Shown here: positions 1 through 64,000 of the stretch, one piece after another | Position numbering within the stretch: position 1 is the first letter of the stretch | Layout: every line of letters starts with the position of its first letter | DNA from: Alphaproteobacteria bacterium | GTDB taxonomy: Bacteria; Pseudomonadota; Alphaproteobacteria; Rickettsiales; SXRF01 | Direction: 5' to 3' | Assembly: GCA_025360605.1 (NCBI GenBank) | Contig: JANYBV010000052.1 | Coordinates: 62,001 to 126,000, forward strand | DNA length: 64,000 nucleotides | The notes under the pieces: model-generated | Told to the model about the DNA's origin: nothing | Databases searched by the model: none | What the model saw: the letters and a program-made list of their open reading frames with translations, nothing else | Position numbers and translations under genes: made by a program

Positions 1-16
1 ACTGCAAACCCTTTTT

Positions 17-1096
17 TTATGCAAATGTTTTACGGAAAAGCGGATGATCGGCCAGCCCCGCACCGGCAATGAGCGAGTGCGTGGCATACAGCACCATGAA
101 GGGCAGGCTCCAGTAGAAATCACGGTATTCATACGGAACGCAAATAGCAAAAAAGATGGCCGTGTGTGTCAGAATCATGGGAACGCCACTGCGTAAAAAC
201 GCCGGTTTTTCTTTCCAGCGGTAGCCCATCAGCGCCGCCGACATCGCAAAAACAAAGACATCACCCGTTCGCAACACTGCCTTGATATTTCCTATCAATG
301 TGACGTGCGGCCCTATCAGTTCCCCCGGATAACTGGCGAAATACACGGTCAGTCCGCCCTTGATCATTAGATATAATACGCATTGCTGTGCCAGTAAAAT
401 AATGAACTGCCGACGCGGCAAACGGAACACAAAATACGTCGCAAAAGACAGGATGCAAAAGATCGTGGTTTCCTTGTTAAAGGTTGCAATCACAAAGACA
501 CACAGATACGCAACCCAACGCCGTTTTAACAGTAAGTAAAACAACGCACACGAAAAAAACAGCTCTGAAAAATCATAGATATAGGCATTGTTTATCATCA
601 GCGCCGGAAGTAGTTGCAGCATAATGACGGGAGCCAGCAACGCATAGGATGTGGAGTCAGGAAACAGGGCGCGGGTGAGATGATAAAACATGGCGATAAA
701 CGCCAGAAACGTCAGGTAACAAACAAACGCCACCACCGCCGTTTCAAAAATCACCTCGTTCGCCAGCGGCGGTGGACGAAAGAACAATGATTTTACCGTT
801 TGTTTTCCCTCGTCACTGTCGCGCCACTGTATCAAACGCTCAGTCAACGGTTTTTCAATGACCTGCGGAACCACCGCGCGCACCACTTTTGCAATATTCG
901 GCATCAGCACCCTGTACACCATCGGGCGCGAGGGTGTTCCATACGGGTAGCTATCCAGTCCGGTATAGCCTGACCCCACCGCACCCGCCATGAACGGAAT
1001 CATCACATACAAAGAGCAGACGAAATACAGCACCAGAAACACGGGTAACAACCCGCGCTGCACTGATGGAATCCATTTCCCTTGTCCGTTAACCAC
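17..1096 (-). CDS. Polytopic membrane protein of unknown function
   Basis: A 359-residue protein made largely of hydrophobic segments: one near residues 15-40, then a run of about eight more from residue 115 to the end. Between the first two lies a soluble loop of about 75 residues, probably periplasmic. The pattern of a first membrane helix, a large loop with acidic and basic residues and then many helices, plus the NKET motif after a pair of arginines, recalls GT-C type glycosyltransferases and related integral membrane proteins. I cannot name a family. It is divergent from the DUF2333 gene, with about 80 bases between the start codons. Whether the gene has partners to its left cannot be seen. 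Confidence 0.75.
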   Translation of the reverse strand: MVNGQGKWIPSVQRGLLPVFLVLYFVCSLYVMIPFMAGAVGSGYTGLDSYPYGTPSRPMVYRVLMPNIAKVVRAVVPQVIEKPLTERLIQWRDSDEGKQTVKSLFFRPPPLANEVIFETAVVAFVCYLTFLAFIAMFYHLTRALFPDSTSYALLAPVIMLQLLPALMINNAYIYDFSELFFSCALFYLLLKRRWVAYLCVFVIATFNKETTIFCILSFATYFVFRLPRRQFIILLAQQCVLYLMIKGGLTVYFASYPGELIGPHVTLIGNIKAVLRTGDVFVFAMSAALMGYRWKEKPAFLRSGVPMILTHTAIFFAICVPYEYRDFYWSLPFMVLYATHSLIAGAGLADHPLFRKTFA

Positions 1097-1175
1097 TATT
1101 TTTCCTGAATATTTTTGGAATGATAATCACATAGTAGCGCTTGCTGCACCTGCACACAACTGCTACATAGTAGGC

Positions 1176-2120
1176 ATGAAAATCGTGATTGAAAAACTAA
1201 AATCCTTACCCAAATTCGCCGCGCTCGGCGTGTCGCTGCTCGTCATTTTCATCGGGCTGGTGTATTATCCTGTAGGCATGGCCTATGTTCACTCTATCGA
1301 CGATTCTGCCAGCTTCACCGCCGATGGCTACGACGTTGAAAAGGGCAGCCACTCAGTTGCAATGACCATAGCCCTCATCAACCGCGAAACCAAAACCCAT
1401 ACGTGGGTGGCCAGCGACCCGTTCTTTTATCCGGGGTCTATGCTTGTGCGTATGCCTGCCTTCCAACGCGGCATCCTGTCCAGCCTGTCACGCTTTACCA
1501 TCGAACTCTATGATCATATCGGACGCACGCGCGGCTCCAGTCAGGCTGATAATGACCTCCAAAATGCCTCCGGCCTGCTGAACTATTCGCCTTACGTGTG
1601 GATGTTCAACTTCCAGACCTCATGGCTGCCGACCGCCTCGTCGCCCACCCAATACCGCGCAGGCATGGAATCGCTGATGAAATATAACAACCGCCTCGCC
1701 GCTGGTACGGCCGTATTTGAACGCCGCGCCGACATTTTAATTGAGGTGCTTGACCAGTTAGCCTCTGATCTTGGCTCATCCTCAGCTACGCTGGCTTCAC
1801 ACATGGAAAAGCAATCGGGTTTATCGTTCAAAACGGCCGCCGACCTTTTTTATCACACTAAAGGCAGGCTCTATGCCGACTACATGCTCCTGCGCGAGCT
1901 GAAAAAAGATTTCAATGAAGTGATCAGAGAAAAGGAACTCGACACCGCATGGGAACAGATGCTCGACTCGCTGCAGCAAGGCATGGTCTTGGGTAATTTC
2001 CTGATTATCAACGCAAAGCCCGACAGCCAGTTCTTTCCTAATCACCTTGCAACTCAGGGTTTTTTCGTGATGCGTGCCAGAACACAAATGCGTGAGATTT
2101 CCAATATATTGCTGAAATAA
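1176..2120 (+). CDS. DUF2333 family protein
   Basis: A 314-residue protein with one N-terminal membrane helix (about residues 15-35, FAALGVSLLVIFIGLVYYPV), followed by a soluble, mostly helical, probably periplasmic domain. The opening after the helix (GMAYVHSIDD) and the repeated reference to WVASDPFF and YSPYVWMFN fit the uncharacterised bacterial family DUF2333. No catalytic motif is visible. The reading frame stays open upstream to 990, but that part overlaps the divergent gene and encodes low-quality sequence, so the ATG at 1176 just before the membrane helix is preferred. The pyrH gene begins 45 bases downstream. Confidence 0.75.
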   Translation: MKIVIEKLKSLPKFAALGVSLLVIFIGLVYYPVGMAYVHSIDDSASFTADGYDVEKGSHSVAMTIALINRETKTHTWVASDPFFYPGSMLVRMPAFQRGILSSLSRFTIELYDHIGRTRGSSQADNDLQNASGLLNYSPYVWMFNFQTSWLPTASSPTQYRAGMESLMKYNNRLAAGTAVFERRADILIEVLDQLASDLGSSSATLASHMEKQSGLSFKTAADLFYHTKGRLYADYMLLRELKKDFNEVIREKELDTAWEQMLDSLQQGMVLGNFLIINAKPDSQFFPNHLATQGFFVMRARTQMREISNILLK

Positions 2121-2165
2121 TAAGGCTCTTGCAGTCTCAGAAAATACGGATTAATACTACCAGCT

Positions 2166-2933
2166 ATGAGCAAAGCATTGAAAAAAACTACACCCGCCAA
2201 ATCCGCTACAAAGCCAGCCTATAAGCGGGTTTTACTGAAAATTTCCGGTGAAGCGCTGATGGGCGACCAGCAGTACGGTCAGGATATTAAAACCATCCAG
2301 CGCATCTGCACCGACATTAAAAGCGCCCTGTCTATCGGTGTTGAGCTGTGCCTCGTCGTCGGTGGCGGCAATATTTTCCGCGGCATCGAAGGTGCCAATA
2401 ACGGCATGGAACGTGCCAGCGCCGACTATATGGGCATGCTGGCCACTGTTTTAAACGCACTCGCCATCCAGAACACCCTTGAGCGCATGGGCGTGGACAC
2501 ACGCGTGCTTTCTGCCATCAGCATGATGCAGATTTGCGAACCCTATATCCGCCGCCGCGCCGAACGCCACATGGAACGTGGCCGCGTTGTTATTTTCGCT
2601 GCCGGAACCGGCAACCCCTTCTTCACCACCGATACCGCAGCAGCACTACGCGCCAACGAAATGGGCTGCGACCTGCTGATGAAAGGTACGCAAGTGGACG
2701 GCGTATATTCCGCTGATCCGAAGCGCGACAAAAAAGCCAAACATTTTGACACGCTCACCTACCACGAAGTGCTGGTGCGTGACCTGAAGGTGATGGACGC
2801 TTCCGCTATTTCCCTCGCCCGTGAAAACCAGATCCCTATTATGGTGTTCTCCATCCATAATAAAGATTCCATCGCTCAGGCCGTATGCGGCAAAGGCAAA
2901 TTCACACTGATTACTGATTCAAAGAAAGGTTAG
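2166..2933 (+). CDS. pyrH: UMP kinase PyrH
   Basis: Phosphorylates UMP to UDP with ATP in the cytoplasm, the step that commits nucleotides to the UDP/UTP pool and so to UDP-sugar precursors of the cell wall. The 255-residue protein has an amino acid kinase fold: phosphate-binding LLKISGEAL near residue 25, the GGGNIFRG loop near residue 67, and the bacterial UMP kinase segment [17 protein letters not shown] in the middle. A Lys/Thr/Pro-rich extension of about 18 residues precedes the usual start, which is longer than in E. coli. frr follows after 4 bases, the standard pyrH-frr-uppS order. Confidence 0.97.
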
Positions 2934-2937
2934 CACC

Positions 2938-3492
2938 ATGTCTGCTGATATCAACGAACTCCGCCGCCGTATGGAAGGCGCTCTTAAATCCCTTCACACC
3001 GAATTCAGCGGCCTGCGCACCGGCCGTGCCAATGCCAGCCTGCTGGATAACATTCAGGTGGAAGCCTATGGCAGCATGGTGGCACTCAACACCGTCGCCA
3101 ATATCAGCGTACCAGAACCGCGTTTGCTATCGGTACAGGTGTGGGACAAAGGAACGGTCAAAGCCGTTGAAAAAGCGATTAACTCGGCAGGCCTTGGCGT
3201 AAACGCCGCCGCTGACGGACAACTGGTTCGCGTGCCTATTCCTGAGCTGTCACAGGAGCGCCGCAAGGAACTTACCAAAATTGCCGCAAAATATGCCGAA
3301 GAAAGCAAAGTGGCTGTGCGCAACATCCGCCGCGATGGTATGGATGCGCTGAAAAAAGCAGAAAAAGATGGTGATATCTCCAAAGACGAACACACGAAAA
3401 GCTCCGAAGTGATACAGAAGCTTACCGATGAATTCATCAAAAAAATTGATGATGCGCTTGTCGTAAAAGACAAAGAAATTCTTGGCCAATAA
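2938..3492 (+). CDS. frr: Ribosome recycling factor
   Basis: Splits post-termination ribosomes together with EF-G. The 184-residue length matches the family (about 185). The sequence has the conserved [13 protein letters not shown] segment near residues 25-37, the [13 protein letters not shown] core and the C-terminal helix rich in Lys/Glu with [12 protein letters not shown]. It starts 4 bases after pyrH and is followed by uppS after 44 bases, so the three are probably one transcript. Confidence 0.97.
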
Positions 3493-3536
3493 ACTTGGTA
3501 TTCGTGTTTGGTGATTAGGGAAACGGGTAGGAACCT

Positions 3537-4301
3537 ATGATCTGGACCAAATCAAAACCTAGCCAAAATGCGCCAGCCACCGATCCGCAGGCAGCACCCC
3601 CTGCCCATGTCGCTATCATCATGGACGGCAATGGCCGCTGGGCAAAATCACGTGGGCTGCCACGCACCGCTGGCCATAAAAAAGGTGCGGATTCGTTACG
3701 TACTGTTCTGAATGCCTGCCGCAGCGCCGGTGTGCGCTACCTGACCATCTACGCCTTCTCCGCTGAAAACTGGAAGCGCCCGACCGATGAGGTCAGCGAC
3801 CTGATGCAGTTGCTGCAACACTACCTGCACAAAGAACTCGATGAGATGCATAAAAACAAAGTGCGCCTGCGTTTCATCGGCGACATCTCAAAACTCAATA
3901 GCAAGATTGTCGAAAGCATCAACGAGGCCACGCAACTTACCGCCGGCCATACCGACTTTAATTTCACCGTCGCGCTCAGCTATGGCAGCCGTCAGGAAAT
4001 GGTACGCGCAGTGCAGTCGCTGGCAAAAAAGGTGGAAGCCGGTGAGATTAAAGCCGGTGATATCGACGAGGACATGATCAACAATGCGCTCGATACCAAC
4101 GGATTGCCCGAACCTGATCTGCTTATCCGCACCGGCGGAGAACAACGCCTGAGTAACTTCCTGTTGTGGCAATCCGCTTACACGGAGTTTTACTTTACGC
4201 CTGTGCTATGGCCGGATTTCGGCACCGAACATTTTACCAGTGCCTTGCAGGAATTCGCCAAACGCGAACGCCGCTACGGCACCACCGGCGAACAAACATA
4301 G
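3537..4301 (+). CDS. uppS: Isoprenyl transferase (undecaprenyl diphosphate synthase)
   Basis: Condenses isopentenyl diphosphate units onto farnesyl diphosphate to give the C55 lipid carrier for peptidoglycan and O-antigen synthesis. The cis-prenyltransferase signature MDGNGRWA lies at residues 29-36, with the catalytic Asp at 30. YAFSAENWKRP follows, and the C-terminal RTGGEQRLSNFLLWQ segment completes the substrate site. Length 254 residues with a proline-rich N-terminal tail. In most proteobacteria cdsA, dxr, rseP and bamA follow. Here the next gene is convergent and ends 8 bases away, so the usual cluster is cut off. Confidence 0.96.
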   Translation: MIWTKSKPSQNAPATDPQAAPPAHVAIIMDGNGRWAKSRGLPRTAGHKKGADSLRTVLNACRSAGVRYLTIYAFSAENWKRPTDEVSDLMQLLQHYLHKELDEMHKNKVRLRFIGDISKLNSKIVESINEATQLTAGHTDFNFTVALSYGSRQEMVRAVQSLAKKVEAGEIKAGDIDEDMINNALDTNGLPEPDLLIRTGGEQRLSNFLLWQSAYTEFYFTPVLWPDFGTEHFTSALQEFAKRERRYGTTGEQT

Positions 4302-4309
4302 CCCTAAAA

Positions 4310-6616
4310 TTATAAACCGCTGAGATTGTATGGGTTCGTCCATGCCGTGGTGCGCCGCTGACCATAATAGGTATACACAGAGCCGGAATTTGCAGGTCCG
4401 CCATGTGACGATTTGTTGGCACCAATCACAAGATCCGATTTATTATCGCCATTGATATCACCGGAAGTGACTGCAAAACCTGCCTGATCGTTAGCCGACG
4501 CACCATTGAGCTGAAAGCCGTTACTTCCGTTGATGGTTGATAAAGCAAATGAAACACCCGGAGTGGTTCTGGAACCAAATACCACATAGACCGCCCCCTC
4601 GTTTGCTAAAGCAAGTGGTCTGGCAAATGGCGCGCCAATAATAATGTCCCCCAGCGTATCATTATTGATATCGCCAACGGCCACCGCCGAACCGGATTTA
4701 TCACCTGCGGATACACCATCAATTTCATACCCGTTTACCGAATTAATATTCACTGTGTAGAATTCTCTGGGCTTATAGGCATTTTGTCCCAACAGCACAT
4801 AGGTGATGCCCGCCTGCGCCCTCCCACCCGGAGAGGCAAAAGGTGCGCCTATAATAATATCGCCAATGCCATCGCCATTGGTATCACCCACCGCAACACT
4901 ATAACCGTATTTATCACCGGCATTCACACCAAAGAGGTGCCAACCATTGTAACCATTTTGTTTGAGAGAAGGAATCGGAGTGTACCATGTACCACGTCCC
5001 TTGCCCATGATGATCGTAATCAAACCGGTATTGCCACTATAATAAGGATGACCAATTACAATGTCGGCAAAGCCATCACCGTTGGTATCACCCACCGCCA
5101 CGGAGAAGCCCATCCCCTCACCAGAGGCAGCACTGATTGGATCCACACGAAATCCCTTGGTGGCAGCGTTATCAACAAGACCAGTGACAGCCGTATTATC
5201 CAGCGTGTAGGTAGCGCTGCTAAATGTCGCCTGACCAAACACTGTGTAAACATACCCCGAAGCTGCACTTGCATTAGGCGCACCGATCACCACATCAGCT
5301 TTACCATCACCATTCACATCGCCAGCCGCTACCGCTGATCCAGCCGCACCAGTGGCAGCTACACCATTAATCCTTATGCCGTTCGTACCCGTGAGGGTGG
5401 ATAGCGCAAAGGTTGCAGGCCACGCACTCCTGCTACCAAACAACACAAATGCCGATCCTTTAGCCGCCGAGGTGCCAGGCGCACCCATAACCACGTCCGC
5501 AATCTGATCGCCGTTCACATCCGCCGCCGCCACCGACGTACCTAATAAATCGCCCGTGTTGACACCATCAATACGAAAACCGTTAGTGCCGTTGAGAGTG
5601 GATAATGGCAACGGATCAGGAAAACCGTTTTTGGTGCCAAACACCACAAACACCGCACCGGTATTGGCGTTATAGCCTGGGGCACCAATGATCAAATCAG
5701 GAATGGAATCGCCGTTAATATCGGCCGTTGCTACCGAAGCACCGGCAAAATCACTGGCGTTAACACCGTCTGCACGGAAGCCCGGTAAGCCCTGCGGGCA
5801 GGTCAGACCACCGCTAGGATTATTCTGGTCAGCGTAATTTTGCAATTGCCAGCGTTCCTTGTAACGCAGCAGGTCATCAAAGGAATTCAGCGGGTTCGTA
5901 GAATCCAGCAGTGCTTCCTTCATCACATAAGTAGCCGTGTACCCCGTGTCCACTGCCGATGAATTGCAATGGCAGTTGGCCAGCTCGTCGGCGTTTACGG
6001 AAGCAGAACTGTATTTGGTGCCCTGCACCGTGTAGGCTCCGTGGCCATTCAATCCATAACTGAGCAGCACATAATCGGTCTGGCTTGAACGCGTGTTTCC
6101 GGAAGGATCTTTAATCGTCATCGCGCCGCAATTAAACTGAATCCCGTAATTGAGAAAGGCGCGCATACTGGTCATTGGCGCCCACACGGAATAGGCAATC
6201 TTGCGCCCCCAGCCATCGTACATGAATTCGTCCGGCAGGTTCAATGTGCGTACCGGCACAACCCCCTCAACAATGTTAGTACTGCCAAAAGCAGTAATAA
6301 AATTGGCCGCAGGCGTACCACCTGTACAACTCCCCACATTCGCAGCTTCCTTGCCAAAATTAGCACTGGATTCTGTCAGTGTTCCATCCGCTGGACATGG
6401 GAGACGGTTACCTATAGTTCGAAATGCCTGCAAGGCCGTTTCAATAACATTCAGACGGCTATTGGTGCTGACATTCTGCGTGGAGTCCAGCGTTGCCCTG
6501 CCAATTACCGCACCGCTGCCGGCAATAAGCGAAATGATCAGGATAACAATCGACAGCTCAAGCAAGCTGTATCCTGAATTTATTCTGCTTATCAAATGGT
6601 TATTATTATTTTGCAT
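4310..6616 (-). CDS. Prepilin-like protein fused to seven FG-GAP propeller repeats
   Basis: A 768-residue protein in three parts. Residues 1-35 are a class III (type IV prepilin) signal: a short leader ending in Gly15, then YSLLELSIVILIISLIAG with Glu at the fifth mature position, as prepilin peptidase substrates require. Residues of about 40-270 resemble a pseudopilin-like head, with paired cysteines and the segments NRLPCPADG and DGWGRKIAYSVW. From about residue 282 come seven FG-GAP repeats of about 69 residues. Each has a calcium-loop motif such as DINGDSIPD, DVNGDGKAD or DTNGDGIGD, followed by a variant of IIGAP. Seven copies match a closed integrin-alpha-like beta-propeller. Inference: a calcium-binding adhesive tip or minor pilin. 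No pilus assembly genes lie in the window. It converges with uppS. Confidence 0.85.
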   Translation of the reverse strand: MQNNNNHLISRINSGYSLLELSIVILIISLIAGSGAVIGRATLDSTQNVSTNSRLNVIETALQAFRTIGNRLPCPADGTLTESSANFGKEAANVGSCTGGTPAANFITAFGSTNIVEGVVPVRTLNLPDEFMYDGWGRKIAYSVWAPMTSMRAFLNYGIQFNCGAMTIKDPSGNTRSSQTDYVLLSYGLNGHGAYTVQGTKYSSASVNADELANCHCNSSAVDTGYTATYVMKEALLDSTNPLNSFDDLLRYKERWQLQNYADQNNPSGGLTCPQGLPGFRADGVNASDFAGASVATADINGDSIPDLIIGAPGYNANTGAVFVVFGTKNGFPDPLPLSTLNGTNGFRIDGVNTGDLLGTSVAAADVNGDQIADVVMGAPGTSAAKGSAFVLFGSRSAWPATFALSTLTGTNGIRINGVAATGAAGSAVAAGDVNGDGKADVVIGAPNASAASGYVYTVFGQATFSSATYTLDNTAVTGLVDNAATKGFRVDPISAASGEGMGFSVAVGDTNGDGFADIVIGHPYYSGNTGLITIIMGKGRGTWYTPIPSLKQNGYNGWHLFGVNAGDKYGYSVAVGDTNGDGIGDIIIGAPFASPGGRAQAGITYVLLGQNAYKPREFYTVNINSVNGYEIDGVSAGDKSGSAVAVGDINNDTLGDIIIGAPFARPLALANEGAVYVVFGSRTTPGVSFALSTINGSNGFQLNGASANDQAGFAVTSGDINGDNKSDLVIGANKSSHGGPANSGSVYTYYGQRRTTAWTNPYNLSGL

Positions 6617-6774
6617 GGCAACGCAATACAGATGTCAAAATTTAGGTATTCTATTATAAAGAGATGCGCGTTAATAAACGATTAACAAAGCTGGTTTCCC
6701 TTAAGCAAATCAAGGTTGATACAAGCCCCTTATCACGCTATGTAATCAGGGATAACTTTGAGAGAAAGCCCCCT

Positions 6775-7596
6775 ATGACCATGTCACTGATGAAGCAGTT
6801 TTATGTCGACCGTTACCTCCATATACGCTCGTTCAGCATCCAGCTGGTTGTTACCACACTGATGTGTGCTGCTTTATACAGTTATCACTCATCAGAGTTT
6901 TACCATTTTCATTTTGCTTTATGGAACCTTGCCCTGATTCCACTAGGCATTTATGTCGGTGGTGTGTCAGCGGTGTTTATCCATAACGCCACCCACACCA
7001 GCTTCCCCAACAAATGGCTGAATGAAACCTGCGGCTACCTGTCCGGTTTGCACCAGTTATGGGGATTCATGGGCTGGAAACTGATCCATCTCGTACATCA
7101 CCAGTATTCCGATAATCTCGCCATGGACCCGCACCCTCCGGGCGACCTGACCTTCTGGCAGTTCGCCCGCCAGATGTTTATCCATTCATCACACAAAATC
7201 TCGGAGCGCTACCGCGAACACTGGGGTGAAAATCCGCTGACGCTGAAATTACAGAAAACCGTCAATATCATGTTTCCCGTCGTAGCATTCGCTAACCTTG
7301 TGTTCTGGTTTTTGCTGCTGGGGCCGGTAGGTTTTGTATTCTTTTACATCCCGTCCTATATCTCCAACCATCTGCTGTTTGTGGATGTGAATTACAGTGC
7401 GCACCCTAAGGATGAAGGGGGTAACACCAGTGCCGCCAACCTGACCGATTCAATGTACTACAAAGTGGCGAATCTGTGCTGGTTCGGCATTTACTATCAC
7501 GGCAATCACCACCGCCGCCCGATGCTGTTTAATCCGAAATACATGCCGGTTAAGGAACGTCAATCCGCCAAAGAAGATCTCGACCTCGCTGCATAA
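6775..7596 (+). CDS. Fatty acid desaturase family membrane protein
   Basis: A di-iron membrane oxygenase of the fatty acid desaturase superfamily, shown by its three histidine boxes HNATH, HLVHH and YHGNHH set between hydrophobic segments. Such enzymes use oxygen and an electron donor to desaturate or hydroxylate acyl chains at the membrane; the substrate here is unknown. The frame is open back to an ATG at 6664, which would add 37 basic residues. I prefer 6775 (MTMSLMKQF), preceded by GAGAGAAAG, because it leaves room for promoters towards the divergent prepilin-like gene. The lipoprotein gene follows at once: its ribosome-binding site overlaps this stop codon. Confidence 0.85.
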   Translation: MTMSLMKQFYVDRYLHIRSFSIQLVVTTLMCAALYSYHSSEFYHFHFALWNLALIPLGIYVGGVSAVFIHNATHTSFPNKWLNETCGYLSGLHQLWGFMGWKLIHLVHHQYSDNLAMDPHPPGDLTFWQFARQMFIHSSHKISERYREHWGENPLTLKLQKTVNIMFPVVAFANLVFWFLLLGPVGFVFFYIPSYISNHLLFVDVNYSAHPKDEGGNTSAANLTDSMYYKVANLCWFGIYYHGNHHRRPMLFNPKYMPVKERQSAKEDLDLAA

Positions 7597-7606
7597 GGAA
7601 ATGGGA

Positions 7607-8416
7607 ATGAACAAACGCTTTTTAATTTCTCTTGTCGTATCCGCCAGCATGCTGGCCGCCTGTTCCGTTAGCCCGAAATATCACTATGTAGAACCCGTGC
7701 CGACGATGCGCCTGACGCTGTTGCCGCATGATACGCTGGCAGTAGGAAAGGCTGTGGAAGTTGACGGCAAAATCACCAATGAGAAAACACTTTCACTGCT
7801 GAAAGATGACGCGTTTGAAGTCAAGCATACCCGTAAAATTCACCTGCTGGTCATTGATCCTTCGCTCACCGACTACCAGCATATCCACCCTGAACCTACC
7901 GCGACTTCCGGTGTATTCGGCTTTAAGTTCACCCCTAAAAAAGAGGGGTATTACCGCGTATGGGCCGATGTCACTCCGGTATCCACCCACAAACAGGAAT
8001 TTGTAGTAGCTGACCTCGGGCAGCGTAAAGCCGCCACTATAGATAAAACCGAAAGCAGTGCGGCAACGGTGGATGGCTATCACTTTGTCCTTACCTTTGA
8101 TAAGCCACTGGTGGAGGGCAATGAGTCGATGGGCACCATCAAGATAACCGATGCCAAAGGCGGCAGCGTATCATCCCTGCAACCGCTGATGGGGGCATTT
8201 GGGCACATGGTCGGATTTTATGATGACTTCCATACCATTTTGCACACGCACCCACTGGGTGATGAACCCAAGAGCGATAAAGAGCGTGGCGGGCCGGAAC
8301 TATCATTCCACCTGATGCCTGCCAAAGCAGGTTTCATCAAACTATTCGCACAGGTGAAGATCAACAATAAGGAACTCTATGTTCCTTTCGGCGTGATTGT
8401 CAAAGCTGCTAACTAA
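7607..8416 (+). CDS. Histidine-rich putative lipoprotein, YtkA-like
   Basis: A 269-residue exported lipoprotein: the N-terminal MNKRFLISLVV is followed by the lipobox LAAC (Cys at 19). The mature protein appears to hold two beta-rich halves, with histidine clusters DYQHIHPEP in the first and GHMVGFYDDFHTILHTHPLG in the second. These resemble YtkA-like and metal-associated periplasmic proteins, so metal (possibly copper) binding is an inference. AAGGAA lies directly against an earlier ATG at 7601 but six bases before 7607, which decides the start. It is probably cotranscribed with the desaturase upstream, so it may serve that di-iron enzyme or membrane homeostasis. Confidence 0.75.
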   Translation: MNKRFLISLVVSASMLAACSVSPKYHYVEPVPTMRLTLLPHDTLAVGKAVEVDGKITNEKTLSLLKDDAFEVKHTRKIHLLVIDPSLTDYQHIHPEPTATSGVFGFKFTPKKEGYYRVWADVTPVSTHKQEFVVADLGQRKAATIDKTESSAATVDGYHFVLTFDKPLVEGNESMGTIKITDAKGGSVSSLQPLMGAFGHMVGFYDDFHTILHTHPLGDEPKSDKERGGPELSFHLMPAKAGFIKLFAQVKINNKELYVPFGVIVKAAN

Positions 8417-8589
8417 GCTGCGTACTGACGTTTCCTGAAGCGGCTCAGGCCGAACATACCACCGATCACAGCAGCAAACATCGGCAGCGATGCAGGCAAC
8501 GGAACCGTGGAAACCACATTGGTGGCAGTGCTGGTGGCGATGGTGGAGGCAATAAAAGCAGCAGTGGTGAGTACGGTACGGAGTGTCAT
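8413..8589 (-). CDS. 58-residue VPLPA-CTERM sorting-signal microprotein
   Basis: Very small protein: an N-terminal signal-peptide-like segment (about residues 1-22, Thr/Ala-rich), about six linker residues, then VPLPASLPMFAAVIGGMFGL and a basic end SRFRKRQ. The last part matches the architecture of VPLPA-CTERM tails (a VPLPA box, a hydrophobic helix and an arginine-rich end) that are recognised by exosortases. Almost nothing lies between signal and tail. AAAGGGA sits eight bases before this ATG and supports the start over a TTG six codons upstream. Its stop codon overlaps the stop of the convergent lipoprotein gene. It could be a real microprotein or the remnant of a larger sorted protein. 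Confidence 0.65.
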   Translation of the reverse strand: MTLRTVLTTAAFIASTIATSTATNVVSTVPLPASLPMFAAVIGGMFGLSRFRKRQYAA

Positions 8590-8668
8590 GGCGGCGTCCC
8601 TTTGCAATGGTCATCTATTAATGATTGGACACTGTTTTACCAAGACAAGTCGCCAAAAATAACGTTTA

Positions 8669-10429
8669 TTAACCTACCGGCTGGCAGCGCAGCTCAAGCC
8701 ATTGACGTTCATGGCTTTCCAATGCGACCGCAAGGGATTTCAGCACCCACGCATGGTAAGTATTGAGCCATTTTTTCTCGTCCGCCGTCAACTGCCCAAG
8801 ATCGACTAACCGGTTGTCCAGCGGCGCGCAGGTGAGCGTGTCAAACCCGAGCCAGCCTTTGTCCGGTTCTATCACCGTCACCAGATTTTCAATACGGATG
8901 CCATAGGCTCCGGTTTTGTAATACCCTGGTTCGTTGGACACCACCATACCCACCTTCAGTGCTGCATCGCCGCCGCGTTTGCTGATGCGCTGCGGCCCTT
9001 CATGCACGCCCAAAAAACACCCAACGCCATGTCCGGTGCCGTGGTCGTAATCCAGCCCCGCCTGCCATAAAGGCTGACGCGCCAACACGTCGAGCTGGGA
9101 GCCGGATGTGCCTTCGGGGAAACGCGCCGTAGCGATAGCGATGTGGCCTTTTAAGACGCGGGTGAAACGGTCTTTATGTTCGCCGCTTGGCTCACCGATG
9201 GCAACAGTGCGCGTAATGTCGGTCGTGCCGTCCGGATATTGCCCGCCCGAATCGAGCAGGAACAATTCGCCCTTTTGCAAAGTGCGGTTGCTGCTTTCCG
9301 TCGCGCGGTAATGGACAATCGCACCGTTGGGCCCGCTGCCCGAAATAGTATTGAAACTCGGCTCAACAAATAATGGGCTGAGCGCACGAAACGCCCGCAG
9401 CTTGTCGCTCACTTCCAGTTCGCTGACATTGGTTGCACTGTCTAGCCAGCACAACAGCTTCACAATAGCCACACCATCACGGATATGGGCATTGCGGATA
9501 CCTTGCAGCTCGGTGGCGTTCTTGGTGGCTTTGGGCAAGATGCACGGGTCCTGCGCCTCGATAATTTTTGCGCCCGCTTTGGTGAGCGTTTGTGTGAACC
9601 ACACCGGAACACTCGCAGGGTCACACAACACGCTGTAATGCTCCGCACCTATCCCAACCAGATTGTTTTCCAGCGTCGCAGGCGGACAAATTTCGACATG
9701 GTTGCCCAGATGCGCCGACACTTCCGCGCTGCAACGGCTGGCATCGATGAACAAGCGAACACTACCTTCGCGGTCGATCAGTGCGCTCGCCAGCAGCAAC
9801 GGCGTACATTCTACATCGCGGGCGCGGATGTTGAGCAGCCAGCACACCGCATCCGGTGCGGCAATGACAGCGACATCGGCCTTTTCTTTCACCAGTTGCT
9901 GCGCGATGCGCGCACGCTTGCTGGCGGATTCTTCACCGGCATATTTCTGCTGGTGGATAAATAACAACGTCGAGGGAACGGGCGGACGTTCCTGCCATAT
10001 CGGGTCAATCAGGTTAGTAACAGGCACCAGCTCGATCTGTTTTTTCTTCAGCACCGATTCAATGCGTCGCACCATCGCCACAGTAAACAAACGCGGGTCA
10101 TACCCCACCTTGTTACCGGATGACAACGCGTCCGCCACCCATGTTTCAGGGGCAAGCGAACCGCTGTTGTGCAGTTCAAAAACCGTTGTATCCACTTCGT
10201 TTTTGGCCTGAATGGTATAGCGCCCGTCGGTGAATAAAGCGGCCTTGTCAGCAGTTACCGCCACCATCCCCGCTGAGCCGGTAAAGCCGCTGATAAAGGC
10301 TACCCGCTGGTTGGAAGCGGGTGGATATTCGCTCATATATTCATCGTTAACCGGCTGAAGATACGCATCAACCATCTGTTTTTTAAATAAATTCCTTAAT
10401 TTCTGAATTGTATTGAAAGCCTCTTCCAT
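8669..10429 (-). CDS. pepP: Aminopeptidase P family protein (Xaa-Pro aminopeptidase)
   Basis: Metallopeptidase of family M24B that removes N-terminal residues before proline. The 586-residue protein has two N-terminal creatinase-like domains and a C-terminal pita-bread catalytic domain. The metal ligands are visible as the Asp in FLLDSGG, the Asp in GTTDITRT, the His in GTGHGVG, and the Glu in SNEPGYY and IRIENL. The extra N-terminal domain and C-terminal tail match the long eukaryote-like aminopeptidase P common in alphaproteobacteria. No signal peptide is visible, so it is cytoplasmic. It stands alone in this orientation, divergent from the Bmp-like gene. Confidence 0.92.
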   Translation of the reverse strand: MEEAFNTIQKLRNLFKKQMVDAYLQPVNDEYMSEYPPASNQRVAFISGFTGSAGMVAVTADKAALFTDGRYTIQAKNEVDTTVFELHNSGSLAPETWVADALSSGNKVGYDPRLFTVAMVRRIESVLKKKQIELVPVTNLIDPIWQERPPVPSTLLFIHQQKYAGEESASKRARIAQQLVKEKADVAVIAAPDAVCWLLNIRARDVECTPLLLASALIDREGSVRLFIDASRCSAEVSAHLGNHVEICPPATLENNLVGIGAEHYSVLCDPASVPVWFTQTLTKAGAKIIEAQDPCILPKATKNATELQGIRNAHIRDGVAIVKLLCWLDSATNVSELEVSDKLRAFRALSPLFVEPSFNTISGSGPNGAIVHYRATESSNRTLQKGELFLLDSGGQYPDGTTDITRTVAIGEPSGEHKDRFTRVLKGHIAIATARFPEGTSGSQLDVLARQPLWQAGLDYDHGTGHGVGCFLGVHEGPQRISKRGGDAALKVGMVVSNEPGYYKTGAYGIRIENLVTVIEPDKGWLGFDTLTCAPLDNRLVDLGQLTADEKKWLNTYHAWVLKSLAVALESHERQWLELRCQPVG

Positions 10430-10536
10430 GACATGCCTTACCGTTCTAATACATGCAGCCCAATCACCTCTGATTAATGATTTATAAGGCTGTTTTACGT
10501 ATGATGATACTACATCCTAATTCTAGTCAAAAAAAC

Positions 10537-11571
10537 ATGATATCGCAAATCCTCTCACGGTTGTGCATTGTCGCCTGCTTTCTGGCCACCAGTTCGGTGT
10601 TCGCCGAACCGGTTGCGCCGTTGCTGCCAGCGACTCCCGCCACCGCCAGTAAGGTGATTGGTATCAAACCTGCTGCAATCGTGTATTTCAATAACGGCAC
10701 GTCGATTGAAGAAGACCATGCCGCCGTCATTAAAAGTATGGTGAAGGAAGCATCGACGAACCTCGGCATGAGGATTGAACCCTACCCGCTTACCTCGGAG
10801 AATGAACTCGTAGGCCAGATTGAAAAAATTGCCGATACCGAAGTCGGGCTGATCGTCATCGTCGAACCACATAACATAGAAACACTGTCCAAAATCCCGA
10901 GCCTCTATCCCGATATCCATTTCACCATCATCGGTGCCAGCAAACCTTTATACCTCACCAACGTGCGCTCCATTGCGTTCAAGGAACCCGAAGGCGTATT
11001 CATGATGGGCGTGCTGGCGGCGCTGCATTCCAAAGCGCAGGTAGTCTCTTTCCTCAGCAAGGACAATAACGAAAACTCGCGCAACCTTGCCTACGCCTTT
11101 TTGCAGGGCATCAAATATGCCAACGCGGATGTCCAGATTGTTGAACAGCTTGGTAAAAATGCGACCCGCCGTGTCTCCGATGCCAATCACAATGCCTCTG
11201 CAGCCGATACGTCTGCCGACATCGTATTCGTGCTGGATGAGGATTTACTGGAAATGACCCTAAAGAATGCGCGGCATAAAAAACAGCTGGTCATTACCTA
11301 TAACCACTCGCTGACGGGAGCCTATCCCGGACTGGTGCTGACCAGCCTGCTGAATCATTATGATCTTGCGGTGTATCACACGCTGCGCAGCTACATGCGC
11401 AACGAATGGCGCTCCGGCAGTGAAAGCATGGGCATCGGCAATAGCTATATCGATTATGTGCTGGATACAGAAAACCGCACCCTACTACCCAAAGGCACCA
11501 TCGAACAAATCGAAATGGTCAAAGATTTTGTCTCACAGGGCGTGATTCAGGTGAATACGCTACAGCAATAA
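10537..11571 (+). CDS. Bmp/PnrA-like periplasmic binding protein, orphan
   Basis: About 344 residues: a signal peptide (ISQILSRLCIVACFLATSSVFA) followed by a type I periplasmic-binding fold. The segment VRSIAFKEPEGVFMMGVLAAL is typical of the basic membrane protein (Bmp/PnrA) family that binds purine nucleosides for ABC import. The second half, with AYAFLQGIKYANADVQIVEQLG, fits the same fold. No lipobox cysteine follows the signal peptide, and no permease or ATPase genes lie nearby, so it may be a sensor or soluble binding protein instead. In-frame ATGs also exist at 10477 and 10501; 10537 is chosen because the signal peptide begins there. It converges with prmA, the two stops being adjacent. 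Confidence 0.7.
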   Translation: MISQILSRLCIVACFLATSSVFAEPVAPLLPATPATASKVIGIKPAAIVYFNNGTSIEEDHAAVIKSMVKEASTNLGMRIEPYPLTSENELVGQIEKIADTEVGLIVIVEPHNIETLSKIPSLYPDIHFTIIGASKPLYLTNVRSIAFKEPEGVFMMGVLAALHSKAQVVSFLSKDNNENSRNLAYAFLQGIKYANADVQIVEQLGKNATRRVSDANHNASAADTSADIVFVLDEDLLEMTLKNARHKKQLVITYNHSLTGAYPGLVLTSLLNHYDLAVYHTLRSYMRNEWRSGSESMGIGNSYIDYVLDTENRTLLPKGTIEQIEMVKDFVSQGVIQVNTLQQ

Positions 11572-12474
11572 TTAGCGCTTCAGCACCAGCGTACACCATT
11601 CCTGATGCACGAAACGCTTTTCCAGCGAAAGCCCCTGCATTTTGTGCGCGGCCAGCACCTGCGATTCCTGCGAGGTGAGCAGACCGGACAACACTGCCAC
11701 CCCATCATCGGCAAGGTTTTTAACCAGATGCGGAGCAAATTCAATCAACGGACGCGCCAGAATATTTGATACAATCAGGTCAAAAGGTTTTCCACGCTTG
11801 ATTTTGTCACATTCATAACCATCCGAAACAGCAGCAGTCACACGTACTGTCTCGCGGTTGATAGCTATATTATCGCTGGTCACCTGCACCGCTACCGGAT
11901 CAATGTCCACCGCCAGCACGTTTGTTTTCCATAGCTTTGCTGCGCCAATAGCGAGGATACCCGATCCACATCCCATGTCCAGAATCTGCGAAAATTTGCG
12001 CTTCTTCGACAACCATTCCAACGCTTCCAGACAGCAGCGCGTGGTTCCGTGTTCGCCCGAACCGAACGCAGCCCCCGCATCTACCTGAATGGGAATGCTG
12101 CCGATAGGCGGGGATTCTTCCACATGTGAACCGTAAATATAAAAGCGGCCAATTGTCAGCGGTGGGAAGTTCCGCGCCACCTGTTTTAGCCAGTCTTCCT
12201 GAACTACTTGTTTCAAATCCGCGTGCGGCAATTCCACATTGTGTAATGCCGAAAGCAGCAGCAACCGCCTGCCAATATCGGCCATGTCGGGTTTTTCACC
12301 GAACAGTAATTCAAACGTCCATATCTGGTTTGCCTCATCGGTTTCAAAACCGGAAACAGCTAGCGTGATATCATTGAAAGCATCCTCGGCGGTGCCTGCC
12401 GCGCTGGAAGGAATGGTGAAGGTGACGCGCCAGTGTTCAGGGCTTTGCGCGAAGGGATTGGTGTTGGTTTTCAT
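11572..12474 (-). CDS. prmA: Ribosomal protein L11 methyltransferase
   Basis: Trimethylates lysines and the N-terminus of ribosomal protein L11 using S-adenosylmethionine. The 300-residue protein has the SAM-binding motif ILDMGCGSGILAIGAAKL near the middle, preceded by AFGSGEHGTTRCCLEAL, and the catalytic-site segment VSNILARPL. The ATG at 12474 is preceded by AAAGGA six bases upstream, inside the end of ligA, and is two bases past the ligA stop. An in-frame start 12 codons earlier overlaps ligA and is less likely. Confidence 0.93.
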   Translation of the reverse strand: MKTNTNPFAQSPEHWRVTFTIPSSAAGTAEDAFNDITLAVSGFETDEANQIWTFELLFGEKPDMADIGRRLLLLSALHNVELPHADLKQVVQEDWLKQVARNFPPLTIGRFYIYGSHVEESPPIGSIPIQVDAGAAFGSGEHGTTRCCLEALEWLSKKRKFSQILDMGCGSGILAIGAAKLWKTNVLAVDIDPVAVQVTSDNIAINRETVRVTAAVSDGYECDKIKRGKPFDLIVSNILARPLIEFAPHLVKNLADDGVAVLSGLLTSQESQVLAAHKMQGLSLEKRFVHQEWCTLVLKR

Positions 12475-12476
12475 GA

Positions 12477-14597
<2,121 letters not shown>

Positions 14598-16280
14598 TTA
14601 GGCGGCCGGCTCCAGCAACTTCTGCGCGGCCTTGCGTGCTTCCGGCGTGATCGTGGCTCCCGCCAGCATGCGTGCGAGTTCTTCCTCGCGCTCGGCGGGC
14701 AACAGGTTCTCCACAAAGGTAGTCACCTTGCGGGATTTTTCATCCTTGACCACACGCAGATGCTGTGACCCGCGCGCAGCTACCTGCGGCAAATGTGTCA
14801 CCACCAGCACCTGTGCGGTTTGCCCGAGCAGGCTCAGGCGTTCGCCAATGGCGGCAGCCACGGCACCGCCCGTTCCGGTGTCGATTTCATCGAAGATAAG
14901 CGTAGGCGTGGAGCGCACGCTGGAAAGCGCTACTTTCATCGACAACATAAAGCGTGACAACTCACCGCCCGACGCAATTTTATTCAGTGCCGCATAGGCC
15001 ACATCCTTGTCGCCTTTGGCTACGTTGGTGGCACATTCGAAATACACCCCGTCCATGCCCCATTCCGACCAGCCATCTTCACCGAGTGGTTCAAGGCGCA
15101 CCCGAAAACGCGTGCCTGCCATTTTGAGCGGGGCGAGTTCGCCTTCAATCGCCTTTTCCAGTTTCAGCGCCGTTTTTTTGCGTTGCTCGGTGAGTTTTGA
15201 AGCAACCAAAGTAAAGGCATCGCGTGCCGTTTTCACCTGCTTTTCAAGCCCCGACAACAGATGCTCCTGCGAATCAATCAGCGCCAGTTTTGCTTCGACT
15301 TCCGTATACAATGCCGCCAACTCATCAACGGGCATATTATATTTTCGGCCTGCCGCTTTCAGCGCAAACAGGCGTTCTTCGATGCGCTCCAGTTTTTCAG
15401 GATCAAAGCGCGTATCCTGACCGGTTTTTTCCAGTGCATAAATAGCCTCTTCCGCTTCTATTGCTGCTTTTTCCAGCCCTTCGATGATAGCGGTAAATTT
15501 TTCATCCCCTGCAAAAGACGAGCGCGTCAGCGTGCGCTGTGCGTTGCGTAATGCCCCTAGTACACCTTTGCCCTGATTGAGTTCGGAAATCGCTTCATTC
15601 AGCACATCAAACAGTTTTTCATTTTGCATCATGGACGTGCGCTGGTTAGCCAGCAATTCTTCCTCGCCCTGCTGCGGGGCTAATTCTTTCAGCTCACTGC
15701 GCATGTGGTTTAGATATTCCTGCTCGCGGCTGGTGCGCTCAATATCTGCTTTCAATCCGTTCAGCGATTGCACCACATCACGCCACTGGCGGAACGATGC
15801 CGCCACGCCCTTGCGTTGCGTGCCAAGCTTGGCGTATTCATCCAGCAACGCGCGGTGATAGGTCATGTCCTGAAGGGTTTTCTGGTCGTGCTGGCCATGC
15901 ACCTCAACCAACGTTTCACCGAGTTTTTTAAGCCCTGCCACCGTCACCGGCTGGTCATTCACCAGACAGCGCGTCTTGCCATCGCTGCTGATACTGCGAC
16001 GCACAATGACGCTGTCAGCCGGTTCTAATTCCAGCTCGGAAAGAACAGTTTTTGCACCTTCGTTAGTGCTGATATCAAATTCGGCACTGACGGATCCCTG
16101 CACTTCGCCTTTGCGTATCAGACCACTATCGCTGCGCGCCCCCAGCACCAGCCCGAGCGCATCCAGAAGAATGGATTTACCTGCCCCCGTCTCGCCGGAA
16201 AGCACACATAAACCGTTCTCTAAGGCAATGTCGCAGGATTCGATCAGAACAATGTTTTTAATGGAAAGCTGAACGAGCAT
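14598..16280 (-). CDS. recN: DNA repair protein RecN
   Basis: SMC-like ATPase that gathers broken DNA ends for recombinational repair. The 560-residue length fits the family. Walker A GETGAGKS lies near residue 30. The long middle is alpha-helical and Glu/Lys-rich, as expected for the coiled coil. The C-terminal half has the signature IASGGELSRFMLSMK and Walker B LIFDEIDTGTGG, then VTHLPQVAARG. It starts 9 bases after bamD ends and abuts ligA. Confidence 0.96.
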   Translation of the reverse strand: MLVQLSIKNIVLIESCDIALENGLCVLSGETGAGKSILLDALGLVLGARSDSGLIRKGEVQGSVSAEFDISTNEGAKTVLSELELEPADSVIVRRSISSDGKTRCLVNDQPVTVAGLKKLGETLVEVHGQHDQKTLQDMTYHRALLDEYAKLGTQRKGVAASFRQWRDVVQSLNGLKADIERTSREQEYLNHMRSELKELAPQQGEEELLANQRTSMMQNEKLFDVLNEAISELNQGKGVLGALRNAQRTLTRSSFAGDEKFTAIIEGLEKAAIEAEEAIYALEKTGQDTRFDPEKLERIEERLFALKAAGRKYNMPVDELAALYTEVEAKLALIDSQEHLLSGLEKQVKTARDAFTLVASKLTEQRKKTALKLEKAIEGELAPLKMAGTRFRVRLEPLGEDGWSEWGMDGVYFECATNVAKGDKDVAYAALNKIASGGELSRFMLSMKVALSSVRSTPTLIFDEIDTGTGGAVAAAIGERLSLLGQTAQVLVVTHLPQVAARGSQHLRVVKDEKSRKVTTFVENLLPAEREEELARMLAGATITPEARKAAQKLLEPAA

Positions 16281-16289
16281 GGAGCTATC

Positions 16290-17141
16290 CTATGGCGTAA
16301 AATGATCCCAGAATGAACTATCGTCTTTTTTATCTTCCGCTTTTTCGGCAATTTTTTCACTCTTTTCCAAAGTACCGGAAGCAGAAGATTTAGAAATACC
16401 CGTCATGAGTTTATAGCTGTCGCGGTACCACACGCTCCCAGGAAAATTGTGGCCAAGCACCGCCGCATATTTGGTTGCCTCGTCCTTAACCCCAAGCTTG
16501 AGATAGGCTTCGACCAGACGGTGCAGCGCTTCCGGCACATGGCTGGTGGTCTGAAAGTTTTCGACCACGAAACGGAAGCGGTTAATGGCGGCCAGATTAT
16601 CATCATGGTGCAGATAATAACGGCCGATTTCCATTTCCTTACCCGCCAGATGGTCCTGTGTCAGATCAAGTTTTACACGCGCATCACGCGCATATTCGGT
16701 ATCAGGAAAACGGCGTATCACCTCACGCAGCGCCTGCATGGACTGCTCGGTGACTTTCTGGTCACGGCCTACGTCATTGATCTGTTCATAATAGCATAGC
16801 GCAATAATGTAATAAGCATAGGGCGTGGAGTCGTTGCTGGGGTAGAGCTTGGTGAAGCGCTCCAGCGTCGCAATCGCGCTGGGATAATCCTCTGCTTCGT
16901 AGCTGGCATAGGCCGACATGATCTGCGCGTTGGTCGCCCATTCGGATGCCGGATGCTGGCGTTCCACCTCTTCAAACGATTTCACCGAATCCTTGAATTT
17001 TTTGCCGTTAAACTGCTCGACGGCTTCACTGTAGAGCTGTTCTGCGCTTTCGGGAGGCTTTACGGCATCTTCATCCTTGCTGCCACACGCGCTGAGTACG
17101 CCTGCCAGAGAAAGAATACATAATAATTTACGTGGGTTCAT
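16290..17141 (-). CDS. bamD: Outer membrane assembly lipoprotein BamD
   Basis: Essential lipoprotein of the beta-barrel assembly machinery, held on the inner face of the outer membrane. Residues 1-19 form a lipoprotein signal with lipobox LSAC (Cys19). The mature part has about five TPR-like repeats, recognisable in AEQLYSEAVEQFNGKKFKDS, ERFTKLYPSNDSTPYAYY and REVIRRFPDTEYARDA. The 283-residue length fits. A charged Ser/Lys/Glu tail follows the repeats. It sits between lpxC and recN, the usual alphaproteobacterial order. Confidence 0.95.
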   Translation of the reverse strand: MNPRKLLCILSLAGVLSACGSKDEDAVKPPESAEQLYSEAVEQFNGKKFKDSVKSFEEVERQHPASEWATNAQIMSAYASYEAEDYPSAIATLERFTKLYPSNDSTPYAYYIIALCYYEQINDVGRDQKVTEQSMQALREVIRRFPDTEYARDARVKLDLTQDHLAGKEMEIGRYYLHHDDNLAAINRFRFVVENFQTTSHVPEALHRLVEAYLKLGVKDEATKYAAVLGHNFPGSVWYRDSYKLMTGISKSSASGTLEKSEKIAEKAEDKKDDSSFWDHFTP

Positions 17142-17225
17142 ACCGTTTAGCCTGCTATTACGCCTGATTGTTCTATGATTTTATATCAGGCAAAACCAGA
17201 CTAACGCAAGCAGGATTAAGCTATC

Positions 17226-18176
17226 TTAAGCGTAAGCGGCAACGGCTGCCTGCGCGTAAGGAAATACAGCATCAACTTTGGCGGGATCAACAATCTCGTA
17301 AGCGGTTTTATCTGCGAAAAGTGCGCGCAGGAGCTTGTTGTTAATAGCGTGTCCCGGGCAGAGGAACTCAAAGTGAGCGTCCATGCGCACGCCAGCGAGG
17401 TACAGATCGCCAAGGCAATCCAGCGCCTTGTGGCGCACAAACTCATCGTTATAACGCAGGCCGCCTTCATTGAGTATACCCTCTTTGCCTACCACAATCG
17501 CGTTATCCAGCGAACCGCCAAGAGCCAGCCCCATCTCGCGCAACGCAGTCACTTCATGCTCGAAACCAAAGGTACGGGCGCGGCTGAGCGTTTGCTTAAA
17601 GGTGATATCGCGGAAATCATAATTCGACGACTGGCATTTAATGAAAGAGTTATTGAACCGGATTTCGATGCCAACAGTGCAGCCTTCGTCCCCTTCCATG
17701 TTGGGTTCAACGCGGGCAACGCTGTCACCCAGCTTCACTTCCACTGTTTTAAGTACACGCAGGGTTTTGCGGGGTTGCGAAAGGTGCGCAATATGGGCGC
17801 ATTCCAGCATAAATACGAAAGGTTCGGAGCTACCGTCCATGATCGGCACTTCCGGCCCGTCCAGCTCAACGGTCGCATTATCGATGCCCACGCCCCAGAA
17901 GGCGGCCATCAGATGTTCAACGGTCGAGACCGTAATGCCGTGGCGGTTGATCAGCTTGGTACCAAGGCGCGTATCGCACACCGCATCATAGCTGGCAGGT
18001 ACAAGGGCATGTTTGGCGGTTACATCCCTACGTTTAAAAACAATACCGGTATTAGCAGGTGCGGGATGAATAACCATGTTCACCTGCGAACCGCTATGCA
18101 GGCCAACGCCAGAGCATGATACTTTGTTTTCGAGGGTGGTCTGCATGGTGTGTTCTTGACGATTCATAGTGTCCAT
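17226..18176 (-). CDS. lpxC: UDP-3-O-acyl-N-acetylglucosamine deacetylase LpxC
   Basis: Zinc deacetylase that catalyses the committed step of lipid A synthesis. The core begins at SGVGLHSG. The zinc and catalytic residues are seen in STVEHLMAAFWG, in the DGSSEPF strand, in HKALDCLGDLYL and in the C-terminal CPGHAINNKLL. Length is 316 residues from the first ATG. ATGs at 18167 and 18146 (MQTTLENKVSC) are also plausible, and the last fits the family start best. It is separated from ftsZ by a terminator and so must have its own promoter in 18177-18370. Confidence 0.95.
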   Translation of the reverse strand: MDTMNRQEHTMQTTLENKVSCSGVGLHSGSQVNMVIHPAPANTGIVFKRRDVTAKHALVPASYDAVCDTRLGTKLINRHGITVSTVEHLMAAFWGVGIDNATVELDGPEVPIMDGSSEPFVFMLECAHIAHLSQPRKTLRVLKTVEVKLGDSVARVEPNMEGDEGCTVGIEIRFNNSFIKCQSSNYDFRDITFKQTLSRARTFGFEHEVTALREMGLALGGSLDNAIVVGKEGILNEGGLRYNDEFVRHKALDCLGDLYLAGVRMDAHFEFLCPGHAINNKLLRALFADKTAYEIVDPAKVDAVFPYAQAAVAAYA

Positions 18177-18252
18177 CTTGTAGGAGCCAGAAATCTGGCC
18201 GTGTTTCTATGGTACAAACTGTAGGCCGCCCACCCATGATTTACAAATCACT

Positions 18253-18272
18253 GTTTGTTACAGTTTGTTACA
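18253..18272. repeat. Tandem 10-bp direct repeat upstream of lpxC
   Basis: Two perfect head-to-tail copies of GTTTGTTACA lie about 77 bases before the first lpxC start codon (read as TGTAACAAAC on the lpxC strand). A spacing of one helical turn puts both copies on the same DNA face, as for an operator or activator site. No known regulator is recognised. It lies in the only region that can hold the lpxC promoter. Confidence 0.45.
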
Positions 18273-18370
18273 TTTACAATGGTTTTATCTGTTTACGAAT
18301 CAGCCACTTATTCGTTACCTTCTATTAACCATTGGAGCGCTATTTATCAGCAAATTTACGCCCTACACAC

Positions 18371-18401
18371 AAAAAGACCTGCGGCAAGCGCAGGTCTTTT
18401 T
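18371..18401 (-). terminator. Rho-independent terminator of the division operon
   Basis: A perfect 13-bp inverted repeat (AAAAAGACCTGCG) with a 5-base loop lies 19 bases past the ftsZ stop. On the minus strand the stem ends in five Ts. The A/T-rich arms would also let it work for the opposite direction. It ends the mraZ-ftsZ operon and isolates lpxC. Confidence 0.88.
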
Positions 18402-18419
18402 AATGAATAATGAGATACG

Positions 18420-20066
18420 TTAATTGGCCTGACGACGCAGGAACGCCGGAATATCCAGATACTGGTCTTCCTCTGCTGTTTTTTGTGATTTTTCAGCAAC
18501 TTCAGCCGGAATAGCCTTCTGAACAACGTGTACACGCTCATGGGTAGCAGGTTTAACCGGAGCTTCCTCATTACGGGTGGACAAGGCACGGCCAACATCC
18601 GCCATGCGCTGGAAAAAGTTCTTGGATGGTTCACGTGCAGGTTCGCGGTGAGCATGGCGGGCACCAGCAACGGCACGTACTTCTACCTGTTCAACCGTTT
18701 CAATCACCTGTTCGCGCATTGCGGTGCGGATCTCTGGGCGGATTTCATGGCGCATTTCAGGAAGCACGCGGCTTTCGATTTCGTCCTGTTCAAAGTCAGA
18801 AGCGCGCAAGCGTGCAGCAGCTTCGGCAGATGCCGTTACCTGAACGGGAACTTGTTGTGGCTCCGGTGTTTTTTCTACACGAACCGCTCCACCCGAACGT
18901 TGCTCCACCTGTGGACGGGAAACACTGGCTTGTGTGGTCGTCGCTTCACGCACCGGTTCCGAAACCGGACGCGGGATAGGTTTACTGTATTCAGATTTAG
19001 TCGCCGCAGCCGCTGCAAACGCAAACGGCTTTTTAGGCTCCGGGCTGGAGGTGAATTTTTGCCCTCCTGTGCTACCGCTGCCTGTACCCTGCTGAACATG
19101 TGCATCAATGCCTGTTGCTACAACAGACACGCGCATCTTGCCGTCCATGGCATCGCTGAAGGTGGAACCGAAAATGATATTAGCATCGGAATCAACTTCT
19201 TCGCGAATACGGTTAGCTGCTTCATCCACTTCGAAGAGAGTCATGTCGTTGCCGCCAGTGATGTTAATCAGCAGAGCGCGCGCGCCACGCAGGGATACAT
19301 CATCAAGCAACGGATTGGAAATCGCAGCTTCGGCTGCTTCAATCGCACGACGGTCGCCAGTCGCTTCACCGGTGCCCATCATAGCTTTACCCATTTCGCG
19401 CATCACGGTGCGGATATCGGCGAAATCGAGGTTGATAAGGCCTGGCTTCACCATAAGGTCAGTCACGCCGCGAACGCCAGAATGCAATACGTCGTCAGCC
19501 ATTTTGAATGCGTCCGCAAAGGTGGTGCGTTCATTGGCGATACGGAATAAATTCTGGTTAGGAATGATGATCAGTGTGTCGACATATTCCTGTAATTCTT
19601 TCAGGCCTGATTCAGCAAGGCGCATACGGTGTGCGCCTTCGAACTGGAAAGGCTTAGTGACAACGGCAACAGTGAGAATGCCCTGATCTTTGGCAATACG
19701 CGCGATAACAGGAGCAGCACCTGTTCCGGTGCCGCCGCCCATACCGGCGGTGATGAACACCATGTTGCTGCCTTCGATATACGCAGAAATTTCGTCCTTG
19801 GCTTCTTCTGCTGCCGCGCGGCCGACTTCAGGATTAGCGCCTGCGCCGAGGCCTTTGGTGATGCCCGCACCGAGCTGGATAGTGCGCTCGGTGAGTGAGT
19901 GCTCGAGCGCCTGAGCATCCGTGTTCGACACAACGAAATTAACTCCCTCCAGATCCGCGGCGATCATGTTATTGACCGCGTTACCACCCGCACCACCCAC
20001 ACCAACAACGGTGATAGTTGGGCGAAGCATCTCGGTTTTGACTGGAAGATGTAAGTTAATGGTCAT
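18420..20066 (-). CDS. ftsZ: Cell division GTPase FtsZ
   Basis: Tubulin-like GTPase that forms the division ring. The 548-residue protein has [15 protein letters not shown] near residue 20, the GTP signature [13 protein letters not shown] near residue 110, and the synergy loop [21 protein letters not shown] long variable linker of about 200 residues follows. The conserved C-terminal peptide [11 protein letters not shown] binds FtsA and other partners. The linker is longer than in E. coli but usual for alphaproteobacteria. AGGGGAG sits seven bases before the ATG at 20066, which favours it over an ATG 8 codons upstream. Confidence 0.98.
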
Positions 20067-20172
20067 GCTCGACTCCCCTTTTCGGAACATAGTATAATTA
20101 GAACACTTTACACAATATGGACCAATTTAATTGGTTTTGCTACTAGATTTTGTAGCAAACAGGTAAAAAGAT

Positions 20173-21453
20173 TTAGAAGTTTTCTTTGAACCAACTCACC
20201 ACTTTGTCGAGCCCAAATGTCAGCCCTCCACGGTTGCGATGCTGATCAAACATTTGTTCTTCCATTGGTTTTTTTGTCACGTAATTCAACATACCCAATG
20301 CCGTTGAAAAGGCAGGGCCACTCACGGCTTCCGCTAATCCTGGCAACGGATGGGGACGGCCGAGGCGCACCTGCTTGCCCAACAGCGTCGCCGCCATTTC
20401 ACGCACACCGAGTAACTGGCTTGCACCACCGGTCAGCACAACACGCTTGCCCGCGTAGGTGCCGGCACCGCTCATGTCGATTTTACCACGGATCATTTCG
20501 AATATTTCCTCGATGCGAGGGCGGATAACCCCGATTAATATCGAACGCGGAACGGTGTTCACATCGTCGGATTCTTCCTCGCCCAGCTGCGGCACATCCA
20601 CCATCACATGGTCGTCGCTGGCGGTAGCGACCGCGCTCCCATGCAGGGTTTTGAGGCGTTCGGCATGCGAAAGGCTGGTGGATAAGCCACGGGCGATATC
20701 ATTGGTGACATGGATGCCGCCGATAGGAATCGCATCGGTATAGATGTTTTTGCCGCCGCCGAAGACGGTGAAGCTGGTGACGCCGCCGCCCATGTCCACG
20801 AGGGTCACGCCAAGCTGTTTTTCATCTTCTTCGAGGCAGGCCAGTGCCGACGCATATGGCGATGCCACATATTCCTGAACGTTCAGGTGGCAACGCGCCA
20901 CGCAATGCGCGAGGTTGCGGGTGATGCTGGGCAGGCCGGTAATGATGTGCAGGTCCGCGCCGAGTTTTTTACCGAACATTTTACGCGGGTCAACAATACC
21001 ACGCGCGCCATCAAGGTAATAAGAGATAGGCACACAGTGGATGATGTCGTGTTCGCTGTGCAGGATGCTGGCGCGCCCCTGCTCGATGATGTCCATGATG
21101 TCACGGTCGGTAACTTCTTCGCCGAGCATGGTCATTTCCACCGTCACATTGCGCGAGGTCAGGTTGCCGCCGGACAGACTGACCACGACATTTTCAACCG
21201 TTTCACCCGCCATCTGCTCCGCTGCATGCACCGCCGAGATGATCGACGCTTCGGCTTCGGCAAAATCGGTGATGATACCCGAGCGGATGCCCTTGGACAA
21301 ATAGTGGCCAATCCCCACAATTTTAATCTCGCCGGCAGAGTCGATATGGGCAATATAACAAGCAATTTTAGTGGTGCCGATATCTAATACGGTAATGCTT
21401 CCGGTGCCGGTTTTATGGGGAGTTTTGGTTGGTTTTGCCATAGTTAATATCAT
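20173..21453 (-). CDS. ftsA: Cell division protein FtsA
   Basis: Actin-like ATPase that tethers FtsZ to the membrane. The 426-residue protein has VLDIGTTKIACYIA (phosphate 1 loop) near residue 23, VVSLSGGN, the LVDMGGGVTSFTVF phosphate 2 loop, VLTGGASQLLG and a C-terminal amphipathic helix (DKVVSWFKENF) that binds the membrane. Two starts compete: the first ATG (21453) is close to AAAGAG, and a second at 21441 is rather far from it. It lies between ftsQ and ftsZ. Confidence 0.96.
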   Translation of the reverse strand: MILTMAKPTKTPHKTGTGSITVLDIGTTKIACYIAHIDSAGEIKIVGIGHYLSKGIRSGIITDFAEAEASIISAVHAAEQMAGETVENVVVSLSGGNLTSRNVTVEMTMLGEEVTDRDIMDIIEQGRASILHSEHDIIHCVPISYYLDGARGIVDPRKMFGKKLGADLHIITGLPSITRNLAHCVARCHLNVQEYVASPYASALACLEEDEKQLGVTLVDMGGGVTSFTVFGGGKNIYTDAIPIGGIHVTNDIARGLSTSLSHAERLKTLHGSAVATASDDHVMVDVPQLGEEESDDVNTVPRSILIGVIRPRIEEIFEMIRGKIDMSGAGTYAGKRVVLTGGASQLLGVREMAATLLGKQVRLGRPHPLPGLAEAVSGPAFSTALGMLNYVTKKPMEEQMFDQHRNRGGLTFGLDKVVSWFKENF

Positions 21454-21474
21454 ACTCTTTCTGTCTTCTGAAAC

Positions 21475-22356
21475 TCAGGTTTCTCTGGCGCTGCTGGTTT
21501 TAGGAGTCAGCTCTTCCGGTGCAACTTTAATAAACATCTTTCCTTCTAAACGCAAGTCAATCACTTTCACATCGCGCTCAAGTAATTGCTGGTGCGTTTC
21601 AGCATCGGCAAGGCGTTTCCACGCCTCAGCCGGATTACTTTCCGGCAAGCGTATTTCTACCACATCCCCCGATTTGATGGTCAGGCGAATGTTCCAGCGA
21701 CGGTCACTCACATAAATGGCTGCGGAAAAATGCTTGGCGAGATTCGGCTCAGCCGCCAGAATGGTCATAAGTTCTTTGACGTGCGCAGGCGCATCATCGC
21801 CGATGATCAGCGGCAAATGCTGATAGGGCGCAATCTCAATGCCGTTCATGACGACACCGTTATCATCCACCATCGCCATTTTATTGTGGTTCTGCCATAA
21901 CGCCACCGGCTCGCGCTCCACCACGCGCACATAAATAGTCCCCGGAAGCGAACGCTCCACCGCAGCAAATTTAATACTTTCAATCTTTTCCAGACGTTCG
22001 CGCATCTCGCGGATAGAAAAACGCAAAATCGGATCGCCTTTTTTAATACCAAGGGCTTTGTTGAGCTCTTCCATAGTGGTACGGTTGCGACCTTCAAGAT
22101 ACAGAGATTTCACGGCAAATCCGGCCTCTGCCGTCATCACATATGCGCCGTCAATGGTGGCCTGAATCGTGCGGGTAGCAGTGCTGGATTTCCAGAGCCA
22201 GAAGCCGCTGGCCGCCATGCCACTGACGACGAGACCACAGGTAATCCAGTACATCCGGCGCATGATGATTTTGCGCTTTTTACGGGCATTTTTCTCGCGC
22301 ATAATCTGCTGCGACTGGCGTTGTCTGGCGGTCATCCCTTCCGTTTTACGTGCCAT
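21475..22356 (-). CDS. ftsQ: Cell division protein FtsQ
   Basis: Bitopic divisome protein linking early and late division proteins. The N-terminal 35 residues are cytoplasmic and strongly basic (MREKNARKKRKIIMRR), then comes one membrane helix, a POTRA domain (about residues 75-150, with VKSLYLEGRNRTT) and a beta domain with PLIIGDDAP. Length 293 residues. The ddl stop lies 39 bases upstream and ftsA starts 21 bases downstream. Confidence 0.93.
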   Translation of the reverse strand: MARKTEGMTARQRQSQQIMREKNARKKRKIIMRRMYWITCGLVVSGMAASGFWLWKSSTATRTIQATIDGAYVMTAEAGFAVKSLYLEGRNRTTMEELNKALGIKKGDPILRFSIREMRERLEKIESIKFAAVERSLPGTIYVRVVEREPVALWQNHNKMAMVDDNGVVMNGIEIAPYQHLPLIIGDDAPAHVKELMTILAAEPNLAKHFSAAIYVSDRRWNIRLTIKSGDVVEIRLPESNPAEAWKRLADAETHQQLLERDVKVIDLRLEGKMFIKVAPEELTPKTSSARET

Positions 22357-22395
22357 AACCTACTCCGTACCCATTACATCCCGCGCCGCTGCGAT

Positions 22396-23337
22396 TTAAC
22401 TTCCCAGCCGTGCATCCTCTACCAGCATTTGTACCAGATTATTAAAGCTAATGCCAGCATGAGCCGCAATTTCCGGTGACAGTGATAAGGGGGTCATCCC
22501 CGGCTGGGTGTTCACTTCAAGCAGGTAGAAATATTTGCCGTCATAGCGGAAATCCGCACGCGACAGGCCGCGGCAGCCAAGCACCTGATGCGCTTTCAGC
22601 GCTAGCGCCATCACCTCACCATACTCCGCCTGTGCCAGCGGTGCGGGGCACAGATGCTCGGTTTTTCCATCAGTATATTTATTGGTGTAGTCATAAAATC
22701 CGGTCAGTGGACGGATTTCAGTCACGCCCATCGGCTTGCCATTCAACACCGCCACGGTAATCTCGCGGCCGGGGATGTATTCTTCCACCAGCCAGTAATC
22801 GTTAAACTGCGAACGCTCCGTCTCCGAGCCACTCTGGCGTTTAGCCGAATCGCGCGTGTCCATCAATACCGCCAAAGGACGGTTATCATCCGGCATGGCG
22901 ATATAAACGCCGACGCTCGAGCCCTCATTGGCGGGCTTCACCACGAAAGGGCGCTTCATCGGGTCGCCGCTGAAAAGCTCTTTGCGGCTAACGATCACGC
23001 CTTTAGGACAGCGTAAACCAGCCTGTTCAAACAATTTTTTAGCCATCGGCTTGTCCATGGCGATGGAGGAGGCCAGCACACCGGAATGGGTGTAGGGAAT
23101 GCGCAACAGCTCTAAAAGCCCCTGCATACAGCCATCTTCACCAAAGCGGCCATGCAGCGCGTTAAACACCATATCAGGTTTGAGCTTCTGTAGTTTTTCA
23201 GCAATATCCGGCTGCACGTCAATTTCAGTGACCTTATAACCTACCTCGCGCAGCGCTTTCGCACAGGAATCCCCCGATACCAGTGACACCTCGCGTTCCA
23301 CCGACCAACCACCTTTAAGTACTGCTACGTGTTTCAT
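22396..23337 (-). CDS. ddl: D-alanine--D-alanine ligase
   Basis: ATP-grasp ligase that joins two D-alanines for the end of the peptidoglycan stem peptide. The N-terminal VLKGGWSVEREVSLVSG and ALHGRFGEDGCMQGLLELL, then PFVVKPANEGSSVGVYI, EEYIPGREITVAVL and EVNTQPGMTPLSLSP, are all typical. Length 313 residues. AAGGA lies six bases before the start and overlaps the murB stop region, so translation is probably coupled. Confidence 0.96.
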   Translation of the reverse strand: MKHVAVLKGGWSVEREVSLVSGDSCAKALREVGYKVTEIDVQPDIAEKLQKLKPDMVFNALHGRFGEDGCMQGLLELLRIPYTHSGVLASSIAMDKPMAKKLFEQAGLRCPKGVIVSRKELFSGDPMKRPFVVKPANEGSSVGVYIAMPDDNRPLAVLMDTRDSAKRQSGSETERSQFNDYWLVEEYIPGREITVAVLNGKPMGVTEIRPLTGFYDYTNKYTDGKTEHLCPAPLAQAEYGEVMALALKAHQVLGCRGLSRADFRYDGKYFYLLEVNTQPGMTPLSLSPEIAAHAGISFNNLVQMLVEDARLGS

Positions 23338-23339
23338 GC

Positions 23340-24278
23340 TTATTCCTTATCTCCATACACGCCTATGCGCTTGATTTCCCATTCCAGAGTCACACCGCTG
23401 TGCGCGAACACGCGGCGGCGGACTTCTTCCCCTAAACTCTCCAGATCACGCGCGGTCGCATTGCCGGTGTTGATCAGAAAATTACAATGTTTTTCGGATA
23501 CTTGCGCACCGCCAACGGCGAGTCCGCGGCACCCCGCCTGATCCACCAGCTCCCATGCCTTGTGGCCTTCAGGATTTTTAAACGTGCTGCCGCCAGTGCG
23601 CGAACGAATGGGTTGCGTGTCCTCCCGCGAGGCGCTTATTTCCTGCATCTTGCAGCTGATTGCAGCGCTATCGCCTTTGTGCGCCTGCAACAGCGCGCGC
23701 GCTACAATCGCTCCTGCCGGAAGGCTGCTATGGCGATAGGTAAAGCCGAGGTTTTTATTGGTTACGGTGCGGATGGTGCCGTCGCGTTCCACGATATCCG
23801 CTTCCACCAGCACATGCGCCATGTCGTTGCCATACGCCCCGCCGTTCATGCACACAGCCCCGCCGATCGTCCCCGGAATGCCGCAAAGGAATTCCACACC
23901 GGCAAGTCCGGCTTCGCAGGCATACAGCGCTACGTTCTGGTCAAGAGCGGCAGCGCCCGCCGAAAGTAATTCGCCGTTATGGGACACGGATGCAAAACCA
24001 CGCCCGAGTTTAATCACCACGCCCTGAATGCCACCATCGCGCACGATAAGGTTGGAACCCACACCTAGCACCGTAAGCGGAATATCCAGCGGCAACAGCT
24101 TCAGGAAAGCGGAAAGATCATCGGCATTTTCAGGCCGGAACAACCACTCGGCAGGCCCGCCGACACGAAACCAGTTGGTTTTCGATAAATCGGCATTCTC
24201 GCGCAGGCGGTCACGGAACGGCTCAAACGCCGCACTGCGCAAAGGATGACCATCCACCGCTTTTTTCACTGCCATCAT
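23340..24278 (-). CDS. murB: UDP-N-acetylenolpyruvoylglucosamine reductase MurB
   Basis: FAD enzyme that reduces the enolpyruvyl group to give UDP-MurNAc. The FAD-binding segments are [25 protein letters not shown], and [24 protein letters not shown] and [24 protein letters not shown] give the active-site region. The start at 24278 ([10 protein letters not shown]) forms an ATGA overlap with the murC stop. An open frame runs 19 codons further up but lies inside murC. Length 312 residues. Confidence 0.95.
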
Positions 24279-25726
24279 GAGGCTGCTTTCTTTTGATTCA
24301 GCTTCTCCAGTTCTTGCGGCAGTGCGTACGCCCATTTAGTGATAGACCCCGCACCGAGGCACACCACCATGTCACCTGCCTGCGCCACCGAAGCCACCAT
24401 TTTGGCGAGTGCTTCATGTGATTCCAGTTTCAGTACATGGCGATGTCCGGCGGATTGCAACCCTTCAATAATTTTTTCCGCCGTGATGCCTTCAATCGGG
24501 TCTTCACCCGCACTGTAAATATCGGCGACCAGAACCGTATCGGCATCGTTGAAGCAGGTGCAGAACTCATCCATCAGGTCACGTACACGGGTGTAGCGGT
24601 GCGGCTGCACGACAGCAATGACCTTACCGTTACCGCCGCTTTGGGCAGCGCGGGCAGCTTTGAGCGTGGCGGCGATTTCCACCGGATGGTGGCCGTAATC
24701 GTCTATGACCGTGATGCCAAGGCCAACACCGGTTTTAGTGAAGCGGCGTTTCACACCGTCGAAATCGCCCAGACCTTTGAGGATAATCTCGTCCGAAAGC
24801 TTCAGCTCGCGGGCAATGGCAATCACCGCCAGCGAATTGCGGATATTGTGGTGGCCGTGCATAGGCAGCAAAATATTTTTAAGCACATGGCTAGATTCGT
24901 TGTTGCGCCCCACCATTTCTACATCGAACATTTCACCGTCTGCCGACGAACGGATATTAAACGCGCGGATATCCGCCTGTGGATTCATGCCGTAGGTGAT
25001 GATGCGGCGGTCGGTGATGCGTGCGGCTAGCGCTTGCACTTCGGGATGGTCGGTACACAATACGGCAAAGCCGTAAAACGGCAGGTTGGTGAGGAATGTC
25101 TGGTAGGCTGCTTTGGCATTCTCAAACGAACCATAGTGATCGAGATGCTCGGGGTCGATGTTGGTGACAATTGCAATGGTGGCAGGCAGGCGCAGGAAAC
25201 TGCCGTCCGATTCATCGGACTCCACCACCATCCATTCACCCGCGCCGAGATAGGCGTTGGTGCCGCGTGAATTGATGATGCCGCCGTTGATCACGGTGGG
25301 TTGCATATTCGCTGCTTCGAGCATGGATGCGGTGAGCGCCGTGGTCGTGGTTTTTCCGTGCGTACCGCCAACAGCAATCGCTATTTTAAAGCGCATCAGT
25401 TCCGCCAGCATTTCCGCACGGCGCACGACCGGAAGACGTAAACTACGTGCCGCCACCATTTCAGGATTGTCAGCGCGGATGGCCGATGACACCACCAGCA
25501 CCGAAGCGTTTTCCACATGCTCGGCTTTGTGGCCGATCAGCACGTTGATGCCTTTTTCTTTCAGGCGCTGGGTGTTGTAACTTTCAGATGCGTCCGAGCC
25601 CTGCACTTTATAGCCGAGGTTATGCAGCACCTCGGCGATGCCGCTCATACCGATGCCGCCAATACCTACGAAGTGGAGAATGCCGACATCAAGCGGCAGT
25701 TTATGGGAAATGGGAAAGGATTTCAT
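24275..25726 (-). CDS. murC: UDP-N-acetylmuramate--L-alanine ligase MurC
   Basis: Adds L-alanine to UDP-MurNAc, the first amino acid of the stem peptide. The 483-residue protein has the N-terminal Rossmann motif [14 protein letters not shown], the ATP-binding [11 protein letters not shown] near residue 120, [10 protein letters not shown], and the C-terminal [18 protein letters not shown]. It overlaps murG and murB by ATGA junctions on both sides, so translation of the three is likely coupled. Confidence 0.97.
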
Positions 25727-26925
25727 GCAGCCTCCATAGCGGATGACGGATGGCGGGTGACGGTTGAGGGAATGGCATGGCTTTCATGCGGCATTACCTG
25801 ACCATTACCAGCCATGGTTAATACAAGCGATGCCAGCTTTTCAGCAGCATCAGGGGAACCTAAACGTTTGGCGTTCTCGGCGGCTTTGCCAAGGGTTGCC
25901 GGTGCGGTGAGGAAAGCTTCAAGGCGCGCCGCCAGTGACGCTGCGGTGAATCCGTCCTGCGTCATCACCCAGCCACCACCCACATCTTCAAACGCGTTGG
26001 CATTGAAATACTGGTGGTTGTCCATCGCCGTTGGCAAGGGTACTAAAATCGCAGGGCGGCCCGCCGCCGATAGTTCGGAAATGGTGGATGCACCCGAACG
26101 CGCGATCACCAGATGGCACGCGGCAAGACGCGCAGGCAGGTCGACGAAGAAGCTGGCGATGTCGACGCTGACACCTAATGTTTCATAAGCCGCTTTGGTA
26201 GCTTCAATATCCGCTTCCCTGCACTGCTGGTCGATACGCACGCGTGAGCGCAAATTGGCAGGCAACAACGCAATCGCCTGCGGCACCACTTCGGAAAACA
26301 CGGATGCACCAAGACTGCCACCCGTGACCAGTATGTTCATTTTACCATCGGTGCCTACACTAGCATACGGCACGTTGCGAAGCGCACGCACGCTTAAGCG
26401 CACCGGATTGCCCGTCATCACGGTTTTGGTTTTGTCTTTGTCCGCCAGCATCTGCGTCACCGGAAAGGACGTGGCGATAGACTTCACGCGCCCAGCCAGC
26501 AGGCGGTTGGCGCGGCCCAGCACCGAGTTCTGTTCATGAATAACGGTAGGGACGCCCAAATTAGCCGCGCCAAACACCGTAGGGAAAGAAGGATAGCCGC
26601 CAAAGCCCACCACCACTTTCGGGTTGAGCTGGCGGAGTATTTTACGCGCCTGTATAATCCCGATGAGCAGGCAGGCCGCTCCCATGGCTTTGTGGAAAAG
26701 GCTGCCTCCGATGGTTCCCGCGCGGATGGTACGCTTTTCAATTTTTGACAACGTGCCGGTAGCGATATTGCCAAAGCGCGAATCGGTGACCAGAATCACC
26801 TTTTGCCCCTGCGCTATTAATATTTCCGCCAAGGCCTCAGCCGGAAAGATGTGTCCGCCCGTGCCGCCAGCCGCAAGGACTACCGGCCTTTGCCTGTCTT
26901 GAAGGTTTGTGTCACCCAATGCCAT
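25723..26925 (-). CDS. murG: Lipid II-forming GlcNAc transferase MurG
   Basis: Peripheral membrane glycosyltransferase (GT28) that transfers GlcNAc from UDP-GlcNAc to lipid I. The first glycine-rich loop [15 protein letters not shown] lies near residue 20, then [23 protein letters not shown] and the donor-site segments [16 protein letters not shown] and SGASTISEL with [10 protein letters not shown]. Length 400 residues, longer than E. coli (355) by a C-terminal tail that ends with a Ser/Thr/His-rich stretch. It overlaps murC by ATGA. Confidence 0.96.
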
Positions 26926-26936
26926 CGCTGCACCTA

Positions 26937-27179
26937 TTACTTACGTTTAAAATATTTGTAAATACCTGCTATACTAATCAATGCCCACGCTGCTTCAAGC
27001 ATAAACGCAGATAAATTCCAGTCGATCAGCAAAGAAAGCATCAGCAGCACCGACCCCGCCAGATTCAGCCCGAGATAACACAGGCTGGAATGCACCATCT
27101 GCTCCTTCTGCAACAGGTAGTAGGCGACGAGAAAACACACCACGCCGGTATTGCCAAGGATATTTGCTGCTACTTCCAT
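26937..27179 (-). CDS. Small CBU_0592-like membrane protein
   Basis: An 80-residue protein with three hydrophobic helices: GNTGVVCFLVAYYLLQ, LCYLGLNLAGSVLLMLSLLI, and LEAAWALISIAGIYKYF, ending in a basic KRK. The pattern matches the small CBU_0592-type membrane family of unknown function. It is set between ftsW (51 bases before) and murG (11 bases after), in the same direction, so it is expressed with the division operon. That position suggests, but does not show, a role in lipid II handling or the divisome. Confidence 0.78.
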   Translation of the reverse strand: MEVAANILGNTGVVCFLVAYYLLQKEQMVHSSLCYLGLNLAGSVLLMLSLLIDWNLSAFMLEAAWALISIAGIYKYFKRK

Positions 27180-27230
27180 TGGATAGACCCTAGCGAGGAT
27201 TTTGCCGCAAGCCTACTAAATTATAAAGTT

Positions 27231-28346
27231 TTATCGTTGCTGGCCAAACCGCCGTCGGGTCAGCGCCAGCATCATACCCATCCCAAGGGCGATCGCTACT
27301 ACCGACGAGCCCCCATAACTCAAAAACGGCAGGGTCATACCCTTAGCCGGAAACAGGTTCACGGCCACACCCATATTGATCGAGGACTGGATACCGAATT
27401 GCGATAAAATACCCGCCACCGCCAGCACCACAAACAGGTCATTTTCCTCACGCACACGGTTTAACCCACGCAACACCACAAAAGCGAACAGGCTTAAGAT
27501 AAACAGGCAGACGATCACACCGAATTCTTCCCCCGCCACCGCAAATATAAAATCGGTGTGTGAATCGGGGATAAACTGCTTCACCTCGCCTTCCCCCGGC
27601 CCGCGCCCGAGCAACCCGCCATTGCGGAAGGCTTCCAGCGAGCGCCCAATCTGGTAATTGTCACCGGCGGCAGGATCAAGAAAGTTATTGATGCGCTTGG
27701 CAACGTGCGGGAACACATGATACGCGCCGAATACGCCCAGAGTCCCCATCACCACCATAATAAACACCCATAAAAACGGCAGGCCGGAAATGAACAGCTG
27801 GATGGCCCACATGCTGGTGACGGTGAGTGTCATGCCTATATCCGGCTGGATGACCAGCAGCATCACCACCAGCACATACAACCCAACGGCAAAACGATAG
27901 CCCGGAAAGTCAAGGCGGCGGTGTTTTTCCGAACATACCCACGCCATCACCACCGCAAAGCATGGCTTCATAAATTCCGACGGTTGGATGGAAATACCCG
28001 CAATATCAATCCAGCGGTGTGCGCCTTTGGTTTGCACGCCGATCACCGGCACCAGCACCATGAGCGCAATGCTGCAACAAAACCCGACCACAGCAAGGCG
28101 GCGTATCGCCACCGGCGGTAGTAGCGACACCACAAACATAGTCGCCAGCGCCAGCAACAAAAACACCTGATGGCGATGGACAAAATAGAAAGCGGGAAGA
28201 TCAAGACGACGCGCCACCGGAGGGCTGCCAGCCGTTACCAGAATAGAGCCAATGGCCACCAGTAATAATAACGCAAACACGTTCAGACGGTCTACCGTCC
28301 ACCACCAACGCCCCATCAGGCTTAAATTCGTGCGGTCAAATCGCAT
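27231..28346 (-). CDS. ftsW: SEDS peptidoglycan polymerase FtsW
   Basis: Septal glycosyltransferase that polymerises lipid II together with FtsI. The 371-residue protein has about ten membrane helices. SEDS hallmarks are GVQTKGAHRWIDIAGISIQPSE near the middle, VIQPDIGMTLT, the long loop with the FRNGGLLGRGPGEGEVKQFIPDSHTDFIFAV stretch in two parts, and PFLSYGGSSVVA near the end. The start at 28346 ([10 protein letters not shown]) overlaps murD by 11 bases; an ATG 12 codons upstream lies deeper in murD. Confidence 0.96.
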   Translation of the reverse strand: MRFDRTNLSLMGRWWWTVDRLNVFALLLLVAIGSILVTAGSPPVARRLDLPAFYFVHRHQVFLLLALATMFVVSLLPPVAIRRLAVVGFCCSIALMVLVPVIGVQTKGAHRWIDIAGISIQPSEFMKPCFAVVMAWVCSEKHRRLDFPGYRFAVGLYVLVVMLLVIQPDIGMTLTVTSMWAIQLFISGLPFLWVFIMVVMGTLGVFGAYHVFPHVAKRINNFLDPAAGDNYQIGRSLEAFRNGGLLGRGPGEGEVKQFIPDSHTDFIFAVAGEEFGVIVCLFILSLFAFVVLRGLNRVREENDLFVVLAVAGILSQFGIQSSINMGVAVNLFPAKGMTLPFLSYGGSSVVAIALGMGMMLALTRRRFGQQR

Positions 28347-29763
28347 GTTTGTTACGCCCTCCCGAGTGATCGGCTTCCACATCGCTTACTAACTGGCAAA
28401 AAATATCCCCACGCTCTTCAAAACTTTTGAACTGGTCGAATGAGGCGCACGCAGGCGACAAAAGCACCACGGCGTTTTTCTTACCTTGTTCGAAGGCCAT
28501 GTCAGCGGATTGCTTTACGGCTTCTTTCAGCGTTCCGCAGCGCGTGTACGGCACCTTGCCTTCAAGTGTTTTTGCAAATTCGTCTTCCGCCGCACCGATT
28601 AAAAACGCGTGAATGACATGCGGGAAATACTCGCCGAGCGTAGCAATGCCACCGGCTTTGGGTTTGCCTCCGGCAATCCAGTAAATCTCGTGATACGGTG
28701 CAAGGGCATTGGCGGTGGCATCGGCGTTGGTGGCCTTGCTGTCATTGATGAAGCGCACATTACCAATAGTGGCAGCCAGTTGCAAACGGTGGCGCAGGCC
28801 TGCGAAACTTTGCATGGCTTTATAAATCACCTCGGCGGACACACCGCACGCGCGGCAGGTGGCATAGGCGACTATTGCATTCTGCCAGTTGTGACGGCCC
28901 GTCAGCGTGGCGATGGCAGACAGCGGCATCGGCGATAATGCGTTAGGCATGATGGTTGACTTATCATAAATAATGCCTTCTTTCGCATACACGCCAGAAG
29001 CCAAAACCTGCTGGCTGGACACTTCCACCACCTTGCGCGCACCGGATGCTGCCCACTGGCTGATCGATTTAGTGTACTCGTCATCCACCGCAATCACCGC
29101 CGTATCGTCTTTGGTCTGGCGTTCGAAGATATGTTTTTTGGCGGCGATATAGCCTTCCATTGAACCGTGGCGGTCGAGATGGTCGGGCGTGACATTCAAA
29201 AACGCCGCCACGTTAAAGCGCGTGGTTTTGATTAAATCTAGCTGATAGGAAGACAGCTCCAGAACATAAATACCATCTGCACCCAGCGGGTTCAGCGACA
29301 GTGCCGCCGTACCGAGATTGCCACCGACTTCCACCTTCAGTCCGGCGGATTTTAAAATATGACCAATCAGGGTGGTGGTGGTGGATTTTCCATTCGTGCC
29401 GGTAATGGCGACATAGCGCGCTTTCGGGCAGGCATTGAACAATAATTCAATATCGCCGATGACGGGGCAGTTTGCTTTGTACGCCGCATCTACAATCGCA
29501 TGTGGCTTGGGGTGCGTGAGCGGAACGCCCGGACTCAGCACCAGCGCTTTCATCTGCGCCCATGGCCAATCGGCGAACGGCTGCGTGTGGATGATGCCTT
29601 TGCCCGCCATGGCGGTTTTGCATTTCTCGATGGATTTCAGATCGTCGTCGGCGATGTACACATGCGCGCCACCCGCCAGCAAGGCGGCAACCGTCGCCTC
29701 CCCTGCCTTACCAAGGCCAAAGACACCAATGTTCTGATTCGCGTAGTGCGTAACCGTGATCAT
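28336..29763 (-). CDS. murD: UDP-N-acetylmuramoylalanine--D-glutamate ligase MurD
   Basis: Adds D-glutamate to UDP-MurNAc-L-Ala. N-terminal NVG-type loop [12 protein letters not shown] near residue 15, ATP loop [17 protein letters not shown] near residue 117, [11 protein letters not shown] and [15 protein letters not shown] for substrate binding, and [22 protein letters not shown] at the end, which is the C-terminal MurD signature. Length 475 residues. It overlaps mraY by ATGA and ftsW by 11 bases. Confidence 0.97.
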
Positions 29764-30848
29764 CTCAGTTTCAATGTTGCAAGTCCAAGCAGGGCAAAAA
29801 TACAGGCAATAATCCAGAAACGAATTACAATGGTCGGCTCTTTCCAGCCCAGCTTTTCAAAGTGGTGATGGATAGGAGCCATTTTAAACACGCGCTTGCC
29901 GGTGGTTTTAAACGAAATCACCTGAATGATAACCGACAATGCTTCCATCACGAATAAGCCGCCAATGATGGATAGAACAAATTCATGGCGTGTAATGACG
30001 CTGATCGCACCCAGCGCGCCGCCGCAGGCAAGACTTCCGGTGTCGCCCATGAACACCTGCGCAGGGGGCGCATTGAACCATAAAAAACCAAGGCTTGCTC
30101 CCACCAGCGCCGAACAAAAAACCGCCAGCTCACCCGAACCCGGAACAAAATGCAGTTGCAGGTAATTGGCAAACACGGCGTTGCCCACCAGATAGGCAAT
30201 CAGCGCAAAACAACCCGACACAATCATAATAGGTACAATGACGAGGCCGTCCAGACCGTCGGTAAAATTCACCGCATTAGACGCTCCAACCATTACGATC
30301 ATGACGAAGGGGATGTAAAGGATACCTGCATCCAGCAGTACGTTTTTGAAAAATGGAACGGTAATTTGTCCCGCGAGGTTAGCAGGTGCAATCGACTCGA
30401 TGATGTAGCCTGCGAGAACGGATATCACGGCCTGAAACACAAGTTTACGACGCGAAGAAAGCCCCTTAGGGTTTTTCTTCGTCAGTTTCATGTAATCATC
30501 TACAAAACCAATTGCACCGAATCCAAGCGTAACCACAATCACCAGCCAGATATACGGATTGGTCAGGTCGGCCCACAATAAGGTCGACACTACTACCGAC
30601 AGTAGAATCATTACCCCACCCATGGTCGGTGTGCCTTTTTTGGTAAGCAGATGCGATTCAGGGCCATCAAGGCGAATCGGCTGACCTTCGGATTGTTTGG
30701 ATTTCAGCCAGCGGATAATTTTGGGGCCAAAATAAAAACTTAAGATCAGCGCCGTGAATACCGCGCCGCCACTGCGGAATGTAAGATAACGGAAAAGGTT
30801 GAAAGGGCCGAACTGCGCAGAAAATTGAACCAGCAGATTATACAGCAT
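29760..30848 (-). CDS. mraY: Phospho-MurNAc-pentapeptide transferase MraY
   Basis: Makes lipid I by moving phospho-MurNAc-pentapeptide onto undecaprenyl phosphate. The 362-residue protein has about ten membrane helices with the catalytic segments [32 protein letters not shown] and the HHHFE motif in [13 protein letters not shown]. It starts inside the end of murF (11-base overlap) and ends in an ATGA overlap with murD. Confidence 0.97.
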
Positions 30849-32268
30849 GTTTGTGACCTGCGGTTTGTGGTTTGGCGCTGTCCATCAACGCTTTGGCCAG
30901 TTCATATATTTTGCTGCCGTGTGAGCCTTTGACCAGCAGCACATCGCCGGCGCGGAGTTTTTTATCCAGCAGTGGCAACAGCTGCATGGCCTGTGCCACA
31001 TGCCCTGCGCGCACCCCTGAAGGCAACGCGTCATGCAAATGTTTCATCAGCTCTCCGGCGGTGAATATACCATCAAAACTCTGGCGTTCGATGTCAGGAA
31101 CAAGGCCGGTATGCAGCGCAACCGCATCCTGCCCAAGCTCCAGCATATTGCCAAGCGCGGCAAACTTACGCCCCTTACGGCCTGTACTTTCCCAGACTTC
31201 CTGTGTTTTCATAAACGCCGCGCGCATAGCAGCGGGGCTGGCGTTGTAGCTGTCATCAATCAGGATGATCTCGCCGCCGGAAAGTGTTACTTTTACGATA
31301 CGGCCACGCCCATCGAGTTCGCCGAACTGCGCGAGTGCAGCAGCGGTTTTGGCATCGTCCAGCCCAAGTGCGTGCGTGACGGCAAGCGTAAGCAGCGAGG
31401 TGAGCGCCCAGTGCCTGCCAATGGCTTTGAGAGTGTAGGACATATGTTTGCCATGGATGCTGGCGGTGATGGCACAGCCTTCGGTCGTTGCGCGGTAATC
31501 CACCAGACGGCAATCCGATTTTTCATGGCTGCCGAACGTGACGATGTGCTTCACATTTTTTTCGGTCGCTTGTTTGGCGATGCGGCCATATTGCGGATTA
31601 TCGCGGTTGACGATGGCAAAGCCCTCACCTGTCATCGCTTCAAAAATTTCTGACTTGGCATCGGCAATGCCGTCCACCGAACCGAAGAATTCAATATGCA
31701 CCGCTTCCACCGTAGTAATTGCAGCAACATGCGGCTGCACCATTTTGGTCAGGTGCGAGATTTCACCCGCATGGTTCATACCCATTTCAAATACGCCAAA
31801 CTCGGTGTCCGAAGGCAAGTTGGCAAGATTGAGCGGTGTGCCGATATGGTTGTTGTAGTTGCCATTCGTAGCATAGGTTTTTCCGTGTGCGGAAAGCGCA
31901 AGGCGCAGCATTTCTTTCGCACTGGTTTTGCCGACACTCCCCGTAACACCAACCATTTTAGCGCGGGTTTTTTTTCTGGCAGCGGCTCCCAGTGCTTCGA
32001 GTCCCTTGAGTGCATCGCCTACGATGAGTAACGGCGCTTTGTCCTGCCCTTCAGGAACGCGGCTAACCAGCGCGGCAACCGCACCTTTGCTCAACGCATC
32101 GGCGACATAATCATGCCCGTCGAAATTATCGCCTTTGATTGCTACGAATAAATCACCCGTCTGTACCTTGCGGCTGTCGATTTCCACACGCGTGGCCTGC
32201 CACGGTGCGCCTTGCACTTTTCCGGACGTTGCGGCAGCAGCGGTTTCGTTTGTCCATAGTATCGTCAT
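30838..32268 (-). CDS. murF: UDP-MurNAc-tripeptide--D-Ala-D-Ala ligase MurF
   Basis: Attaches the D-Ala-D-Ala dipeptide to finish the UDP-MurNAc pentapeptide. Shown by [16 protein letters not shown] at the N-terminus, the ATP loop [15 protein letters not shown] near residue 110, [11 protein letters not shown] and the C-terminal [15 protein letters not shown] and [14 protein letters not shown]. Length 476 residues. ATGA overlap with murE. Confidence 0.96.
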
Positions 32269-33743
32269 GCTACCAGCTCCAATGTTCTTGCCGCTTCACG
32301 AGCTACCTGCGCATCGTCAAACGGGATGGATTTATTCCCTATAATCTGCACCTTTTCATGCCCCTTGCCAGCAATTACCAGCACATCCCCCGGAGCAAGA
32401 TGCTTAATCGCAACATAGATAGCTTCCGCACGATCTGCAACTTCTTTGGAGCGTTTGGTTGCCGCCATAATAGCCTTGCGGATCAGCGCCGGATCCTCGC
32501 TACGCGGGTTATCATCGGTGACAATCACGTTATCGGCAAGTGTATCGGCAATTTCACCCATCTGCGGACGTTTTCCGGCATCACGGTCACCCCCGCAGCC
32601 AAACACCACATGCAGGCGTCCCTGCGTATGCGGCCGCAGCGTAGTTAAAATATTGCCCAGTGCCATCGGCGTATGGGCGTAATCAATGAAAACCGTTGCC
32701 CCGCCCACCAGCCGCACCACCTGTTCCAAACGCCCTGGAACGCCAGTAAATTGCGGCACTACACCGAGTGCTTTATCAATATCGCCACCAATACCAACAA
32801 CCAACCCAAGGGCGGCGAGTATATTCATCACCTGAAAAGCTCCGACCAATGGCACTTCCAGCGTGTGGGATTTACCGAACAGGCTTAGCGCCACCGTCTG
32901 CCCGTGCGGCAACGGTTCGAGGCGATTGATGCGGAACTGCTCGCCGTTTTTTCCGAAACCAATCATCTTATGTTTGTGTTGCTGGCACACGGCTTTTACC
33001 TGCGCAAAGCGCTTGTCATCCTGATTAACTACCGCCGTCATACCTGATGGAAGCAGGGAGTCAAACAGGCGTAGCTTGGCTTTAAAATAGGCTTCTTCGG
33101 TGAGGTGGTAATCAAGGTGGTCGCGGGCGATATTAGTGAATGCCGCCGCCTGCAATGACACACCGTCGAGGCGGTGCTGGTGCAGCCCGTGACTGGAGGC
33201 TTCCATGCACACCGAATCGATGTGTTTGTCTGATAATTCAGCGAGGATGCGCTGCAATTCAATGGCATCCGGCGTGGTATGTGTCCCCGGAAACAGGGTT
33301 TCGCCCGCACCGGTGAGAATGCCAAGCGTTCCGATGGAAGCCGAAGCCTGCCCCATGTGGTGGCAGAACTGACGGAAGAAATCAGCGGTGGAGGTTTTGC
33401 CATCCGTTCCGGTGACGGCTACCATATGCTCCGGCTGCCTATTGTAAAACCGTGCCGCCATCTTCGCCATGACCAGACGCGGGTTGGCCGTTTTTAATAC
33501 CGCAAGGCCGCAATCTCCGACATCGGCATCACTATCGCAAAGCAGTGCCACCGCACCGGCATCCTTGGCTTGCGTGATAAACCGCCCGCCATCGGCCTTC
33601 TGGCCTTTCAGTGCGATAAACAGATTGCCTTTCGCCACCGTGCGCGAATCTACGCTCAGACCTGTAATTTGTAAGGAGGTCATATTCTTTGGATAGTCTA
33701 TCGTTTCGGTAGTAGCGCGGATAAGATCAGTAAGTGGCAACAT
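32265..33743 (-). CDS. murE: UDP-MurNAc-L-Ala-D-Glu--meso-DAP ligase MurE
   Basis: Adds the third residue of the stem peptide. The DNPR motif in TDDNPRSEDPALI is the signature for meso-diaminopimelate, so the wall is of the DAP type. Other landmarks: DSRTVAKGNLFIALKGQ at the N-terminus, ATP loop VTGTDGKTSTADFF, EASSHGLHQHRLDG, and IAGKGHEKVQ near the end. The frame is open 53 codons upstream into ftsI; the ATG at 33743 (MLPLTDLI) is the natural start and overlaps ftsI by 17 bases. Length 492 residues. Confidence 0.96.
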   Translation of the reverse strand: MLPLTDLIRATTETIDYPKNMTSLQITGLSVDSRTVAKGNLFIALKGQKADGGRFITQAKDAGAVALLCDSDADVGDCGLAVLKTANPRLVMAKMAARFYNRQPEHMVAVTGTDGKTSTADFFRQFCHHMGQASASIGTLGILTGAGETLFPGTHTTPDAIELQRILAELSDKHIDSVCMEASSHGLHQHRLDGVSLQAAAFTNIARDHLDYHLTEEAYFKAKLRLFDSLLPSGMTAVVNQDDKRFAQVKAVCQQHKHKMIGFGKNGEQFRINRLEPLPHGQTVALSLFGKSHTLEVPLVGAFQVMNILAALGLVVGIGGDIDKALGVVPQFTGVPGRLEQVVRLVGGATVFIDYAHTPMALGNILTTLRPHTQGRLHVVFGCGGDRDAGKRPQMGEIADTLADNVIVTDDNPRSEDPALIRKAIMAATKRSKEVADRAEAIYVAIKHLAPGDVLVIAGKGHEKVQIIGNKSIPFDDAQVAREAARTLELVA

Positions 33744-35547
33744 GGAATAACCGTTTATACAGCGGAAGTGACGCAGGATGCACTTTAGGTTTCTCCGCGC
33801 CCTTCTCGCCAGGTTTGCTGTTATCGACCCAGAATTTTTCCGCATCGTCTTTCGGTACATCGAATTGAGGCTTAATGCCAAGAAGCGGCCCCATGCGGGC
33901 AATCACCTTATTCACCACAGGGGCAGAAATCCAGCCCCCCGTAGCAAACTGGAAGGTGCTTTTATCGCCTTTGGGTTCATCTACCATCACCAGTACGATA
34001 TATTTCGGATCGTCCACCGGAAAGGTGGCGATGAAGGAAGCAAGCTTGGCGTTGCCGTCATAGCCGCCGCCGGAGCTGACTTTTTCGGCGGTTCCGGTTT
34101 TTCCGGCTACACGGTATCCCGGAACGTCGGCTTTCGTGCCGGTTCCATGCTGCACCACCATACGCATCAGGCGGCGCAGATTGGCCGAGGTTTTTTCACT
34201 GACAACGCGCGCGCCTTCCGCCTTACCTTTATTACCATCCTTCAACAGGGTAAGGCGCGGCAGGGTTCCGCCATTGACCAGCGAGGCAATCCCGCGCACC
34301 AGATGCAGTGGCGATACGGAAATACCGTGGCCATAGGCAATAGTTACCATGTTGATTTCTTTCCAGTCCGCAGGGTAAAGTGGATTGGCTTTTTCCGGCA
34401 ACTCAATATCCACCGGCTGCAACATGCCAACTTTTTCTAGGAATGCTTTCTGTTTTTTCGTTCCCACGTCCATGATCATACGCGCGGTGCCAACGTTGGA
34501 CGAAAACGCATAAATCTCCGGCACGCTCAGCCAGCGGTGCATGGAATGCGCATCGGAAATGGTGAACCCCCCGATCTTCAGCGGGTTGGTGGCATCATAG
34601 CTGCTTTTCATATTGGCCGTGCCGTTTTCAAACGCGGCGGCCATGGTGAAGCTTTTGAAAGTGGAACCCATTTCATAGACACCGAGGGTGGCGCGGTTGA
34701 AGCGCGCCTTATCTTCATTCTTCAAAAGTTTATGTGGGTCAAAATCCGGCAGTGAAAGCATCGAAAGCACCTCGCCCGACTGCAAATCCATGATCACACC
34801 CGTTGCACCGATGGCATTGAATTCTTCCACCGCATTCTGAATTTCCTCGTGCATGATCGCCTGCAACCGCACGTCGATCGACAGTGCAAAAGGTTCGCCG
34901 TTGGTGGCGCCGTCACGCAGCTGGTGGTCGAATTGTTTTTCAATGCCTGCAAGGCCTTTGTTATCGATACCGACATAGCCGATCACATGTGAGAGCATGT
35001 TGCCATACGGATAGACGCGCTTTTCTTCCGGCAGGAAATATAACCCCGGAATGCCGAGGCTGTTGACGAGGTTTTCTTCTTTGGGGGTCAGGTTACGCTT
35101 AATCCACAGGAATGATTTGCCCCCCTGAAAACGCCCTAGCAGCTTGGCACTGTCCATGCCCAAAGCATTGCCGAGCTTGTTAGCCGCTTCTTCCTTGTTT
35201 TTCATTTCCTTGGGATTAACGAACACCGAGGAGGTCATCAGGCTGGTTGCCAGCAATGCGCCGTTACGATCCACAATATCGCCGCGCTGGATAACCGGTT
35301 CGCTGTTTTGCTGGAGTTCGACCTGTTCGCTTTTACCTTCGTTATCGGGATCGCTTACCGTGATGGTGGTAGCGTGGCGCTTGTCAAATACCGCTACTTC
35401 AATCATGCGCACGCTAATGCTGGTAAAACACAGGAGAAAAAACAAGCCCACACATAATAATCTGATGCGACTTTGTTCGATGATCCGTCGTCCCGTACTT
35501 TCCTTGAATATAATCTTGCGGGATTGTCGGCTCACCTCATTACTCAC
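33727..35547 (-). CDS. ftsI: Septal transpeptidase FtsI (penicillin-binding protein 3)
   Basis: Class B penicillin-binding protein that crosslinks septal peptidoglycan with FtsW. One N-terminal membrane helix (about residues 28-48), then a pedestal domain with QRGDIVDRNGALLATS. The transpeptidase domain has the catalytic serine in GSTFKSFTM, SSN in AFSSNVGTAR and KTGT in RVAGKTGTAEKV. Length 606 residues; the C-terminus has an extra Lys/Pro-rich tail. It overlaps ftsL by 8 bases and murE by 17. Confidence 0.97.
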   Translation of the reverse strand: MSNEVSRQSRKIIFKESTGRRIIEQSRIRLLCVGLFFLLCFTSISVRMIEVAVFDKRHATTITVSDPDNEGKSEQVELQQNSEPVIQRGDIVDRNGALLATSLMTSSVFVNPKEMKNKEEAANKLGNALGMDSAKLLGRFQGGKSFLWIKRNLTPKEENLVNSLGIPGLYFLPEEKRVYPYGNMLSHVIGYVGIDNKGLAGIEKQFDHQLRDGATNGEPFALSIDVRLQAIMHEEIQNAVEEFNAIGATGVIMDLQSGEVLSMLSLPDFDPHKLLKNEDKARFNRATLGVYEMGSTFKSFTMAAAFENGTANMKSSYDATNPLKIGGFTISDAHSMHRWLSVPEIYAFSSNVGTARMIMDVGTKKQKAFLEKVGMLQPVDIELPEKANPLYPADWKEINMVTIAYGHGISVSPLHLVRGIASLVNGGTLPRLTLLKDGNKGKAEGARVVSEKTSANLRRLMRMVVQHGTGTKADVPGYRVAGKTGTAEKVSSGGGYDGNAKLASFIATFPVDDPKYIVLVMVDEPKGDKSTFQFATGGWISAPVVNKVIARMGPLLGIKPQFDVPKDDAEKFWVDNSKPGEKGAEKPKVHPASLPLYKRLFHVATY

Positions 35548-35887
35548 CCTTCCTGTAATGGGCGGCCACCGGCCTTATGCCTTCCTCGCCATCAATAGAT
35601 GCCTGAGTCTGGCCGGGGAATGGAATGGCTTCAATGTCGGAAATCTGCGCTACGGTCACATCCGAAGCAGCGAGGTATTTTACGGCGAGTTTTTGCAAAC
35701 GCTCGGGGCGGTTCAAGTACGCCCATTCGGCTGCTACCACGTGCAAAGCTTGCTTCTCCTGCTCTAGTTGGTGTGACGTTTCCGCCACCTGATTCTTTAA
35801 TGTTTGCACTTCATACTTTACTTTGTAAAGCATAAATGCAGCGATCACGATCACGACCATCCAGACGAATGTAGAGATACGATTCAT
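35540..35887 (-). CDS. ftsL: Cell division protein FtsL
   Basis: Small bitopic protein (115 residues) of the FtsQLB complex. A short cytoplasmic start, one membrane helix (FVWMVVIVIAAFMLYKV), then a coiled coil with heptad hydrophobics (VQTLKNQVAETSHQLEQEKQ). The segment AEWAYLNRPERLQKLAVKYL is typical of alphaproteobacterial FtsL. Its place between rsmH and ftsI confirms the call. The start forms an ATGA overlap with the rsmH stop. Confidence 0.88.
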   Translation of the reverse strand: MNRISTFVWMVVIVIAAFMLYKVKYEVQTLKNQVAETSHQLEQEKQALHVVAAEWAYLNRPERLQKLAVKYLAASDVTVAQISDIEAIPFPGQTQASIDGEEGIRPVAAHYRKGE

Positions 35888-36840
35888 GCGCGCTCTCCTG
35901 CCTTGGCGTAGGTCATCATGCGCATGGTAGCAGAGCGCGAACGGGGGTTTTCATCGATTTCCGCCTCGGTAGGAAGGCGCTTCTCCGGTTTGGGTAAAAA
36001 AAAGCGGGGAGCATCCCATCCGGCAGAATCCGCCTGATGTTGAGGCATATGCCTCGAATGCTCCCCGAGTTTACCACAACGGGAGTGGGTAAAACGTTTC
36101 ACGATACGGTCTTCCAGCGAGTGGAATGTCACCACGACCAGACGGCCACCGGGTGCTAACATGTCCTCGGCTGCCTTCAGACCATTCTCGAGAGATTCAA
36201 ATTCCTGATTCACGTAAATTCGCAAGCCCTGAAAACTGCGGGTCGCCGGATCAGTTTTTCCTTTTTGGCCACCGGCTACTTTGCGGATAATTTCCGCCAG
36301 CTGATGGGTGCGTTCAATGGGTGCCAGTTCACGCGCGGCAACAACGGCGGTTGCAATGCGGCGCGACATTTTCTCTTCACCGTAGTAATAAAAAATATCA
36401 GCCAGTTCGCCTTCGCTGGCGGTGTTGATGATATCGGAGGCCTTCATGCCCTCATCCGACATACGCATATCCAACGGGCCATCGTTCTTAAACGAAAATC
36501 CGCGCTCGGCAACATCCAGTTGCATGGATGATACGCCGATATCGAGCACAATACCGTCTACCGCATGCACACCATGCATCGCCACCAGCGAACACATGTC
36601 GGAGAAATTACCGAGCAGCCAGACAAAACGGTCGGGAAATTCCTGCTCCAGCTTTTCCGCAAAACGGTGCGTGCTGGGGTCACGGTCAATCGCAAATACG
36701 CGGCAATCGGCAGCGCGCAGGATTGCACGGCTGTAGCCACCCGCACCGAATGTGCCGTCGATATACACACCGTTATCTTTCGGTGCAATCCAATCCAGCA
36801 TTTCATTCAGCATCACTGGCTTGTGAAGGGTAGCGGTCAT
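35884..36840 (-). CDS. rsmH: 16S rRNA (cytosine-1402-N4) methyltransferase RsmH (MraW)
   Basis: Methylates N4 of C1402 in the 16S rRNA decoding centre. N-terminal HKPVMLNEMLDWI and SAM loop DGTFGAGGYSRAIL, then GIVLDIGVSSMQLD, GPLDMRMSDEG and VVTFHSLEDRIVKRF are all family hallmarks. C-terminal NPRSRSATMRMMTYAK. Length 318 residues. ATGA overlaps with both mraZ and ftsL. Confidence 0.97.
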   Translation of the reverse strand: MTATLHKPVMLNEMLDWIAPKDNGVYIDGTFGAGGYSRAILRAADCRVFAIDRDPSTHRFAEKLEQEFPDRFVWLLGNFSDMCSLVAMHGVHAVDGIVLDIGVSSMQLDVAERGFSFKNDGPLDMRMSDEGMKASDIINTASEGELADIFYYYGEEKMSRRIATAVVAARELAPIERTHQLAEIIRKVAGGQKGKTDPATRSFQGLRIYVNQEFESLENGLKAAEDMLAPGGRLVVVTFHSLEDRIVKRFTHSRCGKLGEHSRHMPQHQADSAGWDAPRFFLPKPEKRLPTEAEIDENPRSRSATMRMMTYAKAGERA

Positions 36841-37286
36841 GACGCATCCCCCTTCAATTGCAGGCGCTTTTCTTTCATTAACTCGCGCGCACGTTTTGCA
36901 TGCGCTTCAAATGCCTTCGGCTCCCAGATTTCAAACACCTCGCCCTTACCGACGATGGTGGCGTTTTCATTCAGGTTGGCCGCTGCAATCAACTGCTCCG
37001 GCAACATCACGCGGCCTTCGGTATCGAAAGATAGCTGCACACTTTCACCAAATAATGTGGTGGTGAAAGCATCATGCTCTTCGGAATACGGGTCGAGGCG
37101 CTCGACGCGCTGGTTGATTTTCATGATCCGGTTCATGCCGCACCCCTCAATGCACGCATGCTTGGGCGATGCGTAGGCAACAATGCCTGAAAATTCCTGA
37201 GCAGCCAGAATGGCGCGGAACTGCGAAGGAATGGAAACCCTTCCTTTTTTGTCGATGCGATTGTGATAGGTCGAGAGAAAAAGCAT
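36837..37286 (-). CDS. mraZ: Transcriptional regulator MraZ
   Basis: DNA-binding protein that regulates its own division operon. The 149-residue protein has two SpoVT/AbrB-like domains, each with the family loop: DKKGRVSIPSQFR near residue 12 and DTEGRVMLPEQL near residue 90. It is the first gene of the operon, and TGGGN repeats of the type bound by MraZ lie 25-70 bases upstream of the start, across the promoter. Confidence 0.96.
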   Translation of the reverse strand: MLFLSTYHNRIDKKGRVSIPSQFRAILAAQEFSGIVAYASPKHACIEGCGMNRIMKINQRVERLDPYSEEHDAFTTTLFGESVQLSFDTEGRVMLPEQLIAAANLNENATIVGKGEVFEIWEPKAFEAHAKRARELMKEKRLQLKGDAS

Positions 37287-37310
37287 CGTTGGGCCATGAC
37301 TACACTTTTA

Positions 37311-37335
37311 TGGGATTTTATGGGTATTGATGGGA
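37311..37335 (+). promoter_or_regulatory. MraZ boxes: three TGGGN repeats every 10 bp
   Basis: TGGGA at 37311, TGGGT at 37321 and TGGGA at 37331 are spaced exactly 10 bases, with 5-base spacers, matching the TGGGN-N5 arrangement known for MraZ of enterobacteria. They are read on the strand opposite to mraZ. A further TGGGT lies at 37352, inside the promoter spacer. The boxes cover the -10 box and the start of transcription, as expected for repression of the operon by its first product. Confidence 0.82.
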
Positions 37336-37363
37336 TTTTATGCTCATTTCATGGGTCAGTCAA
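37335..37363 (-). promoter_or_regulatory. Promoter of the mraZ-ftsZ division operon
   Basis: On the minus strand TTGACT, a 17-base spacer and TAAAAT form a good sigma-70 promoter. Transcription would start near 37328, giving a leader of about 42 bases before mraZ. It lies between the rpsD terminator and mraZ, so it drives the division operon independently of rpsD. Confidence 0.8.
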
Positions 37364-37404
37364 GCCATGATTGCAAAAAAACTTAGGGAAAAATGGGCAT
37401 AAAA

Positions 37405-37440
37405 AAACTGGCCAGAAGGATTTAACCCTCTGGCCAGTTT
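37405..37440 (-). terminator. Rho-independent terminator after rpsD
   Basis: A 15-bp stem (AAACTGGCCAGAGGG on the minus strand, one mismatch) with a 6-base loop is followed on the minus strand by seven Ts. It lies 42 bases past the rpsD stop and separates rpsD from the division operon. Confidence 0.87.
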
Positions 37441-37482
37441 AAATAATCTTAAATTACGCGACGAACGCCGCGCTATATACGA

Positions 37483-38100
37483 TTAGCGTGAGTAATATTC
37501 GATGACGAAGTTAGGCTGCATCACCACTGGGAAAGGAACTTCCGCCAGTTTAGGAATACGGATATACTTCGCTTTCAGCTCAGTCGTATCGAATTCAATG
37601 TAATCGGGAACAGAACGCTCTGGGTTCTGGATCATTTCCAAAACGATCGCGAGCTGCTTTGATTTTTCTTTCACTTCAATAACATCGCCTTCTTTAACCT
37701 GATAGCTGGCAATGTTCACCTTGCGGCCATTCACACGGACGTGGCCATGGCTTACAAACTGACGAGCAGCAAACGGCGTAGGCACAACAGCCATACGGTA
37801 AATAACCGTGTCGAGGCGGCTTTCAAGCAGTCCGATGAGGTTTTCGCCGGTGTCGCCCTTACGGCGAGCAGCTTCATGATAAATGTTGCGGAACTGGCGC
37901 TCGGTGATATTGCCATAATAGCCGCGCAGCTTCTGCTTTTCGCGCAGCTGGGTGCCGTAATCGGAGGTTTTCTTGCGCTTGGCAACACCGTGCTGACCAG
38001 GAGCATAACCGCGCTTGTTGAATGGATCCTTGGAGTTGCCCCAGAGGCTAACGCCCAGACGGCGGCTGATTTTATATTTACAATCAATACGTTTTGTCAC
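37483..38100 (-). CDS. rpsD: 30S ribosomal protein S4
   Basis: Primary 16S rRNA-binding protein that starts 30S assembly. 205 residues with the N-terminal [12 protein letters not shown], the Lys/Arg-rich [16 protein letters not shown], and an S4 RNA-binding domain ([34 protein letters not shown]). The start codon is GTG, with AGGA eight bases before it. It stands as a single-gene unit with its own promoter and terminator. Confidence 0.98.
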
Positions 38101-38168
38101 GTGCTATTCCTAAAATGTTACAAGTCAAATCTTATGGTTACTGCTCAGTTCCGAGTTTTACACCGGAA

Positions 38169-38197
38169 ATTACAGGCCTAAAAAAACCATAAGCCAA
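38169..38197 (-). promoter_or_regulatory. Candidate rpsD promoter
   Basis: On the minus strand TTGGCT, 17 bases, TGTAAT. The start of transcription would be near 38162, giving a leader of about 60 bases before the GTG of rpsD. The leader could host S4 autoregulation, but no clear fold was identified. Confidence 0.5.
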
Positions 38198-38287
38198 ATA
38201 TTTACAGGGAGGTGAAATATACAAAGAAAAAAACTGCTGTCAAGCTGCGAGAGTAAAGATTTTCGAAGATTTATAAGCCTGACAGAC

Positions 38288-38728
38288 TTAACCCGGCAAA
38301 TGGGGGCCGGATTGGGAGGATGCTATCTGTAAGTCTTTGACATGCTTACCATCAATGACCGAAACGCCATTTGGGTCTGTGATGTTGGGGGAAGCCACAT
38401 CAGGACCCGCCATAGCGCCGGTACGGCGTAATTTCTCTTTCTGGGCAAACATGCCTTCAACCGGCTGCTCACCCATCATGGTCATCGGCATCGCCGGAGC
38501 CGCAGGCGTAAATTCTAATACGGGAGGAAGCGGATCGGTGAGATCCTTAGGCATCGGCACATCGGCTTCATCGAAACGGCGGCTACTTCGCAAACCACCA
38601 ACGACAAAAGGAAGCGTCACAGCAGCAGCACCCAGCAAACCAATCAAAGGAGCCTTCTTCAGGAGGCTGCCATTCGGCTTCCACCATGCTCTCTTGACTA
38701 CGTCTGCAACTACCTGCTCACCAGCCAT
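38288..38728 (-). CDS. Unknown protein with one membrane helix and Pro-rich tail
   Basis: A 146-residue protein. Residues 1-25 are polar (VVKRAWWKPNGSLLKKAP), one Gly/Ala-rich membrane helix follows (LIGLLGAAAVTLPFVVGGL), and the rest is a proline-, methionine- and aspartate-rich tail with no clear fold (PLPPVLEFTPAAPAMPMTMM). No family is recognised. It is the last of four similar membrane genes and starts 18 bases after the preceding one ends, so those two are surely one transcript. It lies upstream of the rpsD promoter. Confidence 0.7.
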   Translation of the reverse strand: MAGEQVVADVVKRAWWKPNGSLLKKAPLIGLLGAAAVTLPFVVGGLRSSRRFDEADVPMPKDLTDPLPPVLEFTPAAPAMPMTMMGEQPVEGMFAQKEKLRRTGAMAGPDVASPNITDPNGVSVIDGKHVKDLQIASSQSGPHLPG

Positions 38729-38746
38729 ACTGGCTTACCTGATTAT

Positions 38747-39448
38747 TTATACGAGTTGTTGTGGATTCGCCGCTTTATCCTGACGTTCTTTAATCACGGC
38801 TTCTGCCTTGCATTCACAGGATGCATGGGCAGCAAATTTGTCAGCGTGTTTTTTACCATGTTCACCGGCATTCGCCATCTGCATCTGTTCCGCCTGCTGC
38901 GCCTGCATCATCTGCATCTGGATTGCCTGAACCACTTCTTCACGGCCTTCCTGCTTAGCCGCTTCAAGACGCGGTGTCATGTCCTTCACTGCAAGCGCAT
39001 AACCTTCATCGAGGCCTTTAACTTCGCCGTCATTGTAGGTCTTGGCCATTTTGTTTTCATGACCCTGCATCTTTTCAGTAACGCGGGTACGGAATGCGCT
39101 GGATTCGCGGCTCACCTGATCCGCTCCCTTAAGCGCACCGATGCCACCACCAACAACCGCAGAAATACCACCATACGAAACGCCGGACGCGATAGCGCCA
39201 ATAGCAGCGACAATACCGGTAGCCACTGCACCGGTACCACCGAGCAATCCGCCAACGCCGGCAGCAAAACCAAATCCCGCAAGAGATGCAGCAAGACCAC
39301 CAACCAGCAATAACGCACCACCCGCCAGTAACCCACCAACCAAAGCCGCACCAACACCGCCTATAAGGCCATATTTGACTGCTTTAGAGCCCACCGTTGC
39401 TACGGTACTCAAACCATCATGATTAATCGGGTCCGCTGAACTAGCCAT
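38747..39448 (-). CDS. Unknown Gly-zipper membrane protein with helical Gln-rich tail
   Basis: A 233-residue protein with about 90 residues (25-115) of almost pure Gly, Ala, Val, Leu and Ile in GxxxG-type spacing (IGGVGAALVGGLLAGGALLL), enough for three or four tightly packed helices. Residues 120-233 are hydrophilic and helical, with MQGHENKMAKTYNDGE, a Gln/Met stretch (MQMMQAQQAEQMQMAN) and a late CEC pair. No family is recognised. It has its own candidate control region, a 26-bp palindrome upstream of a TATAAT. It is probably the main gene of the cluster. Confidence 0.7.
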   Translation of the reverse strand: MASSADPINHDGLSTVATVGSKAVKYGLIGGVGAALVGGLLAGGALLLVGGLAASLAGFGFAAGVGGLLGGTGAVATGIVAAIGAIASGVSYGGISAVVGGGIGALKGADQVSRESSAFRTRVTEKMQGHENKMAKTYNDGEVKGLDEGYALAVKDMTPRLEAAKQEGREEVVQAIQMQMMQAQQAEQMQMANAGEHGKKHADKFAAHASCECKAEAVIKERQDKAANPQQLV

Positions 39449-39491
39449 AAAATGCCTCTAAAATTCGCTAAAAATACTATATAATCAAATA

Positions 39492-39533
39492 ATTATACAA
39501 TGACCATGCTGACATTATGACATAATAGTCAGC
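39492..39533 (-). promoter_or_regulatory. TATAAT box with overlapping operator-like palindrome
   Basis: Positions 39508-39533 hold an imperfect inverted repeat with half-sites GCTGACATTATG and CATAATAGTCAGC, which match except for one extra base. On the minus strand a perfect TATAAT lies at 39492-39497, and the palindrome covers the place where the -35 box should be; no TTGACA-like box is seen there. This layout suits an activator or repressor controlling the gene starting at 39448. Confidence 0.55.
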
Positions 39534-39616
39534 ACAAACAAGTTAAGGTTTTGTTACAATGAATTTTTGGAGGTTTTTTAGCCTTTCAGAGGCTAAGGCC
39601 GCCTGATGGCGTGAAA

Positions 39617-39973
39617 TTAGCGTCCGCCCACCGCACGCGGATTTACCGGCGGCTTGCCTTGTGGCAATGCTCCGGGGCCTTCCATTTTGGGCTGAGGGCC
39701 TGCTGCAGGTGCTTTCACTGCCGGACCAGTGACCGGAACGACCGGAGCCGAAGCTTCACCGCCCATACCACCTACCGCATTACCCACCATAAGCCCCGCA
39801 ATACCACCGCCCACTGCGGCCAGTATTTCATATCCTACCATGCCGCCAATCAGTTCCGGCAACAACAATCCGCCCACAGCGGCACCGGCGGCGATACCAA
39901 TGATGCTGGACCATTTGATGCCGCCCTCTTCATTGATAAACATGCCTTTGATCGAATCGAGTAAACCGCCCAT
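39617..39973 (-). CDS. Unknown small Gly-zipper membrane protein with Pro-rich tail
   Basis: A 118-residue protein: residues 1-20 amphipathic, then about 50 residues of Gly/Ala-rich hydrophobic sequence (IIGIAAGAAVGGLLLPELIG and GYEILAAVGGGIAGLMVGN), probably a helical hairpin, then a Pro/Gly/Ala tail (about residues 73-118) that ends with PRAVGGR. No family is recognised. It lies 62 bases after the 191-residue gene and 168 bases before the 233-residue gene, all in the same direction. Confidence 0.65.
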   Translation of the reverse strand: MGGLLDSIKGMFINEEGGIKWSSIIGIAAGAAVGGLLLPELIGGMVGYEILAAVGGGIAGLMVGNAVGGMGGEASAPVVPVTGPAVKAPAAGPQPKMEGPGALPQGKPPVNPRAVGGR

Positions 39974-40035
39974 AATTGATACCCTTTACGTGCTTTTTGA
40001 AGGTTTATAGTACATTCTTTTCGTTAACAAATCCG

Positions 40036-40611
40036 TTACGCATGGGCGTGCCCTGCATCCGGCCCCATACGCCCTTTTGCCTGCGGAATTTGCATCCCTG
40101 GGCCTTTCATAGCCTGCGACTGACGCTCCATGGCAAAACGCTGCTCGTCACGGCGTTTTTCTAATGCCGACATGCGCTCGCGGCGCGATTCCATTTGTTC
40201 GTATTTCGCTACCAGCCGGTCTTCCTCGGCATCTGCGGCTTCACCCGCACTGGAAATGCTGACCAGCGCGCCCACCGCAGCACCCACCGCGCCACCAACC
40301 ATGGCCGTAGTCGTAGCAGCACCTACCGCAAAACTCGTACCTTGCGCCGCTGCCCATTCGGGTGCAAACACGCCAAGAGCTGCCACCACCGGAATCGCTA
40401 ACCATCCCATGGATATAGTAGCAGCAAGCGACGCAAATGCCACAGCCGCAACGCCTGCTAACGCGCCAATAGCACCCCATTTAAGGGCGCTTTTAATAAC
40501 ATGTTTAACGATGAAGCCAGTACGATTGAAATTTCGGAGCGCAGGATGCTTGCCAAAGCCTTGCGACTCCTCCTCCTCAAAATCATGATCGCTTTTACTG
40601 TCTCGACCCAT
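40036..40611 (-). CDS. Unknown membrane protein with helical hairpins and charged coiled-coil tail
   Basis: A 191-residue protein. Residues 1-35 are acidic then polar (FEEEESQGFGKHPALRNFN). Residues of about 38-125 are Gly/Ala-rich membrane segments (ALKWGAIGALAGVAAVAFAS, then WLAIPVVAALGVF, then TAMVGGAVGAAVGALVSI). Residues 130-170 form a charged helix likely to be a coiled coil (EEDRLVAKYEQMESRRERMS), followed by KGRMGPDAGHAHA. No family is recognised. It is the first of the four membrane genes, and the 187-base gap before it should hold its promoter; TTGACA occurs there, but no matching -10 box was found. Confidence 0.68.
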   Translation of the reverse strand: MGRDSKSDHDFEEEESQGFGKHPALRNFNRTGFIVKHVIKSALKWGAIGALAGVAAVAFASLAATISMGWLAIPVVAALGVFAPEWAAAQGTSFAVGAATTTAMVGGAVGAAVGALVSISSAGEAADAEEDRLVAKYEQMESRRERMSALEKRRDEQRFAMERQSQAMKGPGMQIPQAKGRMGPDAGHAHA

Positions 40612-40798
40612 GGTAAAATAATCCTTAGTTTACTGTACTATTAACACTACTATCTCATAAATGCCTAAAGTCTGCAAATTAAGGTTTGATGACGTGAAAA
40701 AATAACGATTTTCCGGCTGTCACAAAACTGTCAAACAGGCTCCAGATGCCGTTATCAGGCTATTAAAAATAGAAATATTATTAATATAAATAAATAGG

Positions 40799-41119
40799 TT
40801 AGTTCTTATCGCTGTCGATCACCAGCGCACCTACGATTTTGCCCGTGCAGAGGTCAATACTGACCGTTTCGTCCTGTCCTGCCTGTTTTTTAAGCTCAAT
40901 TCGTATAATATGACCATCTGTCATGCGGTTAACTATCTTTCCGCGCCCTGTGAGGTCTATTTTACCGCCGGCACACTCGGACGCCGCATGCGCTTTCATG
41001 GCTTCCTGCGACACTTTTTTCCATACCACCGCCATCAGCAGCACCGTACCGCCAATCAGCAACACCCCCATCGAAATGACTAGCGTTTTAAGCGGGTTTG
41101 CGTTTTGTTTGGAACTCAT
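40799..41119 (-). CDS. Small membrane-anchored protein, DUF6476-like
   Basis: A 106-residue protein with one membrane helix (about residues 10-32, LVISMGVLLIGGTVLLMAVVW) and a soluble beta-rich domain of about 65 residues (GHIIRIELKKQAGQDETVSI). In many alphaproteobacteria a small protein of this shape (DUF6476) sits next to an RluA-family gene, and here the RluA gene is divergent with 27 bases between starts. The assignment is by shape and position, so it is tentative. Confidence 0.65.
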   Translation of the reverse strand: MSSKQNANPLKTLVISMGVLLIGGTVLLMAVVWKKVSQEAMKAHAASECAGGKIDLTGRGKIVNRMTDGHIIRIELKKQAGQDETVSIDLCTGKIVGALVIDSDKN

Positions 41120-41146
41120 TGGGTTTATCCGTTACTACCGTTACTT

Positions 41147-42157
41147 ATGTCACACCAAGCGCCTGATACCTACACCATTACCACCGGCGAAGAGGATTCA
41201 GGCACCCGCCTCGACCGCTTTTTAACCAGCCGTTTGCCCGATATGTCGCGCAGCCGGTTGCAGGACTTGATAGCGCAAGGGTGCGTAACGTGCAACGGCA
41301 AGCTTGCAGAAGATAGTTCCCATAAAGTCAAATTGGGGCAAACCTACCAAATCAACGTGCCGGAAACGGTTGCCTCGCACATTATTGCGCAGGATATCGC
41401 GCTTGAGGTAGTGTATGAAGACGAACACATGCTCGTCATCAATAAACCCGCCGGACTTACCGTGCATCCCGCGCCGGGGCATCCGGATAATACACTGGTA
41501 AATGCGCTGTTGTCGCACTGTGGCGATAGTTTGTCGGGCATTGGCGGCGTGGCACGTCCGGGCATTGTCCACCGTATCGACAAGGAAACCAGCGGGCTGC
41601 TGGTCGTCGCCAAACATGATATCGCCCATCTGGCATTGTCGGCGCAACTGGTGGACCGCTCGCTCAAACGCACCTATGTCGCGCTGGTATGGGGGCAACC
41701 CAAAGCGCTACAAGGCACGATCACCGGAAACATTGGCCGCTCTTCCAGCAACCGCCAAAAAATGGCGGTGGTTAAATCTGGCGGGAAAGCCGCCACCACC
41801 CACTACAAACTACTGGAAACCTTTACACCCGAAGGCATGAAAGCACCGCTAGTCTCACTGGTAGAATGCAAACTGGAAACCGGACGCACGCACCAGATAC
41901 GCGTGCATTTTTCATTCATCGGTCATGCGCTGGTGGGCGATCCGGTCTATGGGCAAACCACCGTTTCGCGCCTGCAAGCCAACACGTCTAAATCCATTCC
42001 CTCCCCCATGCGCGACGCGCTGTTGCAGTTTAAGCGGCAGGCGCTGCATGCGCGTGCGCTCGGCCTCATCCACCCTGACACTAAAAAACCGATGCATTTT
42101 GCCTGCGAATTGCCCGACGACCTGAACACATTACTGGATGCATTACGTCGCAGTTAG
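41147..42157 (+). CDS. rluD: RluA-family 23S rRNA pseudouridine synthase (RluD type)
   Basis: Isomerises uridines of 23S rRNA to pseudouridine. An N-terminal S4-like domain (DMSRSRLQDLIAQGCVTCNG) precedes the catalytic domain with the active-site Asp in HRIDKETSGLLVVAK, KPAGLTVHPAPGH before it and GRTHQIRVHFSFIGHALVGD after it. The S4 domain and length (336 residues) fit RluD best, though RluC-type paralogs cannot be excluded. ATG 41147 is chosen because the open frame upstream overlaps the divergent gene. Confidence 0.9.
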   Translation: MSHQAPDTYTITTGEEDSGTRLDRFLTSRLPDMSRSRLQDLIAQGCVTCNGKLAEDSSHKVKLGQTYQINVPETVASHIIAQDIALEVVYEDEHMLVINKPAGLTVHPAPGHPDNTLVNALLSHCGDSLSGIGGVARPGIVHRIDKETSGLLVVAKHDIAHLALSAQLVDRSLKRTYVALVWGQPKALQGTITGNIGRSSSNRQKMAVVKSGGKAATTHYKLLETFTPEGMKAPLVSLVECKLETGRTHQIRVHFSFIGHALVGDPVYGQTTVSRLQANTSKSIPSPMRDALLQFKRQALHARALGLIHPDTKKPMHFACELPDDLNTLLDALRRS

Positions 42158-42217
42158 CTCCTTGTAATTCAAAATAACTACTGATAAATTACGCACGAAT
42201 TAGTAAAGGTCATCACC

Positions 42218-43867
42218 ATGCAGCATACTGTCGGCTCGTTCCTTTTTGACTATCTCTATCATCAGGGCGCGCGGCATGCGTTCGGCATTCCGGGTGACTT
42301 TGCACTGCCCACCTTCCGCTGGCTGGAAGCGTCCCAACTTGATCTGCTGACCATGACGCATGAGCCTTCGGTAGGCTTTGCCGCCGATGCCTATGCGCGT
42401 GTCCACGGACTTGGCATTGCCTGCGTCACCTACTGCGTGGGCGGGTTAAACATGCTCAACTCCATCGCCTGTGCCTACGCTGAAAAAAGCCCCGTGGTCG
42501 TCATATCCGGTGGCCCTTCCCCAAATGACCGCAAACACGATGCGCTGGTGCATCACAAGGTGCGTACCTTTGACACCCAACGCCGCATTTACGATGAAGT
42601 AACCTGCGCTTCCACCGTGCTGCTCGACCCTGAAACCGCAGCGGAGGAAATCATCCGCGTCATCACCGCCGTGCGAACCCATTCACGCCCCGGATATATT
42701 GAAGTACCGTATGATATTGTGGATCTGCCAATCCGCATGCCGACGATTAAAAACTATCCTGCACCGGAAAGTGACATTGAAAACCTTGAAGCAGCACTCA
42801 GCGAAGTGGTCGAAAAAATCACTAAGGCGCAACGTCCTGTCATTATTGCGGATGTAGAACTGCACCGCCATAACCTGACACCGCTGGCACTCGCCATCGC
42901 TGAAAAATTCAATATACCGATTGCATCTACGCTGCTTTCCAAAAGCATTATCCCCGAAACAAACCCGCTTTATATCGGAGTGTATAGTGCAGCGCTGTCG
43001 GAAGAAGTGTGCCAGCATTATGTCGAGGAAAGCGACTGCCTTATCCTGCTCGGTGCGTTTTTATCGGACGTGTTCAGCGGCTTCCACGCCACCCATAAAC
43101 TCGACCGCACTAAAACCATCCTGCTGACCACCGAAAAACTCCGCGTGGGCCTGCATTCGTATGACAATGTGTTGATCAAGGATCTCCTCGAGGCCCTTGT
43201 CAGTAAAAACATTTCCCCTAAAACATTCAAAAACCCTTACAAGCAAACCGATCTTGTGCCGCTGACCGATGCAGAACGCGCACAACCTCTCGATGCCGAT
43301 GCGTTCTTCCGCATTCTCGGCCTGACCATCGTTAAAGACGCAACAGTGGTGTGCGACACCGGTGATGCGCTGTTTGGCGCAGTGGGACTGCGTACCACAC
43401 AAGCCAGTAATTTCCTTTCGGATGCGTATTATTTGTCGATGGGATTTGCCGTGCCGGCCACGGTGGGAGCCATTGCCGCCAAGCCGGACAGCCGCGCCTA
43501 CTGCCTCGTTGGCGACGGTGCATTCCAGATGACTGGAATGGAAGTATCCACCTGCGCGAAATACAACATGCACCCGATTGTCTGCATCCTCAATAACGAT
43601 GGGTATGGCACGCAGCGCCATATTATCGACGGGCCATTCAACAATATCCACGGATGGCAATATTCCAAAATCCGCGACGTCATCAATTATGGGAAATCCT
43701 ATAAGGTGACGACCAAGGGCGAGTTGGAAAAGGTGCTTAAAGAAGCGGGCGCGACGAAAGAAATGTACCTCATCGAGGTCATTATTCCGCGCACGGATTG
43801 CAGCCCTCCGCTAAAACGCCTGACCAATAATCTCAGCGAAATCCGCGACGCTAAAAAACGTAAATAA
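42218..43867 (+). CDS. Thiamine diphosphate-dependent 2-keto acid decarboxylase
   Basis: A 549-residue TPP enzyme of the pyruvate/indolepyruvate decarboxylase branch. The catalytic Glu lies in MTHEPSVGFAADAYAR near residue 50, and the His-His pair of keto acid decarboxylases lies in DALVHHKVRTFD near residue 112. The TPP/Mg motif is GDGAFQMTGMEVSTCAKYNM followed by NNDGYGTQRHI. These residues argue against acetolactate synthase, which lacks the His pair. The substrate (pyruvate, phenylpyruvate, indolepyruvate or a longer keto acid) cannot be told. The gene stands alone; an entericidin-like gene follows 22 bases later. Confidence 0.85.
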   Translation: MQHTVGSFLFDYLYHQGARHAFGIPGDFALPTFRWLEASQLDLLTMTHEPSVGFAADAYARVHGLGIACVTYCVGGLNMLNSIACAYAEKSPVVVISGGPSPNDRKHDALVHHKVRTFDTQRRIYDEVTCASTVLLDPETAAEEIIRVITAVRTHSRPGYIEVPYDIVDLPIRMPTIKNYPAPESDIENLEAALSEVVEKITKAQRPVIIADVELHRHNLTPLALAIAEKFNIPIASTLLSKSIIPETNPLYIGVYSAALSEEVCQHYVEESDCLILLGAFLSDVFSGFHATHKLDRTKTILLTTEKLRVGLHSYDNVLIKDLLEALVSKNISPKTFKNPYKQTDLVPLTDAERAQPLDADAFFRILGLTIVKDATVVCDTGDALFGAVGLRTTQASNFLSDAYYLSMGFAVPATVGAIAAKPDSRAYCLVGDGAFQMTGMEVSTCAKYNMHPIVCILNNDGYGTQRHIIDGPFNNIHGWQYSKIRDVINYGKSYKVTTKGELEKVLKEAGATKEMYLIEVIIPRTDCSPPLKRLTNNLSEIRDAKKRK

Positions 43868-43889
43868 CAGTTTAAATTAAGGAGTTTTT

Positions 43890-44036
43890 ATGAAGAAAAT
43901 GTTGATCATCAGCTTAACCGCCCTTTCGCTGCTTTCTGCCTGCAACACCATTCAGGGTGTCGGGCAAGACCTGAGCGCGGCCGGTGAAGGCGTTGCCCAC
44001 ACGGCTGAAAAAACCAAGGAAAAAATCAGCAAGTAA
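43890..44036 (+). CDS. Entericidin-like small lipoprotein
   Basis: A 48-residue protein preceded by AAGGAG six bases before the ATG. The signal MKKMLIISLTALSLLSAC gives a lipobox LSAC with Cys18. The mature peptide (NTIQGVGQDLSAAGEGVAHT and a Lys/Glu-rich end) is the entericidin A/B pattern, in which an amphipathic helix follows a short lipidated start. Entericidins are membrane-active or stress-related lipoproteins. Only one copy is seen here, so an antidote/toxin pair is not evident. Confidence 0.88.
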   Translation: MKKMLIISLTALSLLSACNTIQGVGQDLSAAGEGVAHTAEKTKEKISK

Positions 44037-44052
44037 ACTAGAAGTTCTGCGA

Positions 44053-44391
44053 CTACGCAGCCGTTTTGATGCCTTTGGAATCGAGCAGTTCTTTCAGTTC
44101 ACCGCTTTCGTACATTTCACGCACAATGTCGCAACCGCCGATGAATTCACCCTTCACGTAAAGCTGTGGGATGGTCGGCCAGTTGGTGAACTGCTTGATG
44201 CCTTCGCGGATTTCAGCATCCGACAGCACATTGATGTCCTTGAAATCTTTTACACCCACGCGGTCCAGCACCTGAACCACGGTTGCAGAAAATCCACATT
44301 GCGGGATCTGTTTGCTGCCCTTCATATACAACACCACATCATTTTCGCTGATGTCTTTTTCGATGCGTTCAAATACCGGATTCGTGTTCAT
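44053..44391 (-). CDS. grxD: Monothiol glutaredoxin (CGFS type), GrxD
   Basis: Iron-sulphur cluster carrier that binds a [2Fe-2S] cluster with glutathione as a homodimer or with BolA. The single active cysteine lies in the CGFS motif (IPQCGFSATVVQVL) near residue 33, with LYMKGSKQ before it and WPTIPQLYVKGEFIGGCDI after it. 112 residues is the standard length. bolA lies in the same direction 1.2 kb upstream, with one gene between. Confidence 0.96.
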   Translation of the reverse strand: MNTNPVFERIEKDISENDVVLYMKGSKQIPQCGFSATVVQVLDRVGVKDFKDINVLSDAEIREGIKQFTNWPTIPQLYVKGEFIGGCDIVREMYESGELKELLDSKGIKTAA

Positions 44392-44464
44392 AGTCTGCTC
44401 CTGAGGTTATGTAACGTTGGCAGCAGGCATAGCACAGCCTTGCAAAAAGCCAACCAAAAAAGCC

Positions 44465-45559
44465 CTACCGCCCGCCGAGAGACACGAGTTTAGAGCTTTG
44501 GCGGTCACTTACATACGCGTATTTTTTTAAGGAAATACGGTCGCCTGCCGCAAAAACAGCCTTTTGATGCTCCAACTCGTCAAAAGTACGTAATGTGTCG
44601 GATGGCTCCAGTTTCCATATCTTTTGCTGCCCGATCACCGTACCCTCCCCGTCCCTGATGACAAGGCCAGTACGCTCATCAATGCCAAGGCCGATACAGT
44701 CTTTGTGGTCATTGACCGCCAGCTGCAACCGTTCCAGCCGGTGGTATTCCGGATGCCGGTGCAGGTGAGTATCGACAATCACTTTGCTGAGGAAACCGAA
44801 CCCAGACCCCATCACCGGACCGGAATGGTCCGTATTCCAGTCCATTATCGTTTTCCCGTCACCCGACATCACCGCCGCACCGGCGGAACTGCCAGACACC
44901 GTAAACGAACTATCGTTCAGGTAACGGTCGCGAATGGCGTGATAGGCTTTCGTATCGAAAAAATTCTTCATCAGTAGCGATTGGTTCCCGCCATCAAAAT
45001 ACACTAGGCTGGTGTCGCTGTTTGTGAGTTTTTCAACGATCGCATCATCGTTGGCTGCATCCTTGGTTCCGATGGCAACCACTTCACTCGCACCCAGCAG
45101 CTTAAACAAAACGGTATCGAGCCACTCGTTGCGCTGCGCATGTTGCTCAGATGCACTGGTTACGCAGACAACCCTGCGCCCGTTGATCGGCGCGAATGTC
45201 CCAATAGCCCTGAACAAACCCGCGAAATCAACCTTATCGGTGAGATCTTCAAGCTGCTGCGTCGGCAAGGTCATCAGCATTTTGTCCGGATCTTTCAGCA
45301 GTTCCGCATCAATCCCCATCTGTTCCGCTGTTTCAGGAATTCGTGATCCAAGCTCCGCCTGCCCGCCCATAATCACGAGAGTTCCTTTGGGGAGGCGTTC
45401 CACGACTTCCCGCGGATGACGTTCTGCAAGGCGATCCACATTATCGGAATGCGAGAGGTTATATCCCACCACCGCAGCGCCGGCACCTAACGCCCCCAGT
45501 GCCAGAAAACTTCTGCGGTTCATTGGAGTTTTTGGATCAGAGCCAGAATGCTTGCCCAT
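44465..45559 (-). CDS. Tat-exported cyanophycinase-like peptidase (family S51)
   Basis: A 364-residue protein. The N-terminus has the twin-arginine motif MNRRSFLALGALGAGAAVVG, so it is probably exported folded. The core shows cyanophycinase hallmarks: VIMGGQAELGSR, FDGGNQSLL (the GGNQ turn) and the nucleophile serine in TVSGSSAGAAVMSG, then DTHLHRHPEYHRLERL and GLGIDERTGLVI. Cyanophycinases release beta-Asp-Arg from cyanophycin. No cyanophycin synthetase is visible, so extracellular polymer or another isoaspartyl peptide could be the substrate. It lies between bolA (14 bases upstream) and grxD. Confidence 0.88.
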   Translation of the reverse strand: MGKHSGSDPKTPMNRRSFLALGALGAGAAVVGYNLSHSDNVDRLAERHPREVVERLPKGTLVIMGGQAELGSRIPETAEQMGIDAELLKDPDKMLMTLPTQQLEDLTDKVDFAGLFRAIGTFAPINGRRVVCVTSASEQHAQRNEWLDTVLFKLLGASEVVAIGTKDAANDDAIVEKLTNSDTSLVYFDGGNQSLLMKNFFDTKAYHAIRDRYLNDSSFTVSGSSAGAAVMSGDGKTIMDWNTDHSGPVMGSGFGFLSKVIVDTHLHRHPEYHRLERLQLAVNDHKDCIGLGIDERTGLVIRDGEGTVIGQQKIWKLEPSDTLRTFDELEHQKAVFAAGDRISLKKYAYVSDRQSSKLVSLGGR

Positions 45560-45573
45560 GTGATGGTTCCGGA

Positions 45574-45804
45574 TTACTTGATTTTAGTGGTAACCTGCAA
45601 GGCATGTAGCTTGGTGCCCATGCCATCGCCTAGCGCATCAAATACCATCTTATGTTGCTGGACGCGTGATTTTCCGTGAAACTGTGAGGAAACAACCGTG
45701 ATGCTGTAATGATCGTTATCGCCTGCGAGATCTTTCAGATCAATCAGTGCATCCGGCAACGCCGCCTGCACCATCGCATGAATATCTTCCGCTTTCATTC
45801 CCAT
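45574..45804 (-). CDS. bolA: BolA family protein
   Basis: A 76-residue protein of the BolA fold, partner of CGFS glutaredoxins in iron-sulphur cluster trafficking and iron sensing. DNDHYSITVVSSQFHGKSRVQQHKMVFDAL has the conserved HKMV-type helix with the His ligand. GAGGGGAG lies six bases before the start. The pair with grxD is split by the cyanophycinase-like gene. Confidence 0.92.
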   Translation of the reverse strand: MGMKAEDIHAMVQAALPDALIDLKDLAGDNDHYSITVVSSQFHGKSRVQQHKMVFDALGDGMGTKLHALQVTTKIK

Positions 45805-45876
45805 ACACCACTCCCCTCAAACGCACGATACCAGAGGGTCAGTATAGGTTTTGGAAAGCGCAAAAACAAGCCGCAA

Positions 45877-46266
45877 TCAGGCGGTGGCTGCTTTCAGAGT
45901 GGGTAATATACCGGATTCCTGAAATTTTTTCTCTAATTCATCGACCGTGACAGGCTTAACGATGAAGGAATTGGCACCTTCCGCATAGGCTTTATCCCGA
46001 TGCTCGCGCCCCTCATTGGCCGTGCATAAAATAACGACAACATTGCTGCCATAAGGCATCAGGCGGATTTTTCGTAAAACCTCAATACCGTTCATTTCAG
46101 GCATTTCCCAATCCAGAAGGATGCAATCGGGTAGCTTTTCGGCGCAAATTCCAAATGCTTCCTGAGCGCTGGCAGCCTGCGAACACGTCACATCGAAGCT
46201 TTCCACACAATGCCTGAGCAGCCTGCGGTCGAAAGGAGAGTCATCCACAATCAGGCATGTTTTCAT
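45877..46266 (-). CDS. Single-domain response regulator (CheY-like)
   Basis: A 129-residue receiver domain with no output domain. Acidic pair in LIVDDSPFDRRLL near residue 8, phospho-acceptor Asp in CILLDWEMPEMNGIEVL near residue 54, the conserved Thr position in CTANEG and the Lys in SFIVKPVTVDEL. The start at 46266 (MKTCLIVDDS) fits the fold. It ends 72 bases before bolA. A chemoreceptor gene lies 2.6 kb away, but no histidine kinase is in view. Confidence 0.9.
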   Translation of the reverse strand: MKTCLIVDDSPFDRRLLRHCVESFDVTCSQAASAQEAFGICAEKLPDCILLDWEMPEMNGIEVLRKIRLMPYGSNVVVILCTANEGREHRDKAYAEGANSFIVKPVTVDELEKKFQESGILPTLKAATA

Positions 46267-46554
46267 AAAATGTTCCAACCCAGTATATGTTGTATATATA
46301 ATTAATAATACAACTATTAGGTTTATTTTTCATTAAAATAAATCCACCAACCCCACGCCGCGCTTGCGGTTCCACCCTAAAAAGCCTTTTTGCTTTTTTA
46401 TGCCGTTGAAAGATAGCCATGATCGGCTGATTAAAGTCGCCATCACCAACCGTCCGCTTTCGCGCACTGGTTGCCGAGTGTTTTATTTTGGTTCGTGTGC
46501 AGAAAGTGCAATTTGGCGGTTGCAGGCACGCTCAAGCATGATAATAAAGACAAC

Positions 46555-48786
46555 ATGAAAACATCCGCACAAAAATCCAGTGACTTAAAAATCACTCCTG
46601 ATGTCGTTGCCGAACACGGGCTGACCGCCGAGGAATACAAACGCATTCTGGCACTGATGGGGCGCGAACCCAACATCGTCGAGCTGGGAATTTTCTCGGT
46701 GATGTGGAGTGAACATTGCTCCTACAAAACCACGCGCAAATGGCTGCGTACCCTCCCCACCGAAGCACCGCATGTCATCTGCGGTCCGGGGGAAAATGCC
46801 GGTGTGATCGACATCGGTGATGGGCAGGCTGCTATTTTCAAAATGGAAAGCCACAATCACCCTTCTTATATCGAACCGTTTCAGGGTGCTGCCACCGGTG
46901 TCGGCGGCATTTTGCGCGACGTGTTCACCATGGGCGCACGCCCTGTCGCCAACATGAACGCGCTGCGTTTTGGCGCACCGGAACATCCAAAAACAAAACA
47001 TCTGGTATCGGGCGTTGTCGCGGGCATCGGAAGTTATGGCAATTGTGTCGGCGTGCCTACCGTCGGCGGCGAATGCACATTCCATCCGTCCTATAACGGC
47101 AATATCCTCGTCAACGCCATGACCGTTGGTGTGGCGGATACGGATAAAATATTTTATTCCGCCGCTGCCGGTATCGGTAATCCCGTCGTTTATGTTGGTT
47201 CTAAAACCGGACGTGACGGCATCCACGGTGCAACCATGGCTTCGGCTGAATTCGGCGAAAACTCGGAAGAAAAACGCCCGACCGTTCAGGTTGGCGACCC
47301 GTTCACCGAAAAGCTCCTGATCGAAGCCTGCCTTGAACTCATGCAGACCGATGCGATTATCGCTATTCAGGACATGGGCGCGGCGGGACTCACCTCCTCC
47401 TCGCTCGAAATGGCAGGCAAAGGCAATTGTGGCATAGAGCTGGAACTGGACAAAGTGCCGATGCGCGAAGTGGGCATGACCCCATACGAGATTATGCTGT
47501 CGGAATCGCAAGAGCGCATGCTGATGGTACTTAAGCCAGAAAAAGAAGAAATGGCGCGCAAGGTGTTCGAAAAATGGGAACTGGATTTTGCCACCATCGG
47601 CACCATCACCAACACCGGAAACCTTGTGCTGAAAATGCACGGCGAAGTCGTAGCGAATATGCCGATTGCGCCCGTATCCACCGATGCCCCTGTCTATGAC
47701 CGCCCGTGGGTGCCAACACCCAAACGTCCGGCGCTGGCGGCGGATGCGGTAAGTGCCCCTAAGGATATGGGTACGGCTTTGTTGACGTTGCTTGCCTGCC
47801 CTGATCTGGCGAGCAAGCGCTGGATCTATGAACAATATGACCACATGGTGGGTAACGACACCGTCGCGCGTCCGGGTGGCGATGCTGCCGTTGTGCGCGT
47901 GCGTACCGGAAAAGGCGCGGAAACGAAAAAAGCCCTCGCCATCACCACCGATTGCACCCCGCGCTATTGCTATGCCGACCCTGTTGAAGGCGGTAAACAG
48001 GCTGTGGCTGAAACATGGCGCAATTTAACGACCGTAGGTGCGACGCCACTCGCCATCACCAACTGCCTGAATTTCGGCAATCCGGAAAAACCCGAAACCA
48101 TGGGACAGATTGTCGGTTGCCTGCAAGGCATGGCAGAAGCCTGCCGCGCTCTCGATTACCCAATTATTTCCGGCAACGTCTCGCTGTATAATGAAACCAG
48201 CGGCAAAGGCGTATTCCCTACTCCCGCGATCGGCGGTGTAGGCATTATCAAAGACTTGTCCCTGTGCGTAGGCAATGCCTTTACGCACGAAGGGCAGGAT
48301 ATATGGCTGGTGGGTGACATTAAAGGGCATCTGGGTTCTTCGCTGTACCTGCGCGAAACACTTGGCCGCGAGGATGGCCCGCCGCCGCCGGTGAACCTGC
48401 AGAATGAAAAAAGAAACGGCGATTTTGTCCGCACCATGATTAGCAACCGCATGATTGACGCGTGTCACGATATCGCAGATGGCGGCTTGTTGGTGGCGCT
48501 GTGTGAAATGACCTATCGCCACGACATCGGTGCATCGGTCACGTTTCCTGCACATATTCCCGCCCACGCTTTTGCCTTTGGTGAAGATCAGGCCTGCTAC
48601 CTGATCACCAGTGCCGCCGGTAAATCCAAGGATGTCAAACATAGCGCGTACAATGTGGGACTTGAGCTGTTCCATCTCGGTAAAACGCAGGCGGGTTATG
48701 TCGAAGTCGCAGGCGTGCTGAAACTTAGCACCAAGGAATTACGCACCACCCACGAAGCGTGGCTGCCTAAATTCATGTCGGCATAA
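46555..48786 (+). CDS. purL: Phosphoribosylformylglycinamidine synthase subunit PurL
   Basis: Large subunit of FGAM synthase, fourth step of purine synthesis. The 743-residue protein is the short type that needs separate PurS and PurQ, both encoded nearby. Key segments: [14 protein letters not shown] near residue 45, [53 protein letters not shown] and ANCLNFGNP-like [13 protein letters not shown]. The ATG at 46555 is preferred over the open frame back to 46471. purQ, purS and purC are on the other strand downstream, so the usual purC-S-Q-L order has been broken by inversion. Confidence 0.96.
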
Positions 48787-48903
48787 CGTCCCGCCGCAAG
48801 CGACTGATTATATCCCCAATAGTGAATTCCATTAACGCTTTATTAGAAGTGTCGCGTCATAGTACGTTATAGACATCACTGTGCATTGCCTGCGGGAGCG
48901 TAA

Positions 48904-50148
48904 ATGCGTCTGACCTTAAGCACTAAATTTTTCTGCATTGCGTTTCTTTCCGTAGGCGCGATTGTGCTCAGCCATGTCATTTCCAATGCCGCCGCCTTCA
49001 CCGAAACGACCGACCAGAAAATCCGCACCCTGCTGTGTCTTGAAGTGGCATCCGTGCTAGTGGCACTGGCGGTGCCGTGGTATGCGGTGCGCAATATTTT
49101 CACGCCACAACGCCATATGATTGAAGCCATGCGCCTGATATCGCAAGGCGATACCGCTGCTGTTATCCCGCATGCTGACCGCAAGGATGAAATGGGCGAA
49201 ATGGCGCGTACCCTCTCGGTGTTCAGGGAAAATGCCATCAACCTGATTCATCTGGCCGAGGAGAAACAACGGCTCGAACATGAATCGGAGATGATCCGCC
49301 ATAAAGCCATCGAAGACATGGCAAACACCTTTGAAAGCAGCATTAAAAAAATCGCCGATACGGTGGCAGCGGCCTCGGTCGCACTCGACCAGACTGCACA
49401 TGCGGTGGCAACCACTACCGCAGGTAACAAAAGCAAATTAAGCGCACTGGTCAATCAGGTGACGGAATCCAGCCGCAATGTCGTCGTAGTATCCGAAGCG
49501 CTGGATAATATGTCCACCGCGATCACCGAGATCAACACCAAAATGGGCCGTGCCTCTTCCATTACGAAAGTGGCGGTCGCTGAAGCTGGAAAAGCCGATC
49601 ACACGGTTAAAGGCTTGAACGAAGCAGCTACCAAAATCGGCGAGGTAGCCACCCTTATCAACGCCATTGCCGAACAGATCAATCTGCTCGCCCTGAACGC
49701 CACCATTGAAGCGGCGCGTGCGGGTGATGCGGGCAAAGGATTTGCGGTGGTGGCATCAGAGGTCAAAAGCCTCGCCACCCAGACCACCAAGGCCACCGAA
49801 CAGATCGCCCAGTATATCGCCTCGATCCAGAATGCCACAAACGATACGGTAAAAGCCATGCAAAGCATCGGCAGCACTATCGGTGAAATCAACCAGATAT
49901 CAGACGGTGTAGCCACCGCCATCGACGAACAGCGCGCCAATACCGCAGATATTCATACCACCGTGCAGGAAGTATCCACCATTACCCAGACCGTGGCACA
50001 AAATGCCACCGATGTGAATTCATCATCCGCGGTTACGGAAGAATCAACGCGGCTGATGTTGATGGCCACCTCCAAGCTTTCCAAACATTCGGAAATGCTG
50101 AAACAGGAAGTAGATAAATTCCTAAGCGGAATACGTTCGCAGAATTAA
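48904..50148 (+). CDS. Methyl-accepting chemotaxis-type receptor without a periplasmic domain
   Basis: A 414-residue protein. Two membrane helices (about 7-29 and 42-65) are joined by only about 10 residues ([10 protein letters not shown]), so there is no room for an outside ligand domain. A HAMP-like stretch follows ([36 protein letters not shown]). The C-terminal signalling domain has the highly conserved hairpin [19 protein letters not shown] and [17 protein letters not shown]. No C-terminal methyltransferase-tethering pentapeptide is seen. It may sense membrane state or cytosolic cues. Its stop overlaps that of purQ. Confidence 0.92.
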
Positions 50149-50798
50149 GCGGCCAGCAGGGATTTAAACAGCGCAACACCATCCACGCCACCAATCAACG
50201 ATTCGGCATGGCGTTCAGGATGCGGCATCATGCCCAACACGTTGCGTTTAGCATTGCAGATACCAGCAATATTCAGCTGTGAGCCGTTCGGGTTGTCTTG
50301 ATAGGTGAAGACAATCTGGTCATTATCCTGCAGTGATTTGAGCGTGGCGGCATCGGCAAAATAGTTGCCGTCGTGATGCGCCACCGGCACGTTGATCACC
50401 TGCCCTTTTTTGTAGTTCTTCGTAAACGGTGTGGCGATGGTTTCCACATTCAGCCTCACCTCGCGGCAAACGAATTTCAGTTTCTGGTTACGCATTAAAA
50501 TCCCCGGAAGCAATCCGGATTCGGTGAGCACCTGAAAACCGTTGCATATGCCAATCACCAACCCGCCTTTATCCGCATGCGCTTTCACTTCACGCATGAC
50601 CGGAGAGTGTGCAGCCATAGCACCGCTGCGCAAATAATCACCGTAGGAGAATCCCCCCGGCAATACCACCAGATCGACTTTCGGCAGGCTATTGTCACCG
50701 TGCCATACCATCACCGGCTGCAAGCCCGTAGCGGCAAGAACGGTCTTGGCATCGCGGTCGCAGTTGGAACCCGGAAAAACGATAACAGCAGATTTCAT
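50145..50798 (-). CDS. purQ: FGAM synthase glutaminase subunit PurQ
   Basis: Supplies ammonia from glutamine to PurL. Class I amidotransferase: [14 protein letters not shown] at the start, [19 protein letters not shown], the catalytic Cys in [17 protein letters not shown] near residue 87, and the His/Glu in [11 protein letters not shown] near the end. 217 residues. ATGA overlap with the purS stop. Confidence 0.97.
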
Positions 50799-51040
50799 TG
50801 CTCAACCAGCTCGTAGCGGTAATTCTCAACCACCGTATTAGCAAGCAGGCCCGCACACATTTTCTCAATGGCGGCTTCCGCTTTTTTGCGGTCTTTTTCT
50901 TTCACTTCCACTTCAATGTATTTACCCTGACGCACTTCTTCTACTTCAGGAAAACCCATGTTGTGAAGCGCACCGACGATGGCGCGGCCCTGTGGGTCGA
51001 GTACACCGCTTTTTAACGTGATATGGATTTTAGCTTTCAT
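50795..51040 (-). CDS. purS: FGAM synthase subunit PurS
   Basis: 81-residue structural subunit that docks PurQ onto PurL. The family pattern [20 protein letters not shown] and a helix with [19 protein letters not shown] are clear. It overlaps purC and purQ by ATGA junctions. Confidence 0.96.
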
Positions 51041-51855
51041 TTCTTTTTCTTCTTCGCGGTTTTAGGTGTGGGTTTCTTGGCCATTTTCGGGGTCTTGGCG
51101 TTGACTTCGATCACATAGCTGCTGTCGCCATCCTGCGGCATAACGCCAAGGCGGCGTGCCACTTCACGGTATGCATCTTCGATTTCACCGAGATCCTGAC
51201 GGAAGCGATCCTTGTCCAGCTTGTGACCGGTTTTCATATCCCACAGGCGGCAATTATCGGGGCTGATTTCGTCGGCAAGAATAATCTGCTCGCGATCATT
51301 TTCCTGAAGGCGGCCGAATTCCAGTTTGAAATCCACCAGACGTATACCGATGCCCATGAACAGACCGCTGAGGAAATCGTTGATGCGGAATGCATACATG
51401 CGGATTTCATCCATCTCCGACGGGGTCGCCCAGCCGAAAGCGAAGATATGTTCTTCAGTGACGAACGGATCGCCGAGCGCGTCATTTTTATAGCAATATT
51501 CGATCAGCGGATGACCGAGCGGTTTGCCTTCCTGCACGTTGAAACGCTTGGCAAAGCTGCCGGCGGCAACGTTACGGATGATCACTTCCAGCGGAACAAT
51601 CTGCACGGATTTGATAAGCTGCTCGCGCATGTTCAGCGTGCGGATAAAATGGGTCGGTATGGACATCTCGTGCAAACGCAACATCAGGTATTCGGAAATG
51701 CGGTTGTTAAGAACGCCCTTGCCGTTGATAACCCCTTTTTTTACATTGTTAAATGCGGTGGCATCATCCTTAAAATGCTGGATCAGCGTTCCGGGTTCCG
51801 GCCCCTCAAAAAGTTGCTTTGCTTTGCCTTCATAGATAGGTTTGCGCGGGGGCAT
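51037..51855 (-). CDS. purC: SAICAR synthetase PurC
   Basis: Ligates aspartate to CAIR in purine synthesis. The N-terminal [20 protein letters not shown], then [30 protein letters not shown] and [13 protein letters not shown] are typical. ATG at 51855 ([10 protein letters not shown]) gives the usual family start; ATGs at 51897 and 51885 exist but would add a basic stretch. The tail is Lys-rich ([17 protein letters not shown]), beyond the usual end of the fold. Confidence 0.95.
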
Positions 51856-52036
51856 GTTGATGATCTTTCGTTTTATTGGGTGCATAAATTTTTCCATAGC
51901 CCTGTCATAAAGGAAATTATGTCACACTGCAATATTGCAGAATGCCCGAAAAGCCTTTATATAGGCTCTCAATAACTGTATTTCAAGACCCGCAATAGTA
52001 AAAGTTGCTGAAAAAGCGACAGAAAAGGACAGTGCC

Positions 52037-52357
52037 ATGACTACATTCGATGATCGCGACAAGGCGTTCGAGAACAAATTTGCCCATGATGAAGAGCTGG
52101 CGTTCAAAGTCCATGCCCGCATCAATAAGCTGGTCGGCCAGTGGGCCGCTACCCAGATGGGCAAAACCGGCATCGAGGCAGAAAATTACGCCGTTGATCT
52201 GGTACAGGGTGAATTAACAAGCGACACCAAACACTTAATCGAAAAACTGCAAAAAGACTTCGCCGCCGCGAAAGTCACCGTGGCGCTGGAAGAAATCAAC
52301 GCAGCGATCGTGCGCGAAACTACCATCGCCAAATCACAGCTGTTAGGCGACAAGTAA
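52037..52357 (+). CDS. F1-ATPase zeta-type inhibitor (DUF1476)
   Basis: A 106-residue protein starting MTTFDDRDKAFENKFAHDEE, the hallmark of DUF1476, the family of the zeta subunit that blocks ATP hydrolysis by F1 in Paracoccus and relatives. The N-terminal inhibitory helix and a four-helix body are expected. This family is restricted to alphaproteobacteria and supports the taxonomic call. It is a single gene, upstream of the TerB/J-domain gene. Confidence 0.93.
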   Translation: MTTFDDRDKAFENKFAHDEELAFKVHARINKLVGQWAATQMGKTGIEAENYAVDLVQGELTSDTKHLIEKLQKDFAAAKVTVALEEINAAIVRETTIAKSQLLGDK

Positions 52358-52399
52358 TTACGTTCGCTTTTTTAATACCAACTGCGTTTAAATTGCCGT

Positions 52400-53185
52400 A
52401 TGATTTGCCGCATGTCAGGGTCGCTTAAACAACAGTCGGTTTTCTCCAAAGCCATCACCACGATGACGGCGAAACCGAAGCAACTTTTATCCGGCGTAAA
52501 ATACCGTCTGCATGGCCTGAAACAAGGCGCGCCCAAGACCGCTCCCGAGGCGGTATTACAGGGATTATCACCTGATGATGAACAGTTCAAACACCTATCT
52601 TTCACTTTTGCCATTATTGCGCTTTCGGCCAAAGTCGCCTGCGCCGACGGCAAGCTGACACAGGAAAAATACATCGCGTTCCGTGATTCGTTCCCGCTTA
52701 AAGACGGCGTATGTGGCAAGCTGCGTTCGCTATTCACGCTGGCCTGTCATAACGAAACGCCACTGGAACATTACGTCTTGCAAATCAAGTGTGCCTTTCC
52801 CGACAACCAGCCCCTGTTTACGGCATTGCTCGACCGCCTGTTCCTTGTCGCCAGCGCCGATGGCGCGGTGTCACGCGAAGCAGAAACCATACTCTCTACC
52901 ATCGCTCATATATTAGATGTCAGCGCCATTGATTTTAGCGCCGCCTGCGCGCTTTATGAAACACCATCTGCTGTCGTAGACAAAAAACAGGCGCGCCACA
53001 TTATGGGAGTAGATGCAGGCGTTGAGGCACGAACCCTTAAAAAACGCTACCATGAGCTAATGCAAAATTACCACCCCGACCGCTATGCCGCGTACGACCT
53101 CTCCCCCGAAGTCAAACAATTGCTACAATTCAAAGCGGCCGAAATCAACGAGGCCTACCGCGCGCTGAAAAAAATCGCCGCATAA
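52400..53185 (+). CDS. TerB-domain and J-domain protein (DjlA-like, no membrane anchor)
   Basis: About 261 residues. Residues of about 70-180 form a TerB-like helical domain with the acidic-aspartate pattern ALSAKVACADGKLTQEKYIA and LVASADGAVSREAE, which may bind metal. The last 60 residues are a J domain with the HPD tripeptide in MQNYHPDRYA that stimulates DnaK. DjlA has the same order, but it has an N-terminal membrane helix that is absent here; instead there is a short basic region. ATGs at 52400 and 52412 are both possible. Confidence 0.85.
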   Translation: MICRMSGSLKQQSVFSKAITTMTAKPKQLLSGVKYRLHGLKQGAPKTAPEAVLQGLSPDDEQFKHLSFTFAIIALSAKVACADGKLTQEKYIAFRDSFPLKDGVCGKLRSLFTLACHNETPLEHYVLQIKCAFPDNQPLFTALLDRLFLVASADGAVSREAETILSTIAHILDVSAIDFSAACALYETPSAVVDKKQARHIMGVDAGVEARTLKKRYHELMQNYHPDRYAAYDLSPEVKQLLQFKAAEINEAYRALKKIAA

Positions 53186-53254
53186 GGACGCTGGACGGCT
53201 CCTTTCGAAAAGTATATCACAAGGTAGTATCACTCTTCTTTTTACTGCTTTATT

Positions 53255-54127
53255 ATGCGCCCCATTGATATCTTTTTTGCCATTCTGGTTGCGCTGCTGT
53301 GGGGCTGCAATTTCGTCTCCGCAAAATTCGGTGTGGCATATTTTCCGCCTTTCCTGCTGACGGCGCTGCGCTTTACATTTGTGTCGCTGGTGCTGGTTCC
53401 GTTCGTGCCACGCCCTACGCTTGCTCAACTGAAACAGATTATAGTGCTGTCATCCATGAGCACATTCCATTTCTCGCTGATTTTTGTCGCCATTTTCATG
53501 GGGCTTGATATTGCCAGCAGCGCCCTGCTCGGCCAGATGGGCGTGGTGTTCGCCTGCATATTCGGTGCTATTTTCCTGAAAGATATGCTCGGCATATGGC
53601 GCATCGGCGGCATCGTTATCGCCTTCATCGGCACCGCTATCGTGGCAGGTACACCGCACATCATGCAACATACGGGGGCATTTTATGCCGCCATCGGTAG
53701 CACCCTGACATGGGGCATCGCCAATGTACTGATAAAACGTATCCATGGCCTGCACAGCATGGCGCTACTGGCATGGATGGGGCTTTGCACCGTGCCGATG
53801 CTATTGCTGTTATCATACCTGTTTGAACCACACTGGCCGAACATCATGGATGCGCCGCTGTCGGCATTGCTGGCCGTCACCTACACCGCCGTATGCTCCA
53901 CCATCATCGCTTATGGTTTATGGTACTATTTGCTTGGACGTTATAACGTGTCGCAGGTTACACCTTACAGCCTGCTCACACCCATTTTTGGTATTGGCAG
54001 CGGCCAAATTTTCTTCACCGAAGAGCTCACCTCACAGGTGTTACTTGGTGGTTTCGTAACCATCATCGGCGTGGCGGTGATCGTGATACGCCGTCCCAAA
54101 ACCATCATTCTCGGAGAAGCGACATGA
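53255..54127 (+). CDS. EamA-family (DMT) transporter
   Basis: A 290-residue inner membrane protein with ten predicted helices in two EamA repeats: residues 5-135 (LVALLWGCNFVSAKFGVAYF) and 145-280. The substrate is unknown; family members export amino acids, nucleosides or metabolites. Its last four bases overlap the start of the amidase gene (ATGA), so the two are translated together and may be functionally linked, for example in handling of wall breakdown products. Confidence 0.9.
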   Translation: MRPIDIFFAILVALLWGCNFVSAKFGVAYFPPFLLTALRFTFVSLVLVPFVPRPTLAQLKQIIVLSSMSTFHFSLIFVAIFMGLDIASSALLGQMGVVFACIFGAIFLKDMLGIWRIGGIVIAFIGTAIVAGTPHIMQHTGAFYAAIGSTLTWGIANVLIKRIHGLHSMALLAWMGLCTVPMLLLLSYLFEPHWPNIMDAPLSALLAVTYTAVCSTIIAYGLWYYLLGRYNVSQVTPYSLLTPIFGIGSGQIFFTEELTSQVLLGGFVTIIGVAVIVIRRPKTIILGEAT

Positions 54128-54924
54128 GCGCACCTGCTATCACACAGCGCCCTTCCCCCAATTTCGACAGCCGCGATGGACAGACCATCGACATGCTGGT
54201 GCTACATTATACCGGTATGCCCACCGCACGCGAGGCACTGGACCGGTTATGCGATGCACAAGCCAAAGTCAGCGCCCATTATGTGGTGGATGAGGACGGC
54301 ACTATCTATCAGCTGGTGGCCGAAGAAAACCGCGCATGGCACGCAGGCGTGAGCGCGTGGCGCGGACATAGCAACATCAACCAACGCTCCATCGGCATCG
54401 AAATTGTCAATCGCGGCCATGAGTTTGGCTATCATCCCTTTCCAGTAGAACAGATGAAAAGCGTGGCAGCCTTGTGCAAGGGTGTCGTGTCGCGCCACGC
54501 GATTCCCAAACGCAACGTGGTCGGGCATTCGGATGTTGCCCCCACCCGCAAGGAAGATCCAGGTGAATTATTCGACTGGAAGATGCTGGCTACGCAAAAA
54601 ATAGGATTGTGGCCGAGGGAATTAAGAGGCAAGCCTTCCATTTTTGGCATGCTGGCGGGCTTCCTGATGTGGTGTTTCAGCGGCGATATTTTTCCAGCCG
54701 TTTCACTGCCTACGAAAAAAAATAAAGCGATGTACGCTATTGCCTCCGGCCCGCTTCCCTCGGAGGAGGAGCTGAAGCACCGGCTGGAATCCTATGGCTA
54801 CGACACCGCCGACCTGCCCAAAACCATCACCGCCTTCCAGCGCCATTTCTTCCCTAAGCATTTAACCGGCATATGGGACCATGAATGCGTGGTGCTGCTT
54901 GCAGCTTTGACGGCTATGCTATAG
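54124..54924 (+). CDS. N-acetylmuramoyl-L-alanine amidase (AmpD/AmiD type)
   Basis: Zinc amidase that cuts the MurNAc-L-Ala bond of muropeptides. The amidase_2 fold has LVLHYTGMPTAREAL (first zinc His, about residue 27), SAHYVVDEDGTIYQLV, SIGIEIVNRGH and the second zinc His and Asp in VVGHSDVAPTRKEDPGELFDW. A C-terminal peptidoglycan-binding-like domain (SYGYDTADLPKTITAFQRHF) is seen after a short hydrophobic stretch. No signal peptide is present, so a cytoplasmic AmpD-like recycling role is the simplest reading. Confidence 0.9.
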   Translation: MSAPAITQRPSPNFDSRDGQTIDMLVLHYTGMPTAREALDRLCDAQAKVSAHYVVDEDGTIYQLVAEENRAWHAGVSAWRGHSNINQRSIGIEIVNRGHEFGYHPFPVEQMKSVAALCKGVVSRHAIPKRNVVGHSDVAPTRKEDPGELFDWKMLATQKIGLWPRELRGKPSIFGMLAGFLMWCFSGDIFPAVSLPTKKNKAMYAIASGPLPSEEELKHRLESYGYDTADLPKTITAFQRHFFPKHLTGIWDHECVVLLAALTAML

Positions 54925-54959
54925 AGATCTGCGGTGTAACCTATTAATGGAGCATTTTT

Positions 54960-55124
54960 ATGGCATATGAAGAAGGTATGAGTTTTGATTACAGTGAGAT
55001 CACCAAGCATGTGACCGTCACTTTCCGTGGAAAAATCACCAAGTTAACCCCACAATACAAAGATTATCGCCGCGCCAAGGAAGAAGCTGAGGCTTTCTGC
55101 CGCAAGAACGGCTGGAAGGGCTAA
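54960..55124 (+). CDS. Unknown 54-residue protein
   Basis: Small hydrophilic protein (MAYEEGMSFDYSEITKHVTV start, EAEAFCRKNGWKG end) with GGAG eight bases before the ATG. No membrane segment or known motif; the single Cys is near the end. The open frame, ribosome-binding site and tight fit between the amidase and the DUF3147 gene (10 bases after) support a real gene. Confidence 0.6.
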   Translation: MAYEEGMSFDYSEITKHVTVTFRGKITKLTPQYKDYRRAKEEAEAFCRKNGWKG

Positions 55125-55134
55125 TCGTCGGGGC

Positions 55135-55482
55135 ATGTTTTACCTCGTCATTAAATCGGCGTTGTCGGGCGTCATCGTCATGATCGTATCCGAGGTCGCC
55201 AAACGTAGCCCGTCTGTTGGCGGGCTGATCGCGTCGCTGCCGCTGATTTCTCTGCTGGGTATTATCTGGCTGTGGAAAGAAACAGCGGATGTTGAACGCA
55301 TCGCCGCACACGCCGAATCCACTTTCTGGTTTGTCCTCCCCTCCCTGCCCATGTTCCTTATACTGCCTGCCCTGCTGCGGCAGGGAATGGGCTTCTGGGT
55401 GGCCCTTAGCCTGTCGTGTATTGTTACTATTTTCTTATATATTACAATGCTATGGCTTCTTCCAAAGCTGGGTCTGAAGTAA
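55135..55482 (+). CDS. DUF3147 family membrane protein
   Basis: A 115-residue protein with about four membrane helices (LVIKSALSGVIVMIVSEVA, GLIASLPLISLLGIIWLW, FWFVLPSLPMFLILPALL, LSCIVTIFLYITMLWLL) that matches the uncharacterised DUF3147 family. A central ETADVERIAAHAESTFW loop is typical of these proteins. It is followed by the RNase P RNA gene. Confidence 0.82.
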   Translation: MFYLVIKSALSGVIVMIVSEVAKRSPSVGGLIASLPLISLLGIIWLWKETADVERIAAHAESTFWFVLPSLPMFLILPALLRQGMGFWVALSLSCIVTIFLYITMLWLLPKLGLK

Positions 55483-55529
55483 CCAAAGCCTTAGCTTGCT
55501 GACAGCAGCGTATTCCACTATAGATTTAG

Positions 55530-55930
55530 AGCCAGATAGCCGGATGGCCGCGAATAGCAATATTTGAGGAAAGTCCGGGCTCCATGGAACACGGTGGCGG
55601 GTAACGCCCGCCGGAGGCAACTCTAGGGAAAGTGCCACAGAGAATATACCGCCTGTACGCAAGTATAGGTAAGGGTGAAAAGGTGCGGCCAAAGGTGAAA
55701 GCCGGAAGCTTAAAGTAAGAGCGCACCGCGCTTGTGGTAACACAAGTGGCAGGGAAAACCCCACCGGGAGCAAGACCAAATAGGGGCAGTAAGATACGGA
55801 TTTATTCGTATCAGGCAGGTTCCGTGCAACTGCCCGGGTAGGTCGCGTGAGGTGACGGGCAACCGTCATCCCAGATGAATGGTCATCCCTTCGCAAGAAG
55901 GACAGAACCCGGCTTACAGGCTGTCTGGCA
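55530..55930 (+). ncRNA. rnpB: RNase P RNA (M1 RNA), bacterial type A
   Basis: Catalytic RNA that trims the 5' leader of tRNA precursors. The first bases GCCAGATAGCC pair with GGCTGTCTGGC at the 3' end to close helix P1. The conserved GAGGAAAGTCCGGGCTCC (P4 and the CR-I region) lies near 55567. GACAGAACCCGGCTTACAGG near the end is the universally conserved CR-V pairing partner. About 400 bases long. The T-rich stretch just after P1 could end transcription. No protein is encoded in this strand here. Confidence 0.96.
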
Positions 55931-56010
55931 ATTTTTATTGTATTTATTAACCTGCGTTAATATAGTGGCACATCATTGAACGTTGTCACTCCAAACAGAA
56001 AGTTTTCCCC

Positions 56011-56904
56011 ATGGCTTTTGTAAAAGAACTGCCTCCGCTCGCACTCATCGCAAAGGAAACCGGCAAGAAAATTTTTGCCCTGCAGGCGCATGTGAAAGCG
56101 AATCCGCAGGAGTGGGAGCATAAAGAGGAAAGAAAGCCGGATGGCACTATTGTGCATTCCATCGCGACCAAGGCCGATAAAGAAGCGCATTACATGATTA
56201 AAAATTTCATCGCAGCACATCCGCGTTTTAAGGATCTGGGCTTTGTGTCCGAGGAAGGTACCGAGGAAGAAATTGCCGCCGGTATTCAGGCCAGTGAACG
56301 CATCGAAACCGACCCGCTGGATAATACGAGCGGCTATGCCAAAGGAAAGCCGGGCAGAGATGACGGCTACAGCGTTAATATCGGCCGCGTAAAAGAAGGC
56401 GTTCCGGTGGAAGGCGCGGTGTATTTCCCCGCCAAACAGGAATTATTCTTCACCAGCGAAGACGGCAAAAAAGCCTACTACCAAAAAGGTGATGGTCCGG
56501 TCGTGGATCTCGCTGTCAAAGATGGCGCATTGCGCCAGCCGTTTAAAGTCGCTGTCGGTTTCAACAATCCTAATCTAGAAGGGCTGGGCAGGGAGAAGGA
56601 AGATTTTGTCACCGGCGGAGAACCCGCTCAATACCGCAGCATGAAAGTCGCCGATGGCACTTATGATATCACCCAGCTTAATGTCGGTGATGGTGGATAT
56701 AATTCATGGGATATCGTTGGGCCAGACGCCGTGCTGCGTGCCGCTGGCGGGGCATTTGTGACACGGCAGGGCGATCTGATGGAATACCAGACCGGCACTT
56801 ATAAAGTAGCTGACCATTATGCCGGAAGCCTCGATTGCCTGATCACACGCAATATAGCCAAACCGGAATTGCGGCAACAGCTGAACCGTACCCAACTCTA
56901 CTGA
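56011..56904 (+). CDS. Inositol monophosphatase-family phosphatase (CysQ-like)
   Basis: A 297-residue protein of the lithium-sensitive, magnesium-dependent phosphatase superfamily. TKADKEAHYMI, GFVSEEGTEEE and the metal-binding ETDPLDNTSGYAKG motif are seen, as well as a WDIVGPDAVLRAAGG segment near the end. The family motif DPLDGT is changed to DPLDNT: the aspartates are kept, but Gly is replaced by Asn. 3',5'-bisphosphate nucleotidase, inositol or fructose phosphatase activity are all possible. Its stop abuts that of the convergent SixA-like gene. Confidence 0.8.
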   Translation: MAFVKELPPLALIAKETGKKIFALQAHVKANPQEWEHKEERKPDGTIVHSIATKADKEAHYMIKNFIAAHPRFKDLGFVSEEGTEEEIAAGIQASERIETDPLDNTSGYAKGKPGRDDGYSVNIGRVKEGVPVEGAVYFPAKQELFFTSEDGKKAYYQKGDGPVVDLAVKDGALRQPFKVAVGFNNPNLEGLGREKEDFVTGGEPAQYRSMKVADGTYDITQLNVGDGGYNSWDIVGPDAVLRAAGGAFVTRQGDLMEYQTGTYKVADHYAGSLDCLITRNIAKPELRQQLNRTQLY

Positions 56905-57435
56905 TTATCCCTGCACCAGAATCTTCGGTGTGGTAAATTCCATGAGCGTAGCATTAGCCTGAGTGATGTCTTCCCACGCCACCGCGCCCAGATCAATCGA
57001 CGCAAAGGCACAGGTGGGGAATTTCATCATCAGCAGCTCCAGCAAATCCTCGTCACCCTGCTTTGATACATTCAGGCACAACTGGTGCAGCCCCGGATTA
57101 TGCCCCACCACCATCACACTACTCATGGTTTCAGGCAGGCAGGCGAGTTGTTTGACGATTTCATTGGCGCTGGCGAGATAAAGAGCATCCGTAAATTCCT
57201 GCTTTGAGGTGCATTTGCTTGCCTCTTTCACCAGATTCCATGTGGTTTTGGCGCGTTTTGCCGTGGAACACAGCACCAGATCAGGTTTTATAGCCTTGTC
57301 CACCATGTATTTACCGATTACCGCGCAGGCATCGATACCCTGCTGGTTGAGGCCGCGCTCGTGGTCATCAAGGGTGGCTGAGCCTGTCTCCGCCTTGCCG
57401 TGCCTGAGGATATACAATGTCTTGGTCAGTGGCAT
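56905..57435 (-). CDS. SixA-like phosphohistidine phosphatase
   Basis: A 176-residue protein of the histidine phosphatase superfamily. The catalytic RHG motif lies in LYILRHGKAETG near residue 10, an Arg in CSTAKRAKTTW at the middle, and the second catalytic His in VVGHNPGLHQL. The length and HNPGL motif match SixA, which removes phosphate from histidine kinase HPt domains and PTS proteins. It is divergent from ppk, with 91 bases in between. Confidence 0.87.
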   Translation of the reverse strand: MPLTKTLYILRHGKAETGSATLDDHERGLNQQGIDACAVIGKYMVDKAIKPDLVLCSTAKRAKTTWNLVKEASKCTSKQEFTDALYLASANEIVKQLACLPETMSSVMVVGHNPGLHQLCLNVSKQGDEDLLELLMMKFPTCAFASIDLGAVAWEDITQANATLMEFTTPKILVQG

Positions 57436-57526
57436 AGTCCTGCGCCTGCAATTTTTATGCGTATCTGCTTGTAATTAATTCGTATTTTAACATACAATAA
57501 ACCTAATTGATGTATAGTTAATTTTT

Positions 57527-59713
57527 ATGACTGATAAAAAAACCGATATACCAGCCCCTCACGCACAGGTACTGAGCATTGCCAGCACCAAAGAGCGCTT
57601 CATCAACCGCGAAACCTCGTGGCTGGCGTTCAATAACCGTGTGCTGGACGAAGCGTGCAATCCGAATAATCCGGTGGTAGAGCGGCTTAATTTCCTCGCC
57701 ATCTCGGCCTCCAACCTCGATGAATTTTACATGGTGCGGGTGGCCAGCCTAAAAGATTACGTGCTGAAGGGCATCACCAAAAAAAGCTTGGACGGCATGA
57801 CCCCGCTGGAAGAAATCGAAGCCATCCAGCTTATCGCCACACCGATGGTGATGCGCCAGCATACCTGCTGGCTCGAGCTGCGGCAGCGGCTGGAAGAATC
57901 CGGCATCACAGTCGTAAAACCAGAAAAACTCCCGCCTAAAAATCTGGCGTGGCTGGAGGAATATTTTCTGGAAAATATTTTCCCTGTACTGACACCCATT
58001 GCTATCGATCCGGCGCATCCGTTTCCGTTCCTTCCCAACCTCGGGCTCGCACTGGTGTTCCAGCTCACCTCAGGCGTTGATGACAAAGAACAAATCTCCA
58101 TCATCCCCCTGCCCTCGCAGTTGCAGCGCTTTATTTTGATTCCGGGCAACAAGTTGCAATACGTGCTGCTTGAGGATGCTATTACCTTATTCCTCAATAC
58201 GCTGATGCCTGGATTTTGCAATCTTGACTCGGCGCTTTTCCGTATCGTGCGTGACAGCGAACTCGATGTGGATGAAGAAACCGAAGATGACTTCGTGCGT
58301 AACTTTGAACGCGCGCTGAAACAACGCCGCCGTGGCCGCGTGATACAAATTAAATTCGCAACACCTGCATCCAAACGCCTCGTGCATTTTGTTTGCGACC
58401 AGATGCATGTCGATATGCACGACATTATCGAAGTCGATGGATTGCTGGGCTTAAGCAGCCTGCGTGAACTATGCGAACTTGCGCCCGCCGAATTGCGCTA
58501 CCCGCCGTTTCATGTGCGCTTCCCTGAACGCATCAATGATTTCGGCGGAGACTGCTTCGCTGCCATTGCCGCGAAAGATATTGTCATCCACCATCCGTTT
58601 GAAACGTTTGATGTGGTGATACAGTTTTTAAAGCAAGCAGCGGAAGACCCCAACGTGGTGTCCATCAAACAAACGCTGTACCGCACCAGCAAGGATTCAC
58701 CGATTCCGAAACTACTTATTGCTGCCGCCGAGGCCGGAAAATCCGTCACCGCACTGGTGGAACTGAAAGCGCGCTTTGATGAGGAAGCCAACATCAAATG
58801 GGCGCGTAATTTAGAAAGCGCCGGTGTACAGGTGGTGTACGGGTTCGTATCGCTCAAAACCCACACGAAAGTCACGCTGGTAACGCGCCGTGAATCGCAC
58901 GGAACCGGAAACCAGATTGTGTCGTATGCCCATTTCGGCACCGGCAACTATCACCCCGCCACTGCTAAAGCCTACACCGACCTGTCGTTCTTCACCTGCG
59001 ACCCTGATCTGTGCCGCGATGCAGCCTATCTGTTTAACTTCGTCACCGGATACGCCCCGCCGCGCAGCTTTAAAAAGATCATTACCGCACCGCGTGATAT
59101 GCGCAAGAAATTGCTGGAGCTGATTGAAAACGAAATCAAAAACGCCACCAACGGCAAACCCGCCGCCATCTGGGCAAAGATGAACTCGCTGGTGGACGAG
59201 CAGATTATTGAAGCGCTGTATAAAGCCTCGCAAGCGGGCGTGGTCATCGAACTGGTGGTGCGCGGCATTTGCTGCCTGCGTCCGGGGGTGGCTGGCATGT
59301 CGGAAAATATACGCGTTAAAAGTATTGTCGGGCGCTTCCTTGAACATGCGCGCATCTATTGCTTTGGCAATGGCGCGGCGTTGCCATCGGCGAATGCGAA
59401 AGTATTTATCGGTTCAGCCGACTGGATGCCGCGTAACTTCGACTGGCGGGTGGAAGTGGTGGTTCCGATTGAAAACCCCACCGTGCATGAACAGATCATG
59501 GGGCAGATCATGGTCGCTAATCTTAAAGATGAAAAACAAAGCTGGATCCTCCAGTCTGACGGCAGCTACAAACGCCTTCCGTCAGGGCCTGACAGCTTGT
59601 GCGCGCATGATTACTTCATCAATAATCCCAGCCTTTCAGGTCGTGGAAAATCGCTGAAGAAAGTGAAGTCGTCACAGATGCTGCGCTACAAGACCCTAAA
59701 GAAACGCACCTAG
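57527..59713 (+). CDS. ppk: Polyphosphate kinase PPK1
   Basis: Makes long polyphosphate from ATP, reversibly. The 728-residue protein opens with the N-terminal domain INRETSWLAFNNRVLDEACN, then the H domain. The catalytic region has LKARFDEEANIKWARNLE, the phosphorylated His in SLKTHTKVTLVTRRE, and YAHFGTGNYHPATAKAYTDL, followed by the C-terminal VKSIVGRFLEHARIY. The length is normal for the family. The start of the next gene is only two bases downstream. Confidence 0.97.
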   Translation: MTDKKTDIPAPHAQVLSIASTKERFINRETSWLAFNNRVLDEACNPNNPVVERLNFLAISASNLDEFYMVRVASLKDYVLKGITKKSLDGMTPLEEIEAIQLIATPMVMRQHTCWLELRQRLEESGITVVKPEKLPPKNLAWLEEYFLENIFPVLTPIAIDPAHPFPFLPNLGLALVFQLTSGVDDKEQISIIPLPSQLQRFILIPGNKLQYVLLEDAITLFLNTLMPGFCNLDSALFRIVRDSELDVDEETEDDFVRNFERALKQRRRGRVIQIKFATPASKRLVHFVCDQMHVDMHDIIEVDGLLGLSSLRELCELAPAELRYPPFHVRFPERINDFGGDCFAAIAAKDIVIHHPFETFDVVIQFLKQAAEDPNVVSIKQTLYRTSKDSPIPKLLIAAAEAGKSVTALVELKARFDEEANIKWARNLESAGVQVVYGFVSLKTHTKVTLVTRRESHGTGNQIVSYAHFGTGNYHPATAKAYTDLSFFTCDPDLCRDAAYLFNFVTGYAPPRSFKKIITAPRDMRKKLLELIENEIKNATNGKPAAIWAKMNSLVDEQIIEALYKASQAGVVIELVVRGICCLRPGVAGMSENIRVKSIVGRFLEHARIYCFGNGAALPSANAKVFIGSADWMPRNFDWRVEVVVPIENPTVHEQIMGQIMVANLKDEKQSWILQSDGSYKRLPSGPDSLCAHDYFINNPSLSGRGKSLKKVKSSQMLRYKTLKKRT

Positions 59714-59715
59714 CC

Positions 59716-60468
59716 ATGACTGATACGACACCCACCAAAACTACGCCACCCAAAACCACCAAATTCAGGCCGCGTATTGCAACGGTCGATGACCCGATGA
59801 TCGGTGCGGTGGCAGATGCATTTTTCCGTTTTGAATCCCAAAAACAGGCAGCGGAAAAACTTGCCCACATTTCCAAGCATTACATCCGCGCCAAGGAACA
59901 GGAACCCGACAGCCTGCGGCTGTGGATTCGCGGTTTTGCTGTGACCCCTGAAGAAAAAAGCGATGGCTACCGTGGGCATTTTGCCCGCATCACCATCGCC
60001 GCTATCGATAGCGGGCGCTTCACCCTGAAAGCCGAGAAGCTGGTAGTGGAACTCGACCGCCATCCGCAAAAGGAACGCCCGAAAGAACGCCACCCCAACT
60101 GGGGGCACCCGATCATGCGGGCGGTGCAGACGGGCAAACACTTTCCGAGCATTTCGGTAGCACGCTGCCAGCTGATAGAACTGCATGAGGAATTTCCCGA
60201 TGTGACAATTCCGGGCAAGGATAAGCTGCATGTAATGGTGTATAACCGTACACTGCGTGAAGGCGATAACGATAACCCGATTCAGAAAATTACTCTGACG
60301 ATTACACCACTGGAGGATGGCAATGCCAAGCTCGTGGTAAAAAAACCTTCCGCCCGCAAAAAGCCTGCTACCAAACAAGAAACAGCCGAACCAAAAGGCA
60401 AATTCACCACCATGCTCAAGCAGCAAACCAAGCGCAAGCCCACGCGCAAAAAACCATCCGAAGCCTGA
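59716..60468 (+). CDS. Unknown ppk-linked protein with Lys-rich tail
   Basis: A 250-residue protein starting two bases after ppk ends. Residues 1-20 are Thr/Pro/Lys-rich (DTTPTKTTPPKTT), the central 180 residues are a mixed alpha/beta region with no family recognised (RGHFARITIAAIDSGRFTLK, HPNWGHPIMRAVQTGKHFP, VARCQLIELHEEFP), and the last 45 residues are Lys/Arg/Pro/Ala-rich (KKPSARKKPATK, TKRKPTRKKPS) like histone H1-type tails. Linkage to ppk suggests a polyphosphate or nucleic acid binding role; this is inference only. Confidence 0.72.
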   Translation: MTDTTPTKTTPPKTTKFRPRIATVDDPMIGAVADAFFRFESQKQAAEKLAHISKHYIRAKEQEPDSLRLWIRGFAVTPEEKSDGYRGHFARITIAAIDSGRFTLKAEKLVVELDRHPQKERPKERHPNWGHPIMRAVQTGKHFPSISVARCQLIELHEEFPDVTIPGKDKLHVMVYNRTLREGDNDNPIQKITLTITPLEDGNAKLVVKKPSARKKPATKQETAEPKGKFTTMLKQQTKRKPTRKKPSEA

Positions 60469-60475
60469 AAATACA

Positions 60476-60509
60476 AACCCCCGGCCCTCCTTTCGGATTG
60501 CTGGGGGTT
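60476..60509. terminator. Bidirectional-looking hairpin between ppk operon and foreign cassette
   Basis: AACCCCCGGC at 60476-60485 pairs with GCTGGGGGTT at 60500-60509 (10 bp, one G-T wobble), with a 14-base loop. It lies just after the stop at 60468 and before the convergent gene ending at 60541. On the minus strand the stem is followed by a moderately T-rich run. Confidence 0.55.
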
Positions 60510-60511
60510 CG

Positions 60512-60529
60512 CCGTTCATTTAAGAACGG
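60512..60529. terminator. Second hairpin between the convergent genes
   Basis: CCGTTC and GAACGG form a 6-bp stem with a 6-base ATTTAA loop, 12 bases downstream of the minus-strand gene stop at 60541. It adds to the adjacent hairpin as a likely terminator pair; no long T-run follows on either strand. Confidence 0.4.
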
Positions 60530-60540
60530 GGTCTGTTGGT

Positions 60541-60903
60541 TTACGCGGCGGCCGGAACGTAGTTCGCGTAGAACTCGGTCACCATCTTGTCGGTGACCCC
60601 GATGTAGACCTCCGCGCCATCCTGACGGATGGTGAGGTAGTTTTCATCGGCGAGGAGCCGGAGGGCCTGAACGACCTGCTTGCCGAACATCGCGATCATC
60701 CCAGCATAAGCGGGGTGGATCTGATCGTTGTCTTCCTGTCGGAAGTGATCGGCGAGCTGCTTGTACGTCACCTCCTGCTTCCACTCGAGACCGAGCTTGG
60801 CGTAGAGGGTGACGAGGTAGGCCGCGGCGCATTCCTTCTCGCTGTTTTGGAACTTGGACGAGTGGAACACCGGGTAGACCTGAGACGGGGTGAACGTGTC
60901 CAT
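60541..60903 (-). CDS. Unknown 120-residue winged-helix-like protein, foreign codon usage
   Basis: A 120-residue protein of unknown function. Codon use differs from all neighbours: AAG for Lys, CTC for Leu, GAG for Glu, TAC for Tyr and GTC for Val dominate, where the flanking genes mix AAA, CTG, GAA and TAT. The middle (TYKQLADHFRQEDNDQIHPA, ALRLLADENYLTIRQDGAEV) looks like a small helix-turn-helix or winged-helix unit, so DNA binding is possible but not shown. GGAG stands nine bases before the ATG. The gene has its own strong promoter, leader and terminators, so it looks like a self-contained cassette gained by transfer. Confidence 0.72.
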   Translation of the reverse strand: MDTFTPSQVYPVFHSSKFQNSEKECAAAYLVTLYAKLGLEWKQEVTYKQLADHFRQEDNDQIHPAYAGMIAMFGKQVVQALRLLADENYLTIRQDGAEVYIGVTDKMVTEFYANYVPAAA

Positions 60904-60965
60904 GACACTTCTCTCCAGCTCGCAACCTTTTTTTAGGAGGCACGAGCATAAAACGGACTGTGTCC

Positions 60966-60999
60966 CCAAGTTATCCTCCCTAAACGTAAGGGAGCTTGG
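60966..60999 (-). promoter_or_regulatory. Hairpin in the leader of the foreign cassette
   Basis: CCAAG, a five-base bulge and CTCCCT pair with AGGGAG and CTTGG around a 7-base loop. It lies between the predicted transcription start (near 61022) and the gene start at 60903. It might stabilise the transcript or control translation; no known riboswitch class is recognised. Confidence 0.4.
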
Positions 61000-61028
61000 C
61001 ATTTACATGCAACAACTGGGACGGTTTG

Positions 61029-61057
61029 ATTATACCACACCGCAGGTTAACGGTAAA
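61029..61057 (-). promoter_or_regulatory. Strong promoter of the foreign cassette
   Basis: On the minus strand: TTTACC, a 17-base spacer and a perfect TATAAT that is part of an extended -10 (TGGTATAAT). Transcription would start near 61022, about 120 bases before the ATG at 60903. The rest of the 305-base gap to ppx (61058-61208) holds no gene that I can see, only the possible ppx promoter. Confidence 0.72.
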
Positions 61058-61173
61058 TGCACGCCCGCTGCACGCCATTAATTGATCCAATTGTAATATA
61101 TACATAATATTATGAATTTTACATGACAACCCAGCCAGACCCGTTTTTTCTAGCTGCCACACCAAGCTCGCTA

Positions 61174-61201
61174 TTGCCGAGTCACGGGTAACTGCTATAA
61201 G
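61174..61201 (+). promoter_or_regulatory. Possible ppx promoter, near leaderless
   Basis: TTGCCG, 16 bases and TATAAG on the plus strand. The -10 box ends seven bases before the ATG of ppx, so a transcript from it would be leaderless or nearly so. No Shine-Dalgarno-like sequence is visible before the ATG, which fits, but the promoter match is moderate. Confidence 0.35.
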
Positions 61202-61208
61202 TGCCGCC

Positions 61209-62711
61209 ATGACAGATGATGCAGACATTGAAATCAACGAACACCCCTTCCGTGATGGCCGGATAGGCATCATCGACATTGGCTCGAACTCCATCCGTAT
61301 GGTCGTCTATGACCAGCAAAAACGCTCCCCCGTCCCCATCTATAATGAAAAGGTCATGTGTGCGCTCGGCAAGGGGCTGGCTTCATCCGGTGTGCTTAAC
61401 CCCGAGGGCGTGGAATTGGGCAAGCAGGCGCTGAGACGTTTCAATGCGCTGGGTCGCAATATGGAAATATCCTCGCTCTATGTCATGGCCACCGCTGCTG
61501 TGCGTGATGCAAAAGACGGCGCAGCCTTCGCCCGCTACCTCGAAGACACCTACAGCATTGATGTCGATATCATCTCGGGGAAAAAAGAAGCAAAGCTCGG
61601 CGCGTACGGCGTGTGCGCGTCCATGTATAAGCCACACGGCATCACCGGTGACTTGGGCGGCGGCAGCCTCGAGATGGTGAAAGTGGAAAACGGCCAGATC
61701 GGCGATCATGCCAGCTTACTGCTCGGCTCCTTACGCATGATTGACGAAAGCAAAGGCGACCGCGACAAGCTGCGCAAGCTGATCGAAAAGCGCTTCAACG
61801 AACTCGACTGGCTGGATAATAAAAAAGTGCCGAATTTTTATGCCATCGGCGGAACATTCCGCGCACTCGCCAAAATGCACATGGCCGCCTCCAATTACCC
61901 GCTGCGGATTCTGCATGAATATAAAATAGAAGCAAAAAACTTCCTGAAATTTGTGCAGGACATCGCCGGACTCTCGTTCGAAAAACTGGAAAAACTCCCT
62001 GGCTCGGCCGCAAAACGTACTCCCGCGCTTCCGGGTGCGGCGATTGTGCTGGAACACATCATCACACGCGCACGCCCTGAAAACGTCATTATCTCCGCCA
62101 GCGGTATCCGTGAAGGCTACCTGTATGAAAAGCTGTCGCCTTTCGTGCGCGGCCATGACGGGCTTATCGCATCATGCAGCGAATTCGCCACCAAAGGCGG
62201 GCGCTCCACTTCCTATGCCAACGAACTCTATACATGGATGTTCCCGCTCGTCGCCGATGAGAGCGACAAAGAACGCCGCCTGCGTCTTGCATTCTGCCTG
62301 CTGTCCGATATCGCCCAGCACATCCATCCTGAATACCGCGCCGAATGGGCGTATAGCCGTATCTTATGTTCGGCACTTACCGGACTGACCCACCGCGAAC
62401 GCGTCAAGCTTTCACTCGCGCTCTACTACCGCTACCAATTCCGCCGCAAGGATGAACTGCCTGCTCTGCCGTTGCTCAAAGCCTCCGATCAGGAATGGGC
62501 ACGGCTGGTGGGAAGCGCCGCCAACCTCGGCTACCATTTGTCAGGCAGCATCGCCGGAAACCTGCATAAATCCTCTTTTATGATTGAAAAAAACAACCTG
62601 TCACTGCAACTCAGCGGCAGCATGCATGATTTACTGGGTGATGCAGTGAAACGCCGGATTGATGGATTGCGTCTGGCCTATTCGGATTATCTGACGCGCA
62701 AGCGTTTATAA
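61209..62711 (+). CDS. ppx: Exopolyphosphatase / guanosine pentaphosphate phosphatase (Ppx/GppA)
   Basis: Hydrolyses polyphosphate or pppGpp from the end. The 500-residue protein has the ASKHA phosphate loops IIDIGSNSIRMVVYD near residue 23 and GDLGGGSLEMVKVE near residue 147, an EKVMCALGKGL region, and SASGIREGYLYEKL later, then a C-terminal HD-like helical domain (LSDIAQHIHPEYRAEWAYSR). The longer form is typical of Ppx rather than short Ppx/GppA. It is in the same direction as ppk but separated from it by the foreign cassette. Confidence 0.94.
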   Translation: MTDDADIEINEHPFRDGRIGIIDIGSNSIRMVVYDQQKRSPVPIYNEKVMCALGKGLASSGVLNPEGVELGKQALRRFNALGRNMEISSLYVMATAAVRDAKDGAAFARYLEDTYSIDVDIISGKKEAKLGAYGVCASMYKPHGITGDLGGGSLEMVKVENGQIGDHASLLLGSLRMIDESKGDRDKLRKLIEKRFNELDWLDNKKVPNFYAIGGTFRALAKMHMAASNYPLRILHEYKIEAKNFLKFVQDIAGLSFEKLEKLPGSAAKRTPALPGAAIVLEHIITRARPENVIISASGIREGYLYEKLSPFVRGHDGLIASCSEFATKGGRSTSYANELYTWMFPLVADESDKERRLRLAFCLLSDIAQHIHPEYRAEWAYSRILCSALTGLTHRERVKLSLALYYRYQFRRKDELPALPLLKASDQEWARLVGSAANLGYHLSGSIAGNLHKSSFMIEKNNLSLQLSGSMHDLLGDAVKRRIDGLRLAYSDYLTRKRL

Positions 62712-63698
62712 ATAGATATCTGACTTCAGCAGATAGTTCTGCACGAAATCACGGACGCCATCTTCAATCGATGTAAAGGGCTGATCGTATCCGGCAGCAC
62801 GCAATTTGGAAATATTGCCTTCGGTAAAATACTGGTAGTTGGCAACGAGATCTTCAGGCATATCAATGTAATTGATTTTTGGCTCGCGGCCAATCGCGGC
62901 AAAAATAGCCTTCGCCATATCATTATAGGAACGCGCTTTGCCGGTGCCGATATTGAAAAGGCCTGAGACATTCGAATTATCCAGACACCATAACATCACG
63001 CGCACGGAATCTTTGACATAGACCACATCACGCATCTGCTCGCCGTCCGCGTATTTCGGATTGTAGGAACGGAACATACGTACGGCCGCACCTTGAATGG
63101 CCTGTGGCGCGATTTTGGCAATCACGCTGCGCTGGTCTTCCTTATGGTATTCGTTCGGGCCATAGGTGTTGAAAAATTTTAAACCCACCCATTGCGGCAC
63201 CGCACATTCGCCGCGTGCCACCGCACCCGCCACATGCGTATCAAACAGCTGCTTGCTCCAGCCGTATCCGCTCATGGGCTTCAGCTTCTTAAGATAGTTC
63301 AGATCCGTGCTGTCTTCGAATCCGTTGCTGCCGTCACCATAGGTTGCCGACGAAGACGCATACACCAAGCGCACCTGACGCGCATTGCACCAGCGCCATA
63401 TTTTAAGCGATAGCGCAAAGTTGTTTTTTAAGATGAGATCGACGTCTTTTTCAAGTGTCGATGAAATCGAACCCATGTGGTAGATCATATCGATGTGATG
63501 GCGGTTGACTTCCATCCATTCAAACATGTGTTCAGGTTCGATGATTTCAAATACATGATGCTTACTGAGGTTACGCCACTTCTCACTCGTGCCGAACGTA
63601 TCGCACACCACAACATTGTGGGTATCGCGTTCGAGCAACGCGGCAACGAGATTGGAGCCGAGAAAACCGCCCCCCCCTGTAACCAGAATCGTTTTCAT
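62706..63698 (-). CDS. hldD: ADP-L-glycero-D-manno-heptose-6-epimerase
   Basis: Short-chain dehydrogenase-type epimerase that makes the heptose donor for the lipopolysaccharide inner core. NAD-binding VTGGGGFLGSNLVAALL at the start, the YxxxK pair in SGYGWSKQLFD, and the family-specific KFFNTYGPNEYHKEDQRSVI, RSYNPKYADGEQMRDVVYVKD and NIGTGKARSYNDMA. 330 residues. Its stop overlaps the convergent ppx stop by six bases. It is divergent from the UbiK-like gene, with 75 bases in between. Confidence 0.95.
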   Translation of the reverse strand: MKTILVTGGGGFLGSNLVAALLERDTHNVVVCDTFGTSEKWRNLSKHHVFEIIEPEHMFEWMEVNRHHIDMIYHMGSISSTLEKDVDLILKNNFALSLKIWRWCNARQVRLVYASSSATYGDGSNGFEDSTDLNYLKKLKPMSGYGWSKQLFDTHVAGAVARGECAVPQWVGLKFFNTYGPNEYHKEDQRSVIAKIAPQAIQGAAVRMFRSYNPKYADGEQMRDVVYVKDSVRVMLWCLDNSNVSGLFNIGTGKARSYNDMAKAIFAAIGREPKINYIDMPEDLVANYQYFTEGNISKLRAAGYDQPFTSIEDGVRDFVQNYLLKSDIYL

Positions 63699-63773
63699 GA
63701 TGCGTCCTCCATTCTATATGATACAATAGTGCCAGTTTAGGAATGGTTAAGGCACCCCAAAAAACAGGGTAAC

Positions 63774-64000
63774 ATGCAGAAAGATAATAAAATTTTTGAC
63801 GACTTTGCCAAGATGGCCACGGGTGCCGCCGGTGGGCTTTTGGACATGAAACGCGAGCTGGAATCAATGGTGGCAATGCAGTTGGAAAAGCTGCTGCAGA
63901 AGATGAACCTCGTCACCAAGGAAGAGTTCGACACGCTGCAAGCCATGCTGGCCAAGGCGCGCAGCGAACAGGACGAACTCAGAAAACGCCTCGACGCACT
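63774..64000 (+). CDS. UbiK/BMFP family accessory factor (partial)
   Basis: The window ends within this gene; 75 complete codons are visible. The start MQKDNKIFDDFAKMATGAAG and the coiled coil with LVTKEEFDTLQAMLAKAR match the BMFP (UbiK/YqiC) family, small helical proteins that assist ubiquinone synthesis enzymes at the membrane and have membrane-fusing activity in vitro. The C-terminal end is missing, so completeness cannot be judged. Confidence 0.85.
   Translation, partial: MQKDNKIFDDFAKMATGAAGGLLDMKRELESMVAMQLEKLLQKMNLVTKEEFDTLQAMLAKARSEQDELRKRLDA

What the first reader, a model, noticed from the sequence alone, without database searches (positions are those of the whole stretch)
38288..40611. 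Four tandem Gly-zipper membrane proteins of unknown function: candidate undescribed system
Four same-strand genes encode 191-, 118-, 233- and 146-residue proteins, each with Gly/Ala-rich membrane segments (GxxxG-like spacing in three) and a hydrophilic tail that is coiled-coil, proline-rich or Gln/Met-rich. None matches a family I know. Such segments pack tightly and can form pores or multimeric membrane complexes. The clustering, shared architecture and internal control region suggest a joint function, possibly a membrane pore, a secretion accessory complex or a membrane-remodelling set. The four-way relation is seen; function is inference.
Basis: partly seen in the sequence, partly recalled or inferred. 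Interest (0 to 1): 0.72.

Follow-up and report, generated by a model that had tools for sequence, protein, structure and literature searches.

The report
PhoB-box membrane-hairpin gene cluster, Rickettsiales
Four neighbouring bacterial genes of no known family encode glycine-rich membrane proteins; three of them form a conserved cassette across uncultured relatives of Rickettsia and share a phosphate-type (PhoB) genetic switch with other unknown genes, which points to one undescribed membrane system.

Summary
The four ORFs are real, on the minus strand, and match no Pfam, NCBIfam, PHROG or PDB family. The genome is an uncultured member of Rickettsiales. Three genes (191, 233, 146 aa) form a cassette kept in 14 of 16 genomes of its family. 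Diverged clusters sit at the same place, just upstream of rpsD, in four further Rickettsiales families. The 118-aa gene is genus-specific. Outside Rickettsiales the 233-aa profile gave 2 weak hits in 381 genomes. The 'internal control region' is real: a box GTMAYAAAASCTTMAYTT precedes both the 191- and the 233-aa gene. It recurs 1-14 times in cluster-bearing genomes, with no hit for the reversed control pattern. It matches E. coli pho boxes at 15/18 positions, a perfect canonical pho box lies beside it (40717-40733), and the genomes encode PhoB. Box genes are mostly uncharacterised, many with a Gly-rich hydrophobic hairpin, including a second such cluster. Their membrane segments are only moderately hydrophobic, as reported for type III/IV-secreted membrane effectors. 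Best reading: a PhoB-type regulon of membrane-inserting hairpin proteins, possibly translocated. Conservation and shared boxes are shown by comparison; PhoB binding, export and function are inferred.

The parts
40036..40611 (-). G191: 191-aa Gly/Ala-rich hairpin protein, conserved N-terminal HPALRNF motif, conserved GxxxGxxxG at 106-114, long helical tail; first gene of the locus
39617..39973 (-). G118: 118-aa Gly-rich membrane protein with Pro-rich tail; found only in the window genome and one genus-mate
38747..39448 (-). G233: 233-aa Gly/Ala-rich hairpin protein with N-terminal PINHDxxS motif, conserved G100/G104/G108, long helical Gln/Met-rich tail
38288..38728 (-). G146: 146-aa protein with one hydrophobic segment and conserved TMMGxxPVxGxHA-type tail motif; conserved last gene before rpsD
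40675..40693 (-). Pho-type box GTCATCAAACCTTAATTTG upstream of G191
40649..40654 (-). -10-like element GATAGT of the G191 promoter (inferred)
39539..39557 (-). Pho-type box GTAACAAAACCTTAACTTG upstream of G233: the 'internal control region'
39514..39519 (-). -10-like element CATAAT of the G233 promoter (inferred)
40717..40733 (+). Perfect canonical pho box CTGTCACAAAACTGTCA in the G191 upstream region, opposite orientation
37483..38100 (-). rpsD, the conserved downstream neighbour (own promoter TTGACA-N16-TATATT at 38243-38216); not part of the system

Best explanation
The cluster is a core locus of a PhoB-type regulon found in five Rickettsiales families. PhoB (these genomes encode a PhoB equivalog) binds boxes built as an 11-bp direct repeat that abut the -35 region and switches on two transcription units, G191(-G118) and G233-G146. 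The proteins show no obvious signal peptide. They have only moderately hydrophobic Gly/Ala-rich hairpins, insert into membranes after translation, and pack through conserved glycine zippers and helical tails into hetero-oligomers. Because the co-regulated genes are fast-evolving, lineage-specific and mostly without known domains, I think it most likely that these proteins are deployed on other membranes or cells (transmembrane effectors or a translocator-like assembly, perhaps through a type IV secretion system). Shown by comparison: conservation, synteny, shared boxes, PhoB presence, conserved zippers, moderate hydrophobicity. Inferred: PhoB binding, inducing signal, oligomerisation, export and target.
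For: Cassette conserved in 14 of 16 genomes of the family and clusters at rpsD in f5, f17, f21, f29. Box before G191 in 12 of 12 and before G233 in 10 of 13 readable family loci. Genome-wide 1-14 boxes in eight cluster-bearing genomes, 0 for the reversed pattern in all 13 genomes, 0 in four of five genomes of families where no cluster was seen. E. coli phoE and pstS pho boxes match 15/18; perfect canonical pho box in the window; PhoB equivalog TIGR02154 above cutoff with PhoB recognition helix. Second hairpin cluster and other hairpin proteins in the same regulon. Membrane segments in the niche reported for T3SS/T4SS membrane substrates (PMC6110835; PMC12981334). VirB4-family genes in the genome.
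Against: Positional conservation of the core beside rpsD looks more like a core function than a variable effector. No common C-terminal signal seen. No T4SS gene was among the box hits. Moderate hydrophobicity follows from Gly/Ala richness and is not specific to secreted proteins. G020 has PhoB next to pstB but neither boxes nor cluster, so PhoB alone does not explain the pattern. Structure models are too poor to help.
Confidence: 0.42

Rival explanations
1. Same PhoB-type regulon, but the proteins stay in the producing cell: hairpin proteins that curve, stiffen or partition the cell's own membrane, or coat a storage or membrane compartment, when phosphate or another signal drops.
For: Core trio is syntenic across families and moves as a unit; hairpin plus long helix is a common design of membrane-shaping proteins (general knowledge); G191 and G233 look paralogous; control by pho-type boxes.
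Against: Fast evolution (49-55% identity within a genus), lineage-specific co-regulated genes including ankyrin-like and soluble tandem families, and hydrophobicity below that of the window's ordinary membrane proteins.
Confidence: 0.36
2. Cell-surface glycine-zipper toxins used in contact-dependent killing, like CdzC/CdzD of Caulobacter.
For: Tandem Gly-zipper proteins in an alphaproteobacterium; precedent PMC5380434.
Against: No type I secretion genes beside the cluster in any locus read; hydrophilic helical tails and a one-segment partner; no immunity-like gene recognised.
Confidence: 0.07
3. Unrelated small membrane genes, or mobile-element debris, that merely accumulated beside rpsD.
For: Gly/Ala-rich segments make weak similarity common; the 118-aa gene is genus-specific.
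Against: Synteny across families, purifying selection, shared boxes, movement as a unit; no phage match for G233 and no plasmid match for G191.
Confidence: 0.04

Closest known systems
Pho regulon (PhoB and pho boxes; E. coli phoE, pstS)
   Same: Direct-repeat box with 11-bp period, 15/18 positions as in E. coli phoE and pstS; PhoB equivalog present; a canonical pho box beside G191
   Different: Targets seen are uncharacterised hairpin and soluble proteins, no pst or phosphatase gene among the hits; second half-site is CTTMAYTTG rather than CTGTCAY; phosphate response untested
Transmembrane effectors of type III/IV secretion systems (e.g. Legionella TMEs, Chlamydia Incs)
   Same: No obvious signal peptide, one hydrophobic hairpin of moderate hydrophobicity, helical soluble parts, poor sequence conservation
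   Different: No translocation evidence, no shared C-terminal signal seen, core genes kept at one chromosomal position
Co-regulated effector sets under an OmpR/PhoB-family regulator (PmrA in Legionella and Coxiella; from general knowledge)
   Same: One response-regulator-type box before many unrelated uncharacterised genes
   Different: PhoB-type instead of PmrA-type box; another order of bacteria; secretion unproven
CdzC/CdzD glycine-zipper bacteriocins of Caulobacter (PMC5380434)
   Same: Neighbouring Gly-zipper proteins in an alphaproteobacterium
   Different: No type I secretion genes alongside; larger proteins with hydrophilic helical tails; conserved trio beside rpsD

Membership tests
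Pho regulon | Pho box upstream of the transcription units | tested here: met
   Box matches phoE and pstS sites 15/18; perfect canonical box at 40717-40733
Pho regulon | PhoB encoded in the genome | tested here: met
   TIGR02154 339.8 bits against cutoff 296.2; recognition helix RTVDVHVRRLRK
Pho regulon | Induction by phosphate limitation through PhoB | not testable with these tools
   No expression data; no pst or phosphatase gene seen among the box hits
T4SS transmembrane effectors | Secretion system present in the genome | tested here: met
   Three VirB4-family (PF03135) genes over cutoff; whether they form a complete effector system was not tested
T4SS transmembrane effectors | Moderately hydrophobic membrane segments | tested here: met
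   SRP-window dG -1.3 to +0.8 against -1.3 to -2.9 for ordinary membrane proteins of the window; not specific
T4SS transmembrane effectors | C-terminal translocation signal | tested here: inconclusive
   C-termini inspected, no common pattern or consistent charge
T4SS transmembrane effectors | Translocation into a target cell | not testable with these tools
   Needs reporter assays
CdzC/CdzD glycine-zipper bacteriocins | Type I secretion genes in the same locus | tested here: not met
   Neighbours in all loci read are rluD, trmJ, etf or rpsD
Known glycine-zipper and other Pfam/NCBIfam families | Match above the curated cutoff | tested here: not met
   only sub-threshold matches

The most novel reading that the evidence does not exclude
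The box marks a PhoB-controlled repertoire of translocated membrane and soluble effectors in large-genome Rickettsiales families, with the G191/G233/G146 trio as its conserved core (for example a translocator inserted in the target membrane). The box would then be a handle to list effectors across these uncultured families and to ask what their secretion systems did before intracellular life.
Probability: 0.3. Interest if true: 0.85.

Novelty: new variant of a known kind. Interest (0 to 1): 0.66.

Why it matters
It turns four orphan ORFs into a testable regulon: an undescribed, order-specific set of membrane proteins with a defined promoter box and a named candidate regulator. Published work reports that basal Rickettsiales carry the rvh type IV secretion system but few recognisable effectors (PMC9352585), and that experimental data are missing for all basal families (PMC10847448). 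A box that picks out uncharacterised proteins gives a concrete way in, whether the products prove to be effectors or a phosphate-responsive membrane assembly.

Tried and rejected
Known-family assignment (Pfam, NCBIfam, PHROGs, PDB by profile): nothing above cutoff. Excess of GxxxG in single sequences: not above shuffles. AlphaFold of G233 and G191 with 7-sequence alignments: mean pLDDT 48 and 55, so no fold search was run. Rfam on the region: only one chance-level match. Generic promoter/terminator scan: no excess over shuffles. The strong palindrome over the G233 -10 region is not conserved in relatives. Phage origin of G233 and plasmid origin of G191: no match. VirB8/VirB9-like genes next to the cluster in one f17 genome (L076): not seen in other loci, so not used as evidence. 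Shared C-terminal signal: none seen. PhoB presence alone as the distinguishing feature: rejected, because G020 has PhoB but no cluster and no boxes.

Full report
OBSERVATION. The four ORFs lie on the minus strand at 40611-40036 (191 aa, here G191), 39973-39617 (G118), 39448-38747 (G233) and 38728-38288 (G146), followed by rpsD and preceded by a 106-aa membrane protein and divergent rluD. The gaps are 62, 168, 18 and 187 nt. Against the genus-mate G001 they show 49-55% protein identity, dN 0.40-0.47 and saturated dS 2.1-3.0, so the frames are under purifying selection, though they evolve much faster than rpsD (87% identity) or mraZ (92%). All have Gly/Ala-rich hydrophobic segments. GxxxG counts are not above shuffles in single sequences, but a zipper is conserved: 106/110/114/118 in G191 and 100/104/108 in G233. 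G191 and G233 are probably paralogous in this domain (hhalign probability 96.5%; composition may inflate this).

WHAT GENOME. Named relatives with this locus are MAGs labelled Rickettsiales, Alphaproteobacteria or Pseudomonadota bacterium. The whole-genome tool places them in one family (f1) of an order; that the order is Rickettsiales is my reading of those labels. Genomes in f1 are about 1.0-3.3 Mb. I could not map f1 to a published family name such as Mitibacteraceae or Athabascaceae.

CONSERVATION. G191, G233 and G146 recur in this order in the family, usually between rluD and rpsD: 14 of 16 genomes carry the cassette (the diverged, reordered G005 version is). G118 occurs only in G000 and G001. 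In other families, clusters of Gly-rich hairpin genes lie directly upstream of rpsD in f29 (L102, L103, L107, L110, L123, L129), f5 (L125, L131, L137), f21 (L104, L108) and f17 (L076). In loci of f2, f6, f18, f27 and f28 trmJ abuts rpsD with nothing between (part of that output was cut, so not every family was read). The cluster therefore looks inserted at a trmJ-rpsD junction (inference). It can leave rpsD as a unit: it is with rluD in G008 and G015, and with trmJ in G098 and G141. The N-terminal P(I/V)(N/D)(H/R)xxxS motif of G233 recurs in f29 and f5. Outside Rickettsiales the G233 profile gave 2 weak hits in 381 alphaproteobacterial genomes.

THE CONTROL REGION. Upstream sequences of G191 and of G233 share a box, GTMAYAAAASCTTMAYTT(G), followed after a near-constant spacing by a -10-like element. 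In f1 it precedes G191 in 12 of 12 readable loci (up to 1 mismatch) and G233 in 10 of 13 (more degenerate in the other three). It also precedes hairpin genes in f29, f21, f17 and, mostly degenerate, f5. In the 64-kb window these are the only two sites within 2 mismatches (0.08 expected). Genome-wide, at up to 1 mismatch, there are 10, 10, 14, 9, 5, 4, 6 and 1 sites in eight genomes with such clusters, none in four genomes of families where no cluster was seen and one in a fifth, and none for the reversed pattern in any of the 13. Start codons lie mostly 70-95 nt after the start of the box.

THE REGULATOR. The box is a direct repeat with an 11-bp period (gTCAYaaaa / ctTMAYttg). The E. coli pho boxes of phoE (TGTAATAAAAGCGTAAAC) and pstS (TGTCATAAAACTGTCATA), taken from PMC10294691, match it at 15 of 18 positions; 0 and 3 of 100,000 shuffles of them do as well. 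A perfect canonical pho box, CTGTCACAAAACTGTCA, lies at 40717-40733, the only match within 3 mismatches in the window (39 of 100 shuffles have some match at 3 mismatches, the observed one has none). The six cluster-bearing genomes examined encode a close PhoB clade with recognition helix RTVDVH(V/I)RRLRK and no kinase recognised next to it; three of them were scanned and pass the PhoB equivalog cutoff. PhoB binding is inferred, not tested. G020 has PhoB next to a pstB-like gene yet no cluster and no boxes, so PhoB presence is not sufficient.

THE REGULON. In the window genome, box genes include a second hairpin cluster (C3: 337, 266, 150 and 171 aa; two boxes, weaker matches), a 271+635-aa pair, a 793-aa Pro/Ala-rich protein with a Gly hairpin, and an 823-aa HD-domain protein. 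In relatives they include apparent counterparts of these and ankyrin-like (L251), Gly-hairpin with weak transglutaminase-like similarity (L242) and tandem small soluble proteins (L255, L258, L241). Single hits, for example before a MotA-like gene or an aldehyde dehydrogenase, may be chance.

HOW IT LIKELY WORKS. No obvious signal peptides are seen (inspection only). Computed insertion energies are intermediate: the minimum over 12-17 residues is -1.3 to +0.8 for 23 proteins of this set against -1.3 to -2.9 for eight ordinary membrane proteins of the window. Published membrane substrates of T3SS and T4BSS lie mostly between -1.5 and 0.5 and largely escape SRP (PMC6110835; review PMC12981334). 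The energy parameters were written from memory and checked only against the window's own membrane and soluble proteins. Together with lineage-specific content and VirB4-family genes, this favours proteins that insert late, possibly after translocation, and assemble through zipper faces. A phosphate-responsive assembly in the cell's own membrane is nearly as likely, given the positional conservation of the core. AlphaFold models were too poor to decide.

NOVELTY. No family, structure or literature description was found for the trio or the regulon; the literature search was limited to an open-access library. It works within known kinds (Pho-type regulation, hairpin membrane proteins), so I rate it a new variant of a known kind and leave the effector-repertoire reading at 0.3.

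Noticed in passing
L109 (G000:C3:14000-33500), 7343-10253, minus strand: Second cluster of four Gly-rich hairpin genes (337, 266, 150, 171 aa) in the window's genome with two weaker pho-type boxes, beside a VOC-family gene and proS; a related cluster has the same neighbours in family f17 (L105).
   Followed up: partly
window 43890-44036 (+): 48-aa ORF that looks like a small entericidin-like lipoprotein, downstream of the thiamine-dependent decarboxylase-like gene; similar short ORFs lie near the same place in L026 and L030.
   Followed up: no
window 44465-45559 (-): 364-aa protein with a twin-arginine-like N-terminus and a cyanophycinase-like (peptidase S51-like) sequence, by eye, between grxD and bolA; absent from that place in several relatives.
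   Followed up: no
window 40799-41119 (-): 106-aa single-span protein between the cluster and rluD, conserved in several family members (L026, L034, L072) with only a sub-threshold DUF6476 match.
   Followed up: no
L076 (G066:C19), 7281-8857, minus strand: VirB8- and VirB9-like genes (by eye) lie upstream of the rpsD-linked hairpin cluster in one f17 genome.
   Followed up: partly
L255 and L258 (G006), L241 (G007): Pho-type boxes precede tandem runs of small soluble, apparently paralogous proteins with no Pfam match above cutoff.
   Followed up: partly
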